NCBI GenBank assembly: GCA_015903945.1
Contig: JABMDL010000009.1
Location: 1-64,000 of the forward strand
Source: Nitrospira sp.
GTDB lineage: Bacteria; Nitrospirota; Nitrospiria; Nitrospirales; Nitrospiraceae
DNA: 64,000 nucleotides
Direction of reading: 5' to 3'
The first letter of the stretch is position 1. Each line of letters starts with the position of its first letter. The translations under genes were made by a program, and so were the position numbers. The notes beneath the pieces are model-generated. The model had not been told where the DNA came from, made no database searches, and was given only the letters and a program-made list of their open reading frames with translations. Positions 1-64,000 of this stretch are shown piece after piece.

Positions 1-99
1 TTGATCAGCCCGATCGCGATGGATCAGGGGTTGCGGTTCGCGGTGCGCGAGGGCGGCAAGACCGTCGGCTCCGGCGTCGTCACGGAAATCTTAGCCTGA
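1..99 (+). CDS. tuf: Elongation factor Tu, C-terminal end (partial)
   Basis: The window opens inside a gene; 32 codons remain before a TGA stop. They encode the last beta-barrel strand of EF-Tu, including the typical run [17 protein letters not shown]-Tu is the GTPase that carries aminoacyl-tRNA to the ribosome. Its position directly before rpsJ is the usual str-to-S10 junction. The 5' part lies outside the window. Confidence 0.95.
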
Positions 100-137
100 C
101 ACTGAGGGCTATCGGCTGACAGCTGTCAGCTAAGGAG
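99..137 (+). repeat. Word-repeat patch in tuf-rpsJ gap
   Basis: The short gap consists of overlapping imperfect copies of the words GGCTATCGGCTGA and CAGCTGTCAGCTA. Similar low-complexity patches, with other words, occupy several other gaps of this window. Function is unknown; no promoter is obvious here. Confidence 0.45.
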
Positions 138-143
138 TATGAA

Positions 144-455
144 GTGAAGGTCGATCAACGAATCAGAATCAGGCTTCGCGGGTTCGATTACCGCGTGTTG
201 GATCAATCGGTGATGGAAATCGTCGAGACGGTCAGGCGGAGCGGGGCCAAGATCATCGGTCCGATTCCGCTTCCGACGAAGGTGGAGCGCATTACGGTGC
301 AGCGCTCGACGCATGCGGATAAGAAGTCGCGCGAACAGTTTGAAATGCGGACCCATAAGCGGTTGCTCGACATCATGGAGCCCACGCCGGAAACCATGGA
401 TTCCCTCATGAAGCTGAATCTGGCGGCCGGGGTCGACGTGGAAATTAAGTTGTGA
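144..455 (+). CDS. rpsJ: 30S ribosomal protein S10
   Basis: A 103-residue protein of normal S10 length. It contains the family signatures R-I-R-L-R-G-F-D-Y and the I-G-P-I-P-L-P-T-K loop. S10 sits in the 30S head and, as NusE, also takes part in antitermination with NusB, whose gene lies near 49.6 kb. It is the first gene of the S10 operon here. The GTG start at 144 follows AAGGAG at about 132. Confidence 0.97.
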
Positions 456-510
456 GTGTTGAATGCTCAGTGGTGAGTTCCTGATCCGGGACTCAGCGTT
501 TGAGACGGGA
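456..510 (+). repeat. Word-repeat patch and rplC leader
   Basis: The rpsJ-rplC gap repeats the words GAGTGTTGA, CTCAGTGGTGAG and GACTCAGCG, another patch of the degenerate intergenic type. The sequence ends in GAGACGGGA, which serves as the rplC ribosome binding site. Confidence 0.4.
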
Positions 511-518
511 CGTTGATT

Positions 519-1139
519 ATGACGAATGGAATGCTCGGAAAAAAGCTCGGGATGACGCAGGTCTTTGACCAGAACCGGTTGACGCCCGTAACGATTATTG
601 CGGCCGGCCCGTGTCGAGTCGTCGCCGTGAAGACGAAAGAGCGTGACGGGTATGAGGCGGTCCAACTTTCCTTTGGGGAAGTCAAGGAGCGCAAGCTTTC
701 CAAGGCCGAGCTGGGGCATTTGAAGAAGAATCAAGCGCCGGCGACCCGTGTGTTGCGGGAGTTTAAGAAGGAAGGCGACTCCGTTGTCGGGGAGTCTGTC
801 ACGGTCGGGATGTTTAAGGCCGGTGATTGGGTGGATGTTATCGGTGTGTCGAAGGGGAAAGGGTTTCAGGGCGTCGTGCGGCGCCACCATTATTCGGGCG
901 GTCCGGAATCGCACGGATCGATGTTCCATCGTCATCCTGGATCAATCGGGGCCAGTTCATTTCCTTCCCGTGTGTGGAAGGGGAAGACGTTGCCAGGCCA
1001 TATGGGGGCCGAACGGGTGACGACGCAGCGGCTGAAAGTGGTTGAGTCGCGTCCTGACGAGCACCTTCTTTTTGTCCGTGGCGGCATTCCTGGTGCAGCG
1101 AATGGGATCGTTGAAATCAGAAAGTCGAAAAAGAGCTGA
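519..1139 (+). CDS. rplC: 50S ribosomal protein L3
   Basis: About 206 residues, starting M-T-N-G-M-L-G-K-K-L-G-M-T. The ATG at 519 is preferred to the in-frame TTG at 513 because GGGA lies about nine bases upstream of it. The central G-x-Q-G-V-x-R-R-H segment followed by F-H-R-x-P-G-S-I-G is the L3 loop that reaches the peptidyl-transferase centre. L3 is an early assembly protein of the 50S subunit. It lies three bases before rplD. Confidence 0.96.
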   Translation: MTNGMLGKKLGMTQVFDQNRLTPVTIIAAGPCRVVAVKTKERDGYEAVQLSFGEVKERKLSKAELGHLKKNQAPATRVLREFKKEGDSVVGESVTVGMFKAGDWVDVIGVSKGKGFQGVVRRHHYSGGPESHGSMFHRHPGSIGASSFPSRVWKGKTLPGHMGAERVTTQRLKVVESRPDEHLLFVRGGIPGAANGIVEIRKSKKS

Positions 1140-1142
1140 GCT

Positions 1143-1766
1143 ATGCCCACAGTCGACGTCGTTAATTTAGAAAATAAAAAGGTCGGAACCGTCGAATTGC
1201 CGCAGGAAGTGTTTGGGTGTGAGCCGCGTGCGGCTTTGGTGCACGAGGCAGTGATTATGCAACGGGCCTGTGAGCGGCAGGGAACGGCCTCCACGCTACG
1301 GAGGGGAGAAGTCAGAGGGTCGGGCAAAAAACCCTGGAAGCAAAAGCATACGGGGCGTGCCAGGGCCGGGTCTGTGCGGTCTCCCGTATGGCGCCATGGT
1401 GGCAGCGTCTTTGGTCCCAAGCCAAGAAGTTATGCGTATTCGATGCCGAAGCAGAAGTACCGCGCGGCTCTGCAAAGCGCGCTCTCGGCCAAAGTGGCGG
1501 AGAATAAGTTGGTGGTGTTGTCCGATCTCTCGCTTCAAGAACCGAAGACCAAGGTATTGGCGCGGGCATTGGACCGGCTGAGCGGAGGCGATCAGGTGCT
1601 GGTCGTCATCGGGAAGGATCAATCACCGGTCATGCAGGCTGCGAGGAATTTGACCACGGTGAAGGTGCTCAGTATCGATCAGTTGAATGTCTACGATATT
1701 GTCCGTGCCGGAATGGTTGTGGTTTCGCAACGGGAACTGGGGTCTGTTCGGGAGGTCTGGTCGTGA
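1143..1766 (+). CDS. rplD: 50S ribosomal protein L4
   Basis: A 207-residue L4. The conserved extended loop is visible around residues 45-75 (R-G-E-V-R-G-S-G-K-K-P-W-K-Q-K-G/H-T-G-R-A-R), which lines the peptide exit tunnel. In gamma-proteobacteria L4 also represses its own operon; nothing here shows whether that holds. The stop overlaps the GTG start of rplW by four bases, indicating coupled translation. Confidence 0.96.
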   Translation: MPTVDVVNLENKKVGTVELPQEVFGCEPRAALVHEAVIMQRACERQGTASTLRRGEVRGSGKKPWKQKHTGRARAGSVRSPVWRHGGSVFGPKPRSYAYSMPKQKYRAALQSALSAKVAENKLVVLSDLSLQEPKTKVLARALDRLSGGDQVLVVIGKDQSPVMQAARNLTTVKVLSIDQLNVYDIVRAGMVVVSQRELGSVREVWS

Positions 1767-2056
1767 AAGTCGAGACACATGCCGTGCTGGTGCAGCCGTT
1801 GTTAACGGAAAAAATTACGGCGCTTCGGGAAAAGACCAACACGGTCGGTTTCATTGTGCATCCCAACGCGAATCGTGTGCAGATCAAGCAAGCTGTCGAG
1901 GCGTTGCTCAAAGTGAAGGTCGAGAAGGTGAACGTCCTGAACATTCGTGGAAAGGTAAAACGATTAGGACGTTTCTCGGGCCGGCGTTCGGATTGGAAGA
2001 AGGCATTCGTCACGCTCAAGAAGGGCGAAAAGCTCGAAATGTACGAAAGCGCGTAG
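1763..2056 (+). CDS. rplW: 50S ribosomal protein L23
   Basis: A 97-residue L23, the protein at the tunnel exit that docks trigger factor and SRP. It shows the N-terminal [11 protein letters not shown] motif and the internal hairpin ending in G-R-K-K/R-R-x-G-R-x-x-G-R. Start is GTG at 1763, inside the end of rplD. Confidence 0.95.
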
Positions 2057-2084
2057 GTGCGTTGGAGAAGGTAGGGTTAGTGTT

Positions 2085-2927
2085 ATGGGATTGAAAGCGT
2101 ATAGGCCGACATCTCCTGGACGACGGGGCATGACGGCCGTCACGACCGAAGAATTGACGAAGAAGAAACCGGAAAAGTTGCTGACGTCGTTTCATATTCG
2201 GAGCGGCGGACGGAATAACGATGGACGAATGACCGTCCGTTTCCGCGGTGCTGGGCATAAGCGGCTGTATCGGACGATTGATTTTCGCCGCGACAAGATC
2301 GGGATTCCGGCGCGTGTGGAAGCGATCGAATATGACCCCAACAGGTCCGCCCGCATTGCGCTGCTGAAGTATAAGGACGGAGAGAAGCGGTACATCCTTG
2401 CTCCGGTCGGATTGGCGCTCAACGATGAGGTGCAATCGGGGCCACAGTCTGAAATCAGACCGGGGAATGCGTTGCCTCTTGCGAGCATGCCGTTGGGGAC
2501 CACCATTCATAATATCGAATTGAAGCTCGGTAAGGGTGGGCAGCTGATTCGGAGCGCCGGGGGATTCGCTCAGGTCATGGGCCGTGACGGAGACTATGTT
2601 CAAGTGCGGCTGAAGTCCGGTGAAATGCGGCGGATCTTGGCAACCTGTATGGCGACGGTTGGGCAGGTCGGCAATACGGATCACGAAAATATTACGGTCG
2701 GAAAGGCCGGGCGGAAGCGATGGATGGGAAAGCGTCCGCATGTCCGCGGTGTCGTCATGAATCCGGTCGACCACCCGCATGGAGGCGGTGAGGGTAAGTC
2801 TGGTCAGGGGAATCCGCATCCTGTGTCGCCGTGGGGATTGCCGACGAAGGGGTATAAGACCAGGCAGAACAAAAAGACCGACAAGTTCATCATCGCTCGA
2901 CGGAAGTCAGGAGTGCGCAATGCCTAG
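2085..2927 (+). CDS. rplB: 50S ribosomal protein L2
   Basis: A 280-residue L2, normal length. The C-terminal [16 protein letters not shown] stretch includes the conserved histidine near the peptidyl-transferase centre. L2 is needed for subunit joining and tRNA binding. Its last eight bases overlap the start of rpsS in another frame. Confidence 0.97.
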
Positions 2928-3207
2928 ATCCATTAGTAAGGGCGCGTTTGTCGACGGCCATCTCCTCAAGAAAGTTGAGCAGATGAATCAGGTGAAAGAC
3001 CGGAAGCTGATTAAGACGTGGTCGCGCCGTTCGACGGTCGTTCCTGACATGATCGGACATACGTTCGCTGTGCATAACGGGAAAAAATTCATTCCCGTAT
3101 TCGTGACGGAAAACATGGTAGGCCACAAGCTTGGCGAGTTCGCACCGACCCGATTTTTCAAGGGGCACGGTCAGGCCAGGACGGAAAAAGCTGTGGCCCT
3201 TAAATAG
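2920..3207 (+). CDS. rpsS: 30S ribosomal protein S19
   Basis: The frame is open from 2779, but the true start is the ATG at 2920 (M-P-R-S-I-S-K-G), which gives a normal 95-residue S19. A ribosome binding site (GTCAGGAG) lies just upstream inside rplB. The signature H-N-G-K-K-F-I-P-V and [11 protein letters not shown] are present. S19 lies in the 30S head next to S13. Confidence 0.95.
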
Positions 3208-3275
3208 GAGATCAGAGTCGTTCGTTGCCGGGGTGCTCGTGCTCAAGACCGGTGGCCGATGACGGGATTGCGACG

Positions 3276-3629
3276 ATGACGGAAGCTCATGCCATACTTC
3301 GATTTGTGCGAGTAGCGCCGCGTAAGGCCAAGCCGGTGATTGATATGATTCGCGGGCAGCAGGTGCCGACAGCGTTAGCGATGCTGAAGCACACGCCAAG
3401 GCATGCTGCCCGTGTGGTTGAGAAAATCCTTCGCTCCGCCGTAGCGAATGCCGAGCAAAAGGAAATGGGCGACAGTGAGTCGATGGTGGTGTCAAAAGCC
3501 TTCGTCAACTGCGGTCCGACTTATCGGCGCGCCCGTCCCCGATCCATGGGCCGTGCGAATGCGATCCAGAAGCGGACCAGTCATATCACGGTGGTGGTCG
3601 CGGCACCGACAAGTCAAGAGAAGAAGTAG
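3276..3629 (+). CDS. rplV: 50S ribosomal protein L22
   Basis: The frame is open from 3225, but homology begins at the ATG at 3276 (M-T-E-A-H-A-I-L-R), giving 117 residues. The C-terminal R-A-R-P-R-S-M-G-R-A-x-x-I-x-K-R-T-S-H-I hairpin is the L22 loop that narrows the exit tunnel and contacts macrolides. It lies between rpsS and rpsC as usual. Confidence 0.94.
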   Translation: MTEAHAILRFVRVAPRKAKPVIDMIRGQQVPTALAMLKHTPRHAARVVEKILRSAVANAEQKEMGDSESMVVSKAFVNCGPTYRRARPRSMGRANAIQKRTSHITVVVAAPTSQEKK

Positions 3630-3669
3630 AGGCACATTCACGGGCTCGATTACTTGAGGCGGACATCAC

Positions 3670-4341
3670 ATGGGTCAGAAGACACATCCGATTGGGTACA
3701 GACTAGGGTACAACTACACCTGGAGCTCTCGCTGGTATGCCGGCAAAGACTATGCGAAATTGCTTCACCAGGACGTGAAAATTAGGAAGGTGGTAAAGGC
3801 GAAGCTGTATCACGCTGGCGTGGCCAAGGTGGAAATCGAACGTTCCGGAGACCAGACCCGAGTGATTATCCACACGGCACGTCCGGGGATTATTATCGGC
3901 CGCAAGGGAGCGGAAGTCGACAAGCTCAAGGCAGACCTTGAGAAACAATACGGCGGCCAGGTGTACATCACGGTCAAGGAGATTAAGAAGCCCGAGTTGG
4001 ATGCGCAGCTGGTGAGTGAAAACGTCGCGACGCAACTGGAAAAGCGGGTGGCGTTCAGGCGGGCGATGAAGCGCAGTGTCCAGTCCGCACTCAGGTTGGG
4101 TGCACAAGGGATTAAGATTATGGTCGCAGGTCGTTTGGGGGGCGCGGAGATCGCAAGAACCGAATGGTATCGCGAGGGGCGTGTGCCGTTGCATACCCTC
4201 CGGGCTGAAATCGATTATGGTTTTGCCGAAGCCCACACCACCATGGGCCAGATCGGGGTCAAGACGTGGATCTATAAGGGAGAGCTGCTTCCGATTCAAC
4301 CAGTGAAGTCTGAATCGGCTCTGGAGAGGCGGTTTGGGTAA
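3670..4341 (+). CDS. rpsC: 30S ribosomal protein S3
   Basis: A 223-residue S3. An N-terminal [13 protein letters not shown] start, a KH domain with the I-I-G-R-K-G-A-E core near residue 75, and a C-terminal G[16 protein letters not shown] motif are present. S3 guards the mRNA entry channel and helps unwind mRNA. Confidence 0.97.
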
Positions 4342-4353
4342 GGAGATGCTGTC

Positions 4354-4770
4354 GTGTTAGCGCCGAAGAAAGTCAAATTCAGAAAAATGCAAAAGGGCCG
4401 GATGACCGGCAAGGCGTATCGTGGCGGGCAGATCACGCTGGGAGAATTCGGCCTAAAGGCGTTGGAGCCCGGGTGGGTGACCAGCCGCCAAATCGAAGCG
4501 GCGCGCATTGCCATCACGCGGTATGTGAAGCGGGGCGGCCAGGTGTGGACTCGCATTTTCCCTGATAAGCCGATTACGAAAAAGCCGGCGGAAACTCGAA
4601 TGGGTAAGGGAAAGGGCAATCCGGAATACTGGGTGGCCGTCGTGAAGCCTGGACGAATCTTGTATGAGATGGATGGAGTCACGCCTGACGTGGCCAGGGA
4701 GGCGTTTAGGTTGGCTTCTCACAAGCTGCCGGTTGCCACCAAGCTGGTCGTTCGGGGAGAGTTTGCATAG
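4354..4770 (+). CDS. rplP: 50S ribosomal protein L16
   Basis: A 138-residue L16 with a GTG start preceded by AAGGAGA. It has the R-K-x-x-K-G-R-x-x-G-K-A-Y-R-G start and the central G-K-G[13 protein letters not shown] motif. L16 organises the A-site side of the 50S subunit. Confidence 0.96.
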
Positions 4771-4800
4771 GGGATGGGCGCGCTCTGAGAGGCAAGAGAC

Positions 4801-5019
4801 ATGGCATTGGATCTCAAAGAACTACGACAACTGACCGGACCTGAGCTAGCGGACAAGGAAAAGCAGCTTGTGCAGGAGCTGTTCAATCTTCGCTTTCAGT
4901 TCGGCTCTGGCCGTCTCGAGAATCCCATGCAGATTCGAAAGACGAAACGCGATATCGCCAGGGTAAAAACAGTGATGTCGGAAGTGTCTAGGCAAGCGGC
5001 GAAAGCCGGAGGATCGTGA
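4801..5019 (+). CDS. rpmC: 50S ribosomal protein L29
   Basis: A 72-residue two-helix protein with the L29 pattern L[17 protein letters not shown] followed by R-x-x-K-R-D-I-A-R. L29 sits beside L23 at the tunnel exit. Its end overlaps the start of rpsQ by four bases. Confidence 0.94.
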
Positions 5020-5297
5020 TCGTGGCGGACGAAGTTACAAAGAAGCGGGAGTGGGTTGGTCGGGTGCTCAGCAACAAGATGAACAAGACCGTTGTTGTGG
5101 CGGTCGAACGGTCGGTGATCCACCCGGTGTATCGAAAAGTCTTACGTCGGGTGACCAAGATGAAAGCGCACGACGAACAGAATGTGTGCCGGATCGGAGA
5201 CCGGGTCCGGTTGGTCGAGACTCGTCCCATCAGTAAGGACAAGCATTGGCGTGTGGTCGAAGTCATCGGAAGCGGTGAGCGTGCTGCGAAGGGCTGA
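5016..5297 (+). CDS. rpsQ: 30S ribosomal protein S17
   Basis: S17, 93 residues from the GTG at 5016 or 91 from the GTG at 5022. The GGAGG around 5009-5013 fits the second start better in spacing. The OB-fold signature G-x-V-x-S-x-K-M-x-K-T-V-V-V and the G-D-x-V-x-x-x-E-T-R-P-I-S motif are visible. It is a primary 16S rRNA binder. Confidence 0.94.
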
Positions 5298-5320
5298 GGG
5301 GGACAAGGAAAACCCGTTTT

Positions 5321-5689
5321 ATGATTCAGAACTATACGTATATGGATGTGGCCGACAACTCCGGCGCGAAGCAGGCAATGTGCTTTCATGTGTTCGGAGG
5401 GACGCGGCGGCGGTATGCCTCGCTCGGCGACGTGGTCGTCGTTGCCGTTAAGGAAGCGATTCCGCAAGCGAGTGTCAAAAAGGGCGATGTCAGCCGCGCG
5501 GTCATTGTGCGAACGACAAAGGAAGTCCGGCGAGACGATGGGTCCTATATCAAGTTTGATCGCAATGCATGCGTGCTGATCAATAAAGACGGTGAACCCA
5601 TCGGGACGCGCATCTTCGGTCCGGTCGCGCGTGAATTACGCTGGAAGAAATTCATGAAGATTATTTCCTTGGCCCCAGAGGTCTTGTAG
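5321..5689 (+). CDS. rplN: 50S ribosomal protein L14
   Basis: A 122-residue L14 of standard length, beginning M-I-Q-N-Y-T-Y and carrying D-N-S-G-A-K near residue 13 and F-G-P-V-A-R-E-L-R near the end. L14 forms part of the subunit interface and is the binding site of the silencing factor RsfS. Confidence 0.97.
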
Positions 5690-5695
5690 AGGCCA

Positions 5696-6040
5696 GTGAG
5701 CGAGGACGTTGTGCAGGCACTTCGAAAGAGCAGGCTCAGAAAAGGCGATACCGTCGTAGTCATTTCCGGTCGAGACCGGGGAAAGACCGGGAAGGTTCTC
5801 TCTGTGGATCTGGGTGCGGGCCACGTGGTCGTGGAAAAGCTGAATATCATCAAACGGCACACGAAGCCGAACCAAAAAGTGAAACAGGGTGGGATCATCG
5901 AGCGGGAAGCCCCTCTCCAGATTTCCAAGGTCATGTTTTTATGCCCTGTGACGCAGAAACCTACGCGGATGGGCATCAGGACATTGGAAGATGGGCGGCG
6001 GGTACGATTCAGTAAGAAATCCAACGAAACCGTAGAGTAG
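5696..6040 (+). CDS. rplX: 50S ribosomal protein L24
   Basis: L24, up to 114 residues from the GTG at 5696. A second in-frame GTG at 5711 would give the more usual N-terminus; the sequence does not decide between them. The KOW motif is clear ([19 protein letters not shown]). L24 starts 50S assembly by binding 23S domain I. Confidence 0.93.
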
Positions 6041-6055
6041 GGTGGAGAGCTAGGG

Positions 6056-6706
6056 ATGGCGAAGATAGAAAAAGGCCGCACCGGAAAGCCGTCGGAGCGA
6101 AAGCCGTCGAAAAAAGACAGTCCGGCTCCCCAGCAGCTTGACCAGGGAAGCGACGAGTCGAAGTTTCGTCCGCGGCTCCGCGATGCTTACCGGCAGCAGG
6201 TCGTGCCGGCACTGATGAAGGAGTTCGGCTACAAGAATATCATGCAGGTGCCGAAGCTGGAGCGCGTTGTGCTGAACGTCGGCATGGGCGAAGCCATTCA
6301 GAACGTCAAGCTGCTGGAAAGCGCCGTGACGGAATTGGCGACCATTACGGGGCAGAAGCCCGTGGTGACCCGCGCCAAGAAGGCTATCGCTGGATTCAAG
6401 CTGCGCCAGGGATTGCCGATCGGTGCCAAGGTAACGCTCCGTAGCCGGAGGATGTACGAATTTTTCGATCGGCTGGTGACGCTCGCGCTTCCGCGTATCC
6501 GCGATTTTCGCGGAGTCTCCCCGAAAGCGTTCGACGGACGCGGGAACTATACCTTCGGACTGAAGGAGCAGCTGATTTTCCCGGAAATCAAGTACGACGA
6601 AGTCGCGTCCATCCACGGCATGGATATCACGATTGTGACGACGGCCAAGACGAACGAAGAAGGGAAAGCCCTGTTAAAACATCTGGGCATGCCGTTCCGC
6701 ACATAG
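6056..6706 (+). CDS. rplE: 50S ribosomal protein L5 with N-terminal extension
   Basis: The L5 core begins near residue 40 (R-P-R-L-R-D-A-Y-R) and continues through the G-x-G-E-A motif and the 5S-rRNA-binding loops to a normal C-terminus. L5 binds 5S rRNA with L18. The protein is 216 residues, about 35 longer than the usual 180. The extra N-terminus is rich in Lys, Pro, Ser and Gln and looks disordered. An internal start before the core is not evident, so the extension is probably translated. Confidence 0.93.
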
Positions 6707-6753
6707 CGGCGCATCGGTTCGGGCGTCTTTCGAGTTCAAGGGGAGGAGTATTC

Positions 6754-6939
6754 GTGGCACGATTAGCGTTGAGAAATAAGGCGGCGGCCAAACAGAAATT
6801 TCCATGTCGGGAGTACCACCGCTGCGGCGTGTGCGGCCGCGTCCGGGGCTACCTCCGCCGGTTTCAAATGTGCAGAATTTGTTTTCGGCTCCTGAGTCTT
6901 CGCGGGGAAATCCCCGGTGTGAGGAAGTCGAGTTGGTAG
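6754..6939 (+). CDS. rpsN: 30S ribosomal protein S14, zinc-binding (type Z)
   Basis: A 61-residue short S14. Two Cys-x2-Cys pairs (R-C-G-V-C-G and M-C-R-I-C-F) form the zinc ribbon of the C+ form. The GTG start at 6754 follows GGGGAGGAG. It is the only S14 gene in the window, so ribosome assembly would depend on zinc unless a zinc-free paralogue exists elsewhere. Confidence 0.96.
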
Positions 6940-6989
6940 GATGAGGCCGGTGTTCGGCTGACTGTTTACGGAAGCGAGAAGGAAACCAG

Positions 6990-7385
6990 ATGCTTACAGA
7001 CCCGATCAGTGATCTCCTAATCCGATTGAAGAACGGCGCGCAGCGCCGTCATGAGACAGTGGCGGTGCCGACCTCGCGATTGAAACGTGCGATCTTGGAG
7101 ATTCTGAAAAGAGAAGGCTACGTTGAGGCCATCGAAGAGCAGGTGCACGAAGGGCATCCCATGCTGACTGTGAGACTGCGCTATGTGGCGGAGGGACAGC
7201 CTATGATCACCGGGTTGGAGCGGATCAGCAAGCCGGGGCGCCGAGTGTATGTCGGGAGCAAAGACATCCCGAAAGTTCTAAACGGAATCGGCATGTCCAT
7301 CCTGTCTACTTCGAAGGGTATTATGACGGACCAAGAGTCCCGCAAAAATAAATTGGGCGGTGAGGTGCTGTGTTCGATCTGGTAG
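6990..7385 (+). CDS. rpsH: 30S ribosomal protein S8
   Basis: A 131-residue S8 starting M-L-T-D-P-I-S-D-L-L-I-R and ending with the conserved S-T-S-K-G-I-M-T-x-x-x-S-R motif and G-G-E-V-L-C. It is a primary binder of the 16S central domain. Confidence 0.96.
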   Translation: MLTDPISDLLIRLKNGAQRRHETVAVPTSRLKRAILEILKREGYVEAIEEQVHEGHPMLTVRLRYVAEGQPMITGLERISKPGRRVYVGSKDIPKVLNGIGMSILSTSKGIMTDQESRKNKLGGEVLCSIW

Positions 7386-7426
7386 TGTGAGCGAATTTCG
7401 ACGGTCAAGCAAAGGCATACACAAGC

Positions 7427-7963
7427 ATGTCGCGCATAGGAAAAAAACCAATCGCAATTCCTGGTGGAGTGGAAGTCAAGGTGGCCGGGGCTAATGTCTC
7501 GGTCAAGGGGCCCTTGGGAAAGCTGGACTGGGCCGTGGCACGGGGAGTCAGCGTGGCCGTGGACCAGGGTCAGATTGTGGTCAGCCGATCGAGCGAGGAC
7601 CGAAAAGTCCGTGCGCTGCATGGCTTGGTGCGCGCCGAGCTCAATAACATGATCCATGGCGTCACCAAAGGCTATGAACGATCACTGGAAATCACGGGTG
7701 TCGGCTACAAGACGCAAATTCAGGGCAGAACGATGAGCTTCAATGTCGGGTACATCAATCCGGTCGTCTATCAGGTTCCGGCTGGAATTGATGTGAAGGT
7801 GGATAAGCAGACCCTCATCAATGTGAAGGGAATCGACAAGCGATTGGTCGGCCAAGTGGCGGCGAATCTCCGTGCGATCAAACCGCCCGATGTCTACAAG
7901 CAAAAGGGTGTTCGATTCGCGGGTGAAACACTGCGGAAGAAGGAAGGCAAGACAGGGAAGTAG
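7427..7963 (+). CDS. rplF: 50S ribosomal protein L6
   Basis: A 178-residue L6 with the start M-S-R-I-G-K-K-P-I and the C-terminal K-P-P-D-V-Y-K-x-K-G-V-R segment. L6 lies near the GTPase-associated centre, at the base of the L7/L12 stalk. Confidence 0.97.
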   Translation: MSRIGKKPIAIPGGVEVKVAGANVSVKGPLGKLDWAVARGVSVAVDQGQIVVSRSSEDRKVRALHGLVRAELNNMIHGVTKGYERSLEITGVGYKTQIQGRTMSFNVGYINPVVYQVPAGIDVKVDKQTLINVKGIDKRLVGQVAANLRAIKPPDVYKQKGVRFAGETLRKKEGKTGK

Positions 7964-7972
7964 GAACTGGCG

Positions 7973-8338
7973 ATGAATACGGAAGCAAAAAGGCGGCAAC
8001 TCGAACAACGTCGGCAGCGTGTGCGCAACCGGATCATGGGAACGGCGGAACGTCCTCGCTTGAACGTCTTCCGGAGCAGCGCCCATATTTACGCGCAGAT
8101 CATCAATGACATCGAAGGGAAAACGTTGGTGTCAGCGTCCTCCCTGGACAAGTCACTGCGGACCTCATTGAAATCAACCAGCAGCATCGAAGCCGCAAAG
8201 GCGGTCGGCAAGTTGATCGCCGAGCGTGCCAAAACCGCGAAGGTCAGTGCCGTGGTGTTCGACCGCGGTGGGCGGATGTACCATGGTCGTATCAAAGCGC
8301 TCGCCGACGCGTCGCGCGAAGGCGGGCTGCGATTCTAG
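7973..8338 (+). CDS. rplR: 50S ribosomal protein L18
   Basis: A 121-residue L18 with the basic N-terminus, R-L-N-V-F-R-S-x-x-H-I-Y-A-Q-I and the final F-D-R-G-G[19 protein letters not shown] motif. It binds 5S rRNA with L5. Confidence 0.97.
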
Positions 8339-8376
8339 TGACGCCTAGTTGACCTCAACCGATCGGGAGTATACGC

Positions 8377-8886
8377 GTGCGAGTCAATCCTGATGAACTG
8401 AGCCTAAAAGACAAAGTCGTTTTCATCAATCGCGTTGCGAAAGTGGTGAAAGGCGGCAAGCGGTTTAACTTCTGTGCACTGGTCGTCGTGGGCGACGGTC
8501 ATGGCTGGGTGGGGATCGGCAAGGGCAAGGCTGCCGAGGTCCCGGTCGCTATCTCGAAGGCCGTCGAGCAAGCCAAGAAACACCTGGTGCATGTCCCCCT
8601 GAAGGGCGGAACGATTCCCCATGAAGTCCATGGCCTGTTCGGCGGAGAGCATGTGCTGCTGAAACCGGCTGTCGATGGAACAGGGATTATTGCCGGAGGC
8701 GCCGTACGTGCTGTCGTCGAACTGGTTGGGGCGCATAATGTGATTGCGAAGACGCTCGGCCGGGGGAATCCGTTTAACACGGTCCGCGCGACACTGGATG
8801 GACTCACTCAATTGCGGAATCCCGACGAGGTGCTGCGTCTTCGCCGTCAACCTTCAGCAGAGCGGCAGGAAAGGGCAACGATCTGA
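8377..8886 (+). CDS. rpsE: 30S ribosomal protein S5
   Basis: A 169-residue S5 from a GTG start preceded by GGGAG. It has the double-stranded RNA binding motif ([19 protein letters not shown]) and the C-terminal G-x-G-N-P-x-N-x-V-R-A-T segment. S5 acts in decoding accuracy. Stop and the rpmD start share one base (TGATG). Confidence 0.96.
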
Positions 8887-9104
8887 TGGGTGCGCAGGCT
8901 GAATCCAAAACAAGCAAATCGCGTTCGGCAGGTGTGCGTGTCACGCTGAAGCGGAGCCCGATCGGAACGCCCGAGTCGCATCGGCTTGTGCTGCGAGGCC
9001 TTGGCCTTCGGCGCATTCGGCAGACCGTGGTCCGTCCGGACACCGATCAGGTTCGCGGGATGATTCGCAAGGTGGGCTATTTGCTCGAGGTTGGAAAGCC
9101 ATGA
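8886..9104 (+). CDS. rpmD: 50S ribosomal protein L30
   Basis: A 72-residue L30, slightly long at its N-terminus. The conserved core is V-T-L-K-R-S-P-I-G followed by [12 protein letters not shown] and D-T-D-Q-V-R-G-M-I. It is coupled on both sides: one-base overlap with rpsE and four-base overlap with rplO. Confidence 0.94.
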
Positions 9105-9550
9105 AGTTGCATGATCTAAAGCCGGCGCCAGGCGCGAAGAAACGACGAAAGCGTATCGGACGGGGGCCGGGCTCAGGCCATGGCAAGACTGCGACCAAAG
9201 GACATAAGGGCCTTTTGGCTCGGTCCGGTGGGGGAAAGCGGCCTGGATTCGAAGGCGGACAGATGCCGCTGATTCGGCGCCTTCCGAAGTTCGGGTTTAC
9301 CAACCCGTTCCGTACTGAGTATACCGTCGTCAATGTCAGAAGCTTTGAGAGTTGGTCCGGAGGAGACACGGTCAGTCCGCAAGCGATGGTGGACGCAGGC
9401 TTGGTGAAGCGAAAGGCACTGCCGATCAAGATCCTCGGAACCGGATCACTGAAGCGAGCGCTCGTCATTCAGGCCCACAAGTTCAGCAAGTCTGCGGAAG
9501 AGAAAATTCGAGCGGCTGGAGGGAGAGTCGAGGTTATCGGCGGTGTTTGA
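9101..9550 (+). CDS. rplO: 50S ribosomal protein L15
   Basis: A 149-residue L15 with the Gly/Lys-rich N-terminal part ([14 protein letters not shown]) and the R-R-L-P-K-F-G-F motif. It is a late 50S assembly protein. The 3' end overlaps the GTG start of secY by eight bases. Confidence 0.96.
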
Positions 9551-10862
9551 ACGGCTCCTGACCAGTGTTCAGAATATCTTCAAGATTCCCGAGCTTCGCA
9601 CTCGCGTGCTGTTCACGCTTGGGATGTTGGTTGTATACCGGATCGGGGCCCATATCCCCACTCCCGGCATCAACGGCGAAGCCCTCTCTGAGTTTTTGCA
9701 GAAGGAAGGGGGCTCGCTCCTCGGATTCTTGGATATTTTTTCCGGCGGTTCGCTGTCGCGGTTGACGATCTTCGCGCTCGGCATCATGCCCTATATCAGC
9801 GCGTCGATCATTCTGCAGCTGCTGACGGTGGTCGTGCCCCATCTCTCCAAACTGGCGAAGGAAGGTGAGCGGGGGCGAAAAAAGATCATTCAGTACACCC
9901 GATTTGGGACGATCGGTATCGCGTTGATCCAAGGATTCGGGATCGCGGTCGGGCTAGAACAGATGAATCAGGGCGCGTTTGTGCTCCACGGTGGATGGGG
10001 TTTCCGTCTGATGACGGTGATCACTCTGACGGCGGGTACGGGCTTCCTGATGTGGTTGGGTGAGCAGATCACCGAGCGGGGAATTGGGAACGGGATCTCG
10101 CTGATCATTTTTGCCGGTATCGTGGCGCGATTGCCGTCCGCCGTGGCTCAGACATTCGATCTGTATACGGTCGGGCAATTGAGCATCGTGCTGCTGGTCG
10201 CCTTGGCGGTCTTGATGGTCGCCGTCGTTGCGGCGATCGTGTTTTTGGAGAGCGGCCGACGGAAAATTCCGGTGCAATATGCCAAACGGGTGATCGGGCG
10301 ACGGGTGTACGGTGGGCAGAGTACCCACATTCCGTTGAAGATCAACACAGCGGGTGTCATTCCGCCGATTTTCGCCTCGTCCATCATCGCGTTTCCTGCG
10401 ACGATCGCCGGATTTTTTGAAACGCCGTGGATTAAGGCAATTGGGACGCAACTGTCACCAGGCTCGGTGCTCTACACTTTGATGTATGTGGGGCTGATCC
10501 TTTTTTTCTGTTTCTTTTATACAGCCGTCGTCCTCAATCCGGTGGATATGGCCGACAATATGAAGAAGTACGGGGGGTTCATTCCCGGTATTCGTCCAGG
10601 GCAACGAACGTCTGACTACATTTATAACGTGCTGACGAAAATTACCTTTGCGGGAGCAATCTATCTGGCCGTCGTCTGCGTCATTCCGGAACTGTTGATT
10701 TACAAGCTCAATGTGCCGTTCTACTTCGGCGGGACGTCCTTGTTGATCGTCATCGGGGTAGGGCTCGATACGGCGCAGCAAATCGAATCGCACATGCTGA
10801 TGCGCAACTACGAAGGATTTTTGGGGAAAGGTATGGCTCCGTTACGAGGACGAAGCGGGTGA
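9543..10862 (+). CDS. secY: Protein translocase subunit SecY
   Basis: A 439-residue inner-membrane channel protein with ten hydrophobic segments, the size expected for SecY. It forms the SecYEG pore for protein export and membrane insertion. Signatures include G-I-M-P-Y-I-S-A-S-I-I near residue 80, the R-G-I-G-N-G-I-S-L-I-I motif, and the long cytosolic loop G-R-R-K-I-P-V-Q-Y-A. Start is GTG within the end of rplO. Confidence 0.97.
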   Translation: MFERLLTSVQNIFKIPELRTRVLFTLGMLVVYRIGAHIPTPGINGEALSEFLQKEGGSLLGFLDIFSGGSLSRLTIFALGIMPYISASIILQLLTVVVPHLSKLAKEGERGRKKIIQYTRFGTIGIALIQGFGIAVGLEQMNQGAFVLHGGWGFRLMTVITLTAGTGFLMWLGEQITERGIGNGISLIIFAGIVARLPSAVAQTFDLYTVGQLSIVLLVALAVLMVAVVAAIVFLESGRRKIPVQYAKRVIGRRVYGGQSTHIPLKINTAGVIPPIFASSIIAFPATIAGFFETPWIKAIGTQLSPGSVLYTLMYVGLILFFCFFYTAVVLNPVDMADNMKKYGGFIPGIRPGQRTSDYIYNVLTKITFAGAIYLAVVCVIPELLIYKLNVPFYFGGTSLLIVIGVGLDTAQQIESHMLMRNYEGFLGKGMAPLRGRSG

Positions 10863-10868
10863 CGGGAT

Positions 10869-11525
10869 ATGCAGCTGGTGTTTCTCGGTGCCCCCGGTGT
10901 TGGCAAAGGCACGCAGGCCGACAAAGTCTCGGCTCAATACGGTGTCATGAAAATTTCAACCGGAGATCTGCTCCGGGAGGCGGTTCGGAACCGGACGAGT
11001 CTTGGGCTTGAGGCCAAGTCATATATGGATCAAGGCAAGCTGGTTCCAGACTCAGTGGTCATCGGATTGGTTCGCGATAAGTTGGTCGACCCAAGTTCTG
11101 CCAAGGGGTTCATCCTGGATGGGTTTCCTCGGACAGTGCCACAAGCGGAAGCACTGGCCACAGTTCTCGATGAGCGGCGAATCCGTTTGGATCGGGTCAT
11201 CAATTTTCAAGTGCCCCGAGCGGAGATCGTGAAGCGGCTGAGCGGAAGGCGCAGTTGCCCGAAATGTCAGGCCACGTATCATGTGGAGTTCGCTCCTTCG
11301 AAGAAGGGGATGTCCTGTGATCGATGCGGCGAGCCATTGGTGCAGCGAAGCGACGATCAGCGGGAGGCGATTGAAACGCGGTTGAAGGTCTACGAAGAAC
11401 AGACGGCGCCGTTGATCAGCTTTTACGATGGAAAGCATATGCTGTCGCATCTGGACAGTGTGGGATCGGTCGAGTCAGTATATCAAAACTTGACGAAGGT
11501 ACTGGCGGTATACCACTCGGCATGA
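10869..11525 (+). CDS. adk: Adenylate kinase, zinc-LID form
   Basis: A 218-residue long-form adenylate kinase (ATP + AMP to 2 ADP). The P-loop G-A-P-G-V-G-K-G-T is at residues 7-15, followed by S-T-G-D-L-L-R and D-G-F-P-R-T. The LID domain carries C-P-K-C and C-D-R-C, four cysteines that normally bind structural zinc. It lies in the usual spc-operon place between secY and map, overlapping map by four bases. Confidence 0.97.
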   Translation: MQLVFLGAPGVGKGTQADKVSAQYGVMKISTGDLLREAVRNRTSLGLEAKSYMDQGKLVPDSVVIGLVRDKLVDPSSAKGFILDGFPRTVPQAEALATVLDERRIRLDRVINFQVPRAEIVKRLSGRRSCPKCQATYHVEFAPSKKGMSCDRCGEPLVQRSDDQREAIETRLKVYEEQTAPLISFYDGKHMLSHLDSVGSVESVYQNLTKVLAVYHSA

Positions 11526-12286
11526 TCATTCTCAAAACGCCTGCTGAAATCGAAATCATGGCGGAGGCGTCGAGAGTTGTGGCTGAAGTGCTGGAGATCA
11601 TACGGAAGGAAGTGCGTCCGGGGGTGAGTACCGACGATCTTGACCAGTTGGCTGAAAAAGAAATTCTGGCAAGAGGAGCGGCGCCGGCTTTTAAAGGATA
11701 CCGAAAGTACCCGAAGACGCTTTGCGCCTCGGTGAATGAGCAGGTCGTTCACGGTATTCCTTCTGGCCGCAAGCTGAAAGAGGGCGACATTATTGGATTG
11801 GATCTGGGCGCCATTGTGGGGGGATTCTACGGCGACTCGGCCGTGACTGTGGCGGTTGGCCCCATCGCTGATAAGGTTGGTCATATGGTTCAGGTGACGG
11901 AAGAGGCACTCTATCTGGGGATCAAGCAGGCGGTGGTCGGCAACCGATTGACGGATATCTCTCATGCCGTGCAACACCACGTTGAGTCGGCGGGATATTC
12001 GGTGGTCACGGAGTTTGTCGGACACGGAATCGGCAGACAGTTGCACGAAGAACCGCAGGTCCCCAACTATGGGAAAGCTGGACAAGGGCCTCGGCTACAG
12101 AGCGGGATGGTGTTGGCCATTGAGCCGATGGTAAATATGGGGGGCAGTGCGGTACGGATTCTTGCTGATCGGTGGACGGCGGTTACCGCCGATGGAAGTT
12201 GGTCGGCCCATTTCGAACACACGATTGCGATACAGCCGAGCGGCCCGGCCCGTATTCTGAGCCGGCGCTTGGAGGGGACAACCTAA
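11522..12286 (+). CDS. map: Methionine aminopeptidase, type I
   Basis: A 254-residue dimetal protease that removes the N-terminal Met of nascent proteins. The five metal ligands of the family are recognisable: Asp in D-L-G-A-I, Asp in Y-G-D-S-A, His in G-H-G-I-G, Glu in A-I-E-P-M and Glu in F-E-H-T. There is no N-terminal SH3-binding extension, so it is the short bacterial form. Confidence 0.97.
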   Translation: MIILKTPAEIEIMAEASRVVAEVLEIIRKEVRPGVSTDDLDQLAEKEILARGAAPAFKGYRKYPKTLCASVNEQVVHGIPSGRKLKEGDIIGLDLGAIVGGFYGDSAVTVAVGPIADKVGHMVQVTEEALYLGIKQAVVGNRLTDISHAVQHHVESAGYSVVTEFVGHGIGRQLHEEPQVPNYGKAGQGPRLQSGMVLAIEPMVNMGGSAVRILADRWTAVTADGSWSAHFEHTIAIQPSGPARILSRRLEGTT

Positions 12287-12313
12287 GGGCATCAGGAAAG
12301 AGTCCAGGAGTAC

Positions 12314-12532
12314 GTGGCGAAAGAAGATATTATCGAAGTGCAGGGTTCCGTGACGGAGACCTTGCCTAACGCAATGTTTCGGGTCAAGCTCGACAATGGT
12401 CATGTGATCTTGGCGCATATTTCAGGGAAAATGCGGATGCATTTCATCCGTATTCTCCCCGGCGATAAGGTCACGGTGGAAATGTCGCCTTATGATCTGA
12501 CCAGGGGGCGAATCACCTATCGTTTCAAGTAG
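12314..12532 (+). CDS. infA: Translation initiation factor IF-1
   Basis: A 72-residue OB-fold protein identical in length to canonical IF-1 ([10 protein letters not shown] start, H-I-S-G-K-M-R-x-x-x-I-R and Y-D-L-T-R-G-R-I-x-Y-R). It binds the 30S A site during initiation. The start is GTG, preceded by AGGAG. Confidence 0.97.
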
Positions 12533-12550
12533 CGGGGGCTTTGGGTTCTC

Positions 12551-12664
12551 ATGAAAGTGAAATCGTCGGTCAAACCGATTTGTGCCAAATGCAAGGTCGT
12601 CCGCCGGCGCGGGGTGGTTCGCATACTATGCGATAATCCACGCCATAAGCAGCGGCAGGGATAA
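12551..12664 (+). CDS. rpmJ: 50S ribosomal protein L36, zinc-binding
   Basis: A 37-residue protein starting at ATG 12551 and ending at TAA 12662-12664. It reads [11 protein letters not shown] with Cys11, Cys14, Cys27 and His32 as the zinc ligands of the C+ form. L36 is the smallest 50S protein and sits at its standard place between infA and rpsM. Confidence 0.96.
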
Positions 12665-12745
12665 ATAGGACGTGCCGTGAGTGCTGAGTTTTGAGTTGAG
12701 GCCGAGACGCAGGGCTCTCAGCGGGGAACTTGGCGGCTTAGCACG
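12665..12745 (+). repeat. Word-repeat patch in rpmJ-rpsM gap
   Basis: The gap repeats short related words (GTGAGTGCTGAG, TTTTGAGTTGAGG, CTCAGCGGGG). This is the same style of degenerate patch seen at 456-510 and 44093-44160. It separates the rpmJ stop from the AGGAAGT binding site of rpsM. Confidence 0.4.
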
Positions 12746-12767
12746 CCGGACGTAGTACGGAGGAAGT

Positions 12768-13154
12768 ATGGCTCGTATTGCTGGAGTCGATTTGCCACGA
12801 GGCAAGCGGACAGATATAGGCTTGACCTACATCTATGGAATCGGACGGGCTGCCGCGACGCAAATTCTCAAGGAAGCCGGCGTTGATGGGGCTATCCGTG
12901 TCAAGGATTTAAGCGAAGACAAGATCGTCAAACTGCGAGAAATCATCGAGCGTGATTACCGGGTTGAAGGAGATCTTCGCAAGGAAGTGTCCTTGAACAT
13001 CAAGCGGTTGGTCGATACGGGTACGTACCGAGGGTTGCGTCATCGAAAAAGTTTGCCGGTGCGTGGACAGCGGACGAAGACGAATGCCCGGACACGGAAG
13101 GGTCGGCGTGCCGGCGTCGGCAGCAAGCCAAGGCCGACCATGACTAAGGCGTGA
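12768..13154 (+). CDS. rpsM: 30S ribosomal protein S13
   Basis: A 128-residue S13 with [10 protein letters not shown] at the start, G-I-G-R near residue 26, and the basic [14 protein letters not shown] tail. It contacts the P-site tRNA and bridges to the 50S subunit. Confidence 0.97.
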
Positions 13155-13195
13155 TCGAGTGCATGATCCGTTGAACAGACATTGAAGGAGTTCGC

Positions 13196-13579
13196 ATGAG
13201 CGTTAAGAAGGGGAAGAAGAAAGAGCGACGGATCGTGCAAAGCGGCATCGCACACGTCCAAGCGTCATTCAACAATACCATTGTGACGATCACCGATATG
13301 AGTGGCAATACGGTGGTGTGGGCCAGCGCAGGCAACCAGGGGTTCAAAGGGTCCCGCAAGAGCACTCCGTTTGCCGCCCAGCGGGCGGGAGAAGCCGCGG
13401 CCAGGAAGGCAATGGAAAGTGGGATGCGGCAGATTGATGTCTATGTGAATGGACCGGGGTCCGGCCGTGAGTCGGCTATCCGTTCCTTGCAGGGGGCCGG
13501 ACTGCGGATCAATTTGATCCGCGATGTTACGCCGATTCCTCATAATGGGTGCCGGCCGCCCAAGCGCCGGCGCGTGTAG
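13196..13579 (+). CDS. rpsK: 30S ribosomal protein S11
   Basis: A 127-residue S11 with the family pattern [15 protein letters not shown] and the conserved [12 protein letters not shown] turn. The C-terminal [17 protein letters not shown] ending is complete. It lies on the 30S platform. Confidence 0.97.
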
Positions 13580-13655
13580 TCGATCGGTCAAGGTTGGAGC
13601 GGTGGACGTACTGTCTCCCACGAGTGCTGCAGGGTGAAATAACGAGGAGGATGCA

Positions 13656-14282
13656 GTGGCAAAGTATCGTGGTCCAGTGTGCCGGCTCTGTCGGCGAGAA
13701 GGCGAAAAGCTGTTTTTGAAAGGGGCCCGCTGCATGACGGAGAAGTGCGCCATCGAGCGGCGAAGCTATCCCCCTGGCCAACACGGGCAGGGACGGCAAC
13801 GGACGTCGGACTACAGCCTCCAGCTGCGGGAAAAACAAAAGTTGCGGCGCATCTATGGGCTGCAAGAAAGGCAGTTCCGCGGTGTCTTCGAGCGGGCCGA
13901 ACGACAGTCCGGGGTCACAGGCGATGCGCTGCTGCGGCTGCTTGAATGCCGCCTCGACAACGTGGCCTATCGATTGGGATTCGGCATGTCGCGCAAACAA
14001 GCCCGCCAGATCGTGAACCATGGCCACTTGATGATGAACGGGAAGAAGATTACAGTCGCGGGCGCACTGGTGAAGGCAGGGGATGTGATCGAAGTGCGTG
14101 AACGGAGCCGGAACTTGGCCGCGATCCAAGGCGCGTTGGAGGCTGTGGACAGCCGTGGGATCCCGGATTGGCTGGAACTTGATAAGGGGGCATTCAAGGG
14201 GATCGTCCGTGCGTTGCCAGCTAAGGAACAGATTACATTGCCAGTCAACGAGCAAATGGTCGTGGAATTGTATTCACGGTAG
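13656..14282 (+). CDS. rpsD: 30S ribosomal protein S4, zinc-binding form
   Basis: A 208-residue S4 from a GTG start after GAGGAGG. Cysteines at about residues 9, 12, 26 and 31 (V-C-R-L-C, then R-C and K-C) form the zinc site of the C+ type. The S4 RNA-binding domain (L-D-N-V-A-Y-R-L-G-F followed by R-Q-I-V-N-H-G-H) follows. S4 initiates 30S assembly. Confidence 0.97.
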   Translation: MAKYRGPVCRLCRREGEKLFLKGARCMTEKCAIERRSYPPGQHGQGRQRTSDYSLQLREKQKLRRIYGLQERQFRGVFERAERQSGVTGDALLRLLECRLDNVAYRLGFGMSRKQARQIVNHGHLMMNGKKITVAGALVKAGDVIEVRERSRNLAAIQGALEAVDSRGIPDWLELDKGAFKGIVRALPAKEQITLPVNEQMVVELYSR

Positions 14283-14372
14283 CCGTTGTTGCGATGGAGT
14301 GTAGTCGCTCTTTGGACGCAGCGCTCCATTCTTTCAGCCAACGAGTCACCCGAAGGTAACGGAGGGGGAGTT

Positions 14373-15374
14373 ATGATCAGAGCGATGAAAGACTTTCAAG
14401 TCCCAATGCGGGTGGAAGTCGACAAAGAGGCAAATTCCCCGACATTCGGTCGGTTCACCACGGAGGCGTTCGAGCGGGGATTTGGCACGACCATCGGCAA
14501 CGCGCTCCGACGGGTGCTGTTGTCGTCACTCACAGGAGCCGCCGTCACCACTGTGAAGATCGAAGGAGTGGTGCACGAGTTTTCGACGATCGCTGGGGTT
14601 ACGGAAGATGTGACGGCGATCATTCTGAATATAAAGAGCCTGCGCCTCGCGCTCCATGCTGATAAGCCCAAGACAATCAGGTTGAAGAAGAAGGGGCCTG
14701 GGGTAGCCAAGGGATCTGATATCGTTCACGATGCGGATGTCACCATTCTTACGCCAGATCTCCACATTGCCACACTGGACAAGGATGCGACGCTCGATAT
14801 CGAAATGACGGTCAAACATGGCCGAGGATATGTCCCTGCTGAGCGTAACAAAGAGGAAGGATTGCCGATCGGGGTCATCGCGATCGATTCCATTTTCTCC
14901 CCAATCAAGCGGGTGAACTTTCAAGTTGAAAACGCCCGCGTCGGCCGCATGACCGACTACGACAAGCTGACGATGGAAGTGTGGACTGATGCCACTATCA
15001 GTCCGCGCGATGCGCTGTCGACGGCGGCCGGCATTTTGCGGGAACACTTGGATATCTTCATTAATCCGGAAGAGCGTACCGCAGGAAGGGCTGATGCAGG
15101 GACTGAGGAATCTCAGCATGAAGTGAACAAGCATCTATCCCGCAGTGTGAATGAACTGGAATTGTCTGTCCGCGCGGCCAACTGTTTGAAGAATGCCAAC
15201 ATCAAGACAATTGCCGATCTGGTACAGAAGTCCGAGAGCGAGATGCTGAGGACGAAGAACTTTGGGAAGAAATCCCTCAATGAAATCAAAGAAATTCTGA
15301 CAGAAATGGGGCTTTCGCTGGGCACCAAAATCGAGGCTGGAGCGCCTCACAATGGTAGCCCGAAATCCGAGTAA
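14373..15374 (+). CDS. rpoA: RNA polymerase alpha subunit
   Basis: The frame is open from 14286, but the ATG at 14373 follows a strong GGAGGGGG site and begins the family homology (M-I-R-A-M-K-D-F-Q), giving 333 residues. The N-terminal dimerisation domain ([17 protein letters not shown]) assembles the polymerase. The C-terminal domain (about 255-320, L-x-x-L-x-L-S-V-R-A-x-N-C-L) binds UP elements and activators. Confidence 0.97.
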
Positions 15375-15396
15375 CTTTTGAGCCGAGGGGAACGCC

Positions 15397-15822
15397 GTGC
15401 GACACAGGAAAAATGGACGACAACTCGGGAGACAGACGAAGCATCGCTGGGCGCTCTTTCGCAGTCTCGTGACGTCACTGTTGGATCATGAGCGGATTGA
15501 GACCACGGAGGCCAAGGCGAAGGAAATCCGTGGGTTTACTGAACGCATGATTACCCTGGGCAAGGAGGGCACGCTGCCGGCACGCCGGCGCGCGCTCGGC
15601 TTCTTGCGCAGCAAGGCCGTTGTGTCCAAACTGTTCAGCGACGTGGCCGGACGTTTCAAAGATCGCCCAGGCGGATATACCAGAATCGTCAAAACCCGCC
15701 GTCGTATTGGAGACGGGGGCGAAATGGTGGCAATCGAGTTGGTTTCGCGCCCGGAGGTGTCGACGTCGAAAAAGTCGGCTGAAACACCCGCTCAAGCCCC
15801 GGCTTCAGGATCCGACAAATGA
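15397..15822 (+). CDS. rplQ: 50S ribosomal protein L17
   Basis: The core (first about 120 residues) is standard L17: [14 protein letters not shown]-x-A-L-x-R-S-L-V-T-S-L, and G-G-Y-T-R-I-V-K. The Ser/Ala/Pro-rich last 20 residues are a short extra tail. It is the last gene of the ribosomal block and is followed by a strong terminator. Confidence 0.96.
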
Positions 15823-15859
15823 ACCTAGCGTAGTCTGATTGGTTTTGCCCCGATGATCC

Positions 15860-15900
15860 GGACGGCCTCTCCGTGGAGACACGGAGAGGCCGTCCTGCTT
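15860..15900 (+). terminator. Terminator after rplQ
   Basis: Positions 15860-15875 (GGACGGCCTCTCCGTG) pair perfectly with 15880-15895 around a GAGA tetraloop, a 16-bp stem. The sequence after it (TGCTTTC) is only weakly T-rich. It is well placed to end the ribosomal transcript. Confidence 0.85.
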
Positions 15901-15919
15901 TCATGATCCGCCGAGAACA

Positions 15920-15948
15920 TTTACTTGCCCATGTATGCATGCTACGAT
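15920..15948 (+). promoter_or_regulatory. Candidate promoter of the lpt operon
   Basis: TTTACT (15920-15925) and TACGAT (15943-15948) are separated by 17 bases, a plausible sigma-70-like pair. Transcription would start near 15955, after the upstream ATG at 15935, which supports the ATG at 15992 as the lptC start. Confidence 0.4.
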
Positions 15949-15991
15949 CGTGCCAGTCCTATTCCGGCTTGATGGAAAGAGCGGTAATCAA

Positions 15992-16564
15992 ATGTGGGAG
16001 CGTGTTGCGAGACGAACTCTCCTTGCTTTGAGTGCGGTATTGGCCACCTTTCTGTGCTACCTCCTCTATATCAACGCGGACTCAGCCCCACTGACTCAAT
16101 CGGTTGCCCCTGGGTCAATCGAACAGGCGGATGCCAAGATTTCCGATTTTACATTTACCCAGTCCAAAGGTGATGCCATCCAATGGCATGTGCAGGCCAA
16201 GGAGGCACGTTTGTTCGAACGAGAGCGGCGGGCGTTGCTTACCGGTGTCGACATCACATTTTATGGAGCACAGGGAAAAGAACTGACGCTGTCTGGCGAA
16301 GAGGGTACCCTCGATATTGCAACAAAAAATCTCATGCTGGCGAATCAAAGTGAACCGATGGTTGTCGAGACTCAAGGTGGATACACGATTTATACGAACC
16401 ATGTGGCCTGGAAAGATGCGACGAAAGAGCTTCACACGAACGATTTGATCCGTATTGTCGGTCATGGCGTCACGGTCACAGGACGCGGGTTGCTGGGAAG
16501 AATGGATTCGGAAGAGTTTCAGATCTTAGAGGATGTGCATGTGGATTTTCTTCCTGCTTCTTAG
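15992..16564 (+). CDS. lptC: LPS export protein LptC
   Basis: A 190-residue bitopic protein: a short basic N-terminus, one membrane helix (about residues 7-25) and a periplasmic beta-jellyroll with the LptC pattern (F-x-x-x-x-x-G-D-x-I-Q-W-x-V-x-A-K-E-A). It passes LPS from LptBFG to LptA. The ATG at 15992 was chosen over 15935 because the latter would lie upstream of the likely transcript start. The lptA start lies inside its last 32 bases. Sequence similarity is moderate, as usual for LptC; gene order adds the certainty. Confidence 0.85.
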   Translation: MWERVARRTLLALSAVLATFLCYLLYINADSAPLTQSVAPGSIEQADAKISDFTFTQSKGDAIQWHVQAKEARLFERERRALLTGVDITFYGAQGKELTLSGEEGTLDIATKNLMLANQSEPMVVETQGGYTIYTNHVAWKDATKELHTNDLIRIVGHGVTVTGRGLLGRMDSEEFQILEDVHVDFLPAS

Positions 16565-17141
16565 CGCCGTTCTGGCAACGAGTGCAGCAGATGTGTACGC
16601 GACGGAATCGGGTCTTCCTTCCAAGACTGGAGAAACCGCCCCCATCCCAACCACCATTACGGCAAAAAAAGTTACGGTTCGAAAACAGGACAGCCAGGCG
16701 GTGTTTGAAGGCACCGTGGTCCTCACGAGGGGGCCGCTTCTCGTGCACGCCGATAAAATGGTCGTCTTGTTCCATGCCGAGGGACAAGAGAATGGTGCTG
16801 GGCAGACGAACTCAGGTAAGACCGCACGCGGGGCGAAGTCTCAAGGGCGCTCTGCAGCCAAGCCGCATGAGCCACCGCCGGGATTGTCCAATCATTCAGT
16901 GAACCGAGTTGAAGCGATTGACCATGTCCAGATCAAGTATGCCGGGGGCAATGCGACATGCCAAAAGGCGGTGTACTTCAGCGACGGTGATAAGATCGTT
17001 CTGACGGGAGATCCTGTTGCGTGGGAAAAGGGGACGCGCGTCAGCGGGAAACAGATCACGATCTATCTCACTGAGGAGCGGAGTGTCGTGGAAGGAGACT
17101 CTCGTGTTCATATCGAGGGAGAAAGCCAAGGCGCGCCATGA
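16533..17141 (+). CDS. lptA: LPS export protein LptA with a disordered insert
   Basis: A 202-residue periplasmic OstA-type protein with a signal peptide (hydrophobic residues 3-19). The LptA strands are visible as [20 protein letters not shown] and [11 protein letters not shown]. About 40 residues of Gly, Ser, Lys, Gln and Pro (roughly 83-122) interrupt the jellyroll. This length of insert is unusual for LptA, which normally stacks as a regular bridge across the periplasm. It overlaps lptB by four bases. Confidence 0.85.
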
Positions 17142-17920
17142 GGCCGGGGATTCATTCGGGTGCGGATCCGATTGCTGATATGACGGCGGTCAAGCGCACG
17201 GAATGTCTCAGGGCGAGCGGGCTCGTCAAGAGTTTTCGCGGTCGCAAAGTCGTCAAGGGTGTTGCCATTGAAGTCCGGGCAGGCGAGGTTGTGGGGCTGC
17301 TCGGTCCAAACGGAGCAGGGAAGACAACGATTTTCGACATGATGGTCGGGCTGTGTCAGCCAGATGAAGGACAGATTACCTTCAACGGTGAGGCCATCAC
17401 GAATCTGCCCATGTACAAGCGGGCACGGCGGGGGATTGGCTATTTGCCGCAGGAGTCCTCGGTATTCCGGCGACTGTCGGTCGAACATAATGTCTTGGCG
17501 GTTCTTGAAATGCTAGGGTATGCTCGCGAAGAACGGATTCAGAAGGTAGAGGCATTGTTGAAAGAACTGGACCTGTCCCATATCAGGACAAGTATGGCCT
17601 ATGCGCTTTCTGGTGGCGAGCGACGTCGCTTGGAGATCACTCGTGCGCTGGCCACAACCCCGTCATTCATGCTTCTGGACGAGCCGTTCGCCGGGATCGA
17701 TCCCATTGCCGTCGCAGACATTCAACAGATTATCACGCGATTAAAAGACAAAGGTATCGGTATTCTCATAACGGATCACAATGTACAGGAGACACTTTCC
17801 ATCGTCGATCGCGCCTATATCATCAACGAAGGGTCGATTCTGGAATCGGGGCCTCCTGATGCCATTGTCAAGAGCGAGACCGCCCGGGCGGTGTATCTGG
17901 GAGAAGGGTTCAAGTTATAG
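17138..17920 (+). CDS. lptB: LPS export ATP-binding protein LptB
   Basis: An ABC ATPase of 260 residues. Walker [10 protein letters not shown], the Q loop (Y-L-P-Q-E), signature L-S-G-G-E-R-R-R, Walker B F-M-L-L-D-E-P and the switch His in I-T-D-H-N-V are intact. The E-P-F-A-G-I-D-P and Q-E-S-S-V-F-R-x-L segments are typical of LptB rather than other ABC proteins. The first about 20 residues are extra; an internal ATG (M-T-A-V-K-R) is possible. It powers LPS extraction with LptFG, which are not in this window. Confidence 0.95.
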
Positions 17921-17938
17921 CCGAATAGGACCTTTGTC

Positions 17939-19444
17939 ATGAAATTGCGTCTGGATCTCAAGCTTAGCCAAAAGCTCATTATGACACCGCAGTTGCAACA
18001 AGCGATCAAGCTGTTGCAGCTGTCGCGCCTCGAATTGCAACAGAGTCTTGCGCAACATCTCATGGAAAACCCGCTCTTGGATGAATTGCAGACGGAAGCA
18101 GAGGAGGGAGAAACGGGTGCGGCGGAAGACAAGGCCGAGGAAGCACCGGCCGCTACCAGCTCAGACCAGCCGGAGGAGGGGACACCGGAAGAACGGGGAT
18201 CGCCTGAAGAATTCACCGCATCCGGGTGGGAGGAGTATTTCGGGAGTGACCGGCGATCCGGCGCCTCAGAATATTCTTCGTCTTCTCAAGACGAGTTCCC
18301 TTCCTACGAGCAAACCGTCGCGAAGCCGACCTCCCTTGAAGAGCATCTTCTCTGGCAGCTGTCCTTGTCAGGATTGCCAGACCGAGCGAAAACTCTTGGC
18401 CGATTGATTATCGGCAATCTCGATGATGATGGGTACCTGCGAATTCCGCTGACCGAAGTCGTCGCGGGGACCGACTTCACAGAGGCCGATGCCGAATCGG
18501 CTCTACGGGACATTCAGACCTTTGATCCAACCGGTGTGGGAGCCAGGGATCTTTCCGAATGTCTCGTGTTGCAACTCGGGCATTTGGGCCGCAATCTGAT
18601 CGGATCGCTAGGCGCCAGGCCCGGAGCGCTGAAGGGATCGGTTGTAGAAGGTGTGATTCTTCATCATCTGAAGGACCTGGAGAAGAAACAATACGCCAAG
18701 ATCGCAAAGGCATTGAATGTGACGGTGGAAGAAGTGTTTCAAGCCACCAAGATTATCGAAAATCTCGAGCCGAAGCCGGGCCGGCCATACACGAACACGC
18801 AGAATTACGTCATCGTTCCCGATGTATTTGTGGTGAAGAATGAGGGGGAATGGGTCGTGCTGCTGAATGACGAAGGGCTCCCTCGCATGCGGATCAGCCC
18901 CTATTACAAGCAACTAATGGCTTCGGGCCAAGGTGGGACACCTGAGACGAAGGCCTATATGGACGAAAAGTTGCGCGCTGCCCAGTGGGTCATTCGTAGC
19001 ATCGAGCAGCGGAATAAAACCATCGTCAAAGTCGTGTCGAGCATCGTCAAGTTCCAAGAACAGTTTTTCGACCACGGGGTGCAATATCTCAAGCCGCTCG
19101 TACTCAAGCAGGTGGCGGAAGATATCGGAATGCACGAATCGACCATCAGCCGGGTCACGGCCAACAAGTATATGTACTGTCCGCAAGGCATGTTGGAGTT
19201 GAAGTTCTTTTTTAACGCGGGATTGCAGCGGGCGGATCAGCTGTCGGACATGCATTCGTCTGTGTCCGTGAGAGAAATGATCCGAAAAATGGTGGCGGAG
19301 GAAGACGCCAAGCGGCCGTTGAAAGACGAAGAAATCGCCGCCCGTCTCCGGACGCAACAAGTCTTGATCGCCAGGCGCACGGTGGCCAAGTATCGAGCGG
19401 AGGAGAACATCCCATCTGCCAGCCAGCGTAAACGTTTTTTCTGA
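17939..19444 (+). CDS. rpoN: RNA polymerase sigma-54 factor
   Basis: A 501-residue sigma-54. Region I is at the N-terminus (glutamine/leucine-rich, L-I-M-T-P-Q-L-Q-Q-A-I-K-L-L). An acidic linker follows at about 55-115. The core and the DNA-binding H-E-S-T-I-S-R-V-T segment come next, and the RpoN box A-R-R-T-V-A-K-Y-R is near the C-terminus. It directs enhancer-dependent promoters, in many bacteria including glnA and pilus genes. Its place after lptB is conserved widely. Confidence 0.97.
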   Translation: MKLRLDLKLSQKLIMTPQLQQAIKLLQLSRLELQQSLAQHLMENPLLDELQTEAEEGETGAAEDKAEEAPAATSSDQPEEGTPEERGSPEEFTASGWEEYFGSDRRSGASEYSSSSQDEFPSYEQTVAKPTSLEEHLLWQLSLSGLPDRAKTLGRLIIGNLDDDGYLRIPLTEVVAGTDFTEADAESALRDIQTFDPTGVGARDLSECLVLQLGHLGRNLIGSLGARPGALKGSVVEGVILHHLKDLEKKQYAKIAKALNVTVEEVFQATKIIENLEPKPGRPYTNTQNYVIVPDVFVVKNEGEWVVLLNDEGLPRMRISPYYKQLMASGQGGTPETKAYMDEKLRAAQWVIRSIEQRNKTIVKVVSSIVKFQEQFFDHGVQYLKPLVLKQVAEDIGMHESTISRVTANKYMYCPQGMLELKFFFNAGLQRADQLSDMHSSVSVREMIRKMVAEEDAKRPLKDEEIAARLRTQQVLIARRTVAKYRAEENIPSASQRKRFF

Positions 19445-19486
19445 TGGTGCCTGGTTATGCCATTCTTCGAATAATTGGAGGCGCGT

Positions 19487-19816
19487 ATGAGGCTCAAAAT
19501 TACAGGCCGGCACATGGACATCACCCCTGCGCTAAAAGACTATGTCGAAACACGGTTCGGTCGGCTGGATCGCTACGGGTTGAAAGTCGAGTCGCTTGAG
19601 GTTGTCCTGGGAGTGGAAAAACTCCAGCACAAGGCCGAAGCGATCGGAACCGTCAACGGCAAATCGGTGCAGGCGAAAACGTCGACTTCAGAGATGTATG
19701 CCACGATTGATGCCCTCGTCGACCGGGTCGATGCGCAGCTTCGAAAGTGGAAGGAGCGATTGGCTGACCACAAACCCGGCAAGACACGTCGCATCCGTAG
19801 CTCCTCCAGCATCTGA
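19487..19816 (+). CDS. hpf: Ribosome hibernation promoting factor, short form
   Basis: A 109-residue HPF/YfiA-type protein. The ATG at 19487 follows GGAGG by a normal distance and is preferred to the TTG at 19475. The pattern I-T-G-R-H-M-x-I-T-P-A-L-K-D-Y-V and D-A-L-V-D-R-V-D-x-Q-L-R-K-W-K matches the family. It has no long-form dimerisation domain. It dimerises or silences 70S ribosomes in stationary phase. The rpoN-hpf order is conserved. Confidence 0.93.
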   Translation: MRLKITGRHMDITPALKDYVETRFGRLDRYGLKVESLEVVLGVEKLQHKAEAIGTVNGKSVQAKTSTSEMYATIDALVDRVDAQLRKWKERLADHKPGKTRRIRSSSSI

Positions 19817-19882
19817 GGCCACTCTGGCGCCGAAAACAGAGCGTAGATCCTTGCTCCTGGCATGGCCGGTATAGGAGTGTTT

Positions 19883-20750
19883 GTGCCTGAACGTCATGAG
19901 GCGCGGCTCAATTTAGTTATCGTCAGCGGGCTATCTGGTTCCGGAAAGTCCCACGCGCTCAAGGCCTTTGAGGACGCAGGCTATTTCTGTATCGATAACC
20001 TTCCTCCAGCCCTTCTTCCGACATTTGCCGACCTCTGTAATCGGCAGCACGGGGAGATTACCAACGTGGCGTTGGGAATTGACATTCGAGAGCGCGTGTT
20101 TTTTTCGGATCTCGTCGGCATTCTGGAACGGGTCAAAGCGCTCGGCCACTCTGTTCAGCTGCTGTTTTTTGAGGCACGCGAAGAAGTGCTGCTCAGGCGG
20201 TTTTCTGAATCCAGACGGCCGCATCCAGTGATGCCCCAGTTGCCCGTATCAGAAGGTGTGAGATTCGAGAAGGAACGGCTGGCAGAACTCCGGCGACACG
20301 CCGACCGCGTGATCGACACGTCCGATTTAACCGTGCATGAGTTGCGAGATCTTCTTGCAACCCAGTTTCGGCAAGGTCAGAGCGAGAAGAAGCTGACCAT
20401 ATCGCTGTTGACGTTCGGCTACAAGTTCGGAATCCCCTATGAAATTGATCTGCTCTTTGACGTGCGGTTTCTCAAAAACCCGTACTTCGTCCCAGACCTG
20501 AAGTCTCTGTCAGGGGAGGATCCGCGCGTACGTTCTTTCGTCCTTACGGACCCCAATGCCGTCGTCCTCATTGAGCATCTCGAGAAGCTGTTGCAGTTTC
20601 TCATTCCGTTGTTTGAACGTGAGCCTCGCAGCTACCTGACCTACTGGAGGACGCCACCGTTCCGTTGCCGTGGCCGGCCGCTTGCAGGAAAGCCTCGCGG
20701 CCATCGGCTACAAAGTTTCCCTCAAGCATCGAGACATCCAGAAGTCATAG
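19883..20750 (+). pseudogene. rapZ: RNase adapter RapZ/YvcJ-type NTPase, frameshifted near its end
   Basis: The Walker A motif (G-L-S-G-S-G-K-S) and most of the RapZ fold are intact. The reading frame is normal to Ser-Tyr-Leu-Thr at 20641. The family then expects I/V-A-I-G-C-T-G-G-x-H-R-S. Here T-G-G-R-H-R-S and the rest of the C-terminus, ending K-H-R-D-I-Q-K-S with a TAG at 20748, continue in the +1 frame from 20643. The gap fits a loss of 14 bases that removed I-A-I-G-C. Unless this is an assembly error, ribosomes read on to a stop at 20828 with an unrelated tail. The GTG at 19883, five bases after AGGAG, is the likelier start; the ATG at 19862 lacks a binding site. RapZ binds small RNAs and UDP-GlcNAc through its C-terminal domain in E. 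coli. Confidence 0.9.
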
Positions 20751-21107
20751 CCCGCGAGCATCCTTCCTTTGTTGAGCCTACGCCACCTATTTCGTTTCTT
20801 CCGGTTTTCTTGACAGACAGACCATATTGACTATACTTGCCTGTGTGCAGAACAAAAACGGAATTCTTAAGTGGAAGTATTGACGTATAACACCTGTTGC
20901 ACAGTTCAAAGCGGGCTGGTCTCATGCCGCGCAAGAGCAGTCGGCTGTTGGATAGCTTTTGGGCAACGCTCTTTTGCTGGGAACGCGAGAGATTAATCAC
21001 GGGGTCTCCTCGGGAATGGAGAAGCTTGAGGCAGAATACAAAAAGCAACGTGTCAGAAATCGAGAAACTTATTCGCGTACGAAAGATTGTGGTGTAGGGT
21101 GACGGTC
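20751..21107 (+). other. rapZ-pilM gap, pil operon leader
   Basis: This 357-base stretch holds the out-of-frame readthrough of rapZ (to 20830), a promoter-like pair at 20810-20837 and about 250 bases of untranslated leader. A 57-residue frame from the ATG at 20924 has no ribosome binding site and no recognisable feature, so I do not call it a gene. Confidence 0.5.
20810..20837 (+). promoter_or_regulatory. Candidate sigma-70 promoter of pilMNOPQ
   Basis: A perfect TTGACA (20810-20815) and TATACT (20832-20837) separated by 16 bases make the best housekeeping-type promoter in the window. It would give a leader of about 260 bases before pilM. Confidence 0.7.
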
Positions 21108-22217
21108 ATGCCATTAATGAGCTCGTTCAAAAACGTATTTGAAACCGACCTGATTTCATACTTAACGCCTCGCCGTCAGTTGGTTGGGCTAGACATCGGC
21201 TCGAGTGCGATCAAGTTGGTGCAAGTGAAGGAAAGCAAGGGACGATATTCCCTTCAGAAATTTGGATATAAGCCGCTTGAGCCGGAAGTCATTGTGGACG
21301 GTACTGTCATGGACGAAGGACGTGTCGTATCCGCCATTCGCGAACTGTTCGATGAAACCAAGGTCAAAAACAAACAGGTTGCAATCTCAATCTCCGGTCA
21401 TGCCGTGATTGTGAAGAAAATCAGCCTCCCTCCGATGCCGGACGAAGAATTGGAAGGTCAAGTGAAACTGGCCGCCGAGCAGTACATTCCGTTCGATATC
21501 AACGAAGTGAATATCGATTTTCATGTGTTGCCAGCGACGGCATCAGAGGACAACCAGGGAGAGATGTCGATCATATTGGTAGCCGCGAAGAAGGACAAGA
21601 TAAACGAGCTGACAGAGCTGGTGAAAGGGGCGGGTCTGGTACCGATGGTCATGGATGTCGACGCATTTGCTGTCGAAAACATGCATGCCATCAATTATCC
21701 AATGACACAGGAAGAAACCACGGCGCTGGTCAATATCGGAGCCAGTGTGATGAATGTGAACATTATCCGTGGCGGATCCTCTCTGTTCACGCGGGACATT
21801 CCTCTGGGAGGGAATCGGTACACGGAGGCGATTCAGCGAGAAATGGGCATGTCATATGAGGAGGCGGAAGAAAGCAAGAAAAAGCTCTCGGGCGACTCCA
21901 GCTCCGGCGCGATGGCCAGCGTCATCAACAACGTGAATGGGGAGGTCGCCTCTGAGATCGCTAGGACGGTGGATTATTTCAAGACATCTGCTGCGAACGC
22001 TGAATTGGATCGGGTCCTTGTGTGCGGGGGAGTCGCAAAAACCAGGGGGTTGATTCAGCTGCTTGGGGACCGGATGCAAATATCCGTCGAAGTGGCCGAC
22101 CCCTTTGGGGAAGTTGATCTTACTGGGTGCGACATTGACCCCGATATGCTCGCCGAGTGTGGATCTTCTGCGGCTGTCGGTGTTGGATTGGCGTTGAGAG
22201 CTGTGGGTGACCGATGA
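21108..22217 (+). CDS. pilM: Type IV pilus assembly protein PilM
   Basis: A 369-residue actin-like cytoplasmic ATPase. The family motifs V-G-L-D-I-G-S-S-A-I-K, the F-D-I-N-E-V segment, V-N-I-G-A-S and V-C-G-G-V-A are present. PilM anchors the pilus alignment complex by holding the N-terminal tail of PilN. The ATG at 21108 follows AGGGTGA; the frame opens at 21087 without homology. The stop overlaps pilN by four bases. Confidence 0.95.
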   Translation: MPLMSSFKNVFETDLISYLTPRRQLVGLDIGSSAIKLVQVKESKGRYSLQKFGYKPLEPEVIVDGTVMDEGRVVSAIRELFDETKVKNKQVAISISGHAVIVKKISLPPMPDEELEGQVKLAAEQYIPFDINEVNIDFHVLPATASEDNQGEMSIILVAAKKDKINELTELVKGAGLVPMVMDVDAFAVENMHAINYPMTQEETTALVNIGASVMNVNIIRGGSSLFTRDIPLGGNRYTEAIQREMGMSYEEAEESKKKLSGDSSSGAMASVINNVNGEVASEIARTVDYFKTSAANAELDRVLVCGGVAKTRGLIQLLGDRMQISVEVADPFGEVDLTGCDIDPDMLAECGSSAAVGVGLALRAVGDR

Positions 22218-22768
22218 TTCGCATCAATCTTCTCTCCGTCGGGCCGAAAGCGAAGAAGGCGAAGCCACAATATGACGTGCGAGCACAAGTGTTGCTCGGT
22301 GTGGGGGTCTTGGCGATCACGGTGGCGGGATGCTGGTGGTATTCAGCCGCGCTCGATAGCGAAATCGAAACACTGCAAGAGGAGAAACAAACCAAAGAAA
22401 AACAGATCGCTCAGTTGAAAGAGCAGGTCAAGCAAGTTCAGGACTTCGAACAAAAGAAGAAATTGCTCGAGGACAAGAATCGGATCATTGATCAGCTCGA
22501 ACAGTCGAGGACTGGACCAGTCAAGGTGCTTGATCACGTGAGCCAGAGTATCGAGCCTCTTAAGCTATGGTTGACCAAGCTGGGTATGTCGGGCGACTCT
22601 ATCGAGCTGGAGGGCAGAGCTCTCACGAATGATGACGTTGTGGAGTTTGCGAACAATTTACGTCGGACGGAATATTTCACCGGAATCAATCTTCAGGAAA
22701 GCAAGGCGGCGGTCGAAAACAAGATCAATGTGTATCAATTTCGACTGATGTTCCGTCTGAAGGGATGA
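22214..22768 (+). CDS. pilN: Type IV pilus assembly protein PilN
   Basis: A 184-residue bitopic inner-membrane protein. It starts M-I-R-I-N-L-L, the conserved peptide that PilM grips. One membrane helix lies at about 27-47, followed by a coiled coil (about 50-95) and a small periplasmic ferredoxin-like domain. It pairs with PilO. It overlaps both neighbours by four bases. Confidence 0.93.
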   Translation: MIRINLLSVGPKAKKAKPQYDVRAQVLLGVGVLAITVAGCWWYSAALDSEIETLQEEKQTKEKQIAQLKEQVKQVQDFEQKKKLLEDKNRIIDQLEQSRTGPVKVLDHVSQSIEPLKLWLTKLGMSGDSIELEGRALTNDDVVEFANNLRRTEYFTGINLQESKAAVENKINVYQFRLMFRLKG

Positions 22769-23412
22769 GCATGGAATGGCCGTCGGCTAACCTTGACGCG
22801 CTTCGCAATGTTCCGGCCCCGCAGAAGGCCGCGCTGCTGTTTCTCATGGTGGGAAGCATCGTTGCCGGGTTCTACTTTTACATTGCGGAGCCGAAATCGG
22901 GGGAAATAGCGACGCTTCAGGCCGGGAATGGTCAACTGGAAAACGAGATTCAGACACTGACCATCAAGGTGAAGCATCTTGATGAGTTAATGGCTGCGAG
23001 CAAGCAGCTCGAAGTCGAGTTGGCGAAGAAGAAGGAACGTCTCCCCCCTGAAGAAGAAGCGATCATGTTGTTGAAACAAGTGTCGGACCTTGGAGTTCGA
23101 CTGGGGCTGGATATCCGGTTGTGGAAGCCTGGGGCACCATCTGAAGATGCGTCGAAACTGTTTGTCAGGATGCCCGTCAACGTGGAGGTGTCAGGCGTCT
23201 ATCACACGGCGGCCTTGTTTTTCGATCGTATCAACCGACTCCCGCGAATCGTCACCGTATCAGGGTTGAGAATGGGGTCTCCAAAAATCGATCAGGGACG
23301 GATTGTGTCGCAAACGACATTTGACCTTATTGCGTACGCAGCTCCGCAAGAAAAGCCGACGGCAGCTGCCAGGCCTGGTGCGCCTGTTCAACCGCTGCAA
23401 CCAGGTAAGTAA
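22765..23412 (+). CDS. pilO: Type IV pilus assembly protein PilO
   Basis: A 215-residue PilO: membrane helix at about 22-42, coiled coil (about 50-95), then the compact periplasmic domain, with a Pro/Ala-rich end. It heterodimerises with PilN to link PilM to PilP and PilQ. Assignment rests on topology, the pattern K-K-E-R-L-P-P-E and gene order. Confidence 0.92.
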   Translation: MSMEWPSANLDALRNVPAPQKAALLFLMVGSIVAGFYFYIAEPKSGEIATLQAGNGQLENEIQTLTIKVKHLDELMAASKQLEVELAKKKERLPPEEEAIMLLKQVSDLGVRLGLDIRLWKPGAPSEDASKLFVRMPVNVEVSGVYHTAALFFDRINRLPRIVTVSGLRMGSPKIDQGRIVSQTTFDLIAYAAPQEKPTAAARPGAPVQPLQPGK

Positions 23413-23427
23413 GGGGCTAGCACAGGG

Positions 23428-24051
23428 ATGCTAAACCATAACTCGGAACCATCAATGAGAAACCGATTCCTCGTTCAGGGAGGCGTAGCGGCTCTTCTGT
23501 TGCTTGTGGGTCCGGAGATCGGGTGTGCGCAGGACAATACTCTTCTCGCTCAAGCGCAGATCGGTTCGATGAGACAGGAATCTATCAAGGCGTCAGCCAT
23601 ACCGGATAGCCCACGAACGATCTCGCCTGCAGCTGATGCGCTTTCGTCCGGTGGAGTGGCGCAGCTCCCGGCGATGGCGCCACCCATCGATGGCATGGTT
23701 GGGTCAGGGTACGATCCTTCAGGCCGTCGAGACCCCTTTGCTCCGGTGATTCTGGACCTCCAGCCTGGCAAGATTGATGAGAATCTTCCCCCACTCCAGC
23801 GCGTCACATTGACCGAGCTCAATCTGATCGCCATCGTGTGGGGAGCCTATGGGTATACGGCCATGGTCCAGACTCCCGAGGGGCATGGGTATACTGTCAG
23901 GCGGGGTACAAGGGTCGGACAGAATAATGGCGTTGTCAGTGCAGTCACAGAGCGAGGGATCATCGTGCAAGAACGGTTCACCGATGTGTATGGCAAGAAG
24001 CAGGAGCGTGAGCACGTCAAGCTCCTCCATCCGAAAGAAGGCTCAGAATGA
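23428..24051 (+). CDS. pilP: Type IV pilus assembly protein PilP
   Basis: About 207 residues, or 198 if the ATG at 23455 is used. A hydrophobic signal ends in G-C-A-Q, which could be lipidated although the lipobox is not canonical. A Pro/Ser-rich linker leads to the PilP core: G-R-R-D-P-F-A-P, L-T-E-L-N-L-I-A-I-V-W-G and V-R-R-G-T-R-V-G. It connects PilNO to the secretin PilQ, whose start overlaps its stop. Confidence 0.92.
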   Translation: MLNHNSEPSMRNRFLVQGGVAALLLLVGPEIGCAQDNTLLAQAQIGSMRQESIKASAIPDSPRTISPAADALSSGGVAQLPAMAPPIDGMVGSGYDPSGRRDPFAPVILDLQPGKIDENLPPLQRVTLTELNLIAIVWGAYGYTAMVQTPEGHGYTVRRGTRVGQNNGVVSAVTERGIIVQERFTDVYGKKQEREHVKLLHPKEGSE

Positions 24052-26048
24052 AACCACTACGACCCAGAACAGATGGCGGGATGATGGCTACGCGTTTGTT
24101 AGGAGCCTTCGGGCTTGTACTGATTGTCCTAGGCGTGCAGGCCGGTGCAATGCCGCTTGGCACTAAGGATCAGCAAGGGGTGGACCAGTCTCGGGTGGAA
24201 GGAAACCTTGCGCACACGGAAAACGCTACACGTGGGTTGCCAGCCCAATCAGTGACTCACATCGAATTGCGTCCCGAGGAAGACCAGATCACCGTGGCCA
24301 TCGTCGGTGATGGCAAGTTATTTCCTGCGGCTTGGTTGGTGGATGATACCCGTCTCGTTGTCGATCTGCCGGCGGTATCCTCGGCGCTTGGCCAATCTGT
24401 CATCAACGGGCACCATGGTTTGCTGAAAAAGATTCGAGTGGGGCACCATGCCGACAAAGCTCGGCTCGTGTTCGACTTGACTGATCGCCCGGTCTATTCC
24501 ATCAAGGAGGACGGGGACACGCTACTGGTGACGCTCAAGCCGGATCGAGAGGGAGTGACTCCTCTCCCTCTCGCCCAGCCAGCACGAGCTGTCGATGTAA
24601 CAGCAGCCGACCGTGAAAAGCTTAAGGTCCGTTTCGAACCGGCTACTCGTCTTGTGAAAAGTACTGCCAGAATGATCAGTCCTGCACCATCCACATTCCG
24701 AGTGCAGCCAGTTCAGATGGTCTCAGACAATACTGCTCCTGAGAAAGATAACCGCGCAGATGACGTTGTCGTAGGGCAGACCCGTTTTGTGGGGCGACGG
24801 ATCTCCCTCGATTTCCAGCAGGCTGATATCAGCAATATCCTGAGATTGATTGCGGAAGTCAGCGGATTCAATATTGTGGTTGGAGAAGGCGTCAAAGCCA
24901 AGGTCACGATGAAGCTCGTCAGTGTGCCGTGGGACCAAGCGCTGGATATGCTCCTAAAGATGAATGGGCTTGGAATGATTCGCCAAGGATCTATCGTCTG
25001 GATTGATACTCTGGGAAATCTTGCAAGACAACAAGATGAAGAAGCAAGGGCTAAAGATGCCAAGGTCAAGGCCGAGGAATTAGTTGACCGGGTGTTCTAT
25101 ATCAAGAATCTTCCGGCGCAAGAGGTGATGGCCTCTTTGCGGCAGAACTTAAGCCCGCGGGGCGTCATGCAATTCAGTGCGGGAAGTAATGCGCTGATTG
25201 TGCGTGATACGGAGACCAAACTCGGTATTATTAGGCAGCTTGTTGAAGGGCTCGATCTGGAAGTTCCGCAGGTTCAGATTGAGGCGCGCATTGTCCAGGC
25301 GGATACGGTCTATGCCAGAGGATTAGGGATTCAATGGGGTTTCCAAGCAGGGAATCGGACTCTCTCAGATTTTGGACTGGTGTCAAATATTACCGGTCCT
25401 TTTGCAGAAGCAGCGGGGGGGACGGGAACCAGCACGATCGCACGAAACTTCTTGGTGAACTTGCCAGCGCAGGTAGGCGGCTTGCCGGCTGTGCCTTCGC
25501 TCGGTTGGACGTTTGGAAAGCTCGGCGGGGATTTTGCGTTGGACATGCGTCTGTCCGCCGGTGAATTGCTGGGGTTAACCAAGGTTATTGCCGCCCCCAA
25601 GATCACGACATTGGACAAACGGGAGGCGAAAATTTCCCAGGGTGAGTCGATTCCGTTCCAAACGACGTCTTTGCAAGGTACGCAGACGACGTTTGTCGAT
25701 GCCAACTTGGAACTGAATGTGACGCCACAGATCACGTCGCGTGACCCCAAGGAAGAGTCAAAGAGAATCCTGTTACGTGTGCGGGCGACTCGAAATGCAG
25801 TCGGTGCCCGGAGCAATCCGGCCGGTCCCAGCATTGATCGACGAGAGGCGAATACTCAGGTGCTTGTGAGGGATGGAGAGACCATGGTGATCGGTGGTGT
25901 CTTCGTCGATACCCAGAATAACAACGTCCAGGGAGTGCCGTATATGTCCCGCATTCCCGTCTTAGGGTGGCTGTTCAAGAACAAGTCGGAGTCGGTCTCT
26001 AAACAAGAGTTGCTCATTTTCCTGACGCCGAGCATTGTCAAGACCTAA
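24048..26048 (+). CDS. pilQ: Type IV pilus secretin PilQ
   Basis: A 666-residue outer-membrane secretin. In order: signal peptide (about 15-35), one AMIN domain that binds peptidoglycan (about 60-165), an STN/N0 domain (R-I-S-L-D-F-Q-Q-A-D-I, about 245-325), an N1 domain, and the C-terminal secretin pore with the V-P-x-L-G-W-L-F-K signature near the end. It forms the gate through which the pilus passes. Confidence 0.96.
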   Translation: MKPLRPRTDGGMMATRLLGAFGLVLIVLGVQAGAMPLGTKDQQGVDQSRVEGNLAHTENATRGLPAQSVTHIELRPEEDQITVAIVGDGKLFPAAWLVDDTRLVVDLPAVSSALGQSVINGHHGLLKKIRVGHHADKARLVFDLTDRPVYSIKEDGDTLLVTLKPDREGVTPLPLAQPARAVDVTAADREKLKVRFEPATRLVKSTARMISPAPSTFRVQPVQMVSDNTAPEKDNRADDVVVGQTRFVGRRISLDFQQADISNILRLIAEVSGFNIVVGEGVKAKVTMKLVSVPWDQALDMLLKMNGLGMIRQGSIVWIDTLGNLARQQDEEARAKDAKVKAEELVDRVFYIKNLPAQEVMASLRQNLSPRGVMQFSAGSNALIVRDTETKLGIIRQLVEGLDLEVPQVQIEARIVQADTVYARGLGIQWGFQAGNRTLSDFGLVSNITGPFAEAAGGTGTSTIARNFLVNLPAQVGGLPAVPSLGWTFGKLGGDFALDMRLSAGELLGLTKVIAAPKITTLDKREAKISQGESIPFQTTSLQGTQTTFVDANLELNVTPQITSRDPKEESKRILLRVRATRNAVGARSNPAGPSIDRREANTQVLVRDGETMVIGGVFVDTQNNNVQGVPYMSRIPVLGWLFKNKSESVSKQELLIFLTPSIVKT

Positions 26049-26362
26049 TCGTTTCCCGCTGGTCCTCATTCTCTCGTGATCAGAGAAGAAGGCGGTGTGG
26101 TTCCAAGCTGAACCACGCCGCCTTCCTCGTTTGTGACGGATGAGCGAGAGCCCCCGTGTCTTTCGGTAGCCTCTCCCTGGCCTCACGTTTTGACTCACTC
26201 ATCAGAGACACCCCGCACATCGAATGAGAGGGTTCTTTTAGTTTGGGCGAGGCCGTGCTACGATCAGCCCCCTTTTGGACTCGCCGCAAACATTCACAAG
26301 GGGCGTGATGGCGCTGCTCTTCGTGGGCGAGCCCATTGCTCCCCATTTTATAAGGCAATGCG
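26049..26362 (+). other. pilQ-aroB gap
   Basis: This 314-base stretch holds the pilQ terminator and then about 240 bases without a supported gene. A weak TTTTAG/TACGAT pair with 17-base spacing at 26236-26264 might drive aroB. Confidence 0.4.
26089..26124 (+). terminator. Terminator after pilQ
   Basis: Positions 26089-26103 (AAGGCGGTGTGGTTC) pair with 26110-26124 over 15 bases with a single G-U pair and a six-base loop; CCTCGTTTGT follows. It closes the pil operon. Confidence 0.8.
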
Positions 26363-27502
26363 ATGGCTGCCTCAATCGTTCCTGTATCTCTCAATGAACG
26401 AAGTTACAAAATCCTGATCCAGGCTGGGTTGTTGAGACGGCTTGGGACGAGGCTCGATGAGCTGGGTGTAAGAGGAAAAGCGGGGATTGTGACGGACCGG
26501 AATGTCGCGCAGCACTATCTGCCCCGGTTGGTGCACACACTCAAGCGGAGCGGCATCGATGCGGTGCCCATCGTGCTGGCTCCCGGAGAACAGTCCAAGA
26601 CATTGGATACCGTCGAACACATTCTGGATGTGCTGGCACGGCACCGGTTTGAGCGCTCTTCCTATCTCTTTGCGCTCGGTGGAGGGGTGGTCGGCGATTT
26701 GGCCGGATTTGCCGCGGCGATCTATCAGCGCGGTATCCCGTTCATCCAGACCCCGACGACCCTCATCGCGCAAGCCGATTCGAGTGTCGGTGGAAAAACC
26801 GGAGTTGATCACCGGCTTGGGAAGAATCTCATCGGCGCGTTTTATCAGCCCAAGGAGGTCTGGATCGATCCATTGACGCTCCGGACATTGCCGATGCGAG
26901 AATGGATTGCCGGGCTTGCGGAAGTCATCAAGTACGGAATCATCGCCGATGAAAAGTTTTTCTCATATCTAGAACGGACAATGCCGGGTCTGCGCAAGCG
27001 GGAATCTGCCACCGTGGCTGCTGCGGTCAAGCGTTCCTGCGAACTCAAGGCTCACGTCGTGGCATCGGATGAGCGGGAGTCGGACCGCAGGCGCATCCTC
27101 AACTACGGCCATACGATCGGCCATGCGCTCGAAACATTGGGCGGGTATCAGTCACTCGTTCACGGTGAGGCGGTCGGGATTGGCCTGGTTCAGGAGGCCG
27201 ATCTTGCCTGCTATCTGGGACTCTGCGATCGAAGCGTCGTGGAACGAATTCGGAAGGTCGTCCAGGCCGCCGGCCTCTCTGATTGCTTGCCTCCCTGGCA
27301 GTCCGCCAAAATCTGGAAAGCGATGCTCCACGACAAGAAAGTGTCTCACGGGCAAGTGGTGGGCGTGTGGCCCGAACGAATTGGACAGGTTCGCATGATG
27401 CCAATAGACGAGGAGTCATTTCGGCAATGGCACAAAGCTGTACACCGGGGGAATTCAGGCGGGAGGCCGTTCCAAACAAGGACGGTTGTCCGGGAAAAGT
27501 AG
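26363..27502 (+). CDS. aroB: 3-dehydroquinate synthase
   Basis: A 379-residue AroB, second enzyme of the shikimate pathway (DAHP to 3-dehydroquinate, NAD- and metal-dependent). Motifs: G-G-G-V-V-G-D-L-A-G-F-A-A, T-T-L-I-A-Q-A-D-S-S-V-G-G-K-T, and the metal-binding H-T-I-G-H-A and H-G-E-A-V. A polar tail of about 25 residues exceeds the usual end. Its place after pilQ recalls the pil-aro cluster of proteobacteria; no aroK is seen here. Confidence 0.95.
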   Translation: MAASIVPVSLNERSYKILIQAGLLRRLGTRLDELGVRGKAGIVTDRNVAQHYLPRLVHTLKRSGIDAVPIVLAPGEQSKTLDTVEHILDVLARHRFERSSYLFALGGGVVGDLAGFAAAIYQRGIPFIQTPTTLIAQADSSVGGKTGVDHRLGKNLIGAFYQPKEVWIDPLTLRTLPMREWIAGLAEVIKYGIIADEKFFSYLERTMPGLRKRESATVAAAVKRSCELKAHVVASDERESDRRRILNYGHTIGHALETLGGYQSLVHGEAVGIGLVQEADLACYLGLCDRSVVERIRKVVQAAGLSDCLPPWQSAKIWKAMLHDKKVSHGQVVGVWPERIGQVRMMPIDEESFRQWHKAVHRGNSGGRPFQTRTVVREK

Positions 27503-27511
27503 GCATTGCAG

Positions 27512-29290
27512 ATGCGCAAGCTCCGGGTTGCTTTGGCACAGATCAATCCAACGGTCGGTGATCTCGCAGGGAATACGCGGCTCATCAAGTCGTGGATCAA
27601 GCAGGCGCGAAAGGCCGGCGCCGACCTGGTGGCATTTCCGGAGTTGGCGGTGACGGGATATCCTCCTGAAGATTTGCTCTTGAAACCACGATTCATCACG
27701 GAGAATCGCCAGGCGCTGACCGAATTGGCGCGTGAGTGTGTCGACATCGTGGCCGTCGTGGGCTACGTAGGGCAAGGCTCAGCATTGAAACAATCAATCT
27801 TGGCCTCTTCGGTTATTTGCGGGGACCAGCATGAACTGTACAACGCGGCGGCGATCATGGCGGGGCGGCGCTGTGTCGCCACCTATTGCAAGCAGCTGTT
27901 GCCGAACTATGGAGTCTTCGATGAGGGACGGTACTTCCATCCCGGTAGAAGGCTGTCGCTCATCACGCTTCGTGGTGTGACCCTGGGGGTCAACATCTGT
28001 GAAGACATCTGGTTTCCCGAAGGACCGACTCGTGTGCAAGCGATGGCTGGCGCGGAGGTGATCATCAATATCAACGCCTCTCCATTTCATATCGGCAAGA
28101 GCCGCTCCCGCGAGCAGATGCTGGCCACACGGGCTAGGGAGAACGGCGTCATCGTCACCTATACGAACACGGTCGGCGGACAGGATGAGCTGATTTTCGA
28201 CGGCAACAGCGTGATTGTGGATCAGAACGGTGAAGTGGTCGCCCGCGCGAAGGCGTTCGAAGAAGATCTGCTCGTGGCGGATCTCAATGTGGAAGGCGTG
28301 ACGCGGGGTGGTCTGGTTCCCGGACGGACCAAGGGGCTCAGTAGACGAGTGTCCGAATCGATCGAGCGCGTCGTGGTCAAGAGCGCTGCTCCGATCAGGG
28401 CGCGCACGCGGGCCGTTCCCCACGTGGAGCCGACCCTCAGCGAACTGGAGGAAGTGTATAAAGGGCTGGTACTGGGCGTGAGAGATTACGTTCACAAGAA
28501 CGGGTTTAAGAAAGTCGTCATCGGATTAAGCGGAGGGGTCGATTCCGCGCTGACCGCTGCGATCGCGGCGGATGCGCTCGGCGGTGCAAATGTGCTCGGC
28601 ATCTTCATGCCCTCTCCCTACACATCACAGGACAGCGAGGAAGATGTTGCCGAATTATCCCGTCGCTTGTCGATTGAGTGCCGGACCATCGGGATTACAT
28701 CCGCGTTGGATGTCTACATCCGTTCGCTTGCGCCGACCTTCGAAGGAAGACCGACTGATACGACAGAAGAGAATCTCCAGGCCAGGATCCGGGGCAATAT
28801 TCTCATGGCCGTTTCGAACAAATTCGGCCATCTGGTGCTGACGACGGGAAACAAGAGCGAGATGAGCGTGGGCTATGCCACGCTGTACGGCGACATGGCC
28901 GGGGGATTCGCGGTGATCAAAGATGTGCCGAAAACCATGGTATACGAATTGGCCAATCTGCGGAACCGGCAAAGCCCCACAGCGGCGATTCCGAAGCGCG
29001 TCATCGACCGTCCACCGACGGCGGAGCTGAAGCCGAATCAGAAAGACGAAGACAGTCTGCCTCCCTATCCGGTCCTGGATCCCATTTTGAAAGCCTACGT
29101 CGAAGAAGACCGGTCGATTGAGGAAATCATTGCCCTCGGGTTTGATCGCGGCACAGTTGTTCAGGTGGTGGGTCTGGTCGATCGGAGCGAATACAAACGG
29201 AGACAAGCCCCAGTGGGTATCAAGATTACCCATCGTGGCCTCGGGAAGGATCGGCGTATGCCGATCACGAACGGCTATCGCAGCTCGTAG
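27512..29290 (+). CDS. nadE: Glutamine-dependent NAD+ synthetase
   Basis: A 592-residue two-domain enzyme. The N-terminal nitrilase-type glutaminase has Glu in F-P-E-L, Lys in C-K-Q-L-L-P and Cys in N-I-C-E-D-I-W. The C-terminal NAD synthetase has the ATP pyrophosphatase loop S-G-G-V-D-S near residue 340. It converts deamido-NAD to NAD using glutamine. The ATG at 27512 (M-R-K-L-R-V) is preferred to the TTG at 27506. Confidence 0.96.
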   Translation: MRKLRVALAQINPTVGDLAGNTRLIKSWIKQARKAGADLVAFPELAVTGYPPEDLLLKPRFITENRQALTELARECVDIVAVVGYVGQGSALKQSILASSVICGDQHELYNAAAIMAGRRCVATYCKQLLPNYGVFDEGRYFHPGRRLSLITLRGVTLGVNICEDIWFPEGPTRVQAMAGAEVIININASPFHIGKSRSREQMLATRARENGVIVTYTNTVGGQDELIFDGNSVIVDQNGEVVARAKAFEEDLLVADLNVEGVTRGGLVPGRTKGLSRRVSESIERVVVKSAAPIRARTRAVPHVEPTLSELEEVYKGLVLGVRDYVHKNGFKKVVIGLSGGVDSALTAAIAADALGGANVLGIFMPSPYTSQDSEEDVAELSRRLSIECRTIGITSALDVYIRSLAPTFEGRPTDTTEENLQARIRGNILMAVSNKFGHLVLTTGNKSEMSVGYATLYGDMAGGFAVIKDVPKTMVYELANLRNRQSPTAAIPKRVIDRPPTAELKPNQKDEDSLPPYPVLDPILKAYVEEDRSIEEIIALGFDRGTVVQVVGLVDRSEYKRRQAPVGIKITHRGLGKDRRMPITNGYRSS

Positions 29291-29929
<639 letters not shown>

Positions 29930-29942
29930 TGGCAGGTGTAGG

Positions 29943-29962
29943 ATGAACGTGGCCTCGTTCAT
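29943..29962 (+). promoter_or_regulatory. Hairpin between glnB and glnA
   Basis: ATGAACG (29943-29949) pairs perfectly with CGTTCAT (29956-29962) around a six-base loop. With no T tract it is more likely an RNA processing or attenuation element than a full terminator. Confidence 0.4.
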
Positions 29963-30007
29963 GAGACCGGCAGATCACGGTGAAGGATCTCTGTAAAGGA
30001 GGAGCGG

Positions 30008-31417
30008 ATGAACGTGCGTGAGGTATTGGAGTTCGCCAAGAAACACAAGGTTCAATTGGTGGACCTGAAGTTCGTGGATTTGCCGGGCGTCTGGCAGCAT
30101 ATGACCATCCCTGTCAGCGAACTGTCCGAAGATCTGTTCAAAGACGGTTCAGGTCTTGATGGGTCGTCCATTCGGGGGTGGAAGGCCATTAACAACAGCG
30201 ATTTGCTGATGGTGCCGGATCCGGTGACAGCCTGTCTGGACCCATTTACGGCGGTGCCGACGCTCAGCCTGATCGGCAATGTGGTGGATCCCATCTCTCG
30301 CGAGAACTATGAGCGCGACCCCCGGTTTATCGCGCAGAAGGCCGAGAAGTATCTGCAGAGCACTAAGATTGGCGACACATCCTTTTGGGGGCCGGAGGCG
30401 GAATTCTTCATCTTCGACCATGCCCGCTACGATCAAACCAGCCACAGCGGCTACTATTTCCTCGACTCGGAGGAAGGCGCGTGGAACATGGGGCAAGAGG
30501 GATTCAACCTGGGGGGGAAGATCCGCCATAAGCTGGGGTACTTTCCAGTGGCACCCGCCGACACCCAGCAGGACATCCGCAGTGAAATGGTGCTCGAGAT
30601 GGAAAAGGTCGGCATCGCGGTCGAAAAGCATCATCATGAGACAGCGACGGCTGGCCAGGCTGAGATCGATATCCGCTTCGATACCCTGGTCAAGACGGCG
30701 GACAAGATGATGATGTATAAGTACATCGTCAAGAACGTCGCCCGTCGCCACGGCAAGTCTGTGACATTCATGCCTAAGCCGCTCTTCGGCGACGCGGGGT
30801 CGGGGATGCATACGCACCAGAGCATCTGGAAAGACGGGAAACCGTTGTTCGCCGGAAAGGATTATGCCGGAGTGTCCCAGATGTGTTTGTATTACATCGG
30901 GGGCATTCTGAAGCATGCCCCGGCGCTGGCGGCGTTCACGAACCCGACGACGAATTCGTACAAACGCATCACGCCGGGGTTCGAAGCTCCGGTCCTACTG
31001 GCCTATTCCAGCCGAAACCGGTCAGCAGGAATCCGCATCCCCATGTATTCACCGAGCCCCAAAGCCAAACGGATAGAAGTACGGTTTCCCGATCCCGCCT
31101 GCAATCCCTATTTGGCCTTTGCCGCGATGCTCATGGCCGGACTCGATGGCATCCAAAACAAGATTAATCCTGGCGAGCCGGCCGAAAAAGATCTGTACGA
31201 TCTTGATCCGAAGGAAGCCGCCAACATTCCAACCATGCCAGGGAGTCTCAACGACGCGATTGACCATCTGGAAAAAGACCATCAGTTCCTGCTCAAGGGG
31301 GAAGTGTTTACACAGGATTTGATCGACGCCTGGATCGATTACAAACGGAACAAGGAAATCGACCCGATGCGTCTCCGTCCGCATCCCTACGAGTTCTTCT
31401 TGTACTACGACGTATAA
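30008..31417 (+). CDS. glnA: Glutamine synthetase, type I
   Basis: A 469-residue dodecameric GS that makes glutamine from glutamate, ammonia and ATP. Signatures: G-S-S-I-R-G-W, the metal-binding [17 protein letters not shown] and the catalytic-loop region. The adenylylation loop is present as K-D-L-Y-D-L, so the enzyme should be switched off by AMP on that tyrosine, as in GS-I-beta. The GlnE-like genes at 40-44 kb are the expected modifiers. Strong AAGGAGGAG site before the ATG. Confidence 0.97.
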
Positions 31418-31676
31418 TGCAAAGACGAATGGCCGGTCGGGGAGCGATGGCGTCTGCCGTCAGGGTTTGCGGCAGGCCGCTTCCCACAGGCCCTGTTCGG
31501 GAGTCTGTGCCTTGACCGGTGTCAGCTGCCGTTCTCAATGTACATGCTGGAGGAAGTCCAGCGGCCATCTGCCGAGAACATTCAATCACGGCCAGCACGC
31601 GAAACCGTGCCCTTGCGCAGTCGAATTGCGTGTGGGTTTTGGCCGACAAGAAGCGCAGAGTCGGCGGCTCTCCCAT

Positions 31677-31862
31677 TTACTTGGTGCCCGTCAACTGCCA
31701 CACCGTGACCCACACTCCGTCCCAATGAATCGTGTCAGGATCGAAGGATACAGTCTGCTTAGCGGGAGGCTGGTAAGGCTTCTCCAGCGCAACCCACCCC
31801 GCATAGGTAGGCTCATGACTCAGCAGTAAGGTGACGATGCGAGCGATCCAGCTCATATCCAT
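31677..31862 (-). CDS. Small hypothetical protein, Trp-rich
   Basis: A 59-61 residue protein; the first or second ATG (31862 or 31856) follows CGAGGG. It has a hydrophobic start (M-S-W-I-A-R-I-V-T-L-L-L) and a Trp-rich end (H-W-D-G-V-W-V-T-V-W-Q-L). The composition looks protein-like rather than a shadow of another gene, since nothing else is coded here. No function can be named. Confidence 0.5.
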   Translation of the reverse strand: MDMSWIARIVTLLLSHEPTYAGWVALEKPYQPPAKQTVSFDPDTIHWDGVWVTVWQLTGTK

Positions 31863-32030
31863 CCCTCGTGGATGACAACTAGGTGAACGGTTCGAGTCTC
31901 GCGTGTCGTCGTGCGTCCGCCACTGTGCCGAAAATTAGGGCGCAGCTTCAAGCCTACCCTAAGGGTGGATGTCGATCGCGGTGGTGATGCCTGGCCCGGA
32001 AAGAAGAGTTAGGCCGGGCGTGGCTGCCTC

Positions 32031-32059
32031 TTGAGCCGCAATGGTATAAACGGTATTCT
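32031..32059 (+). promoter_or_regulatory. Candidate promoter of the CBS gene
   Basis: TTGAGC (32031-32036) and TATTCT (32054-32059) are 17 bases apart, upstream of GGGAGGA and the ATG at 32086. Confidence 0.45.
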
Positions 32060-32085
32060 CGTGCCCATAGCCAGGGAGGACTACG

Positions 32086-32847
32086 ATGGCGAAACGGGTT
32101 CGCACCGGATTGACGCGAAGCGACATTCTCGACCGCTATGTTGAACGGTTCAAACAGCAATTGATCAAATTCCAACCATTCCTCTCGAGGAGGCGGGGGC
32201 CGGTTTCTTTAGAAGATTTTGACGAGGCGGCTGAAGAGCTGATCGGCCAGGTGTTCGGCGCCGCTTCCGATGAATCGGAGGCGTACTTTCTTGCGAAGAC
32301 CGCAGAGTCCGCACTCTTGCCGGAAGAAGCGCAGGAGAGTGGAACACACGATGTGGAACGGGAAAGTCTTCAGCAGCGGCGTCAGGTGCTGGAGAGTTGC
32401 TTGGCCGACCTCGAATTGCGTCGCCGGTTACAGGCGACAAGGCAGAACAAAGGGATCGGGCAGGCGCTCGTTGGAGATTATATGTCGCACGAGGTTCGAA
32501 GCATCCACCGGGGCGCGACGATAAAGCAGGTTGGTCAGCAGTTGCAAAAACATAAAGTCGGTTCGCTGATTGTCGATGATGGCTCACGGTATATCGGGAT
32601 TATCACGGACTCGGATCTGAGCCGGAAAGCCGTGGCAAAAGGTCTTGATCCCAACACCGCAACCGTTTCGAGCTGCATGAGCCGATCTATCGTCACTATC
32701 GAAGAAGACGAGCCCTTATCGGCGGCGATGTCGATCATGAAGAAACAGGGTATCCGGCATCTGCCCGTTACTGCTGATGGCACCATCATTGGCGTCCTGT
32801 CCGTGGCGGATCTACTCCGCGCATTCGAGGACCAGAATTCTGCCTAA
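32086..32847 (+). CDS. CBS-domain pair protein
   Basis: A 253-residue soluble protein. About 125 residues of mainly helical, charged sequence precede two CBS domains (about 131-185 and 193-248; D-Y-M-S-H-E-V followed by G-I-I-T-D-S-D-L, then S-C-M-S-R-S-I-V-T and G-V-L-S-V-A-D-L-L). CBS pairs usually bind adenosyl ligands such as AMP, ATP or SAM. The N-terminal part is not recognised. It is transcribed alone from its own promoter. Confidence 0.85.
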   Translation: MAKRVRTGLTRSDILDRYVERFKQQLIKFQPFLSRRRGPVSLEDFDEAAEELIGQVFGAASDESEAYFLAKTAESALLPEEAQESGTHDVERESLQQRRQVLESCLADLELRRRLQATRQNKGIGQALVGDYMSHEVRSIHRGATIKQVGQQLQKHKVGSLIVDDGSRYIGIITDSDLSRKAVAKGLDPNTATVSSCMSRSIVTIEEDEPLSAAMSIMKKQGIRHLPVTADGTIIGVLSVADLLRAFEDQNSA

Positions 32848-33057
32848 TACACTGCCGAACTAGCCCCCCAGCTTTATCTGAACTCATCGTGTACGAATCA
32901 GTCCGTTCTGTTCTGGTTTCCCTTCTGTCTGACCTTATTATGCCTTGTAAGTTGTTGAAATAGTGCGGTTGTGGCGAAATTTGTCAAGGCGTCGTTCTTG
33001 CTCGTACAGGACCCGGCACTCAAAGCGTCTGGATGACTTGAAAACGGAGGATCTGAG

Positions 33058-33990
33058 ATGCACTCACAAATGGCTGCCAGGGCATGTTACGAGCGCGGGC
33101 TTCTGATGAAGCAAATGCGCATGTTTCAATCAGCGATCGAGAATTTTCAAAAAGCCGCGCTGAGCCCGTCGTATACCGGAAAAGCACATGTACAGATTGC
33201 CCTCTGCCTAAAGGCGGAGGGGCACCATGAAGAGGCGATTACAGCATTCCGCAAAGCCGCCGCCGATCCTGCGTTATCGCCGGACGAACGACGGCACATT
33301 TTCTATCATTTGGGCCGGACGCTGGAATTGTTAGGGCGGTATGCGGAAAGTCTGGAGGCATACGGTCGAGTGAGAAAAGAGGATCCCGGGTTCCAGGATG
33401 TGGCACGGAGGATCAAACACTTGAGTTCGGGCAAGCGCGGCCCGGTTCCCCAGTCTTCGGGTTCGTGGCAGGCCTGGATGACCGCAACGCTGAAACCTCA
33501 GATGGCGGCCCTCCTTGAACAGACGGGACAATGGTGGAGCGGACAAACTGAAAGCGCAAAGAACGATCGGAGACAACGGACCGATCACGCGGCTGTCCGC
33601 AGTTCCATGAAGGCCTGTGCTCGGCCAGGGGGCCCTGCGAGTGGTCGGGTTCAACCAACGTTCAGAAAAGAGACAGTCGAGCACCGTCGACATGTTCGCG
33701 TGCCGGTTCGGCTGGATAGCTACTTTACGGTGAAAGGTCGGACAGTGGGTGGCAAAGGAGAACTGCGGGACTTGTCTCCGTGGGGGTGTCGTGTGGCGAG
33801 CAGCGCCGCGTTTCCCGTCGGTGCGGATTTGCAGTGTTGCATCTTCCCGCAGAATTCCACCACAGCCTTCGTCATCGAAGGGGCAACGGTGCGATGGATC
33901 GGTCCCAAGGAATTCGGGGTGTCCTTCACCAGCGTGCGCCCGATCGTACAACAGCAGATTGCGCAACTATGCCAGGCCCAAGCAGCCTGA
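33058..33990 (+). CDS. TPR-PilZ protein
   Basis: A 310-residue cytoplasmic protein. Residues 1-125 contain TPR-like helical repeats (A-R-A-C-Y-E-R-G, Y-H-L-G-R-T-L-E-L-L-G-R-Y-A-E-S). A low-complexity linker leads to a C-terminal PilZ domain: R-R-H-V-R at 210-214 and D-L-S-P-W-G at 238-243, the two c-di-GMP-binding motifs, both intact. It is probably a c-di-GMP effector acting through protein contacts. Start ATG 33058 follows GGAGGA. Confidence 0.85.
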   Translation: MHSQMAARACYERGLLMKQMRMFQSAIENFQKAALSPSYTGKAHVQIALCLKAEGHHEEAITAFRKAAADPALSPDERRHIFYHLGRTLELLGRYAESLEAYGRVRKEDPGFQDVARRIKHLSSGKRGPVPQSSGSWQAWMTATLKPQMAALLEQTGQWWSGQTESAKNDRRQRTDHAAVRSSMKACARPGGPASGRVQPTFRKETVEHRRHVRVPVRLDSYFTVKGRTVGGKGELRDLSPWGCRVASSAAFPVGADLQCCIFPQNSTTAFVIEGATVRWIGPKEFGVSFTSVRPIVQQQIAQLCQAQAA

Positions 33991-34147
33991 ACAGGCGGTA
34001 CACTTGCCGGCCCAGGAGGTCAGGGGGGGCCACTTTTCGGAGCGGAAGTAGCTCTTGCCGAGTTCGCTCATACCGGGGTGACTGTCAGTTGAGGAAGAAA
34101 ATTCCCCGTTTGATCCTCCCGATCGGCTACACTGCCTGTCACCGATC

Positions 34148-35980
34148 ATGCCGCCGATCCTGTTGCTCAGTTGCGAGGCCTTGGGGAAAAGCTATGGGGT
34201 GAAGCCCTTGTTCACCGACCTGTCGCTCGGACTGTGCGAGGGCGATCATGTCGGACTCATTGGCCCCAATGGCTCCGGAAAATCCACATTGCTCAAGATC
34301 CTGGCGGGCCTCGACGAACCGGACAAGGGCACCAGGGCCGTTCGTCGGCAGATCCGCATCGGGTATGTGCCGCAAGAACCCTTGTTTGACCAGCGGCACT
34401 CGGTCGAAGAGGCGCTGGCCCAAGTTCTACTGGACGAGGGGCTGGACCCGCATGAGCAAGGCGGGCAAATCGCCAAAGCCCTCAGCCTCGGAGCGTTTAC
34501 CCGTGCCGACCAGACAGTGGCGACCCTGTCGGGCGGCTGGAAGAAACGGCTGGCGATCGCACGATCGCTGATGCTGGAACCGGATATCCTGCTTCTAGAC
34601 GAACCGACCAACCATCTCGACGTCGAAGGTATCCTCTGGCTCGAAGGTCTACTGAAAGCCGAACCTCACGCATTCATTGTCATCAGCCACGACCGGCGAT
34701 TCTTGGAGTCGGTCACCACGCGGATCTGGGAATTGAACCGCCAATACCCCAACGGCATCTTCCAAGCCAACGGCCGGTACAGCGAGTTTCTCGAACAGCG
34801 TGATGCCGCATGGCAGGCGCAGGCCGACTATCAGGCCTCACTCGCCAATCGGGTACGGCGGGAGGTCGAATGGCTTCGGCGTGGCCCCCAAGCCAGAACC
34901 ACGAAGGCCAAGGCGAGGATCGATTCGGCAGGGAGGCTCATCGATGAGCTGCGCGAGATCGAGTCGCGACAGCAGACCACGTCGGCGGGCATTGACTTCA
35001 CGGCCTCTGGGAGGAAATCAAAACAGCTGTTAGTTGCGAAAGGCATGGGGAAATCACTTGGCGGGACACCGATCGTGACGAATCTCGATCTCATGGTAGG
35101 GCCTGGCGAACGGATTGGTCTGCTGGGGCCGAATGGCAGCGGAAAATCCACGCTTCTGAAACTCTTGGCTGGGACGTTGGAGCTGGATTGCGGCACACTG
35201 ACCCGAGCCGCTGGGTTACGGGTGGTGGCCTTCGAACAACATCGGGAATCGTTGGACCAGCAAGCCTCGTTGCGGCGAGCCTTCGCGCCGGCCGGCGGCG
35301 ATACGGTCGTCTATCGAGACCGGTCCGTTCATCTTGCCTCGTGGGCCAAGCGGTTCCTCTTCAAACCGGAGCAACTGGATCTGCCGGTTTCACGCCTCTC
35401 CGGGGGCGAGCAGGCCCGGCTGCTGATTGCCAGGCTGATGCTTCAGCCGGCGGATCTCTTGATCCTGGACGAGCCGACGAACGATCTGGACATTCCGACC
35501 CTCGATGTGCTGGAAGAGAGCCTGGTGGAATTTCCCGGAGCGCTCGTGCTGGTCACGCACGACCGCTGGCTCTTGGACCGCGTCTCGACCAAACTGCTGG
35601 CGCTGGACGGTACAGGCCATGCCGAGTGGTTTTCCGACTACGCCCAATGGGAGGCGGCGCAGGAGCGAAAGGCGGCGGAGGACAAACGACCGCAGGTTAC
35701 AAAAGAGAGCGCCATGCCGACGGGGTCGTCTAAGCGAAAAGGCCTGTCGTACAAGGAGCAAAAAGAATGGGATCAGATCGAGGCCGCAATCCTGAACGCC
35801 GAAAAACGGGTCACCGCCTGCCAAGCTGCCGCGAACGATCCAGCCATCGCCTCATCCGCCGCTGAGCTCCAAGAGCGGTATGCCGCACTCCTTGCCGCCC
35901 AGGTTGATGTCGAACGGCTCTACGCCCGCTGGGCCGAGCTGGACGAAAAGCGCGTCCCAGTGATCAGCCGCACACAGTAA
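34148..35980 (+). CDS. uup: ABC-F family ATPase, Uup type
   Basis: A 610-residue soluble protein with two ABC domains and no membrane segments. Each domain has Walker A (G-P-N-G-S-G-K-S-T, twice), signature (L-S-G-G-W and L-S-G-G-E-Q-A-R) and Walker B (L-L-D-E-P-T-N-H-L-D and I-L-D-E-P-T-N-D-L-D). The arm linker lies between them and a C-terminal coiled coil (about 530-605) binds nucleic acid in Uup. ABC-F proteins act on stalled ribosomes or branched DNA. The ATG at 34148 fits homology. Confidence 0.9.
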   Translation: MPPILLLSCEALGKSYGVKPLFTDLSLGLCEGDHVGLIGPNGSGKSTLLKILAGLDEPDKGTRAVRRQIRIGYVPQEPLFDQRHSVEEALAQVLLDEGLDPHEQGGQIAKALSLGAFTRADQTVATLSGGWKKRLAIARSLMLEPDILLLDEPTNHLDVEGILWLEGLLKAEPHAFIVISHDRRFLESVTTRIWELNRQYPNGIFQANGRYSEFLEQRDAAWQAQADYQASLANRVRREVEWLRRGPQARTTKAKARIDSAGRLIDELREIESRQQTTSAGIDFTASGRKSKQLLVAKGMGKSLGGTPIVTNLDLMVGPGERIGLLGPNGSGKSTLLKLLAGTLELDCGTLTRAAGLRVVAFEQHRESLDQQASLRRAFAPAGGDTVVYRDRSVHLASWAKRFLFKPEQLDLPVSRLSGGEQARLLIARLMLQPADLLILDEPTNDLDIPTLDVLEESLVEFPGALVLVTHDRWLLDRVSTKLLALDGTGHAEWFSDYAQWEAAQERKAAEDKRPQVTKESAMPTGSSKRKGLSYKEQKEWDQIEAAILNAEKRVTACQAAANDPAIASSAAELQERYAALLAAQVDVERLYARWAELDEKRVPVISRTQ

Positions 35981-36147
35981 CGCCCCCCTGAATTCACCCG
36001 AGCTCCCCTGTCACGTATCGGATTGGCATGGCCGAGGAGAGGCCAGTTCACTCTCGACGGCGGTCACGCTACAGTTTTGCCCGTGGTGACCGATAGAGAC
36101 AGTGGAGGGCTAGCTAACGCGAGCACAACTTGGGAAGATGATCCCCC

Positions 36148-37005
36148 ATGCCATCGGCGCACGAACTGGTCCAGTCCTGCAGCGCTACTTTTACATTGCC
36201 GGATGTATACTTTCGTGTTCGAGACGTGGTGGACAACCACGACTCAACCATGGACGATCTTGCTGATGCCATCAAGTTGGATCCGGCCATCTCGGCCAGA
36301 TTGCTCCGTGTCGTCAACAGTCCCATGTATGGGTTCCCCAAACAGGTCGATACGATCACGCGTGCCGTCAATCTTCTCGGCATGCAGCCGGTCAACAATC
36401 TCGTCACGGCGACCACCGTCGGCCGGACCTTCTCTGGCATGACAATGCAACTCATGGACATGCCCACGTTCTGGCGAAACAGTGTGCTCTGTGCCTTGCT
36501 GGCTGGAAGGATCGCCAGATCGTGCGGTATCGAGGACAGCGAACGCTTCTTCATTGAAGGCCTCCTGCGCGACATCGGCCATTTGGTGCTCTATCAGACC
36601 GTTCCGAAAAGAGCCCAGTCTGCGCTTGTCGAAGCGGGATATCTCAATGCCCCTCTTGCTGAGGTCGAGCAGGCCAGTATCGGATGCGACTTTGCGGAGG
36701 TAGGCGCCGAGTTGATCCACTCCTGGGGTATGCCAGTGCAGATTGAACAGGCGGTCCGGTACCAATTGCGTCCAGGCGAAGCCGGAGCATTCACTCTTCA
36801 CGCGTCCATCGTGCATCTGGCCGGCGTCGTCGCTGATCACGAAGCACTCGATTCGAGCGGCAGCCCGGAGGGCCTGTCGTTCGACCATCATGCCGTCACC
36901 GCCACACAGTTTGTCCAGGCCGATCTTCCGGCTGTGCTCGCCGAGGTGCGTGCCCAGCTGCAAGACACCCTGACTCTGATCTATCCTCACGCGATGGCGG
37001 CATAG
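36148..37005 (+). CDS. HDOD-domain signalling protein
   Basis: A 285-residue protein consisting of an HDOD domain (about 10-210): L-P-x-x-Y-F-R-V, D-P-A-I-S-A-R-L-L-R-V-V-N-S-P-x-Y-G and I-T-R-A-V-N-L-L-G. The HD-GYP catalytic residues are absent, as is normal for HDOD. Such proteins take part in regulation of motility, biofilm or stress; the partner is unknown. It faces a second HDOD gene 170 bases away. Confidence 0.85.
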   Translation: MPSAHELVQSCSATFTLPDVYFRVRDVVDNHDSTMDDLADAIKLDPAISARLLRVVNSPMYGFPKQVDTITRAVNLLGMQPVNNLVTATTVGRTFSGMTMQLMDMPTFWRNSVLCALLAGRIARSCGIEDSERFFIEGLLRDIGHLVLYQTVPKRAQSALVEAGYLNAPLAEVEQASIGCDFAEVGAELIHSWGMPVQIEQAVRYQLRPGEAGAFTLHASIVHLAGVVADHEALDSSGSPEGLSFDHHAVTATQFVQADLPAVLAEVRAQLQDTLTLIYPHAMAA

Positions 37006-37174
37006 CCATTCAGAACTTCATCTGAGACAGACGCGCGCATGCGACTTCCTGGTCGCGACCTCGTCGCCGCCGTCGGTGAGAAGAGGTGGCTCGCCGAGTC
37101 AGTGCGCGGGCCGCTTCGGGGAGGCAGCGGATGATCTTGTCCATTCAGTAGAATCCTGCCGTTCGGGGGGATCA

Positions 37175-38757
37175 CTATAGGATGCCGGCTAGTCGATTCA
37201 GCCCTAATGTCGTTTGCAGGAACAATAACTGAAAGACCTGGTAGTCCTGAGCACCCACCGGCTGACGACTCACTCCCCGGTCGCAATAGACAAGTCCGAT
37301 AGGCTTGACGCCAACTCGCAATGACGCGAGGATCGCCGACGTCGGATTCCAGATCTCGGTAAACTCTGGTTTCATGGTTTCAGCCATGAGGCCAGAAAAA
37401 TCCGGGACATGGAGTGGATCGGTCCGTTTGAGTACCGTGAGAAAAAACTGGTGCTCTCGACTAAGTGAACCCGAGATGGCTTGGAGATAAGGTGCGAGTG
37501 GAGCCGCGCCAAGTACGAGCCGTCCGATCAGGAGATCACTATCGTTGGAGTTCAGAATGGACAAGCCGACCCGGTCAAAACCAGCGTCCCGGTGTAAGGA
37601 TGTAGCAAAGGTTCTCAGCAGGCTGTTGAGATCCTTGGCTTCCTGCAGCGAGTCCTGAAAGGCTTGGAGTGTTTCAAGGGGTTTCATTCGAATAGGCGCT
37701 GCCGGGGTGTCTTCTGGGACAGCATACTCATGAGGGGCGCGCGACCGTTGCTTGCTGCCTGTTTGGTTGGGGGGCAGGGGTGTAATCGGCTCGATCGTGT
37801 CGTGCTCGGTTGACGGAACCATGGCTTCGTCGGAGGTGTCGAGCGCCAACCCCATTGATCGAACGAGTTGGCGTCCCCGGTCTATGGCACGAATCATCAC
37901 ATCCCCAAAGAGGCCCTGAGCCAACCCGCTTCCCAATAACAGCGTCTTTTTGGCTTCTCCAATGGCAGTCAGGGAGGCAGCGCTTATTGTGACGTGGACC
38001 AGTCTGGTGGAACCGAGAATAATACCCCGGTAAGTCTGGAAGTCGCTTTGCCAACGTCCTTGCGGTAATTCCCCTGGACTCCAAAAGAGCCTGACCAGAT
38101 CATGCGGCAATTTCCACATTTGGGCCAAGGCCTGGGCCAGAGTTAGCCGAGGCACGCCGATGAGGCGAATTTCCTCAAGTAGGGAGTCCTCCGGGCGTGT
38201 GGTTTTCCGGGCACTGGCTTGGAGGGCAAGAAAGAGATCAGGATCTTGGTAGGCAATGGCCAAGTCTCCGATCGAGTACAACAGCGTGGCGGTAAACAAT
38301 TGACCCGGCTGAGGATGGTCCATGGCTGTGGCCAGTTCGCTCGCACAGGTTGCGGAGATAAGAGACTTGGCGATGAGGGTTTGGAACTCTTCTGGCGAAT
38401 CGGCCAATGTTGCAACTGTTCGACCAGATGCGCGGCAGCCACGAGGGATCGAACAGTATCGAGCCCGAGCCAGCTGACAGCATGAGATACCGAGACGATC
38501 GTTTGTTGGGGGCTATAGGCGATGCAGTTCGCCACTTGCAGCACTTTGCACGTCAACCCATGATCTCGGCTGATCACCTGGGCCAGCTTTGCGGGGCTGG
38601 CATGAGGACCCATGTCGTTCAGGATGTGCTGGCAGGTGGACTGTAAGATGGGTAGGCACCGGCTTGATTCATCGGAGAGCGGTTGGAGGTTCCGGTGGAG
38701 ACGCGAGCGGATGGAGCCGAGCAAGGCCGATTCTGTAGCGGTGTCCGACGCAGACAT
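37175..38757 (-). pseudogene. HDOD-GAF signalling protein, frameshifted
   Basis: Two overlapping frames make up one gene of about 525 codons. The first runs from the ATG at 38757 and holds the N-terminal half of an HDOD domain (D-H-G-L-T-C-K-V-L-Q-V-A-N, V-S-W-L-G-L-D-T-V-R). Near 38405-38412, after V-E-Q-L-Q, sense continues in the -1 frame (A-D-S-P-E-E-F-Q-T-L-I-A-K-S-L) to 37175. This second part completes the HDOD domain and ends in a GAF-like domain (about the last 160 residues). A single missing base explains it; no homopolymer is at the site, so both a real mutation and a sequencing error remain open. Confidence 0.8.
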
Positions 38758-38956
38758 AGGGGTATCCTGATATGGGAGCAGAATCTCTATCGGTGAGAAC
38801 CCGATCGATCTTGAGTGTCAGTCGGCTATGGGGCGGTGATTGGCGGCGAATACAGAATGAGGGAAACAGACGGCCGGCTCGTTGGGGATCAGGCTTGAGG
38901 AACGCCTCCCGACTCCCTTTGATCGCGACGGTTGAGGAAAGAGCCGCTCGAGCTCG

Positions 38957-39202
38957 TCACGAAAAGATTGTCGGAGAGCCAAGCCGCCGAAGAGAGGTGA
39001 AGACAATGGGCACATTACTGACTTCGGCCCACGACAGTATCGCCATCTCTGGCTCTGCCCCGAGAAAAGATTGGAGTAGCATGAAGACACCGAAGACAAG
39101 GGCAATGATACCGGGCCAGATCATCGAGAGAGCACCGAGAACGAATAGAACCGTCATGGCCTCTAAAGCATGCTGGCCAATCTGGCTTTTGGTTGTAGTC
39201 AT
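38957..39202 (-). CDS. Small membrane protein
   Basis: An 81-residue protein whose ATG at 39202 follows the strong site GGGAGGG. Residues about 14-48 are hydrophobic with a central proline (S-M-I-W-P-G-I-I-A-L-V-F-G) and could form two short membrane helices; the rest is polar. No family was recognised. It lies upstream of, and in the same direction as, the HDOD-GAF gene. Confidence 0.6.
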   Translation of the reverse strand: MTTTKSQIGQHALEAMTVLFVLGALSMIWPGIIALVFGVFMLLQSFLGAEPEMAILSWAEVSNVPIVFTSLRRLGSPTIFS

Positions 39203-39287
39203 AAGGCCCTCCCTGGTCTACTCTTCACCAAACACATGAATGGCGTTGAAGAAGATTGCTGGCATGATACCGCCGAAGGGGGCCTAC

Positions 39288-39353
39288 TTAGCAACCGGGC
39301 ATGGGACCTAGAAGCAGGGGGCATGAGACCTAATAGCAACCGGGCAGACTCCC
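39288..39353 (+). repeat. Three imperfect 22-base tandem repeats
   Basis: Units of about 22 bases follow each other. The word TAGCAACCGGGCA occurs at 39289-39301 and 39334-39346. The word GGCATGRGACCTA occurs in the first and second units. The repeat lies just upstream of the broken end of brnT. Confidence 0.7.
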
Positions 39354-39390
39354 TCCCAAGAGTTGGCCTGTTAGCGGTATGTCACAATAG

Positions 39391-39546
39391 GAGAGTGTTC
39401 GGATCGCCCGCTCAATCGCGGGCCGCATCCTGTTTGTGGTGTATACGGTGAGGAGACAGAGTCATGAAAAAGAAACCATCCGCATCATCAGCGCCCGACA
39501 AGCGAGCCGGAAAGAGCGTGCGGCATATGCCAGATTCACAGATTGA
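39391..39546 (+). pseudogene. brnT: BrnT-type toxin, 5'-truncated remnant
   Basis: A frame of 51 codons directly after a TAG at 39388. It encodes the C-terminal half of a BrnT ribonuclease toxin: R-S-I-A-G-R-I-L-F-V-V-Y-T-V-R and the hallmark I-R-I-I-S-A-R-Q-A-S-R-K-E-R-A-A-Y. BrnT is normally about 90 residues; the N-terminal half with the first strands is missing and nothing similar lies upstream. There is no start codon in a sensible place, so no toxin is expected. Its 3' part overlaps brnA in another frame. Confidence 0.85.
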
Positions 39547-39757
39547 TTTCTCGGACATGCCGGAGTTGTCCGACCAACAGCTCAAACGGATGAAGCGAGT
39601 CGGCAGGCCTGCCACTGGCCTGGCCAAGCAGTTGATCGCCATCCGTCTGTCGCCGCGTCTTTTGGCAACCTTGCGCACCATGGCGGCCAAGCAGGGCAAG
39701 GGATACCAGACGCTGATTCACGAGTTGTTAGAAAAGGCGGCCTCCCGCGCGGCGTGA
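39464..39757 (+). CDS. brnA: BrnA-type antitoxin
   Basis: A 97-residue protein with the BrnA layout: basic, flexible N-terminus, the core I-D-F-S-D-M-P-E-L-S-D-Q-Q-L, then a ribbon-helix-helix-like C-terminal domain (I-A-I-R-L-S-P-R-L-L-A-T-L-R and Y-Q-T-L-I-H-E-L-L). BrnA neutralises BrnT and represses the brnTA promoter. Start ATG 39464 follows GAGGAGA. It is intact although its toxin partner is broken. Confidence 0.85.
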   Translation: MKKKPSASSAPDKRAGKSVRHMPDSQIDFSDMPELSDQQLKRMKRVGRPATGLAKQLIAIRLSPRLLATLRTMAAKQGKGYQTLIHELLEKAASRAA

Positions 39758-39965
39758 GATGGCAGATTTGCGTCTTGTGGTCAGCAGAGGCCTCTTGGCT
39801 GGGGACAATGTCCCTGGCCATGGGCGTTCACGCGTACGCGCCTCTGTAGAGAAGATAGCTAAGATGGCAAAGCCAGACCCTGAATTCCCCTAGCTACTTG
39901 ACTCACTGGTGCGAGAAGACTTGAGCCGAATAGAAGTCGTAGGCGGCTCATGTAGAGGGTTTGCC

Positions 39966-42233
39966 TCATACTTTTCCGAACGTCTTCTCGAAAAACTCTT
40001 TCGTCTGGGTCATGTGCTGTTCGATGTCGGTCTGGAGATGCCGTGCGCCGGCTTTCCAGTCGTCAGTGGTATAGCCGACACGGCGGGCGAGGAAGATGAA
40101 TTCGTCGGAATCCACCGGCGGGAGAACCCGATCCTTGGCGTTGCCCCGGACCATGCGGAGGCCGTCAATGAGCATGCGGATGAAGAAATAGGCCTTGCGC
40201 AGTTGCTCCCCGTCTTGCCGCGTCACGATCCGGCAGTCGACCAGAGCCGCCAGAGCCTGCATGGTGTTGGGGGTGCGTAAGACGGGGAGTTTCTGGCCAT
40301 GCATGATTTGGAGGTATTGCACGGCGTATTCAATATCGACGATGCCGCCGGGGCTGTACTTAAGATTCACCGTGTCGCGCTCAACCGATTGCTTCAGCTG
40401 CTGCCGCCGCAAGTCGAGGGCTGTGGGGATGTCCCAGGGGGCGCCGCTGTAGACGTATCGGTCGCGATGCGCCTCGACTCGTTTGCCGAGGGCGGCATCT
40501 CCGGCCACGTACCGCAGCTTGATCAATGACTGTCGCTCAAACGGCGCGGCGAGTCCCGTTGCGCTGTAATAACTGGTGATCTCGTCGAATGGATTGACCA
40601 GAGAGCCTTTCCCTCCGTGAGGCCGCAGGCGCACGTCGAGATGGAAGATGCCTTCTTGTTTGGCCTCGATCCACTGCAATAGTTCATGCCCCAGCCGCTC
40701 GAAGTATTCGCTGTTGTCGATCGGCTGCTTGCCTCCGGTGCGGCCCGCGTCGCCATAGACAAACATCACTTCGATGTCGGAGGCGTAGCCAAGTTCCTTG
40801 CCGCCGAACTTCCCCAGGCCGAGGATCGCGAAGGGACAGGGTTTCTTGTTCGCCAGGCGCGGCGGGCCGTAGAGCTTGTTCAGCTTGGCTTGGCAGTCTT
40901 TCAGGCTTCGGTCCACGATCACGTCGGCCAGCTGCGTCAGCGCCGCCGAGAAGTCGGCGAGGGCGGTGCCCGGCTCGACAATGTGCTTCATGTCGATGCG
41001 AAACATTTCCCGATCTTTGAAACTGTTCAACGCCGCCTTGCGGGCATCGTCGGTCTTGGCCCGATTGACGGCACGATCCAGCGCCTTGCGGAGTGAGGCC
41101 TGTGGAGTGAGGAGGGGGGCATCACGATAGTCCTGCAGCAAGGGGAGCAGGTTGCCGTGCTGCCGGCGGAGAAAGTCCTCCCAGAGAAAATCGCTGGCGC
41201 CGAGCAGGCGGGCAAGAATGGGGAAGGTTTTCTTGTCGCTCAGGACCGCCAAGGTCTGCTGCTGCGCTTTCCCTGTGGTCTCCTGCATGATCAAGTCGAG
41301 AAACTGGTCGAACGCGTCGAGGGCTTTGGCGGGATCGGGGGCCCAGGTAAGGGCATGGGTGAACTGCTTGAGGAGAACAGCCGTCAGGCGCAGCTGCTGC
41401 TGATCGGTAGGATCGGTCAGCTTTTGGCCGAAACGGTTACGCACATGAAAGCGGTCGTGCAGTTTCGAGTCTTCCATCTCGATTTGGGCTTTGGCGATGT
41501 ACACGTTACGCATGGCCAGCGCATTGGCGAACGCGTAGAGAAAGGCCGGCGTGTCGTCCGATCGGATGTCCATGATGGTGTCCGTCGCCGAGCGGCTGTT
41601 GTCGAAGGTAATGTGCACCGGATGGAGCAGGCCGCTGAACGACCCGCGGCGCTTGCCGAGTTGTTCGACCAATTGCCGGTTCACGGCATGGCGGGCTTCC
41701 GCGAATTGATTTGTGTCGAGCAAGCCAATGACAGATCGAAGTTCCTCTCCAAGCCGTGCCTGGTCAACCGGTTCGAACGACACACCGTGAACCGGTTGTA
41801 CGCGGAAGAGATCGACGATCTTCTTGCGGCTCAACCCGGCCCGTTCGGTCGGGCGCCGTCGCAGTCCGCCACGAGGTGTCTTGCCGGCCGATGGAGACGC
41901 TGCATCCGTGAACGTGTAGATCTGGCCTTCATCGATGTTCAGTCCGAAGGCGGACAGGAGCCCGCAGATGGTGGCGAACTCGGCGAAGTAGTCATACGCG
42001 ACGATGGTCAGATCGAAGTGTCCCCCGCTCTGTTCCGCAATCGCCAGTTCGCAGAGATTGTCCAGCGTCAGCCTGGCGGCGAGATGAATGTGCTCCGCGA
42101 CCAACGTCGGCTCCACCCGCAGGAAATATTCCGGGTCCATTCGACTGAGGAAGTCGTGCACAATGTCGGCTGATACATCCTGACAGAGTGGCGTGATGGA
42201 CCGAAAGACCTGTTCCTGGTGGAAGGCAGTCAT
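39966..42233 (-). CDS. Tandem-ACT domains fused to a GlnE-like (adenylyl-transferase half) nucleotidyltransferase
   Basis: A 755-residue protein. An ACT-like domain lies at about 73-110 (F-D-L-T-I-V-A-Y-D-Y-F-A-E-F). A second lies at about 205-290 (T-D-T-I-M-D-I-R-S-D-D-T-P-A-F-L-Y-A-F, ending K-L-T-D-P-T-D), closely resembling the glutamine-sensing C-terminus of GlnD. A helical linker leads to a GlnE-type nucleotidyltransferase: G-L-G-K-F-G-G at 472-478, S-D-I-E at 485-488 and L-D-V-R-L-R-P at 532-538. The helical domain with G-G-I-V-D-I-E-Y follows. The E-L-G-Y variant and the downstream motifs resemble the C-terminal, adenylylating half of E. coli GlnE. Glu replaces Asp at the second acidic position, which the superfamily tolerates. 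Probable role: AMP transfer to glutamine synthetase under direct glutamine control. Confidence 0.8.
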   Translation of the reverse strand: MTAFHQEQVFRSITPLCQDVSADIVHDFLSRMDPEYFLRVEPTLVAEHIHLAARLTLDNLCELAIAEQSGGHFDLTIVAYDYFAEFATICGLLSAFGLNIDEGQIYTFTDAASPSAGKTPRGGLRRRPTERAGLSRKKIVDLFRVQPVHGVSFEPVDQARLGEELRSVIGLLDTNQFAEARHAVNRQLVEQLGKRRGSFSGLLHPVHITFDNSRSATDTIMDIRSDDTPAFLYAFANALAMRNVYIAKAQIEMEDSKLHDRFHVRNRFGQKLTDPTDQQQLRLTAVLLKQFTHALTWAPDPAKALDAFDQFLDLIMQETTGKAQQQTLAVLSDKKTFPILARLLGASDFLWEDFLRRQHGNLLPLLQDYRDAPLLTPQASLRKALDRAVNRAKTDDARKAALNSFKDREMFRIDMKHIVEPGTALADFSAALTQLADVIVDRSLKDCQAKLNKLYGPPRLANKKPCPFAILGLGKFGGKELGYASDIEVMFVYGDAGRTGGKQPIDNSEYFERLGHELLQWIEAKQEGIFHLDVRLRPHGGKGSLVNPFDEITSYYSATGLAAPFERQSLIKLRYVAGDAALGKRVEAHRDRYVYSGAPWDIPTALDLRRQQLKQSVERDTVNLKYSPGGIVDIEYAVQYLQIMHGQKLPVLRTPNTMQALAALVDCRIVTRQDGEQLRKAYFFIRMLIDGLRMVRGNAKDRVLPPVDSDEFIFLARRVGYTTDDWKAGARHLQTDIEQHMTQTKEFFEKTFGKV

Positions 42234-42243
42234 GATATGCCGC

Positions 42244-42249
42244 AGTATA
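42244..42249 (-). promoter_or_regulatory. Candidate -10 element of the ACT-GlnE gene
   Basis: On the minus strand TATACT lies only ten bases before the ATG at 42233; no good -35 is seen. The transcript would have a leader of only a few bases. Confidence 0.4.
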
Positions 42250-42263
42250 CTCCATCCGCTTCA

Positions 42264-42292
42264 TTGTGAGACAGGGACCACGTCAGTATAAT
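42264..42292 (+). promoter_or_regulatory. Candidate promoter of the + strand GlnE-like gene
   Basis: TTGTGA (42264-42269) and a perfect TATAAT (42287-42292) are 17 bases apart. The -10 covers the first in-frame ATG (42291), so translation should begin further on, for example at ATG 42300 or 42303, with almost no leader. Confidence 0.65.
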
Positions 42293-44027
42293 GCGCGCCA
42301 TGATGAGGCCGAAGGGATCTGTCCCCAACAGGTTTGACCGGACTGCGGCACCATCGCCTCCCGTTCGGCCTGATCCGAGGCCGGTGTTGTTGGCGGTTGA
42401 GCCGGATTCCGCGCAGACCCACGCCATCCTCTCTGCCTATGGGTTGAGACATATCGAGCAGGCCGATCGGAATCTCCAGGCCATGGCCGGCGAGCCGCAT
42501 GAACGGTGCCAATTGGCCGAGCTCTTGCCGCAGCTGTTGGAGGCCGTCGCCCGTACCGCCGATCCCGATCAGGCACTCAACCATTGGGAGCGCCTGTTGG
42601 CGAGTGTGGCGCGCACCTCAATGGTCGACTATCTGCAACGCTCGCCGCAGATCCTCGATCTGCTCTGTACGATTTTCGGCAACAGCGATGCCCTGGCTTT
42701 CACCATCATTCGGGACCCCACGCTCATCTATTGGCTGGATGAAGAAGATGTGCGGTCTAGGCCGCCGACGCGCAAGAGCATGGAAGCCGCGCTCCGCCGG
42801 AAGATCGGGCATCTGAAGACGAAGGATCTGCAACTCGATGTGCTGCGCCGGTTTCGCCGTCAGGCGATGCTGCTTATCGGGGTACGCGATCTGTTGCGCC
42901 TCGCCGCTGTGACGGACACGACAGCCTCGTTATCCGATCTGGCCTCCCTGCTGATCCATGCGGCGTATGAAATTGTCGACGTCGATTTGCGTCGACAATA
43001 TGGAGTGCCGATGCACAAGAATCGGCGGGGACGATGGGTGACCACCGGATTCACGGTCATTGGGATGGGCAAACTCGGCGGACATGAACTGAACTACAGC
43101 TCCGACGTAGATATTTTGTACATCTATGAGTCACATGACGGCGAGACCCGAGCACCGGAAAGACATCGGGCGGACAAGCCCGGCGGGGTTGGGATTTCCA
43201 ACGAAGAATATTTCGAGATTTTGGCCCGGGAACTGACGAAGACATTGGCCGAGCCGACGCGGGAAGGGTACATTTTTCGTGTCGATTTACGGTTGCGGGC
43301 CGAGGGATCGGTGGGCCAGCTGGCCCGCTCGCTCGACGGGTATCAGCAATACTGCTTCATGCGCGGCCAGGTGTGGGAGCGGCTGGCGTTGCTCAAGGCT
43401 TGGCCGGTGGCCGGCTCGCCGGAGGTTGGACAGAGGTTTTTGAAGATGGTGAAACCGTTTATCCTGGGGACAGCCGCCAAGCCGACGACCCTGACGGAAG
43501 CCCTGGCGGTGGTGGACGAGGTGCGAGCGGTCAAGGAGACGATCGACCGGCACATGGCTGAGCGAGGGCACGCGCGGCGCAACGTCAAGCTGGGTGTCGG
43601 CGGCATCCGTGAGATCGAATTTTTCGTGCAGACCGTGCAAGTGATCGCGGGCAGGAACATGGCGGGCTTGGTGGATCGCAGCACGCTCAGATCGTTGGAC
43701 CGGTTTGTCCGCTACAAGCTGATGTCCAAGCAGGAACGAGACGAACTGACCGCTGCCTACCTGTTTCTCCGCGACGTGGAACACAAGCTGCAAATGGTCC
43801 ACGATCTCCAGACCCATGCGTTGCCCGAAAATGGGGATGAGATGGAGCGGTGCGCGATCCGAGCGGGATACGGTGCAGGAGACCGAGCGAGTGCCACCGC
43901 CCGATTTCGGGCCGACCACCAGCGCCATACGGAAATAGTCCGCCGGGCGTTCCTGTCGTTCTTTGCCGAACCCAAGACCTCGCCGATCCTGAAGGCGGCA
44001 TTGCGGGCGATTACGGCAAAGGGCTGA
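42291..44027 (+). CDS. GlnE-like (adenylyl-removase half) nucleotidyltransferase
   Basis: Up to 578 residues; the promoter suggests a start at 42300 or 42303. A helical N-terminus with the GlnE pattern L-R-R-F-R-R-Q-A-M-L precedes the catalytic domain: G-M-G-K-L-G-G at 258-264, E-L-N-Y-S-S-D-V-D at 266-274 with both aspartates, and V-D-L-R-L-R at 331-336. The domain G-V-G-G-I-R-E-I-E-F-F-V-Q follows. E-L-N-x-S-S-D and the rest match the N-terminal, adenylyl-removing half of E. coli GlnE. With 946 residues normal for a two-headed GlnE, this is a single-headed protein. It is divergent from the ACT-GlnE gene with 57 bases between. Confidence 0.85.
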   Translation: MRAMMRPKGSVPNRFDRTAAPSPPVRPDPRPVLLAVEPDSAQTHAILSAYGLRHIEQADRNLQAMAGEPHERCQLAELLPQLLEAVARTADPDQALNHWERLLASVARTSMVDYLQRSPQILDLLCTIFGNSDALAFTIIRDPTLIYWLDEEDVRSRPPTRKSMEAALRRKIGHLKTKDLQLDVLRRFRRQAMLLIGVRDLLRLAAVTDTTASLSDLASLLIHAAYEIVDVDLRRQYGVPMHKNRRGRWVTTGFTVIGMGKLGGHELNYSSDVDILYIYESHDGETRAPERHRADKPGGVGISNEEYFEILARELTKTLAEPTREGYIFRVDLRLRAEGSVGQLARSLDGYQQYCFMRGQVWERLALLKAWPVAGSPEVGQRFLKMVKPFILGTAAKPTTLTEALAVVDEVRAVKETIDRHMAERGHARRNVKLGVGGIREIEFFVQTVQVIAGRNMAGLVDRSTLRSLDRFVRYKLMSKQERDELTAAYLFLRDVEHKLQMVHDLQTHALPENGDEMERCAIRAGYGAGDRASATARFRADHQRHTEIVRRAFLSFFAEPKTSPILKAALRAITAKG

Positions 44028-44058
44028 GAGTGGGTTACGGTCGTGTGGCCTGAAAACA

Positions 44059-44092
44059 CGAAGGGCCCGGCGGTTGCCCGCCGAGCCCTTCG
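44059..44092. terminator. Bidirectional terminator between glnE-like gene and groEL
   Basis: Positions 44059-44073 pair with 44078-44092 over 15 bases with one mismatch and a TTGC loop. On the minus strand the stem is followed by TGTTTTC, so it mainly serves groEL. Confidence 0.8.
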
Positions 44093-44160
44093 CTGCCGAA
44101 TGCTTTCAGCGATCAGCTCTTCATCATCTCAGCACTCAGTCCTCAGGACTCAGCACTGAC
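44093..44160. repeat. Word-repeat patch behind groEL
   Basis: Degenerate repeats of CTCAGCACTCAG and CTCAGGACTCAGCACTGA fill the space between the terminator and the groEL stop, in the style of the other intergenic patches. Confidence 0.5.
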
Positions 44161-45898
<1,738 letters not shown>

Positions 45899-46198
45899 TT
45901 ACGCCGTGAATACTCCCAGGATGTCTTCTTCCTTGAGGATCAAGCAATCTTCGTCTTCGATGCGGAGCTTGGTGCCGGAGTACTTGTCGAACAAGACCTG
46001 GTCGCCAACCTTGACGTTCTCGACCTTCTTGCCGACCGCCTGAATGATTCCACGCTGTGGCTTTTCTTTCGCTGAGTCCGGCACATAAATCCCGCCGGCG
46101 GTCCGTTCCAATTCTTCCGTATAGGTGACGAACACCCGTTCCCCCAGGGGTTGGAATCCCTTGGCGACGTTCTTCTTCTCCTTCGCAGCTGTGCTCAT
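45899..46198 (-). CDS. groS: Co-chaperonin GroES (10 kDa)
   Basis: A 99-residue GroES with P-L-G-E-R-V, the mobile loop (E-E-L-E-R-T-A-G-G-I-Y-V-P-D) and the V-G-D-Q-V-L-F-D-K-Y-S-G-T roof sequence. The N-terminus is about ten residues longer than in E. coli. It caps GroEL. Start ATG 46198 follows AGGAGGAGG. Confidence 0.97.
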   Translation of the reverse strand: MSTAAKEKKNVAKGFQPLGERVFVTYTEELERTAGGIYVPDSAKEKPQRGIIQAVGKKVENVKVGDQVLFDKYSGTKLRIEDEDCLILKEEDILGVFTA

Positions 46199-46318
46199 AA
46201 CAGAACCTCCTCCTGATGAAAGTTAACCCGATGTTGTGAACGATGTGGAATTGGGCCTGCGTCCGACGACAGTGGCGTGTTGACCAGGCAGAAGCCCACT
46301 TTCAAGAACGTGGAACCA

Positions 46319-46346
46319 TAGATAGGTCTCGGTCGATCCAAGTCAA
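46319..46346 (-). promoter_or_regulatory. Candidate promoter of groESL
   Basis: On the minus strand TTGACT (46346-46341) and TATCTA (46324-46319) are 16 bases apart. Read as CTTGACT and CCTATCTA the site also partly fits the heat-shock sigma-32 pattern, which suits the neighbouring rpoH. Confidence 0.55.
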
Positions 46347-46367
46347 GGGGGGATTCGAGGATTTTCT

Positions 46368-46391
46368 ATTGTCCCCGGGAAGCTGGACAAT
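46368..46391 (-). promoter_or_regulatory. Inverted repeat upstream of groESL promoter
   Basis: ATTGTCC and GGACAAT form perfect 7-base arms with ten bases between, starting 22 bases upstream of the -35. It may be an operator for groESL or the end of the rpoH transcript; it has no T tract. It is not the CIRCE element. Confidence 0.4.
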
Positions 46392-46465
46392 CGCTATGAT
46401 AACTCATTGATACTACGCTATTCTAGGATAATTTTCGGCTGTCGTGCCGATGGGGAATCGGGAGG

Positions 46466-47470
46466 TTACATCCGCAATCGGTCAAAATCTTTTACGTCTT
46501 TCTTGATGTAATCGCGCAGGCGCTTGATGATGCGGGTCTCCAACTGGCGGGTCCGCTCCTTAGTAATGCCGTATTTGTCGCCTAATTCATCCAATGTCAG
46601 CGGGGTCTCGGAGAGGATGCGATTTCTGAGAATGTCTTCGTCCCGTTCCTCCAGGGTTTTGATGAATTCCGCCAGTTTCGCACGAAAAAGAGCGCGCAAC
46701 TGATGATCGGCCAGTTGTTCGTCAGCCGGCTGTTGCTGGGAGGGGAGAATATCAAGTAGGCTGCCGTCTTGGTTCTCCCCGATCGGCTGATCCAACGACT
46801 GCTCCCAGTTCCCCAGGCGCTGGTCCATCTCGATGACGTCGCGCTCACGGACATTGAGGCGGTCGGCGAGCAGTTTCGTGTCCGGGGCGAACCCCTCCCG
46901 TTCGAGCTTGGCCTTTTCTTTTCGCAAATTATAAAACAGCTTCCGCTGGTCCTGTGTCGTTCCGACCTTGACCAGTCGATAGGTATTGAGCAGATACCGA
47001 AGAATGTACGCGCGCGACCACCAGGCGGCGTAGGCGTAGAACCTGACGTTCTTCGTCGGATCAAATTTCTTGATCGCCTGCATCAAGCCCACGTTTCCTT
47101 CTTGAATCAAATCCATGTGGTCGGCGCCGGTGTGAAGATATTCCGTGGCGATTGCGACGGCGACGCGCAAGTTGGCCATGATGAGCTTCACCGCCGCTTC
47201 ACGGCTGCCTTGCGTGTGATATTCATGGAACAGGCGGAGTTCTTCTTCTTTGGACAGGTAGGGATAGCGACGGATCTCGGCAAGATATTGTTGGAGCGCC
47301 GTGACCGGCACCACGGCGTGTTCGTCGGATTGCTTCGCTCCGCCGGAGGCCGGCGTATCGAGCAGGACGGGGGCCGTGTCGGCCTCCATCACCTCCTCGT
47401 CGGAGGGGGCGAGGAGTTCAGGCTCCAGCGCCTCTTCGGTGTCGTCCGGTGTTGCGTCGCCTCCGCTCAT
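46466..47470 (-). CDS. rpoH: RNA polymerase sigma factor, RpoH (sigma-32) type
   Basis: A 334-residue group-3-like sigma factor: region 2 (A-N-L-R-V-A-V-A-I-A, Y-A-A-W-W-S-R-A-Y-I-L-R-Y-L), an RpoH box-like Q-R-K-L-F-Y-N-L-R, and region 4 (T-L-D-E-L-G-D-K-Y-G-I-T-K-E-R-T-R-Q-L-E). An acidic N-terminus of about 50 residues is longer than in E. coli RpoH. The frame opens at 47530, but the ATG at 47470 lies just after the promoter and is preferred. Next to groESL it is the likely heat-shock sigma factor. Confidence 0.88.
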   Translation of the reverse strand: MSGGDATPDDTEEALEPELLAPSDEEVMEADTAPVLLDTPASGGAKQSDEHAVVPVTALQQYLAEIRRYPYLSKEEELRLFHEYHTQGSREAAVKLIMANLRVAVAIATEYLHTGADHMDLIQEGNVGLMQAIKKFDPTKNVRFYAYAAWWSRAYILRYLLNTYRLVKVGTTQDQRKLFYNLRKEKAKLEREGFAPDTKLLADRLNVRERDVIEMDQRLGNWEQSLDQPIGENQDGSLLDILPSQQQPADEQLADHQLRALFRAKLAEFIKTLEERDEDILRNRILSETPLTLDELGDKYGITKERTRQLETRIIKRLRDYIKKDVKDFDRLRM

Positions 47471-47479
47471 AGCCTGCTG

Positions 47480-47508
47480 ACTATAACAGAACCTCCGTAT
47501 GGGACAAA
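47480..47508 (-). promoter_or_regulatory. Candidate promoter of rpoH
   Basis: On the minus strand TTTGTC (47508-47503) and TATAGT (47485-47480) are 17 bases apart. Transcription would begin only a few bases before the ATG at 47470, giving a nearly leaderless mRNA. Confidence 0.55.
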
Positions 47509-47651
47509 GGTCGTCGTGGAAGGAGGGCATGGATCGCCAGATGACGCCTCCTCTGAACAGCTGACGAGAACTGGATGACGAGTCCGCAGACGCGCGAGAG
47601 GGCGAGGGTAGCCGATGTTTTTCGTGTCTTGCGGGGGCCCCGTTTTTTCCG

Positions 47652-47681
47652 TTGACAGGCGGGGGCGAAACAGGGTTATCT
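47652..47681 (+). promoter_or_regulatory. Candidate promoter of ribBA
   Basis: TTGACA (47652-47657) and TTATCT (47676-47681) are 18 bases apart. The predicted leader of about 50 bases is too short for an FMN riboswitch and shows none of its conserved boxes. Confidence 0.55.
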
Positions 47682-47738
47682 GTGGGCCTCCCGGCTAAAC
47701 GATTTTCAATCTACAATTCACCAGTTCACTTCTTGACG

Positions 47739-48947
47739 ATGGCTAGTCCGTTCGACAACATTGAGGACGCACTCAAGGACATTAAGAAGGGCAAGTGTAT
47801 CATTCTCGTGGACGACGAGGATCGCGAAAATGAGGGCGATCTTGTCATTGCCGCCGAGAAGGTGACCCCTCAGGCCATCAATTTCATGGCGACACATGCG
47901 CGCGGGCTGATTTGTCTGGCGCTCACGCCGGAGCGTGTCGAGGAACTGCAGCTGCCTCAGCAGGCCGTCGAGAACACCGCCACATTCGGCACGGCGTTCA
48001 CCGTGTCGATCGACGCGCGCAAGGATATTACGACCGGTATCTCCGCCGCCGACCGGGCCACGACGATTCGTGTGGCGATCGATCCCAAATCGAAACCAAG
48101 CGACCTGGCGCGTCCCGGCCATATCTTTCCCTTAAAGGCGCAACAGGGAGGCGTGTTGAAACGCGCCGGCCAGACGGAAGGGTCCGTGGATCTGGCACGG
48201 ATGGCCGGTTTGTATCCGGCCGGGGTCATTTGCGAGATCATGAACGAAGACGGCACGATGGCGCGAGTGCCGGAGTTGGCGAAATTCGCCAAGGTCCACA
48301 AGCTGACCATGGTGACCGTGAAGGCGCTCATCGAATACCGCATGCGGCGGGAAACCTTCGTGCGCCGCATGGCGAGCGCCAAGTTGCCGACGACGTTCGG
48401 TGAGTTCGAAGCGATCGCGTTCGAGAATCAAATCGACGGGGTGACACACATCGCGCTGGTGAAGGGGCGTGTGGACAGTGGAGAGCCGACATTGGTGCGG
48501 GTGCATTCCGGCTGTCTGACGGCGGATGCGCTGGGTTCTCTCCGTTGCGATTGTCGCGATCAGCTCCATGCGGCGATGGAGACCATCCAGAAAGAGGGCC
48601 GTGGCGTGCTGCTCTATCTGAATCAAGAAGGGCGTGGGATCGGCCTGCTCAACAAGATCAAGGCCTATGGACTTCAAGACAAGGGCAGCGATACGGTCGA
48701 GGCGAATCTGAAGCTCGGTTTCAAGGCTGATCTGCGGGATTACGGCGTCGGGGCACAGATTTTGGCGAATCTCGGTTTGCACCAGATCAAGCTCATTACG
48801 AACAATCCGCGCAAGATTGTCGGGATCGAGGGCTATGGGTTGAACGTGGTCGAGCGGGTGCCGATCGAGATCTCGCCCCGCGCGGCGAACATGAAATATC
48901 TGCAGACGAAAAAGAAGAAGCTGGGGCATATTCTGAAGAAAGTCTAG
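47739..48947 (+). CDS. ribBA: Bifunctional DHBP synthase / GTP cyclohydrolase II
   Basis: A 402-residue two-domain enzyme of riboflavin synthesis. The first half ([18 protein letters not shown]) makes dihydroxybutanone phosphate. The second half ([17 protein letters not shown] with the three zinc cysteines, N-Q-E-G-R-G-I-G-L) opens GTP. The ATG at 47739 is used because the upstream TTG at 47652 overlaps the -35 of the promoter. Confidence 0.96.
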
Positions 48948-49015
48948 GGTTGAAAGTCTGTCAGTCAGAGCCAACGTAAAGGCGTGCGGGCTTGTGACAT
49001 GACAACTGTGTGGCA
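48948..49015 (+). repeat. Word-repeat patch in ribBA-ribH gap
   Basis: The gap begins with AGGGTTGAAAGTCTGTCAGT-like words and has a weak ribosome binding region before ribH. No terminator is seen, so the two genes are probably cotranscribed. Confidence 0.35.
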
Positions 49016-49552
49016 ATGAAAACCAGCAAGCGATTTTACCGTGCGGCAGGGTTGACGTTCGGAGTCGTCGCCGCGAAGTTCAACCAGTCCGTGGCGGGCA
49101 AACTGCTGTCGTCCTGTCTCGACGGTCTGACGAAACAAGGGGTCAAAGGTCACCAGGTCGAAGTTGTGAGGGTGCCGGGGGCGTTTGAGATCCCGTTGGT
49201 GGCCAAAACCCTAGCTGCATCGGGTCGGTTCGACGCGGTGATTTGCCTGGGTGCGGTGATTCGGGGCGACACCCCACATTTCGATTACATTTGCGCCGAA
49301 GTGAGTCGTGGGATCGGTCAAGCGGCGTTGGATACCGGGGTGCCTATCGTATTTGGGGTGCTGACGACGGAGACGGTGGCCCAGGCGGTCGAACGGGCGG
49401 ACCCGACCAAATTCAACCGGGGCGGAGAGGCGGCGAAGGTGGCGATCGAGATGGTCAGGGTGATGAGGATGATCAATGGGGGAGTGGGAAAGTTGAAAAG
49501 TGAAAAGCCTTCAAGTCAATACGGGGGAATGCGGCAGAGGGGAAAACGGTGA
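49016..49552 (+). CDS. ribH: 6,7-dimethyl-8-ribityllumazine synthase with repeat-derived tail
   Basis: About 178 residues. The core (F-N-Q-S-V-A-G-K-L-L, V-P-G-A-F-E-I-P, G-A-V-I-R-G-D-T-P-H-F-D-Y-I, and G-V-L-T-T-E-T) joins the products of RibBA and RibD into lumazine and self-assembles into capsids or pentamers. The usual protein ends near M-R-M-I. The last about 20 residues (K-L-K-S-E-K-P-S-S-Q onwards) are coded by an intergenic-type repeat whose inverted copy follows at 49590. Start ATG 49016; a GTG at 49010 is possible. Confidence 0.93.
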   Translation: MKTSKRFYRAAGLTFGVVAAKFNQSVAGKLLSSCLDGLTKQGVKGHQVEVVRVPGAFEIPLVAKTLAASGRFDAVICLGAVIRGDTPHFDYICAEVSRGIGQAALDTGVPIVFGVLTTETVAQAVERADPTKFNRGGEAAKVAIEMVRVMRMINGGVGKLKSEKPSSQYGGMRQRGKR

Positions 49553-49620
49553 TGTCCGTACGTCCATTTTCTCCAGCTCTAAGCCTTGTAACTTTTCAAC
49601 TTGTTAGCTTTCCAACTGTG
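49490..49620 (+). repeat. Inverted word repeat spanning the end of ribH
   Basis: AAGTTGAAAAGT (inside ribH near 49491) is matched by its inverse ACTTTTCAACTT (near 49590) in the gap, with further related words (GTGAAAAGCC, TTAGCTTTCCAAC). The arms lie about 90 bases apart and could fold in RNA. The patch has been taken into the ribH frame. Confidence 0.65.
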
Positions 49621-49625
49621 TAATC

Positions 49626-50075
49626 ATGGGGTCGCGCCATCAGGCCCGCGAAAAAGCCATGCAAATTCTGTTTCAGTACGATATTCACGGGAAGCCGGGG
49701 CTCTGGCTGGACGAGTTTTGGAAACCGCTCCAGGTCGATGAGGACACGAAGGCCTTTGCTGAACAGATCGTGGCCGGCGTGCTGCAGCGGAAGGCGGAGA
49801 TCGACGCCGTGCTTGCCAAGTATGCGACAAATTGGAAAGTCAGCCGCATGCCCATCGTTGATCGCAACATTCTACGCGCCGGTCTGTACGAATTCTTTTG
49901 GATGGACGATGTGCCGGCGAAGGTGACGCTGGACGAGGCCGTGGAGTTAGCCAAGAGTTTCGGCGACGAAGAGGCGTCGAAGTTCGTCAACGGTGTGTTG
50001 GACAAGGTTCTGGCATCCGAGCCGAAGCTGCAAGCTAAGCGCAAAGAGACCGCGCGCGTGAAGCGTGACGCGTGA
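49626..50075 (+). CDS. nusB: Transcription antitermination factor NusB
   Basis: A 149-residue all-helical NusB ([34 protein letters not shown]). With S10 (NusE) it binds boxA RNA in rRNA operons. It follows ribH as in many bacteria. The last about eight residues (R-V-K-R-D-A) lie in a short direct repeat and look acquired from intergenic sequence. Confidence 0.94.
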
Positions 50076-50129
50076 AGCGTATCTCGCAATGCGCATTCAG
50101 CCCTGGTCTGACGAGCGACGCTTCACGCG
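50055..50129 (+). repeat. Direct and inverted CGCGTGAAGCGT repeats at the nusB end
   Basis: Two tandem copies of CGCGTGAAGCGT (second at 50069-50080) overlap and follow the nusB stop. A perfect 12-base inverted copy lies at 50118-50129, 37 bases on. It may fold as a terminator-like stem, but has no T tract. Confidence 0.7.
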
Positions 50130-50150
50130 ATACGAACGACGAGGAAGTCA

Positions 50151-51473
50151 ATGATTGACCGGTATGCCAGGCCTCGGATGAAAGCCATCTGGGAACTGAA
50201 ACATAAGTACGAGATCTGGCTCGAAGTCGAATTGCAAGCCTGCGCGGCGTTTGAACGGGCGGGACAAGCCCCGCGCGGCACGGCAGCGAAGATCCGTAAG
50301 CAGGCCAAGATCGACGTGGCGCGCATCGCGGACATCGAAAAAGTCACGAAGCATGATGTCATTGCCTTCCTGGAGTCCTTGATGGAGTCGGTCGGTCCTG
50401 AACACCGGTTCCTGCATATGGGGCTGACGTCGTCGGACATCGTCGATACGTCGCTGGCGATCCAGATGACCGAGGCGCTGGATCTGATCCTGGACGGTGT
50501 CGAAGGTTTGCGTGCTGTGCTCAAGAAACAGGCGTTGAGGCACAAGCATACGGTGATGGTCGGCCGCTCCCACGGCATTCACGGCGAACCAATCTCATTT
50601 GGGCTCAAGCTGGCCATTTGGTATGAGGAAGTCGGCCGCCATGTAGCGCGGTTGCGGCACGTTCGCGGGCAAATCGCCGTCGGGAAACTGTCCGGGGCAA
50701 TGGGGACCTTCGCGCATCAGGCGCCGGATGTCGAAGAGTATGTCTGTTCGAAACTGGGCCTGACGGCCGACCCGGTTTCCAATCAGGTCGTTCAGCGGGA
50801 CCGGCATGCGGCCTACGCGGCGGCACTCGCGCTTCTCGCCGCCACGATCGAAAAGATCGCGACGGAAATTCGGCATCTCCAACGGACCGAAGTACTGGAG
50901 GCCGAGGAATATTTTTCCGAAGGCCAAAAGGGATCGTCGGCCATGCCACACAAGCGCAATCCGATCGTCTCCGAAAACCTCTGCGGCCTGGCGCGGATCG
51001 TGCGCGCCAACAGTCTGGCGGCGATGGAAAATGTGGCCTTGTGGCATGAACGGGACATCAGCCATTCCTCGGTTGAGCGTGTCATCATGCCGGACAGCAC
51101 GATCCTGACCGATTACATGCTGTCCAAAGTGACGGATCTCATCAAGCATCTGGTCGTCTACCCGGATCGCATGAGGCGGAACCTCGAACTGACGGGCGGC
51201 CTCGTCTATTCGCAGCGGTTGTTGCTGGCGCTCATCGAGAAAGGCGCGCAGCGTAAAGAATCGTATGAAGCGGTGCAGCGGAACGCCATGGCCTCCTGGC
51301 AGGGTGCAGGCGGCCTTCAGGAATTAGTGGGCAAGGATCCTTTTGTCACCCATCATCTCAAACAGAAAGAAATCGCGGCGTGCTTCAATCCAAAATATTA
51401 TCTGCGGCACCTCGATCGGATTTATAAACGGGTGTTCAGATCGTCAGGGACAAGGCCGAATCGTTACAATTAA
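50151..51473 (+). CDS. purB: Adenylosuccinate lyase
   Basis: A 440-residue fumarase-superfamily lyase that acts twice in purine synthesis (SAICAR to AICAR, and adenylosuccinate to AMP). The superfamily signature G-S-S-A-M-P-H-K-R-N-P is intact, as are T-S-S-D-I-V-D-T and the G-R-S-H-G-I-H-G-E-P region. It is the first gene of the purine cluster. Confidence 0.96.
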   Translation: MIDRYARPRMKAIWELKHKYEIWLEVELQACAAFERAGQAPRGTAAKIRKQAKIDVARIADIEKVTKHDVIAFLESLMESVGPEHRFLHMGLTSSDIVDTSLAIQMTEALDLILDGVEGLRAVLKKQALRHKHTVMVGRSHGIHGEPISFGLKLAIWYEEVGRHVARLRHVRGQIAVGKLSGAMGTFAHQAPDVEEYVCSKLGLTADPVSNQVVQRDRHAAYAAALALLAATIEKIATEIRHLQRTEVLEAEEYFSEGQKGSSAMPHKRNPIVSENLCGLARIVRANSLAAMENVALWHERDISHSSVERVIMPDSTILTDYMLSKVTDLIKHLVVYPDRMRRNLELTGGLVYSQRLLLALIEKGAQRKESYEAVQRNAMASWQGAGGLQELVGKDPFVTHHLKQKEIAACFNPKYYLRHLDRIYKRVFRSSGTRPNRYN

Positions 51474-51598
51474 AAGGTATAGGTGTGGATAGCGGGCGCC
51501 TGGCAGCAAGCACATATCCGGAACTACCTATAAAGAGGGGTAGCCATCGGGAGGGGGGATGGGCGTAGGATTGCAGTCCTTCGAAGAGCGGGACGCAC

Positions 51599-52048
51599 AT
51601 GGCCTGCAAATTGGCTCGTTCTCTTGCTGCCCTGACGGTTCTGTTCATCGTGGCGCCGGCTCTGGTGTGGTCCCAAGTCCCGCCTGGCGGCGAACGATTC
51701 AGCCTCGTGCTGTCCGGAGATCCGTTCAAGTGGGAGCAGAGCCTCAACGAAGCTGGCCAAAAAGGCTGGGATGCGTTGATGGCCCAACAGCCGGCCGTGG
51801 GGGGGCTGGTGCTTCACTTCGTCATCTTTACCCGAACGCCCGCGGTCAAAAGTGTGGACTACAAAGTGATTGTGGCCGAATTCTCAGCAGAGGGGGACGC
51901 GTCCTCCAGGGAAATCGCTCGCAGTCAACTCGAAATGCAGGCCAACGCGTATGGGCGAAACGGGTGGGCCTTGTTGCAAGCCTTAACCGGCCAACATGCA
52001 GGTGGAAAACCCTTCATCGCCCTGGTCCTCAAGAAACCCATCCTTTAG
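51599..52048 (+). CDS. Secreted protein with two DUF4177-like repeats
   Basis: A 149-residue protein with a signal peptide (about 1-26, ending V-W-S-Q). The mature part seems to be two related halves, each with a helix ending in a G-W motif (L-N-E-A-G-Q-K-G-W-D-A-L and A-N-A-Y-G-R-N-G-W-A-L-L) followed by a strand. This recalls the small DUF4177 fold; the similarity is my reading, not a search. It lies 76 bases before chlorite dismutase in the same direction and may share its transcript. Confidence 0.7.
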   Translation: MACKLARSLAALTVLFIVAPALVWSQVPPGGERFSLVLSGDPFKWEQSLNEAGQKGWDALMAQQPAVGGLVLHFVIFTRTPAVKSVDYKVIVAEFSAEGDASSREIARSQLEMQANAYGRNGWALLQALTGQHAGGKPFIALVLKKPIL

Positions 52049-52124
52049 CTGCTACGCCCGGCAACCGTCCTTCGAATAGTGTGCTGGTCGATGTCTTTAT
52101 GCGACCAGGCGGAAAGGTCTCACC

Positions 52125-52934
52125 ATGAGTCCACTAGCCTCTTGGATCAAGTTGCTGCTCGGGGTCTTCTGCGTTTGCGTTGGATTGGCCGGTGCTCCAT
52201 CCCTGGCGGAGGCCGCCGCTGATCGGGAGAAGCTGCTGACGGAGCCGGGTGTGTACGGCACCTTCGCCACGTTCAGGCTGGATGACACCTGGATGAAGCA
52301 AGACCAGGCGACACGGATCAGCCAGTTGACTCTATTCAAAGGGGTGGTCGAGCAACATCGGGAGAAAGTCGCCATCGATCTCTATCTGTTGCGCGGGTTA
52401 TCCGACCATGCCGACCTCATGTTCCGCATACATGCCGCGGAGCTTCGAGACACTCAACAGTTTCTCATGGATCTTCAGGGCAACGCCTTCGGTAAATACC
52501 TGACAGACACCGGGCTCATGCATGGGGTGACCAAGAAAGCCAATTACGTGCCGGGGTTTCCGGATCAGCTGAAAGCCGACTTGAAAGTGGCGAGCGAGCC
52601 GGGGCCAAAACCGTATGCCATTGTGATTCCGGTCAGAAAAAACGCCGACTGGTGGGCGCTGGATCAGGAGAAGCGCGCGGTCATGATGCGGGAACACACG
52701 GAGGCGACGGTGCCGTACCTCAAGACGGTCAAACGCAAGCTCTATCACTCCAGTGGGCTGGACGATCTGGACTTTATCACCTATTTTGAAACGCCCAAAC
52801 TGGAAGATTTTCACAGCCTGATTCTGTCGCTGAAACAGGTCAAAGAATTTCAATACACGCCCCGATTCGGCCATCCGACGCTGATCGGCACCGTCAAGTC
52901 GCTGGATGAGATGATCGAGGCGCTCGCGCAGTAG
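52125..52934 (+). CDS. cld: Periplasmic chlorite dismutase
   Basis: A 269-residue haem enzyme splitting chlorite to chloride and O2. A signal peptide (about 1-31) directs it to the periplasm. The proximal haem ligand is His191 (M-R-E-H-T-E) and the distal catalytic Arg is Arg204, 13 residues later (V-K-R-K-L-Y-H-S), the spacing known for long-type Cld of Nitrospira. Trp176-Trp177 are also conserved. Distal Arg separates it from inactive coproheme-type relatives. Its natural role in nitrite oxidisers is not settled. purC follows after 22 bases. Confidence 0.93.
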   Translation: MSPLASWIKLLLGVFCVCVGLAGAPSLAEAAADREKLLTEPGVYGTFATFRLDDTWMKQDQATRISQLTLFKGVVEQHREKVAIDLYLLRGLSDHADLMFRIHAAELRDTQQFLMDLQGNAFGKYLTDTGLMHGVTKKANYVPGFPDQLKADLKVASEPGPKPYAIVIPVRKNADWWALDQEKRAVMMREHTEATVPYLKTVKRKLYHSSGLDDLDFITYFETPKLEDFHSLILSLKQVKEFQYTPRFGHPTLIGTVKSLDEMIEALAQ

Positions 52935-52956
52935 CGTATCCGGCTGGAGAGAGCCT

Positions 52957-53664
52957 ATGGATGGGATTGGACCGATGTTGTACGAGGGGAAAGCCAAGAA
53001 GATTTTCGCGGCTGCGCGGTCCGATCAGGTTGTCCAGTATTTCAAGGACGACGCGACGGCGTTCAACGCCGAAAAACGCGGGACGATCGTCGATAAGGGC
53101 GTCGTCAATAACAAGGTGTCGGAACGGCTGTTCAAGTTGCTTGAAGAGCGTGGGGTCTTGACGCATTTCCTGGAACGGCTGAGCGAGCGGGAAATGCTGA
53201 CAAAAAAAGTCACCATTGTGCCGATCGAAGTCGTGGTGCGGAACGTGGTGGCCGGTAGCTTGGCCAAGCGGCTGGGGTTGCAGGTTGGCGATGCCATCGA
53301 ACCGGCGATCGTTGAGTTCTACTATAAGAACGACGCGCTCGGCGATCCGTTGGTCAATGACGACCATCTTCGCCTGATGAACGTCGCGACGCCGGCGGTG
53401 CTGCGTGAGCTGCGGGAATTGGCTCATCGCGTCAATACGGTGCTGAAGCCCTTCTTCGCCGAGCGGAAGATGCAGTTGGTCGATTTTAAACTCGAGTTCG
53501 GGGTCTATCAGAACAAACTGATCCTGGCCGACGAGATTTCGCCGGATACCTGCCGTTTGTGGGATATGGCCACCGGTGAATCGATGGACAAGGACCGGTT
53601 TCGAAAGGATATGGGGAAGATCGAGGAGGCGTATCAGGAGGTGCTGAAGAGAGTGTGTGGGTAA
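52957..53664 (+). CDS. purC: SAICAR synthetase
   Basis: A 235-residue PurC (CAIR + aspartate + ATP to SAICAR). Motifs: L-Y-E-G-K-A-K-K-I-F, the E-V-V-V-R-N-V-V-A-G-S substrate loop, and D-F-K-L-E-F-G with L-A-D-E-I-S-P-D-T metal-binding residues. The first six residues may be extra; an ATG at 52975 is an alternative. Confidence 0.96.
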   Translation: MDGIGPMLYEGKAKKIFAAARSDQVVQYFKDDATAFNAEKRGTIVDKGVVNNKVSERLFKLLEERGVLTHFLERLSEREMLTKKVTIVPIEVVVRNVVAGSLAKRLGLQVGDAIEPAIVEFYYKNDALGDPLVNDDHLRLMNVATPAVLRELRELAHRVNTVLKPFFAERKMQLVDFKLEFGVYQNKLILADEISPDTCRLWDMATGESMDKDRFRKDMGKIEEAYQEVLKRVCG

Positions 53665-53666
53665 TT

Positions 53667-53782
53667 GGGGACGGCGGAGTCGCCCTCATTGCTCGCGCAA
53701 CGCGCATGCGGGATCAATCGAATTGTGATCAAAGTGGGCGATGCTCGTTGCATGCGCGCAGTTGAGGGCAACCCCGCCATCC
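53667..53782 (+). repeat. Long nested inverted repeat between purC and the next gene
   Basis: Outer arms 53667-53677 and 53772-53782 pair over 11 bases with one mismatch. Next arms GCCCTCA (53682-53688) and TGAGGGC (53761-53767) are perfect, and inner GCGCATGC/GCATGCGC words extend the fold. The whole 116-base unit could form one large hairpin. It starts three bases after the purC stop and resembles a small non-coding mobile repeat or a structured terminator. Confidence 0.7.
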
Positions 53783-53819
53783 CCGTTGAATTAAAGTGTA
53801 GGAGAGGGAAAGAGGGACG

Positions 53820-54038
53820 ATGCTGCGGGCGTATTTGAATTATGGCTTAGTGGCGTCGATAGTGGTTTGGGCGGCCATTATCGGCATGATGGCCTATCGG
53901 CTGAACGAATCACCCTGGCGGTGGGCGTTCGTCGCGTTGGTATTTTGCGGAGGGCTCACCATTGCCGTGATCTTCTGGATCAAGAGATATGTGGATCGGT
54001 TGAGTGAAGCCGAAAGAAAGCAGGAGAGCAAGTCGTGA
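53820..54038 (+). CDS. Small two-helix membrane protein
   Basis: A 72-residue protein with two membrane helices (about 8-27 and 34-54) and a charged C-terminus (R-L-S-E-A-E-R-K-Q-E). It overlaps purS by four bases, so it is translated together with it, but no purine role is apparent. Function unknown. Confidence 0.75.
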   Translation: MLRAYLNYGLVASIVVWAAIIGMMAYRLNESPWRWAFVALVFCGGLTIAVIFWIKRYVDRLSEAERKQESKS

Positions 54039-54274
54039 AAGTCAAAATTCATGTGACGTTGAAACAGGGAATTCTGGACCCTCAGGGCAAAGCCATCGAA
54101 CATGCACTGGACTCGCTGGGGTTCAAGCACGCGGCGAATGTGCGCGTGGGGAAGTACATGGAGCTGGACCTCCAAGAAACGGACAAGGCTAAGGCTGAGG
54201 TTGAGGTCAAGCAAATGTGCGAGAAGCTTCTGGCGAATACGATTATAGAAGAGTATCGGTACGAATTAGTTTAG
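54035..54274 (+). CDS. purS: FGAM synthase subunit PurS
   Basis: A 79-residue PurS starting at GTG 54035 (K-V-K-I-H-V-T-L-K-Q-G-I-L-D-P-Q-G, then F-K-H-A-A-N-V-R-V-G-K). PurS bridges PurL and PurQ in the three-part FGAM synthase found where PurL is of the short type, as here. Confidence 0.95.
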   Translation: MKVKIHVTLKQGILDPQGKAIEHALDSLGFKHAANVRVGKYMELDLQETDKAKAEVEVKQMCEKLLANTIIEEYRYELV

Positions 54275-54339
54275 GAGCTGATGGCTGATAGCGTATGGCA
54301 CAAACTACGGATGATCCGGCCCCTGCTCTGTGAGGTGAT

Positions 54340-55059
54340 ATGAACATCGGCGTTGTCGTGTTCCCTGGCAGTAATTGCGATCACGACTGTCAGTACGTGT
54401 TTCGAGACGTGCTTGGACAGGATGTAACGATGGTCTGGCACAAGGAGACCTCGTTGGCGGGACTCGACGCGGTCATCTTGCCCGGCGGCTTTTCCTACGG
54501 CGATTATTTGCGAACCGGTGCAATTGCGCGGTTTTCGCCCGTGATGGGAGCCGTGAAGAAGTTCGCCGCCGACGGTGGCTTGGTGCTGGGCATCTGTAAC
54601 GGATTCCAGATTCTGCTCGAAGCGGGGTTGTTGCCTGGCGCGATGTTACGGAACAAGTCGCTGCATTTCATCTGCAATGACGTGTTCGTGCGGGTGGAGA
54701 ATGCGGCCACGCCGTTTACAGGCGCCTGCAAGCCTGGCCAAGTGTTGAAGATTCCAATTGCCCATGCGGATGGGAACTATTACACCGATCCGGTGACGCT
54801 GGCTGGCCTTCAGGCCAATGCCCAAGTCATCTTCCGCTACTGCACGCCGGACGGCAACGTGACATCGGAGGCGAACCCGAACGGTTCGCTCGACAACATT
54901 GCCGGCATCCGCAACGCCGCTGGTAACGTGCTTGGCCTGATGCCCCATCCGGAGCGCTGCGCCGAGTCTGTCTTAGGTAACGACGATGGGCGGCTGATCC
55001 TGGCCTCGGTGGTGGAGGGGATGAATACGAAGAAGGGAAGGGCCAAGGCCCTCGTCTGA
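54340..55059 (+). CDS. purQ: FGAM synthase glutaminase subunit PurQ
   Basis: A 239-residue class I glutamine amidotransferase. The nucleophile Cys86 is in G-I-C-N-G-F-Q, and the His-x-Glu pair is in M-P-H-P-E-R-C. It supplies ammonia to PurL. ATG 54340 follows GTGAGGTGAT. The gap before it includes a patch of CTGATGGCTGATAGC repeats. Confidence 0.96.
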
Positions 55060-55061
55060 CG

Positions 55062-55478
55062 GTGAATTCGGTACTGGGTATCCAGGTCGCAGGTGTTGTC
55101 AGTCAGTCTCAGGCGAGGCGATCACGTGAGGGGTGTTTTCTGATTCGTCTCTGTGTGGCCATTCTGATGATCGGCTTGTTCGGGCCGGGCATCTATTGGA
55201 GTGTGTGGACTGTGGATGCAGCCGAAACGCAGATCAAGATACTCAGTCCATCGCCGGGAGCCGTCATCAGAGGGGATTCTGTCGAAGTGCGCTATGAATT
55301 GGCTAAGGGGGTTCACGCAACGCACGTCCACTGTTATGTGGACGGCGAGTACCAACGGGGATTTTCTGGGGTCGTCAAGGGGCTCACCCGCGGAACGCAC
55401 GAGATCAAGGTGGTGGCCGTCGGCCACGATCACCAATCGATAGTTGCTGAAGCTCGGGTGACGATCGAGGTGGAGTGA
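55062..55478 (+). CDS. Secreted HxHCxVDGEY-family protein, first copy
   Basis: Up to 138 residues from the GTG at 55062; a later start is possible because the first 25 residues are polar. A hydrophobic signal (about 30-50, I-R-L-C-V-A-I-L-M-I) is followed by a beta-rich domain of about 85 residues with I-L-S-P-S-P-G-A-V, V-R-Y-E-L, A-T-H-V-H-C-Y-V-D-G-E-Y-Q and T-H-E-I-K-V-V-A. It is about 50% like the gene at 55770 by eye. An Ig-like fold is likely. The His-x-His-Cys cluster could bind a metal. Function is unknown. Confidence 0.75.
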   Translation: MNSVLGIQVAGVVSQSQARRSREGCFLIRLCVAILMIGLFGPGIYWSVWTVDAAETQIKILSPSPGAVIRGDSVEVRYELAKGVHATHVHCYVDGEYQRGFSGVVKGLTRGTHEIKVVAVGHDHQSIVAEARVTIEVE

Positions 55479-55561
55479 GGCCGGAAGGCCGTGCAGTGAC
55501 TGGAGAGTCGCGGGTTTCAACGAATCGGCTTCGTGAGTCCGACAGGAGGACTCGCAGGACA

Positions 55562-55648
55562 ATGTCCAAAGGCGAAATTGTCGAGCTCGTGAATCAGTTT
55601 TCCGATCATATTGAAACACAATTCAATGTCAATGCGGTCAGCGGATAG
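55562..55648 (+). CDS. Possible 28-residue small protein
   Basis: A short frame (M-S-K-G-E-I-V-E-L-V-N-Q-F start) lies between the two paralogous secreted genes, 13 bases after AGGAGG, a rather long distance. The product is amphipathic and acidic. It may be real or chance. Confidence 0.25.
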   Translation: MSKGEIVELVNQFSDHIETQFNVNAVSG

Positions 55649-55769
55649 GGTGCGGAACGAAACCTGCCGAGACGGATTGAAGATGGACGGCGGTCGCGGT
55701 AAAGTGTAGTGTTCGTTCGCAGGTGTCACTCGTCATCATATTCTTAATTTCATCACGAGGAGGGATGAG

Positions 55770-56105
55770 ATGAAGCGTGTAGGTGCAGTCTTGGCAATCG
55801 TCGGTGTCTTGGGGTTTGGTGCCGGGGTCGATGCGTGGGCCGCGAAGGATGACGGCAGCAAGATTACGATCAAGAGCCCGGCAACTGGGGCGAAGGTAGG
55901 GAGCGATGTCGAAATTGTGTACGAGCTCACGAAGGGCAGCGATGCGACGCATGCCCATTGTTTCGTGGATGGAGAATACCAGAAGGGCTGGAAGGGGACG
56001 GTCAAAGGCATGTCTCCAGGCGCTCATGAGATCAAGGTCATTGCGGCGGATAAGGATCATCAAACGTTAGCCGCCGAAGCCTCCGTGAAAGTGGAAGTGC
56101 AGTAG
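55770..56105 (+). CDS. Secreted HxHCxVDGEY-family protein, second copy
   Basis: A 111-residue protein with a clear signal peptide (about 1-24, A-W-A-A). The mature domain repeats the pattern of the gene at 55062: I-K-S-P-A-T-G-A-K-V, V-Y-E-L, A-T-H-A-H-C-F-V-D-G-E-Y-Q, G-A-H-E-I-K-V-I-A-A and D-K-D-H-Q. ATG 55770 follows GAGGAGGG. The pair arose by tandem duplication. I do not recognise a named family. Confidence 0.8.
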   Translation: MKRVGAVLAIVGVLGFGAGVDAWAAKDDGSKITIKSPATGAKVGSDVEIVYELTKGSDATHAHCFVDGEYQKGWKGTVKGMSPGAHEIKVIAADKDHQTLAAEASVKVEVQ

Positions 56106-56142
56106 AACAGCATCGGGATGCGTCAATCACACTGACGGGTGC

Positions 56143-56169
56143 GGCGAGGCGCAGACCCTGCGCCTCGCC
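56143..56169 (+). terminator. Hairpin after the secreted protein
   Basis: GGCGAGGCGCAG (56143-56154) pairs perfectly with 56158-56169 around a three-base loop. No T tract follows, so it may act as a weak or factor-assisted terminator before purL. Confidence 0.6.
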
Positions 56170-56289
56170 GGGCACGTGGCATGACGTTCATGACTGTGGC
56201 AGGCATGCGTGATAACAAAGCCCTCCGGATATCGAACTCTTCCCGTCGTCGTGTTGTCGTCTGACCGCTAGGGCGTCATACAGGCCGGC

Positions 56290-58527
56290 ATGCCGCTGAT
56301 CACCAAAGATCTCATCGCCCAGCACAATCTGACGGGCGAGGAATACCAAAAAATCATCGAGATTCTCGGACGCGAGCCGAATCTGACGGAACTTGGCATG
56401 TTTTCCGTCATGTGGTCAGAGCATTGCTCGTACAAGAGTTCGCGCGTCCATTTAAAGAAGCTGCCGACCACCGGGCCGCGTGTGGTGCAGGGGCCTGGCG
56501 AGAATGCCGGTGCCGTGGACATCGGCGATGGGCTCTGCGTGGTCTTCAAGATGGAGTCGCACAACCATCCCTCGTTCATCGAGCCCTATCAAGGGGCGGC
56601 GACGGGTGTCGGCGGTATTCTGCGGGACGTGTTTACGATGGGGGCGCGGCCGATTGCGCTGCTCGATTCCCTTCGGTTCGGTGGGCTGGATACGGCGAAA
56701 AATCGACATCTGATGAAGGGCGTCGTGGCTGGGATCGCCGGCTACGGCAATTGTATGGGCGTGCCGACGGTAGGCGGCGAGATCGTCTTCAACGATATCT
56801 ATTCGCTGAATCCCTTGGTCAATGTGTTCTGCCTGGGTATTGCGCACAAGGACAAGATTTTCCGCGGGACGGCGTCGGGGGTCGGCAATCCTGTGATCTA
56901 TTTCGGCTCAAAGACAGGACGCGACGGGATTCACGGCGCGACCATGGCATCCGATTCCTTCGATGACAAGTCGGAGCAAAAACGGCCCACAGTACAGGTG
57001 GGCGATCCGTTTCAAGAAAAGTTGCTGCTCGAAGCCTGTCTGGAACTCATGGCGGGCGATCTGCTGGTCGGTATCCAAGACATGGGGGCGGCCGGGCTGA
57101 CGAGTTCCTCCTGCGAAATGGCGTCGCGCGCGGGGAACGGCATCGAGCTGGATCTGACGCATGTCCCGCGCCGCGAGCCGGGCATGACGCCGTATGAGTT
57201 AATGCTGTCGGAGTCACAAGAGCGGATGCTCATGGTGGCAAAGGCTGGCAAGGAAGACGAGTGCCTTGCCATCTGCCGGAAGTGGGATCTGGATGTCGCG
57301 GTGGTTGGACACGTCACCGGCGATGGGATCTTGCGCGTAAAGGATCAAGGGGCAGTCGTGGCGGAGATTCCAGCGAAGGCGTTGGCAGACGACGGCCCGC
57401 GCTATGAACGTCCGTATGCGCCGCCGGCGTATCAGGACATGCTGACGAATTTGAATTACGATCTCATTCCCGATGTGAAAGACGCCAATGCCGCACTGTT
57501 GTCGCTCTTGGGGTCGCCGACGATTGCGAGCAAACGGTGGGTCTATCATCAGTACGATCATATGGTGCGGACGAATACGATGGTCCGGCCCGGATCGGAT
57601 GCGGCGGTGGTTCGGATCAAGGGCACGAACAAGGCCGTGGCGATGACGGTTGACTGCAACAGCCGGTATTGCATGCTGCATCCTTACGAGGGCGCTCGCC
57701 TGGCCGTGGCCGAGGCGGCGCGCAATCTGGTCTGTTCCGGCGCCGAGCCGATCGGTCTGACGGATTGCTTGAATTTCGGCAATCCTGAACGTTCCGACAT
57801 CATGTGGCAATTCGTGCTGGCGATCGAAGGCATGAAAGACGCGTGCGAACGCCTTCAGGTCCCGATCGTGAGCGGAAACGTCAGTTTCTACAACGAGACC
57901 AACGGACTGTCGATCTATCCGACGCCGATGCTGGGCATGGTGGGATTGATCGAGCGGGCTGATCAGGCAATGACACAGTGGTTCAAAGCGGAAGGCGATG
58001 ACATCATTCTGCTGGGAGCGGTCCGCGAGGACTTGGGCGGATCGGAGTATCTGAAAGTCATCCAGGCGCGAGAGCAAGGCTCACCGCCGTTTTTGAACCT
58101 CGATGTGGAAAAGGCGTTGTATGAGTGTGTTTTGGCGCTGATTCGCGGTGGGTTGGTGCAATCGGCGCACGACTGTTCGGACGGTGGGCTGGCGGTCGCA
58201 TTGGCGGAAAGCGCTATGTCCGGGCCAGACCGGCCGCTGGGCGCTGTGGTAACATTGGCGCAGGGCCGGTTTCGAAAAGACGCGGTGCTGTTCGGCGAAA
58301 GCCAGTCTCGGGTGGTGCTTTCGGCCAAACCGGCCCATCGGCAGGCGATCCTCGATTGTGCGCGGCGTGCGGGTGTGCCTGTGGCGGTGATCGGATCTGT
58401 CACCGGTAACCGGCTGGTTATTTCGCTGGAAGGTGAGCGGCCGGCTGCAATGGTGATCAATGTGCCAGTGGCGGTGCTCTATGACCGATGGGCGTTCTCG
58501 ATCGAACGAACGCTGCACCAGGCGTAA
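56290..58527 (+). CDS. purL: FGAM synthase large subunit PurL (short type)
   Basis: A 745-residue PurL that depends on PurS and PurQ. Motifs: S-E-H-C-S-Y-K-S near residue 40, the [24 protein letters not shown] region split over the metal-binding site, and the repeated AIR-synthase-type domains. It converts FGAR to FGAM with ATP and PurQ-derived ammonia. Confidence 0.97.
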
Positions 58528-58543
58528 CGTGAAGCGGTGACCT

Positions 58544-60019
58544 ATGGATCAGTTTAGAACCAAGAGGGAACTTCCGATCGTGTCGCCGTTTGCCTCCCAC
58601 CGTTCCCTTGAGGGGCCGGACAAGTTCCACGAAGAATGTGCGGTCGTCGGGGTCTTCGGCCACGAAGAGGCCGCCAATCTGACCTATCTTGGACTCTATG
58701 CGCTCCAACATCGTGGACAGGAAGCCTCAGGCATCGTGTCGGGGGATGGAAACCAGTTCTGTGTCCAAAAGGGCATGGGGCTTGTCGCAGACATTTATAA
58801 TAAGGCATCGCTGGAAAGACTTCCCGGACACATGGCCATCGGCCATAATCGGTATTCCACGGCCGGCGGCAACGACTTGAAGAATGTGCAGCCGCTGACT
58901 GTCAATTTCGCGCTCGGCAATCTGGCCTTGGCACACAACGGCAATCTCATCAATGCCCAAGTGCTCCGCAACGAACTCGAGGCCTACGGCGCGATCTTCC
59001 AATCCACGTCGGACAGCGAGGTCATTATCCATCTGATCGCGCATTCGAAAGCCGGCTCGTTTCTCGCGCGCGTGATGGACGCACTCAATCAAGTGCGCGG
59101 GGCGTTCTCCGTCGTGCTCTTGACCGACAACGGCCTTATTGCCGCGCGCGACCCTTACGGATTGCGGCCGCTCTGCCTTGGACGGGTGCGCAGCAGCTGG
59201 ATCGTCGCGTCGGAGACTTGCGCCTTCGATTTGCTCGACGCGGAATATGTTCGGGAAATCGAACCGGGTGAGCTGATTGTGATCAGCGATCAGGGTTTGG
59301 ACAGCCACCGGCCGTTTCCCAAAAGAGACCAGGCGATGTGCGTCTTCGAGTACGTCTATTTCGCCAGGCCCGACAGCCGGATCTTCGGGGCGAACGCCGT
59401 GTACACGACACGCAAAGCGCTTGGACGGCAACTGGCGAGCGAGTCCTGGGTGCCGGCGGATATCGTCATTCCGGTGCCGGATTCTGGCGTGCCCGCTGCG
59501 TTGGGCTATGCGGAAGGCGGTGGGATCCGGTTCGAGACGGGGCTGATCCGGAACCACTATGTCGGTCGGACGTTCATCGAGCCGGAACAATCGATTCGCC
59601 ATTTCGGTGTCAAGGTGAAGCTGAACGCTGTCTCCGAAGTTTTGTCCGGAAAGCGCGTCGTGGTGGTGGACGACTCCCTGGTTCGCGGTACGACCAGCCG
59701 AAAGATCGTCAAGATGATCCGCCAGGCCGGGGCCAAGGAAGTTCATATGCGGATCAGTTCTCCGCCGATCGTCTCACCCTGTTTTTACGGAATCGATACG
59801 CCGACCAAGAAAGAACTCATCGCCTCCAACCATTCTGCCGAAGAAATCCGCAAGTACATCACCGCCGATAGTTTGGCCTACCTCAGCCTCGAAGGGATGC
59901 TCAAGGTGGTGCCGGGCGCCCCCGAGCATTACTGTAACGCGTGTTTTACGGAGCACTATCCCATTCCATTTACCCGCGCTGAAGAACTGCAATTGGGCTT
60001 ATTCGAACCGGCGCGCTGA
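58544..60019 (+). CDS. purF: Amidophosphoribosyltransferase, Fe-S type
   Basis: A 491-residue first enzyme of purine synthesis. The catalytic cysteine is Cys32 (H-E-E-C-A-V), so a 31-residue propeptide must be cut off. The PRPP loop is [13 protein letters not shown]. Cysteines in M-C-V-F-E-Y, S-P-C-F-Y-G and C-N-A-C match the four ligands of the 4Fe-4S cluster of the Bacillus-type enzyme, implying oxygen sensitivity. Confidence 0.96.
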
Positions 60020-60042
60020 CCAAGCAACAGGGGACCGAGAGC

Positions 60043-60351
60043 ATGAGACCACGATCGAAGTCGAGGGTACCGGTGAATTATCACGTCACGTTCACCTGTG
60101 ATAACGTGACCGGGAAAGGTGTCCTGACCAATCTCACGATCGGCGGCGGCCAGATCCAGAGCGACGTCCAATTCGCCATCGGAGCCCATCTCTATCTGCA
60201 TGTCGAACTCTCTGGGGCGCGCTTCCCAATCAATGTCGCGCTTGCCATCGTTCGATGGAAGCGGGACGGGCGATACGGCGTAGAGTTCGTCCGGTTCGAA
60301 GGCAAGGCCAAGCAGCACCTTCAAGAAATGCTCAACCAGCATGATGGTTGA
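60043..60351 (+). CDS. Single-domain PilZ protein
   Basis: A 102-residue stand-alone PilZ domain. It has R-S-K-S-R near residue 4 and N-L-T-I-G-G near residue 31, a fair but not perfect version of the (D/N)-x-S-x-x-G motif (Thr for Ser). It probably binds c-di-GMP. It follows purF by 23 bases without a clear link. Confidence 0.8.
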   Translation: MRPRSKSRVPVNYHVTFTCDNVTGKGVLTNLTIGGGQIQSDVQFAIGAHLYLHVELSGARFPINVALAIVRWKRDGRYGVEFVRFEGKAKQHLQEMLNQHDG

Positions 60352-60383
60352 ACCCCGGACAGATTTGCTCATGCTCCCCTCGG

Positions 60384-60413
60384 TTGCCCGCTTAAAAATC
60401 ACCGTGCTAGGAT
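60384..60413 (+). promoter_or_regulatory. Candidate promoter of the terminal operon
   Basis: TTGCCC (60384-60389) and TAGGAT (60408-60413) are 18 bases apart with an A-rich spacer. A small GCATC/GATGC stem follows. Confidence 0.4.
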
Positions 60414-60543
60414 GTGGCATCTGCTGATGCGGGCGCTCAAGGAGGTTGAATTCAACGGTGGTCGCTTGTGTCTGGCGGTAGAGGCAGCAGGATCGGGGAG
60501 TTACCGGCGGTGAGGAATGTGATGGCAAGGAGACACGGCTACG

Positions 60544-60783
60544 ATGGATGAGATGGAGGAAGGGAAACAGAAGTTTGTGGAAGTCGTGAAGGGAGTGGAC
60601 GGAGCGGTGCAGGTGGTGATTCCGACCACGCCGTCAAACAGCCTGTTCCTGATTTCGCTGACCAAAGGACAGAACCGAAAGTTCATCACGGTATCCGAAG
60701 ACGATATCATCGATTTGCCACACGAGGCTGGAATTCTTGCCAAGGTTAGCAAGGTTGTCACAGACGCCATCGCGGCGCTGTAG
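60544..60783 (+). CDS. Hypothetical protein, 79 residues
   Basis: A small soluble protein (M-D-E-M-E-E-G-K-Q-K-F start; strand-rich middle with L-F-L-I-S-L-T-K-G; helix at the end). A GGCAAGGAG site lies at about 60524-60532. No family was recognised. It heads the row of genes up to the window end. Confidence 0.65.
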   Translation: MDEMEEGKQKFVEVVKGVDGAVQVVIPTTPSNSLFLISLTKGQNRKFITVSEDDIIDLPHEAGILAKVSKVVTDAIAAL

Positions 60784-60813
60784 AGTTGTCCCCGGCTCTT
60801 TGAGGATCTTGCC

Positions 60814-61428
60814 ATGAAACAGCTTTTGCCCAACATCTGGCAATGGTCGTGGTTTTCAGAAGAAAAACAGCTTGAGTTCAACGGGCTGTTTCTGACGATC
60901 GGTGAGCACGCAATCCTGATAGACCCCCCTCCGATGACAGCCGAGGCGAAATCCCTCATTCGGCGTCATGGGCCGGTCGATTACATCATTGTGACGAATC
61001 GGGACCATGCACGGGAAGCGGCGGCTTGCCAAGTGGAGTTCGCGTGCCGCCTGTACCTTCCGGAGGCGGACGCGCCCCAGATGGATCTGAAACCCACACA
61101 TACCTATACGGACGGGGAATTATTGCCGGGCGGCATTTGGGTGATTCGGCTGAAAGATCAGAAGTCGCCGGGCGAGTCGGCGTTGTTTATTCAACAGGGG
61201 CAGGGACAGGGGACGGGTGTGCTGATCGTTGGGGATGCGTTGATCGGCAAACCGGCCGGAAGCGTGAGTCTGCTTCCCGTCGAGAAGTACGCCGATGCGG
61301 CGAAGGCCAAGGAGGGACTCCGCCGGCTTCTGAAGTACGAGTTCGACAGCCTTCTCGTCGGAGACGGCACCGCGATTCTCACCGGCGGCAAGTCGGCGGT
61401 TGGGCGACTGTTAGATGGATCGCCATGA
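60814..61428 (+). CDS. Metallo-beta-lactamase-fold protein lacking the metal motif
   Basis: A 204-residue protein with the start and spacing of an MBL-fold hydrolase: N-G-L-F-L-T-I-G-E-H-A-I-L-I-D-P-P, then V-D-Y-I-I-V-T-N-R-D-H-A-R-E-A and a late L-I-V-G-D-A-L-I-G. The H-x-H-x-D-H metal motif is reduced to N-R-D-H, so a two-metal site looks unlikely. It may be a non-catalytic or differently acting relative. It overlaps the next gene by four bases. Confidence 0.7.
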   Translation: MKQLLPNIWQWSWFSEEKQLEFNGLFLTIGEHAILIDPPPMTAEAKSLIRRHGPVDYIIVTNRDHAREAAACQVEFACRLYLPEADAPQMDLKPTHTYTDGELLPGGIWVIRLKDQKSPGESALFIQQGQGQGTGVLIVGDALIGKPAGSVSLLPVEKYADAAKAKEGLRRLLKYEFDSLLVGDGTAILTGGKSAVGRLLDGSP

Positions 61429-62234
61429 CACTGCGCAACGGCTCATCCGAAGAATTGAATCGCCAAGGCAACGACCTCTTCTCGCGCGGGCACTATACGG
61501 ATGCCTATGCCTATTATGCCAAAGCATTGGAGTGTGATCGACTGACCGGAGACCGACGGGCGTTGGCGGCGACGCTGGGCAATCTCGGTAATATCTGCGC
61601 GGTGAGCGGCCGCCGTGACGCGGCACAGGTTCATTATCAAGAGGTCTTGGAGTTGCAGAAGATCCTCGGAGATGAGCGGGGCATTGGCACGACGCTGGCC
61701 AATTTGGGCAATCTGCGGGCTGACGCCGGTGAATGGGACCGAGCGCGAGCCTACTATCTGGAGGCGCTCGACCTTATCAGAAAAACACGTGATGAGGCAG
61801 CTGAGGCGGTGTTGTTGTCGGATCTTGGCCTGGTGGCGCGCGAGACCGGCCAGTTCGACGACGCGATCCGGTATTATGAACGTTCCCTTGGGTTGATGCG
61901 GCGGCTGGCCAATCAGGGCGGTATGGCGGACGCCTGGCGCATGATCGGACGCACGTTCCTCGTTCAACAGCGATACGATGACGCGATCGCCTGCTGCCAG
62001 ACCAGCCTGTCGATTGCCGAACGGTCCGGTGACGAACTCCGTGCGGGTGGGGCAAGGTACGTGCTGGCCCAATGTTTCGAAAAGACCGATCGGATACCAG
62101 AGGCCGCGGACCTGATGGAGCTCGTTGTTCAGATGGATCGCAAGTACCAATTGCCCAAGCTCGATGAAAACACGCGACGCTTGGCGGTCTTGCGCGACCG
62201 TCTGGCAGCGCATCATAGCCAGCAACCTATGTGA
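61425..62234 (+). CDS. TPR-repeat protein
   Basis: A 269-residue protein made of about six tetratricopeptide repeats (A-L-A-A-T-L-G-N-L-G-N-I-C, L-A-N-L-G-N-L-R-A-D-A-G-E-W-D-R-A and similar). No signal peptide. The frame is open from 61026 but that part is the shadow of the MBL-like gene; the ATG at 61425 overlaps its stop. It probably serves as a protein-binding scaffold. Confidence 0.85.
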   Translation: MTLRNGSSEELNRQGNDLFSRGHYTDAYAYYAKALECDRLTGDRRALAATLGNLGNICAVSGRRDAAQVHYQEVLELQKILGDERGIGTTLANLGNLRADAGEWDRARAYYLEALDLIRKTRDEAAEAVLLSDLGLVARETGQFDDAIRYYERSLGLMRRLANQGGMADAWRMIGRTFLVQQRYDDAIACCQTSLSIAERSGDELRAGGARYVLAQCFEKTDRIPEAADLMELVVQMDRKYQLPKLDENTRRLAVLRDRLAAHHSQQPM

Positions 62235-62244
62235 AGGTCCACGT

Positions 62245-62682
62245 ATGGCCGAATCTGTCTCACCCGACTGGCAGCAACTTCGGTCCTCGCTGATGCAGGC
62301 CTTTCCCCAGTTCTATGAATTGGAGTCCGGTGGCCCGTTGATCATGGATCTCGGGCCGGACGGCTGGCTTTTAGAGGTCAAACCGGACGGTGCGGTGGTC
62401 TGCCAGTATGGTCTGGCGATGGACGAGGTGATGGCGCTGATGTCGGATGGGACGCCGGAGGATCTAGGGACTGACGAAGTTGCCAAGCAGGCCAAGTATT
62501 TTCTCCAGCCCGCGGTGTCGAAGTTTCGACCACTGCTCGTGCATTCTGGATTCACGGAAGAGACGGAGATCAACGATGAGTTCGTTGCGGTGACGTTTAC
62601 GCGACCCGTGGATATCAAGAATTCCGCCAAGGTGGAGGATCTCCTTCGGTGGTGTTGCCGGCAGTTCGGCGGCAAGGCATGA
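62245..62682 (+). CDS. Hypothetical protein, 145 residues
   Basis: Starts at ATG 62245 (M-A-E-S-V-S-P-D-W), after GTGAAGG; the frame upstream is a shadow of the TPR gene. Mixed alpha/beta, soluble; it contains L-G-P-D-G-W-L-L-E-V-K-P-D-G and ends in W-C-C-R-Q-F-G-G. It overlaps the methyltransferase gene by four bases. Not recognised. Confidence 0.75.
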   Translation: MAESVSPDWQQLRSSLMQAFPQFYELESGGPLIMDLGPDGWLLEVKPDGAVVCQYGLAMDEVMALMSDGTPEDLGTDEVAKQAKYFLQPAVSKFRPLLVHSGFTEETEINDEFVAVTFTRPVDIKNSAKVEDLLRWCCRQFGGKA

Positions 62683-63746
62683 GACGGCCGATCACCACGT
62701 TCGACGGGTTTCGCAAAGCAGTCTCGGCGTATCGGTTGCCGGTGGTCTTGCTGGCGGCGTTGGAACTGGACCTCTTTACGGTGGTCGGGCATCGAACCTG
62801 GACGGTCCAGGAGTTGGCCAAGAAACTGAGGGTCAGCGAGCGGGGGCTTGCCGTTCTGTGCAGGAATCTGGCCATGGCCGGAGTCCTCCTCAAACAAGGA
62901 ACGACGTATAAGAACACGCGATTGGGGGGTACGGCGCTGAATGCTGACCATCCGGCCTATCGAGGTGGCTATTTGGATTTGATCAAGACCCATTGGCATG
63001 ATTGGTGTCGGTTGCCGGAATCCATCCGAAGTGGGTTACCGATTGATCACGATGTTCCTGATAGTCCCGAGTGGCGGAAACGATTCACATGGGCCATGCA
63101 TCACCGTACGCTGGAGATTGCGCCCGCAATTGCGGCGCAGGTGAAGCTCGGTAGGGCCCGCACGTTTCTGGATCTTGGAGGAGGTCCCGCTACCTATGCG
63201 CTCGCGTTTCTGGCTCAGAATCCCCGGCTGCGGGCTACGGTCTGTGACCGTGATGCTGCTTTGAACGTAGCAAGAGAGGTCGCCGCAACTCACAAGGCGG
63301 GACAGCGGTTGTCCTATCTTCCCCTTGATTTTACAAAGGATGCTATTCCAGGCACGTACGACGTGATTTGGTATTCCAATGTGTTGCACATCTATTCACC
63401 GGAGGACAATCAGGCGATCTTCCGCCGTGCATTGGCGGCTTTAACGCCAGGAGGACGACTGATTATCCAAGACGCCTTTCTGCATGACCGGGAAGGGTTG
63501 TTTCCCGCGGATGCGAGCCTCTTCGCCGTGTCCATGCTGCTGTTTACAACAGGCGGCGACACCTATTCAGCGTCGGAGGTGAAACGATGGCTGAGTGATG
63601 CGGGGTTTAACCGGGTCAAGTTGCTCCGTATCAAGAAGGCGACGGAGGATTGGGAGGACGGGGTTCTTGAGGCGTTGGCGCCTGAGTCACCTCCAAGAAC
63701 GAACGCCCGCCGAACAGGATCAAGAGGAAGTTCAAACAGCCACTGA
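62679..63746 (+). CDS. SAM-dependent O-methyltransferase-like protein
   Basis: A 355-residue protein: an N-terminal winged-helix dimerisation domain (about 10-95, W-T-V-Q-E-L-A-K-K-L-R-V-S-E-R-G-L), then a Rossmann methyltransferase with SAM motif I F-L-D-L-G-G-G-P at 163-170 and W-Y-S-N-V-L-H-I-Y. This is the plan of the plant-type/CrtF-like O-methyltransferases; the substrate cannot be told. The ATG at 62679 is used. Its last 115 bases overlap the convergent membrane gene. Confidence 0.85.
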   Translation: MRRPITTFDGFRKAVSAYRLPVVLLAALELDLFTVVGHRTWTVQELAKKLRVSERGLAVLCRNLAMAGVLLKQGTTYKNTRLGGTALNADHPAYRGGYLDLIKTHWHDWCRLPESIRSGLPIDHDVPDSPEWRKRFTWAMHHRTLEIAPAIAAQVKLGRARTFLDLGGGPATYALAFLAQNPRLRATVCDRDAALNVAREVAATHKAGQRLSYLPLDFTKDAIPGTYDVIWYSNVLHIYSPEDNQAIFRRALAALTPGGRLIIQDAFLHDREGLFPADASLFAVSMLLFTTGGDTYSASEVKRWLSDAGFNRVKLLRIKKATEDWEDGVLEALAPESPPRTNARRTGSRGSSNSH

Positions 63747-64000
63747 TCAGATTATTCAGGAAGGACGGGCCTGTCTCCTGGTCTTTCGTGAGAATCTGTA
63801 TGGTTGTCGCCAGATCAAGCGCCAATCCGACGGTCCCATACATCACACAGGCCATAGCGGCCCACCAAAATCCCCGCCAAACCAGCATTGCCAAGCATAG
63901 TGGAGTGAGCACCAGAAAGCCGATCCACCAAGGCTGGGTCGGCGCCGTGACCGGTTCCGGTCTGGCAGTCAGGGCTCCCAACCCGACGGCCACGATTCCT
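63631..64000 (-). CDS. Membrane protein, cut by window end
   Basis: At least 123 residues; the frame remains open at the window edge, so the start may lie outside (a GTG at 63993 is possible). Three hydrophobic segments are visible (W-W-I-G-F-L-V-L-T-P-L, W-W-A-A-M-A-C-V-M-Y and C-L-N-F-L-L-I-L-F), with a Pro-rich end. No family is recognised. It overlaps the methyltransferase tail-to-tail. Confidence 0.6.
   Translation of the reverse strand, partial: GIVAVGLGALTARPEPVTAPTQPWWIGFLVLTPLCLAMLVWRGFWWAAMACVMYGTVGLALDLATTIQILTKDQETGPSFLNNLISGCLNFLLILFGGRSFLEVTQAPTPQEPRPPNPPSPS

Follow-up and report, generated by a model that had tools for sequence, protein, structure and literature searches.

How the adenylylation of glutamine synthetase (GS) is controlled when GlnE is divided between two genes, and when the transferase part has ACT-like domains in front of it, is the question raised by a locus in a 64,000 nucleotide stretch of a Nitrospira genome (the window). 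The GlnD-PII-GlnE-GS cascade is the textbook case of two linked modification cycles, and the ACT module of GlnD senses glutamine. An earlier interpretation made from the DNA letters alone (the sequence-only reading) had described the two GlnE-like halves as separate, divergent genes, and both open reading frames were found. The first, ACT-AT (39966..42233, reverse strand, 755 aa), combines a GlnD-type linker-ACT1-ACT2 module with a GlnE-type GS adenylyltransferase (AT) unit. The second, AR (42291..44027, forward strand, 578 aa), is a stand-alone GS deadenylylase unit and an orthologue of the GlnE N-half. Their divergent start codons are 57 bp apart (42234..42290).

Pfam GlnE matched ACT-AT at residues 340-587 (5.5e-43; the nucleotidyltransferase domain, 40473..41216, reverse strand) and AR at residues 124-385 (2.5e-59), and GlnD_UR_UTase matched residues 612-752 of ACT-AT (the C-terminal helical domain, 39978..40400, reverse strand) and residues 415-557 of AR. 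The pair scored 147.6 and 201.1 bits with the GlnE nucleotidyltransferase domain PF03710, the cut-off of which is 24. The best scores for the canonical two-headed GlnE equivalogs (NCBIfam PRK11072/PRK14108/PRK14109) were 225 and 325 bits and fell below the cut-offs of 487-724; as the genes are separate, AR and AT are not in a single polypeptide.

Pairwise similarity to E. coli GlnE left the assignment of the AT ambiguous, and therefore a tree of catalytic units was used. It took in the units of 21 two-headed GlnE (that of E. coli and 20 from the remaining Nitrospirota classes) together with those of 18 solo and 18 ACT proteins. This tree separated the solo proteins and the N-halves from the ACT proteins and the C-halves with an SH-aLRT of 99.9, and a second analysis agreed; the ACT and solo groups were each monophyletic in the same catalytic-unit tree, with support of 100. 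The grouping identifies the solo protein as the deadenylylase and the ACT protein as the adenylyltransferase, and the removase and transferase roles given to the two halves in the sequence-only reading are thus upheld by both the tree and the Pfam domains.

The active-site motifs are kept in both proteins. AR has SSDVD and RVDLRLR intact, and ACT-AT has YASDIE (residues 483-488; 40770..40787, reverse strand) and LDVRLRP, with the acidic residues invariant across 41 orthologues. The metal site of ACT-AT is D-x-E where D-x-D would be expected, in contrast to the SDxD of the two-headed C-halves with a detectable motif, and the Glu of YASDIE is invariant in 41/41 AT sequences, GlnD-positive members included. 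The pair is predicted to transfer AMP to and from a GlnA tyrosine, the target site of which, EKDLYDL, is conserved.

The N-terminal part of ACT-AT is homologous to the C-terminal module of GlnD, with linker, ACT1 and ACT2 in order. Residues 17-282 matched positions 612-842 of 850 in the NCBIfam profile UTase_glnD (1e-20), covering the linker and both ACT domains, and all 41 aligned ACT-AT orthologues matched the same profile. When the module was compared with ten GlnD C-termini (profile-profile, hhalign) the probability was 99.7 and the E-value 4e-27 over 226 columns. Based on the profile match from position 612 and the alignment of GlnD C-termini, the GlnD-type linker helix occupies residues about 15-60 (42054..42191), and is followed by ACT1 (residues about 61-175; 41709..42053), with a disordered insertion at about 112-129, and by ACT2 (residues about 196-295; 41349..41648), which is nearest to the ACT2 of GlnD; all three are on the reverse strand. 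The earlier proposal that the second ACT resembles the GlnD C-terminus can therefore be extended to the whole regulatory module, linker helix included. Nevertheless, ACT-AT is not a full-length GlnD (TIGR01693, UTase-HD-ACT-ACT), as it scored 73.6 bits against a cut-off of 519.4.

The Pfam ACR9 ACT model also matches in ACT-AT, and AlphaFold models (mean pLDDT 84.5 and 84.9) contain two alpha/beta ACT-type units. In structural alignments ACT1 was superposed on the GL3 ACT-like domain (Z 10.0, rmsd 1.5, 76/76 residues) and ACT2 on the SerB2 ACT (Z 7.5, rmsd 2.7, 72 residues). Searched by itself with Foldseek, the ACT module gave weak E-values (best 9.4e-6), and so the ACT call rests on profile comparison and structural alignment together; a sequence search of the PDB matched no GlnD structure. 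The two ACT-like domains claimed to lie ahead of the transferase half are present, and the profile searches found them within residues 70-290, the region by which the claim was to be judged.

The alignment with GlnD C-termini also revealed differences, namely the insertion in ACT1 (roughly 30 residues, mostly disordered), a longer helical segment joining ACT1 to ACT2, and changed residues in the ligand loops. The PGLL of the GlnD ACT2 loop is PAFL in nearly all ACT-AT members and the ACT1 loop has no PG, and consequently the ligand, or how it binds, may differ from that of GlnD. Loop residues D81, F86, D227, P229, F231 and L232 are invariant in the 41 orthologues.

The distribution of the pair was determined in 246 Nitrospirota genomes, 89 of which belong to the class Nitrospiria. 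A strong ACT-AT match was present in 82/89 of the latter (counted by hand), and named relatives with the gene include Nitrospira moscoviensis and Ca. N. defluvii; in the other Nitrospirota classes there was a two-headed GlnE of about 930-1200 residues, or none was found. AR adjoins ACT-AT at all 20 Nitrospiria loci inspected, which represent eight families, so the pair that the survey was meant to find is class-wide. The two genes are head-to-head at 17 of these loci and tail-to-tail with overlapping ends at three (G119, G157 and G163), and this survival of the linkage through inversion suggests that their products cooperate. Nearly all of the best 80 of 367 relatives in a contig scan were labelled Nitrospira or Nitrospirota, and in the plasmid records searched the catalytic part alone was matched. 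No second GlnE was found elsewhere in the assembly of this genome (93.7% complete), and hence no complete two-headed glnE to which the role of the pair could be ascribed instead. A literature search, with most subscription journals outside its range, found no paper describing GlnE linked with an ACT domain.

In the same window glnB, which encodes PII (29591..29929), and glnA, which encodes GS (30008..31417), both on the forward strand, keep their modification tyrosines as the sequence-only reading had stated: Tyr51 in YRGQEY (codon 29741-29743) and the tyrosine of EKDLYDL. The junction between them (29930..30007, forward strand) is short, and it is here that glnD (about 2.7 kb) lies in GlnD-positive relatives, in the gene order amtB-glnB-glnD-glnA, with a glnB/glnD overlap of 4 bp in several. 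A profile search of the assembly of this genome (93.7% complete) yielded no GlnD; a second GlnD match, to a 751-aa frame on C52, scored 22.7 bits, which is below the cut-off, and is presumably of the RelA/SpoT type. In 23/28 sampled members of the genus, this one included, glnB is followed by glnA without glnD between them (gaps of 60-81 bp, or 245 bp in G218), and two of the GlnD-less genomes (G147 and G204) are single contigs. GlnD is present in 60/61 Nitrospiria outside the genus (counted by hand). The GlnD of G070 was rejected as its own, since the 3.4-kb contig that bears it has a glnA fragment next to it (63% identical), and the glnB of G070 directly precedes glnA.

glnD has been lost at least once in the genus. 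In the AT tree G218 is set apart from the other GlnD-less genomes, which suggests two independent losses, but this was not adopted, as all GlnD-less operons fall into a single clade of the glnA+glnB tree. Tyr51 of PII and its surroundings are conserved in all GlnD-less genomes. Within the GlnD-less clade the dN/dS of ACT2 was 0.00-0.12, similar to that of the catalytic domain, and that of ACT1 in GlnD-less genomes was 0.09-0.33; the ACT module is under purifying selection in these lineages, and the catalytic sites of both proteins are intact there. Nitrospirota that have an ordinary two-headed GlnE (f22, f27, f28, f30, f31 and f38) lack GlnD too, from which it follows that GlnD can be lost without the fusion, and that its loss alone is no proof of functional replacement.

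This genome carries an amoA-type AMO gene (4e-101) and is therefore a comammox Nitrospira. AMO was detected in 17/23 GlnD-less genomes and in 2/17 of the GlnD-positive relatives tested, a comparison that is confounded by descent, and some of the absences may reflect assembly gaps. The GlnD-less genomes have no strong AmtB match; a weaker one was found instead, or none in the case of two genomes. This agrees with a review, PMC6311188, which reports a transporter of the Rh type for comammox clade A. The Figure 3 legend of that review lists GlnD in the nitrogen-assimilation region, and the absence of glnD may therefore be visible in the figure, although the text is silent on it.

The explanation we favour, and hold to be probable though some way from assured, is a split GlnE in which the AT has a GlnD-type module that gives direct amino-acid, likely glutamine, control of GS adenylylation. 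The linker-ACT1-ACT2 module would have joined the N-terminus of the AT in an ancestor of the class Nitrospiria. Ligand on the module would raise AT activity, and an amino-acid signal, most likely glutamine, would thereby reach the GS-modifying enzyme, and not solely via the uridylylation of PII. That GS is the substrate of the pair, that glutamine is the ACT ligand and that AR and AT act as a pair we infer. Direct action of glutamine also exists in E. coli GlnE, and the novelty is therefore the acquired sensor module together with the split. In other bacteria separated AT domains are active without AR, and GS is then shut down (PMC9249168); a split GlnE thus needs its own control of the AT, of which the fused ACT module is plausibly the simplest source.

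It had also been suggested that the arrangement bypasses some of the GlnD-PII relay. This part of the sequence-only reading is strengthened by the present genome and its clade, which are without glnD. Most Nitrospiria have both ACT-AT and GlnD, however, and the module is therefore not simply a GlnD substitute. Moreover, the ACT-fused, split GlnE occurs throughout the class and predates the loss of glnD, and so ACT-AT did not arise to bypass a missing GlnD. With glnD lost from the comammox clade to which this genome belongs, PII cannot be uridylylated by GlnD there, and GS adenylylation would then have to be set by ACT-AT, AR and unmodified PII; here the ACT-AT half may be the direct nitrogen sensor of the cell. 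We put forward only tentatively, and with some doubt, that in comammox Nitrospira the two-cycle cascade has become a one-cycle system, where glutamine on the ACT module sets GS adenylylation and PII is never uridylylated.

Alternatively, PII may still be the main controller, with unmodified PII (2-oxoglutarate, ATP/ADP) setting AT and AR and the ACT module contributing only minor tuning or serving in assembly. Every GlnD-less genome has a highly conserved PII, and other Nitrospirota families have a two-headed GlnE with neither an ACT module nor GlnD; however, the presence of the module throughout the class and the strong purifying selection on it in GlnD-less lineages suggest a real role, and we consider this explanation unlikely, if a serious contender. 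Slightly less probable again is that the module is a ligand-free structural part, involved in AT dimerisation or AT-AR docking, or that the amino acid it responds to is not glutamine. The ligand-loop residues are indeed unlike those of GlnD, and ACT-like domains can act as protein interfaces, although the six invariant loop residues fit a pocket or an interface alike.

The unchanged Tyr51 and its surroundings in GlnD-less genomes could instead mean that ACT-AT has assumed the substrate of GlnD and modifies PII Tyr51 in place of, or besides, GS, but this tyrosine is often conserved without modification. The GlnD-type module on the enzyme would fit such a role, as would the adenylylation of PII by actinobacterial GlnD (compare PMC3612183 for mycobacteria). 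Against this, the catalytic unit groups with the C-halves within the GlnE family and the adenylylation site of GS is kept, and we regard a switch to PII as very improbable. We give still less credence, indeed next to none, to the idea that the loss of GlnD has left the pair decaying or vestigial: one AT metal ligand is Glu and not Asp, but it is so in GlnD-positive members too, D-x-E occurs in active nucleotidyltransferases, and dN/dS is low.

Direct sensing by ACT-AT is plausible. In the Nitrospiria the enzyme of the second cycle bears the sensor module that belongs to the first, the bifunctional enzyme is split, and one lineage has lost the first enzyme altogether. This offers a natural system for separating direct sensing from relay sensing, and bears on the control of nitrogen assimilation in comammox Nitrospira, where ammonia serves both energy and growth.

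Among known systems, the ACT-like region of the mycobacterial large glutamate dehydrogenase (9hv0, 7jsr) aligns with the linker and ACT1 (Z about 10, rmsd 2.8, 141 residues), but this is a different enzyme with the fold alone in common. Plant ACR proteins such as ACR11 (PMC12702975, PMC3173338) have GlnD-like ACT repeats that are proposed to act in nitrogen assimilation without GlnD catalysis; they have no catalytic domain, and GS as their target is disputed in PMC12702975. The engineered unidirectional adenylyltransferases (uAT; PMC9249168) are likewise AT units on a separate polypeptide that inactivate GS, but they are artificial truncations with neither an ACT module nor a separate AR partner. 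GlnD (TIGR01693) shares its C-terminal linker-ACT1-ACT2 with ACT-AT, which differs in having no HD domain, a GlnE-type catalytic unit, changed ligand loops and the ACT1 insertion. E. coli GlnE (PF03710 and PF08335, twice each; structures 1v4a and 3k7d) has the same catalytic units, and its AR and AT can be assigned one to one to those of the Nitrospira pair, which in contrast is encoded by two genes and has an AT with an N-terminal GlnD-type ACT module and a D-x-E motif.

GlnD has been lost repeatedly within the Nitrospirota, without any fusion of the GlnD-type ACT module to the GlnE adenylyltransferase unit, as it was not detectable in near-complete genomes of families f22, f27, f28, f30, f31 and f38, and these genomes carry a two-headed GlnE of the ordinary type. 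The split GlnE pair was not detectable in two small members of the Nitrospiria, G161 and G243, in both of which GlnD is present. These two genomes may represent the opposite loss, with the pair gone and GlnD kept.

A 97-aa ORF on the forward strand (39464-39757) adjoins the pair in the window and is predicted from its sequence to be ribbon-helix-helix-like and similar to BrnA antitoxins.

The window's genome belongs to a comammox Nitrospira, because it carries an amoA-type AMO gene outside the window (L238, contig C87, 601-1308; PF02461, E 4.3e-101). In the comammox clade the glnB-glnA operon (29591-31417 in the window) is without amtB and glnD, and the sole remaining Amt family member is a weaker, Rh-like one located outside this operon. 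The Nitrospirota genome G220 has a separate glnB-glnD locus (contig C12) and a second glnB-glnA cassette without glnD (L198, contig C131), the glnB of which is 76% identical, with the T-loop changed to YRGTAY.
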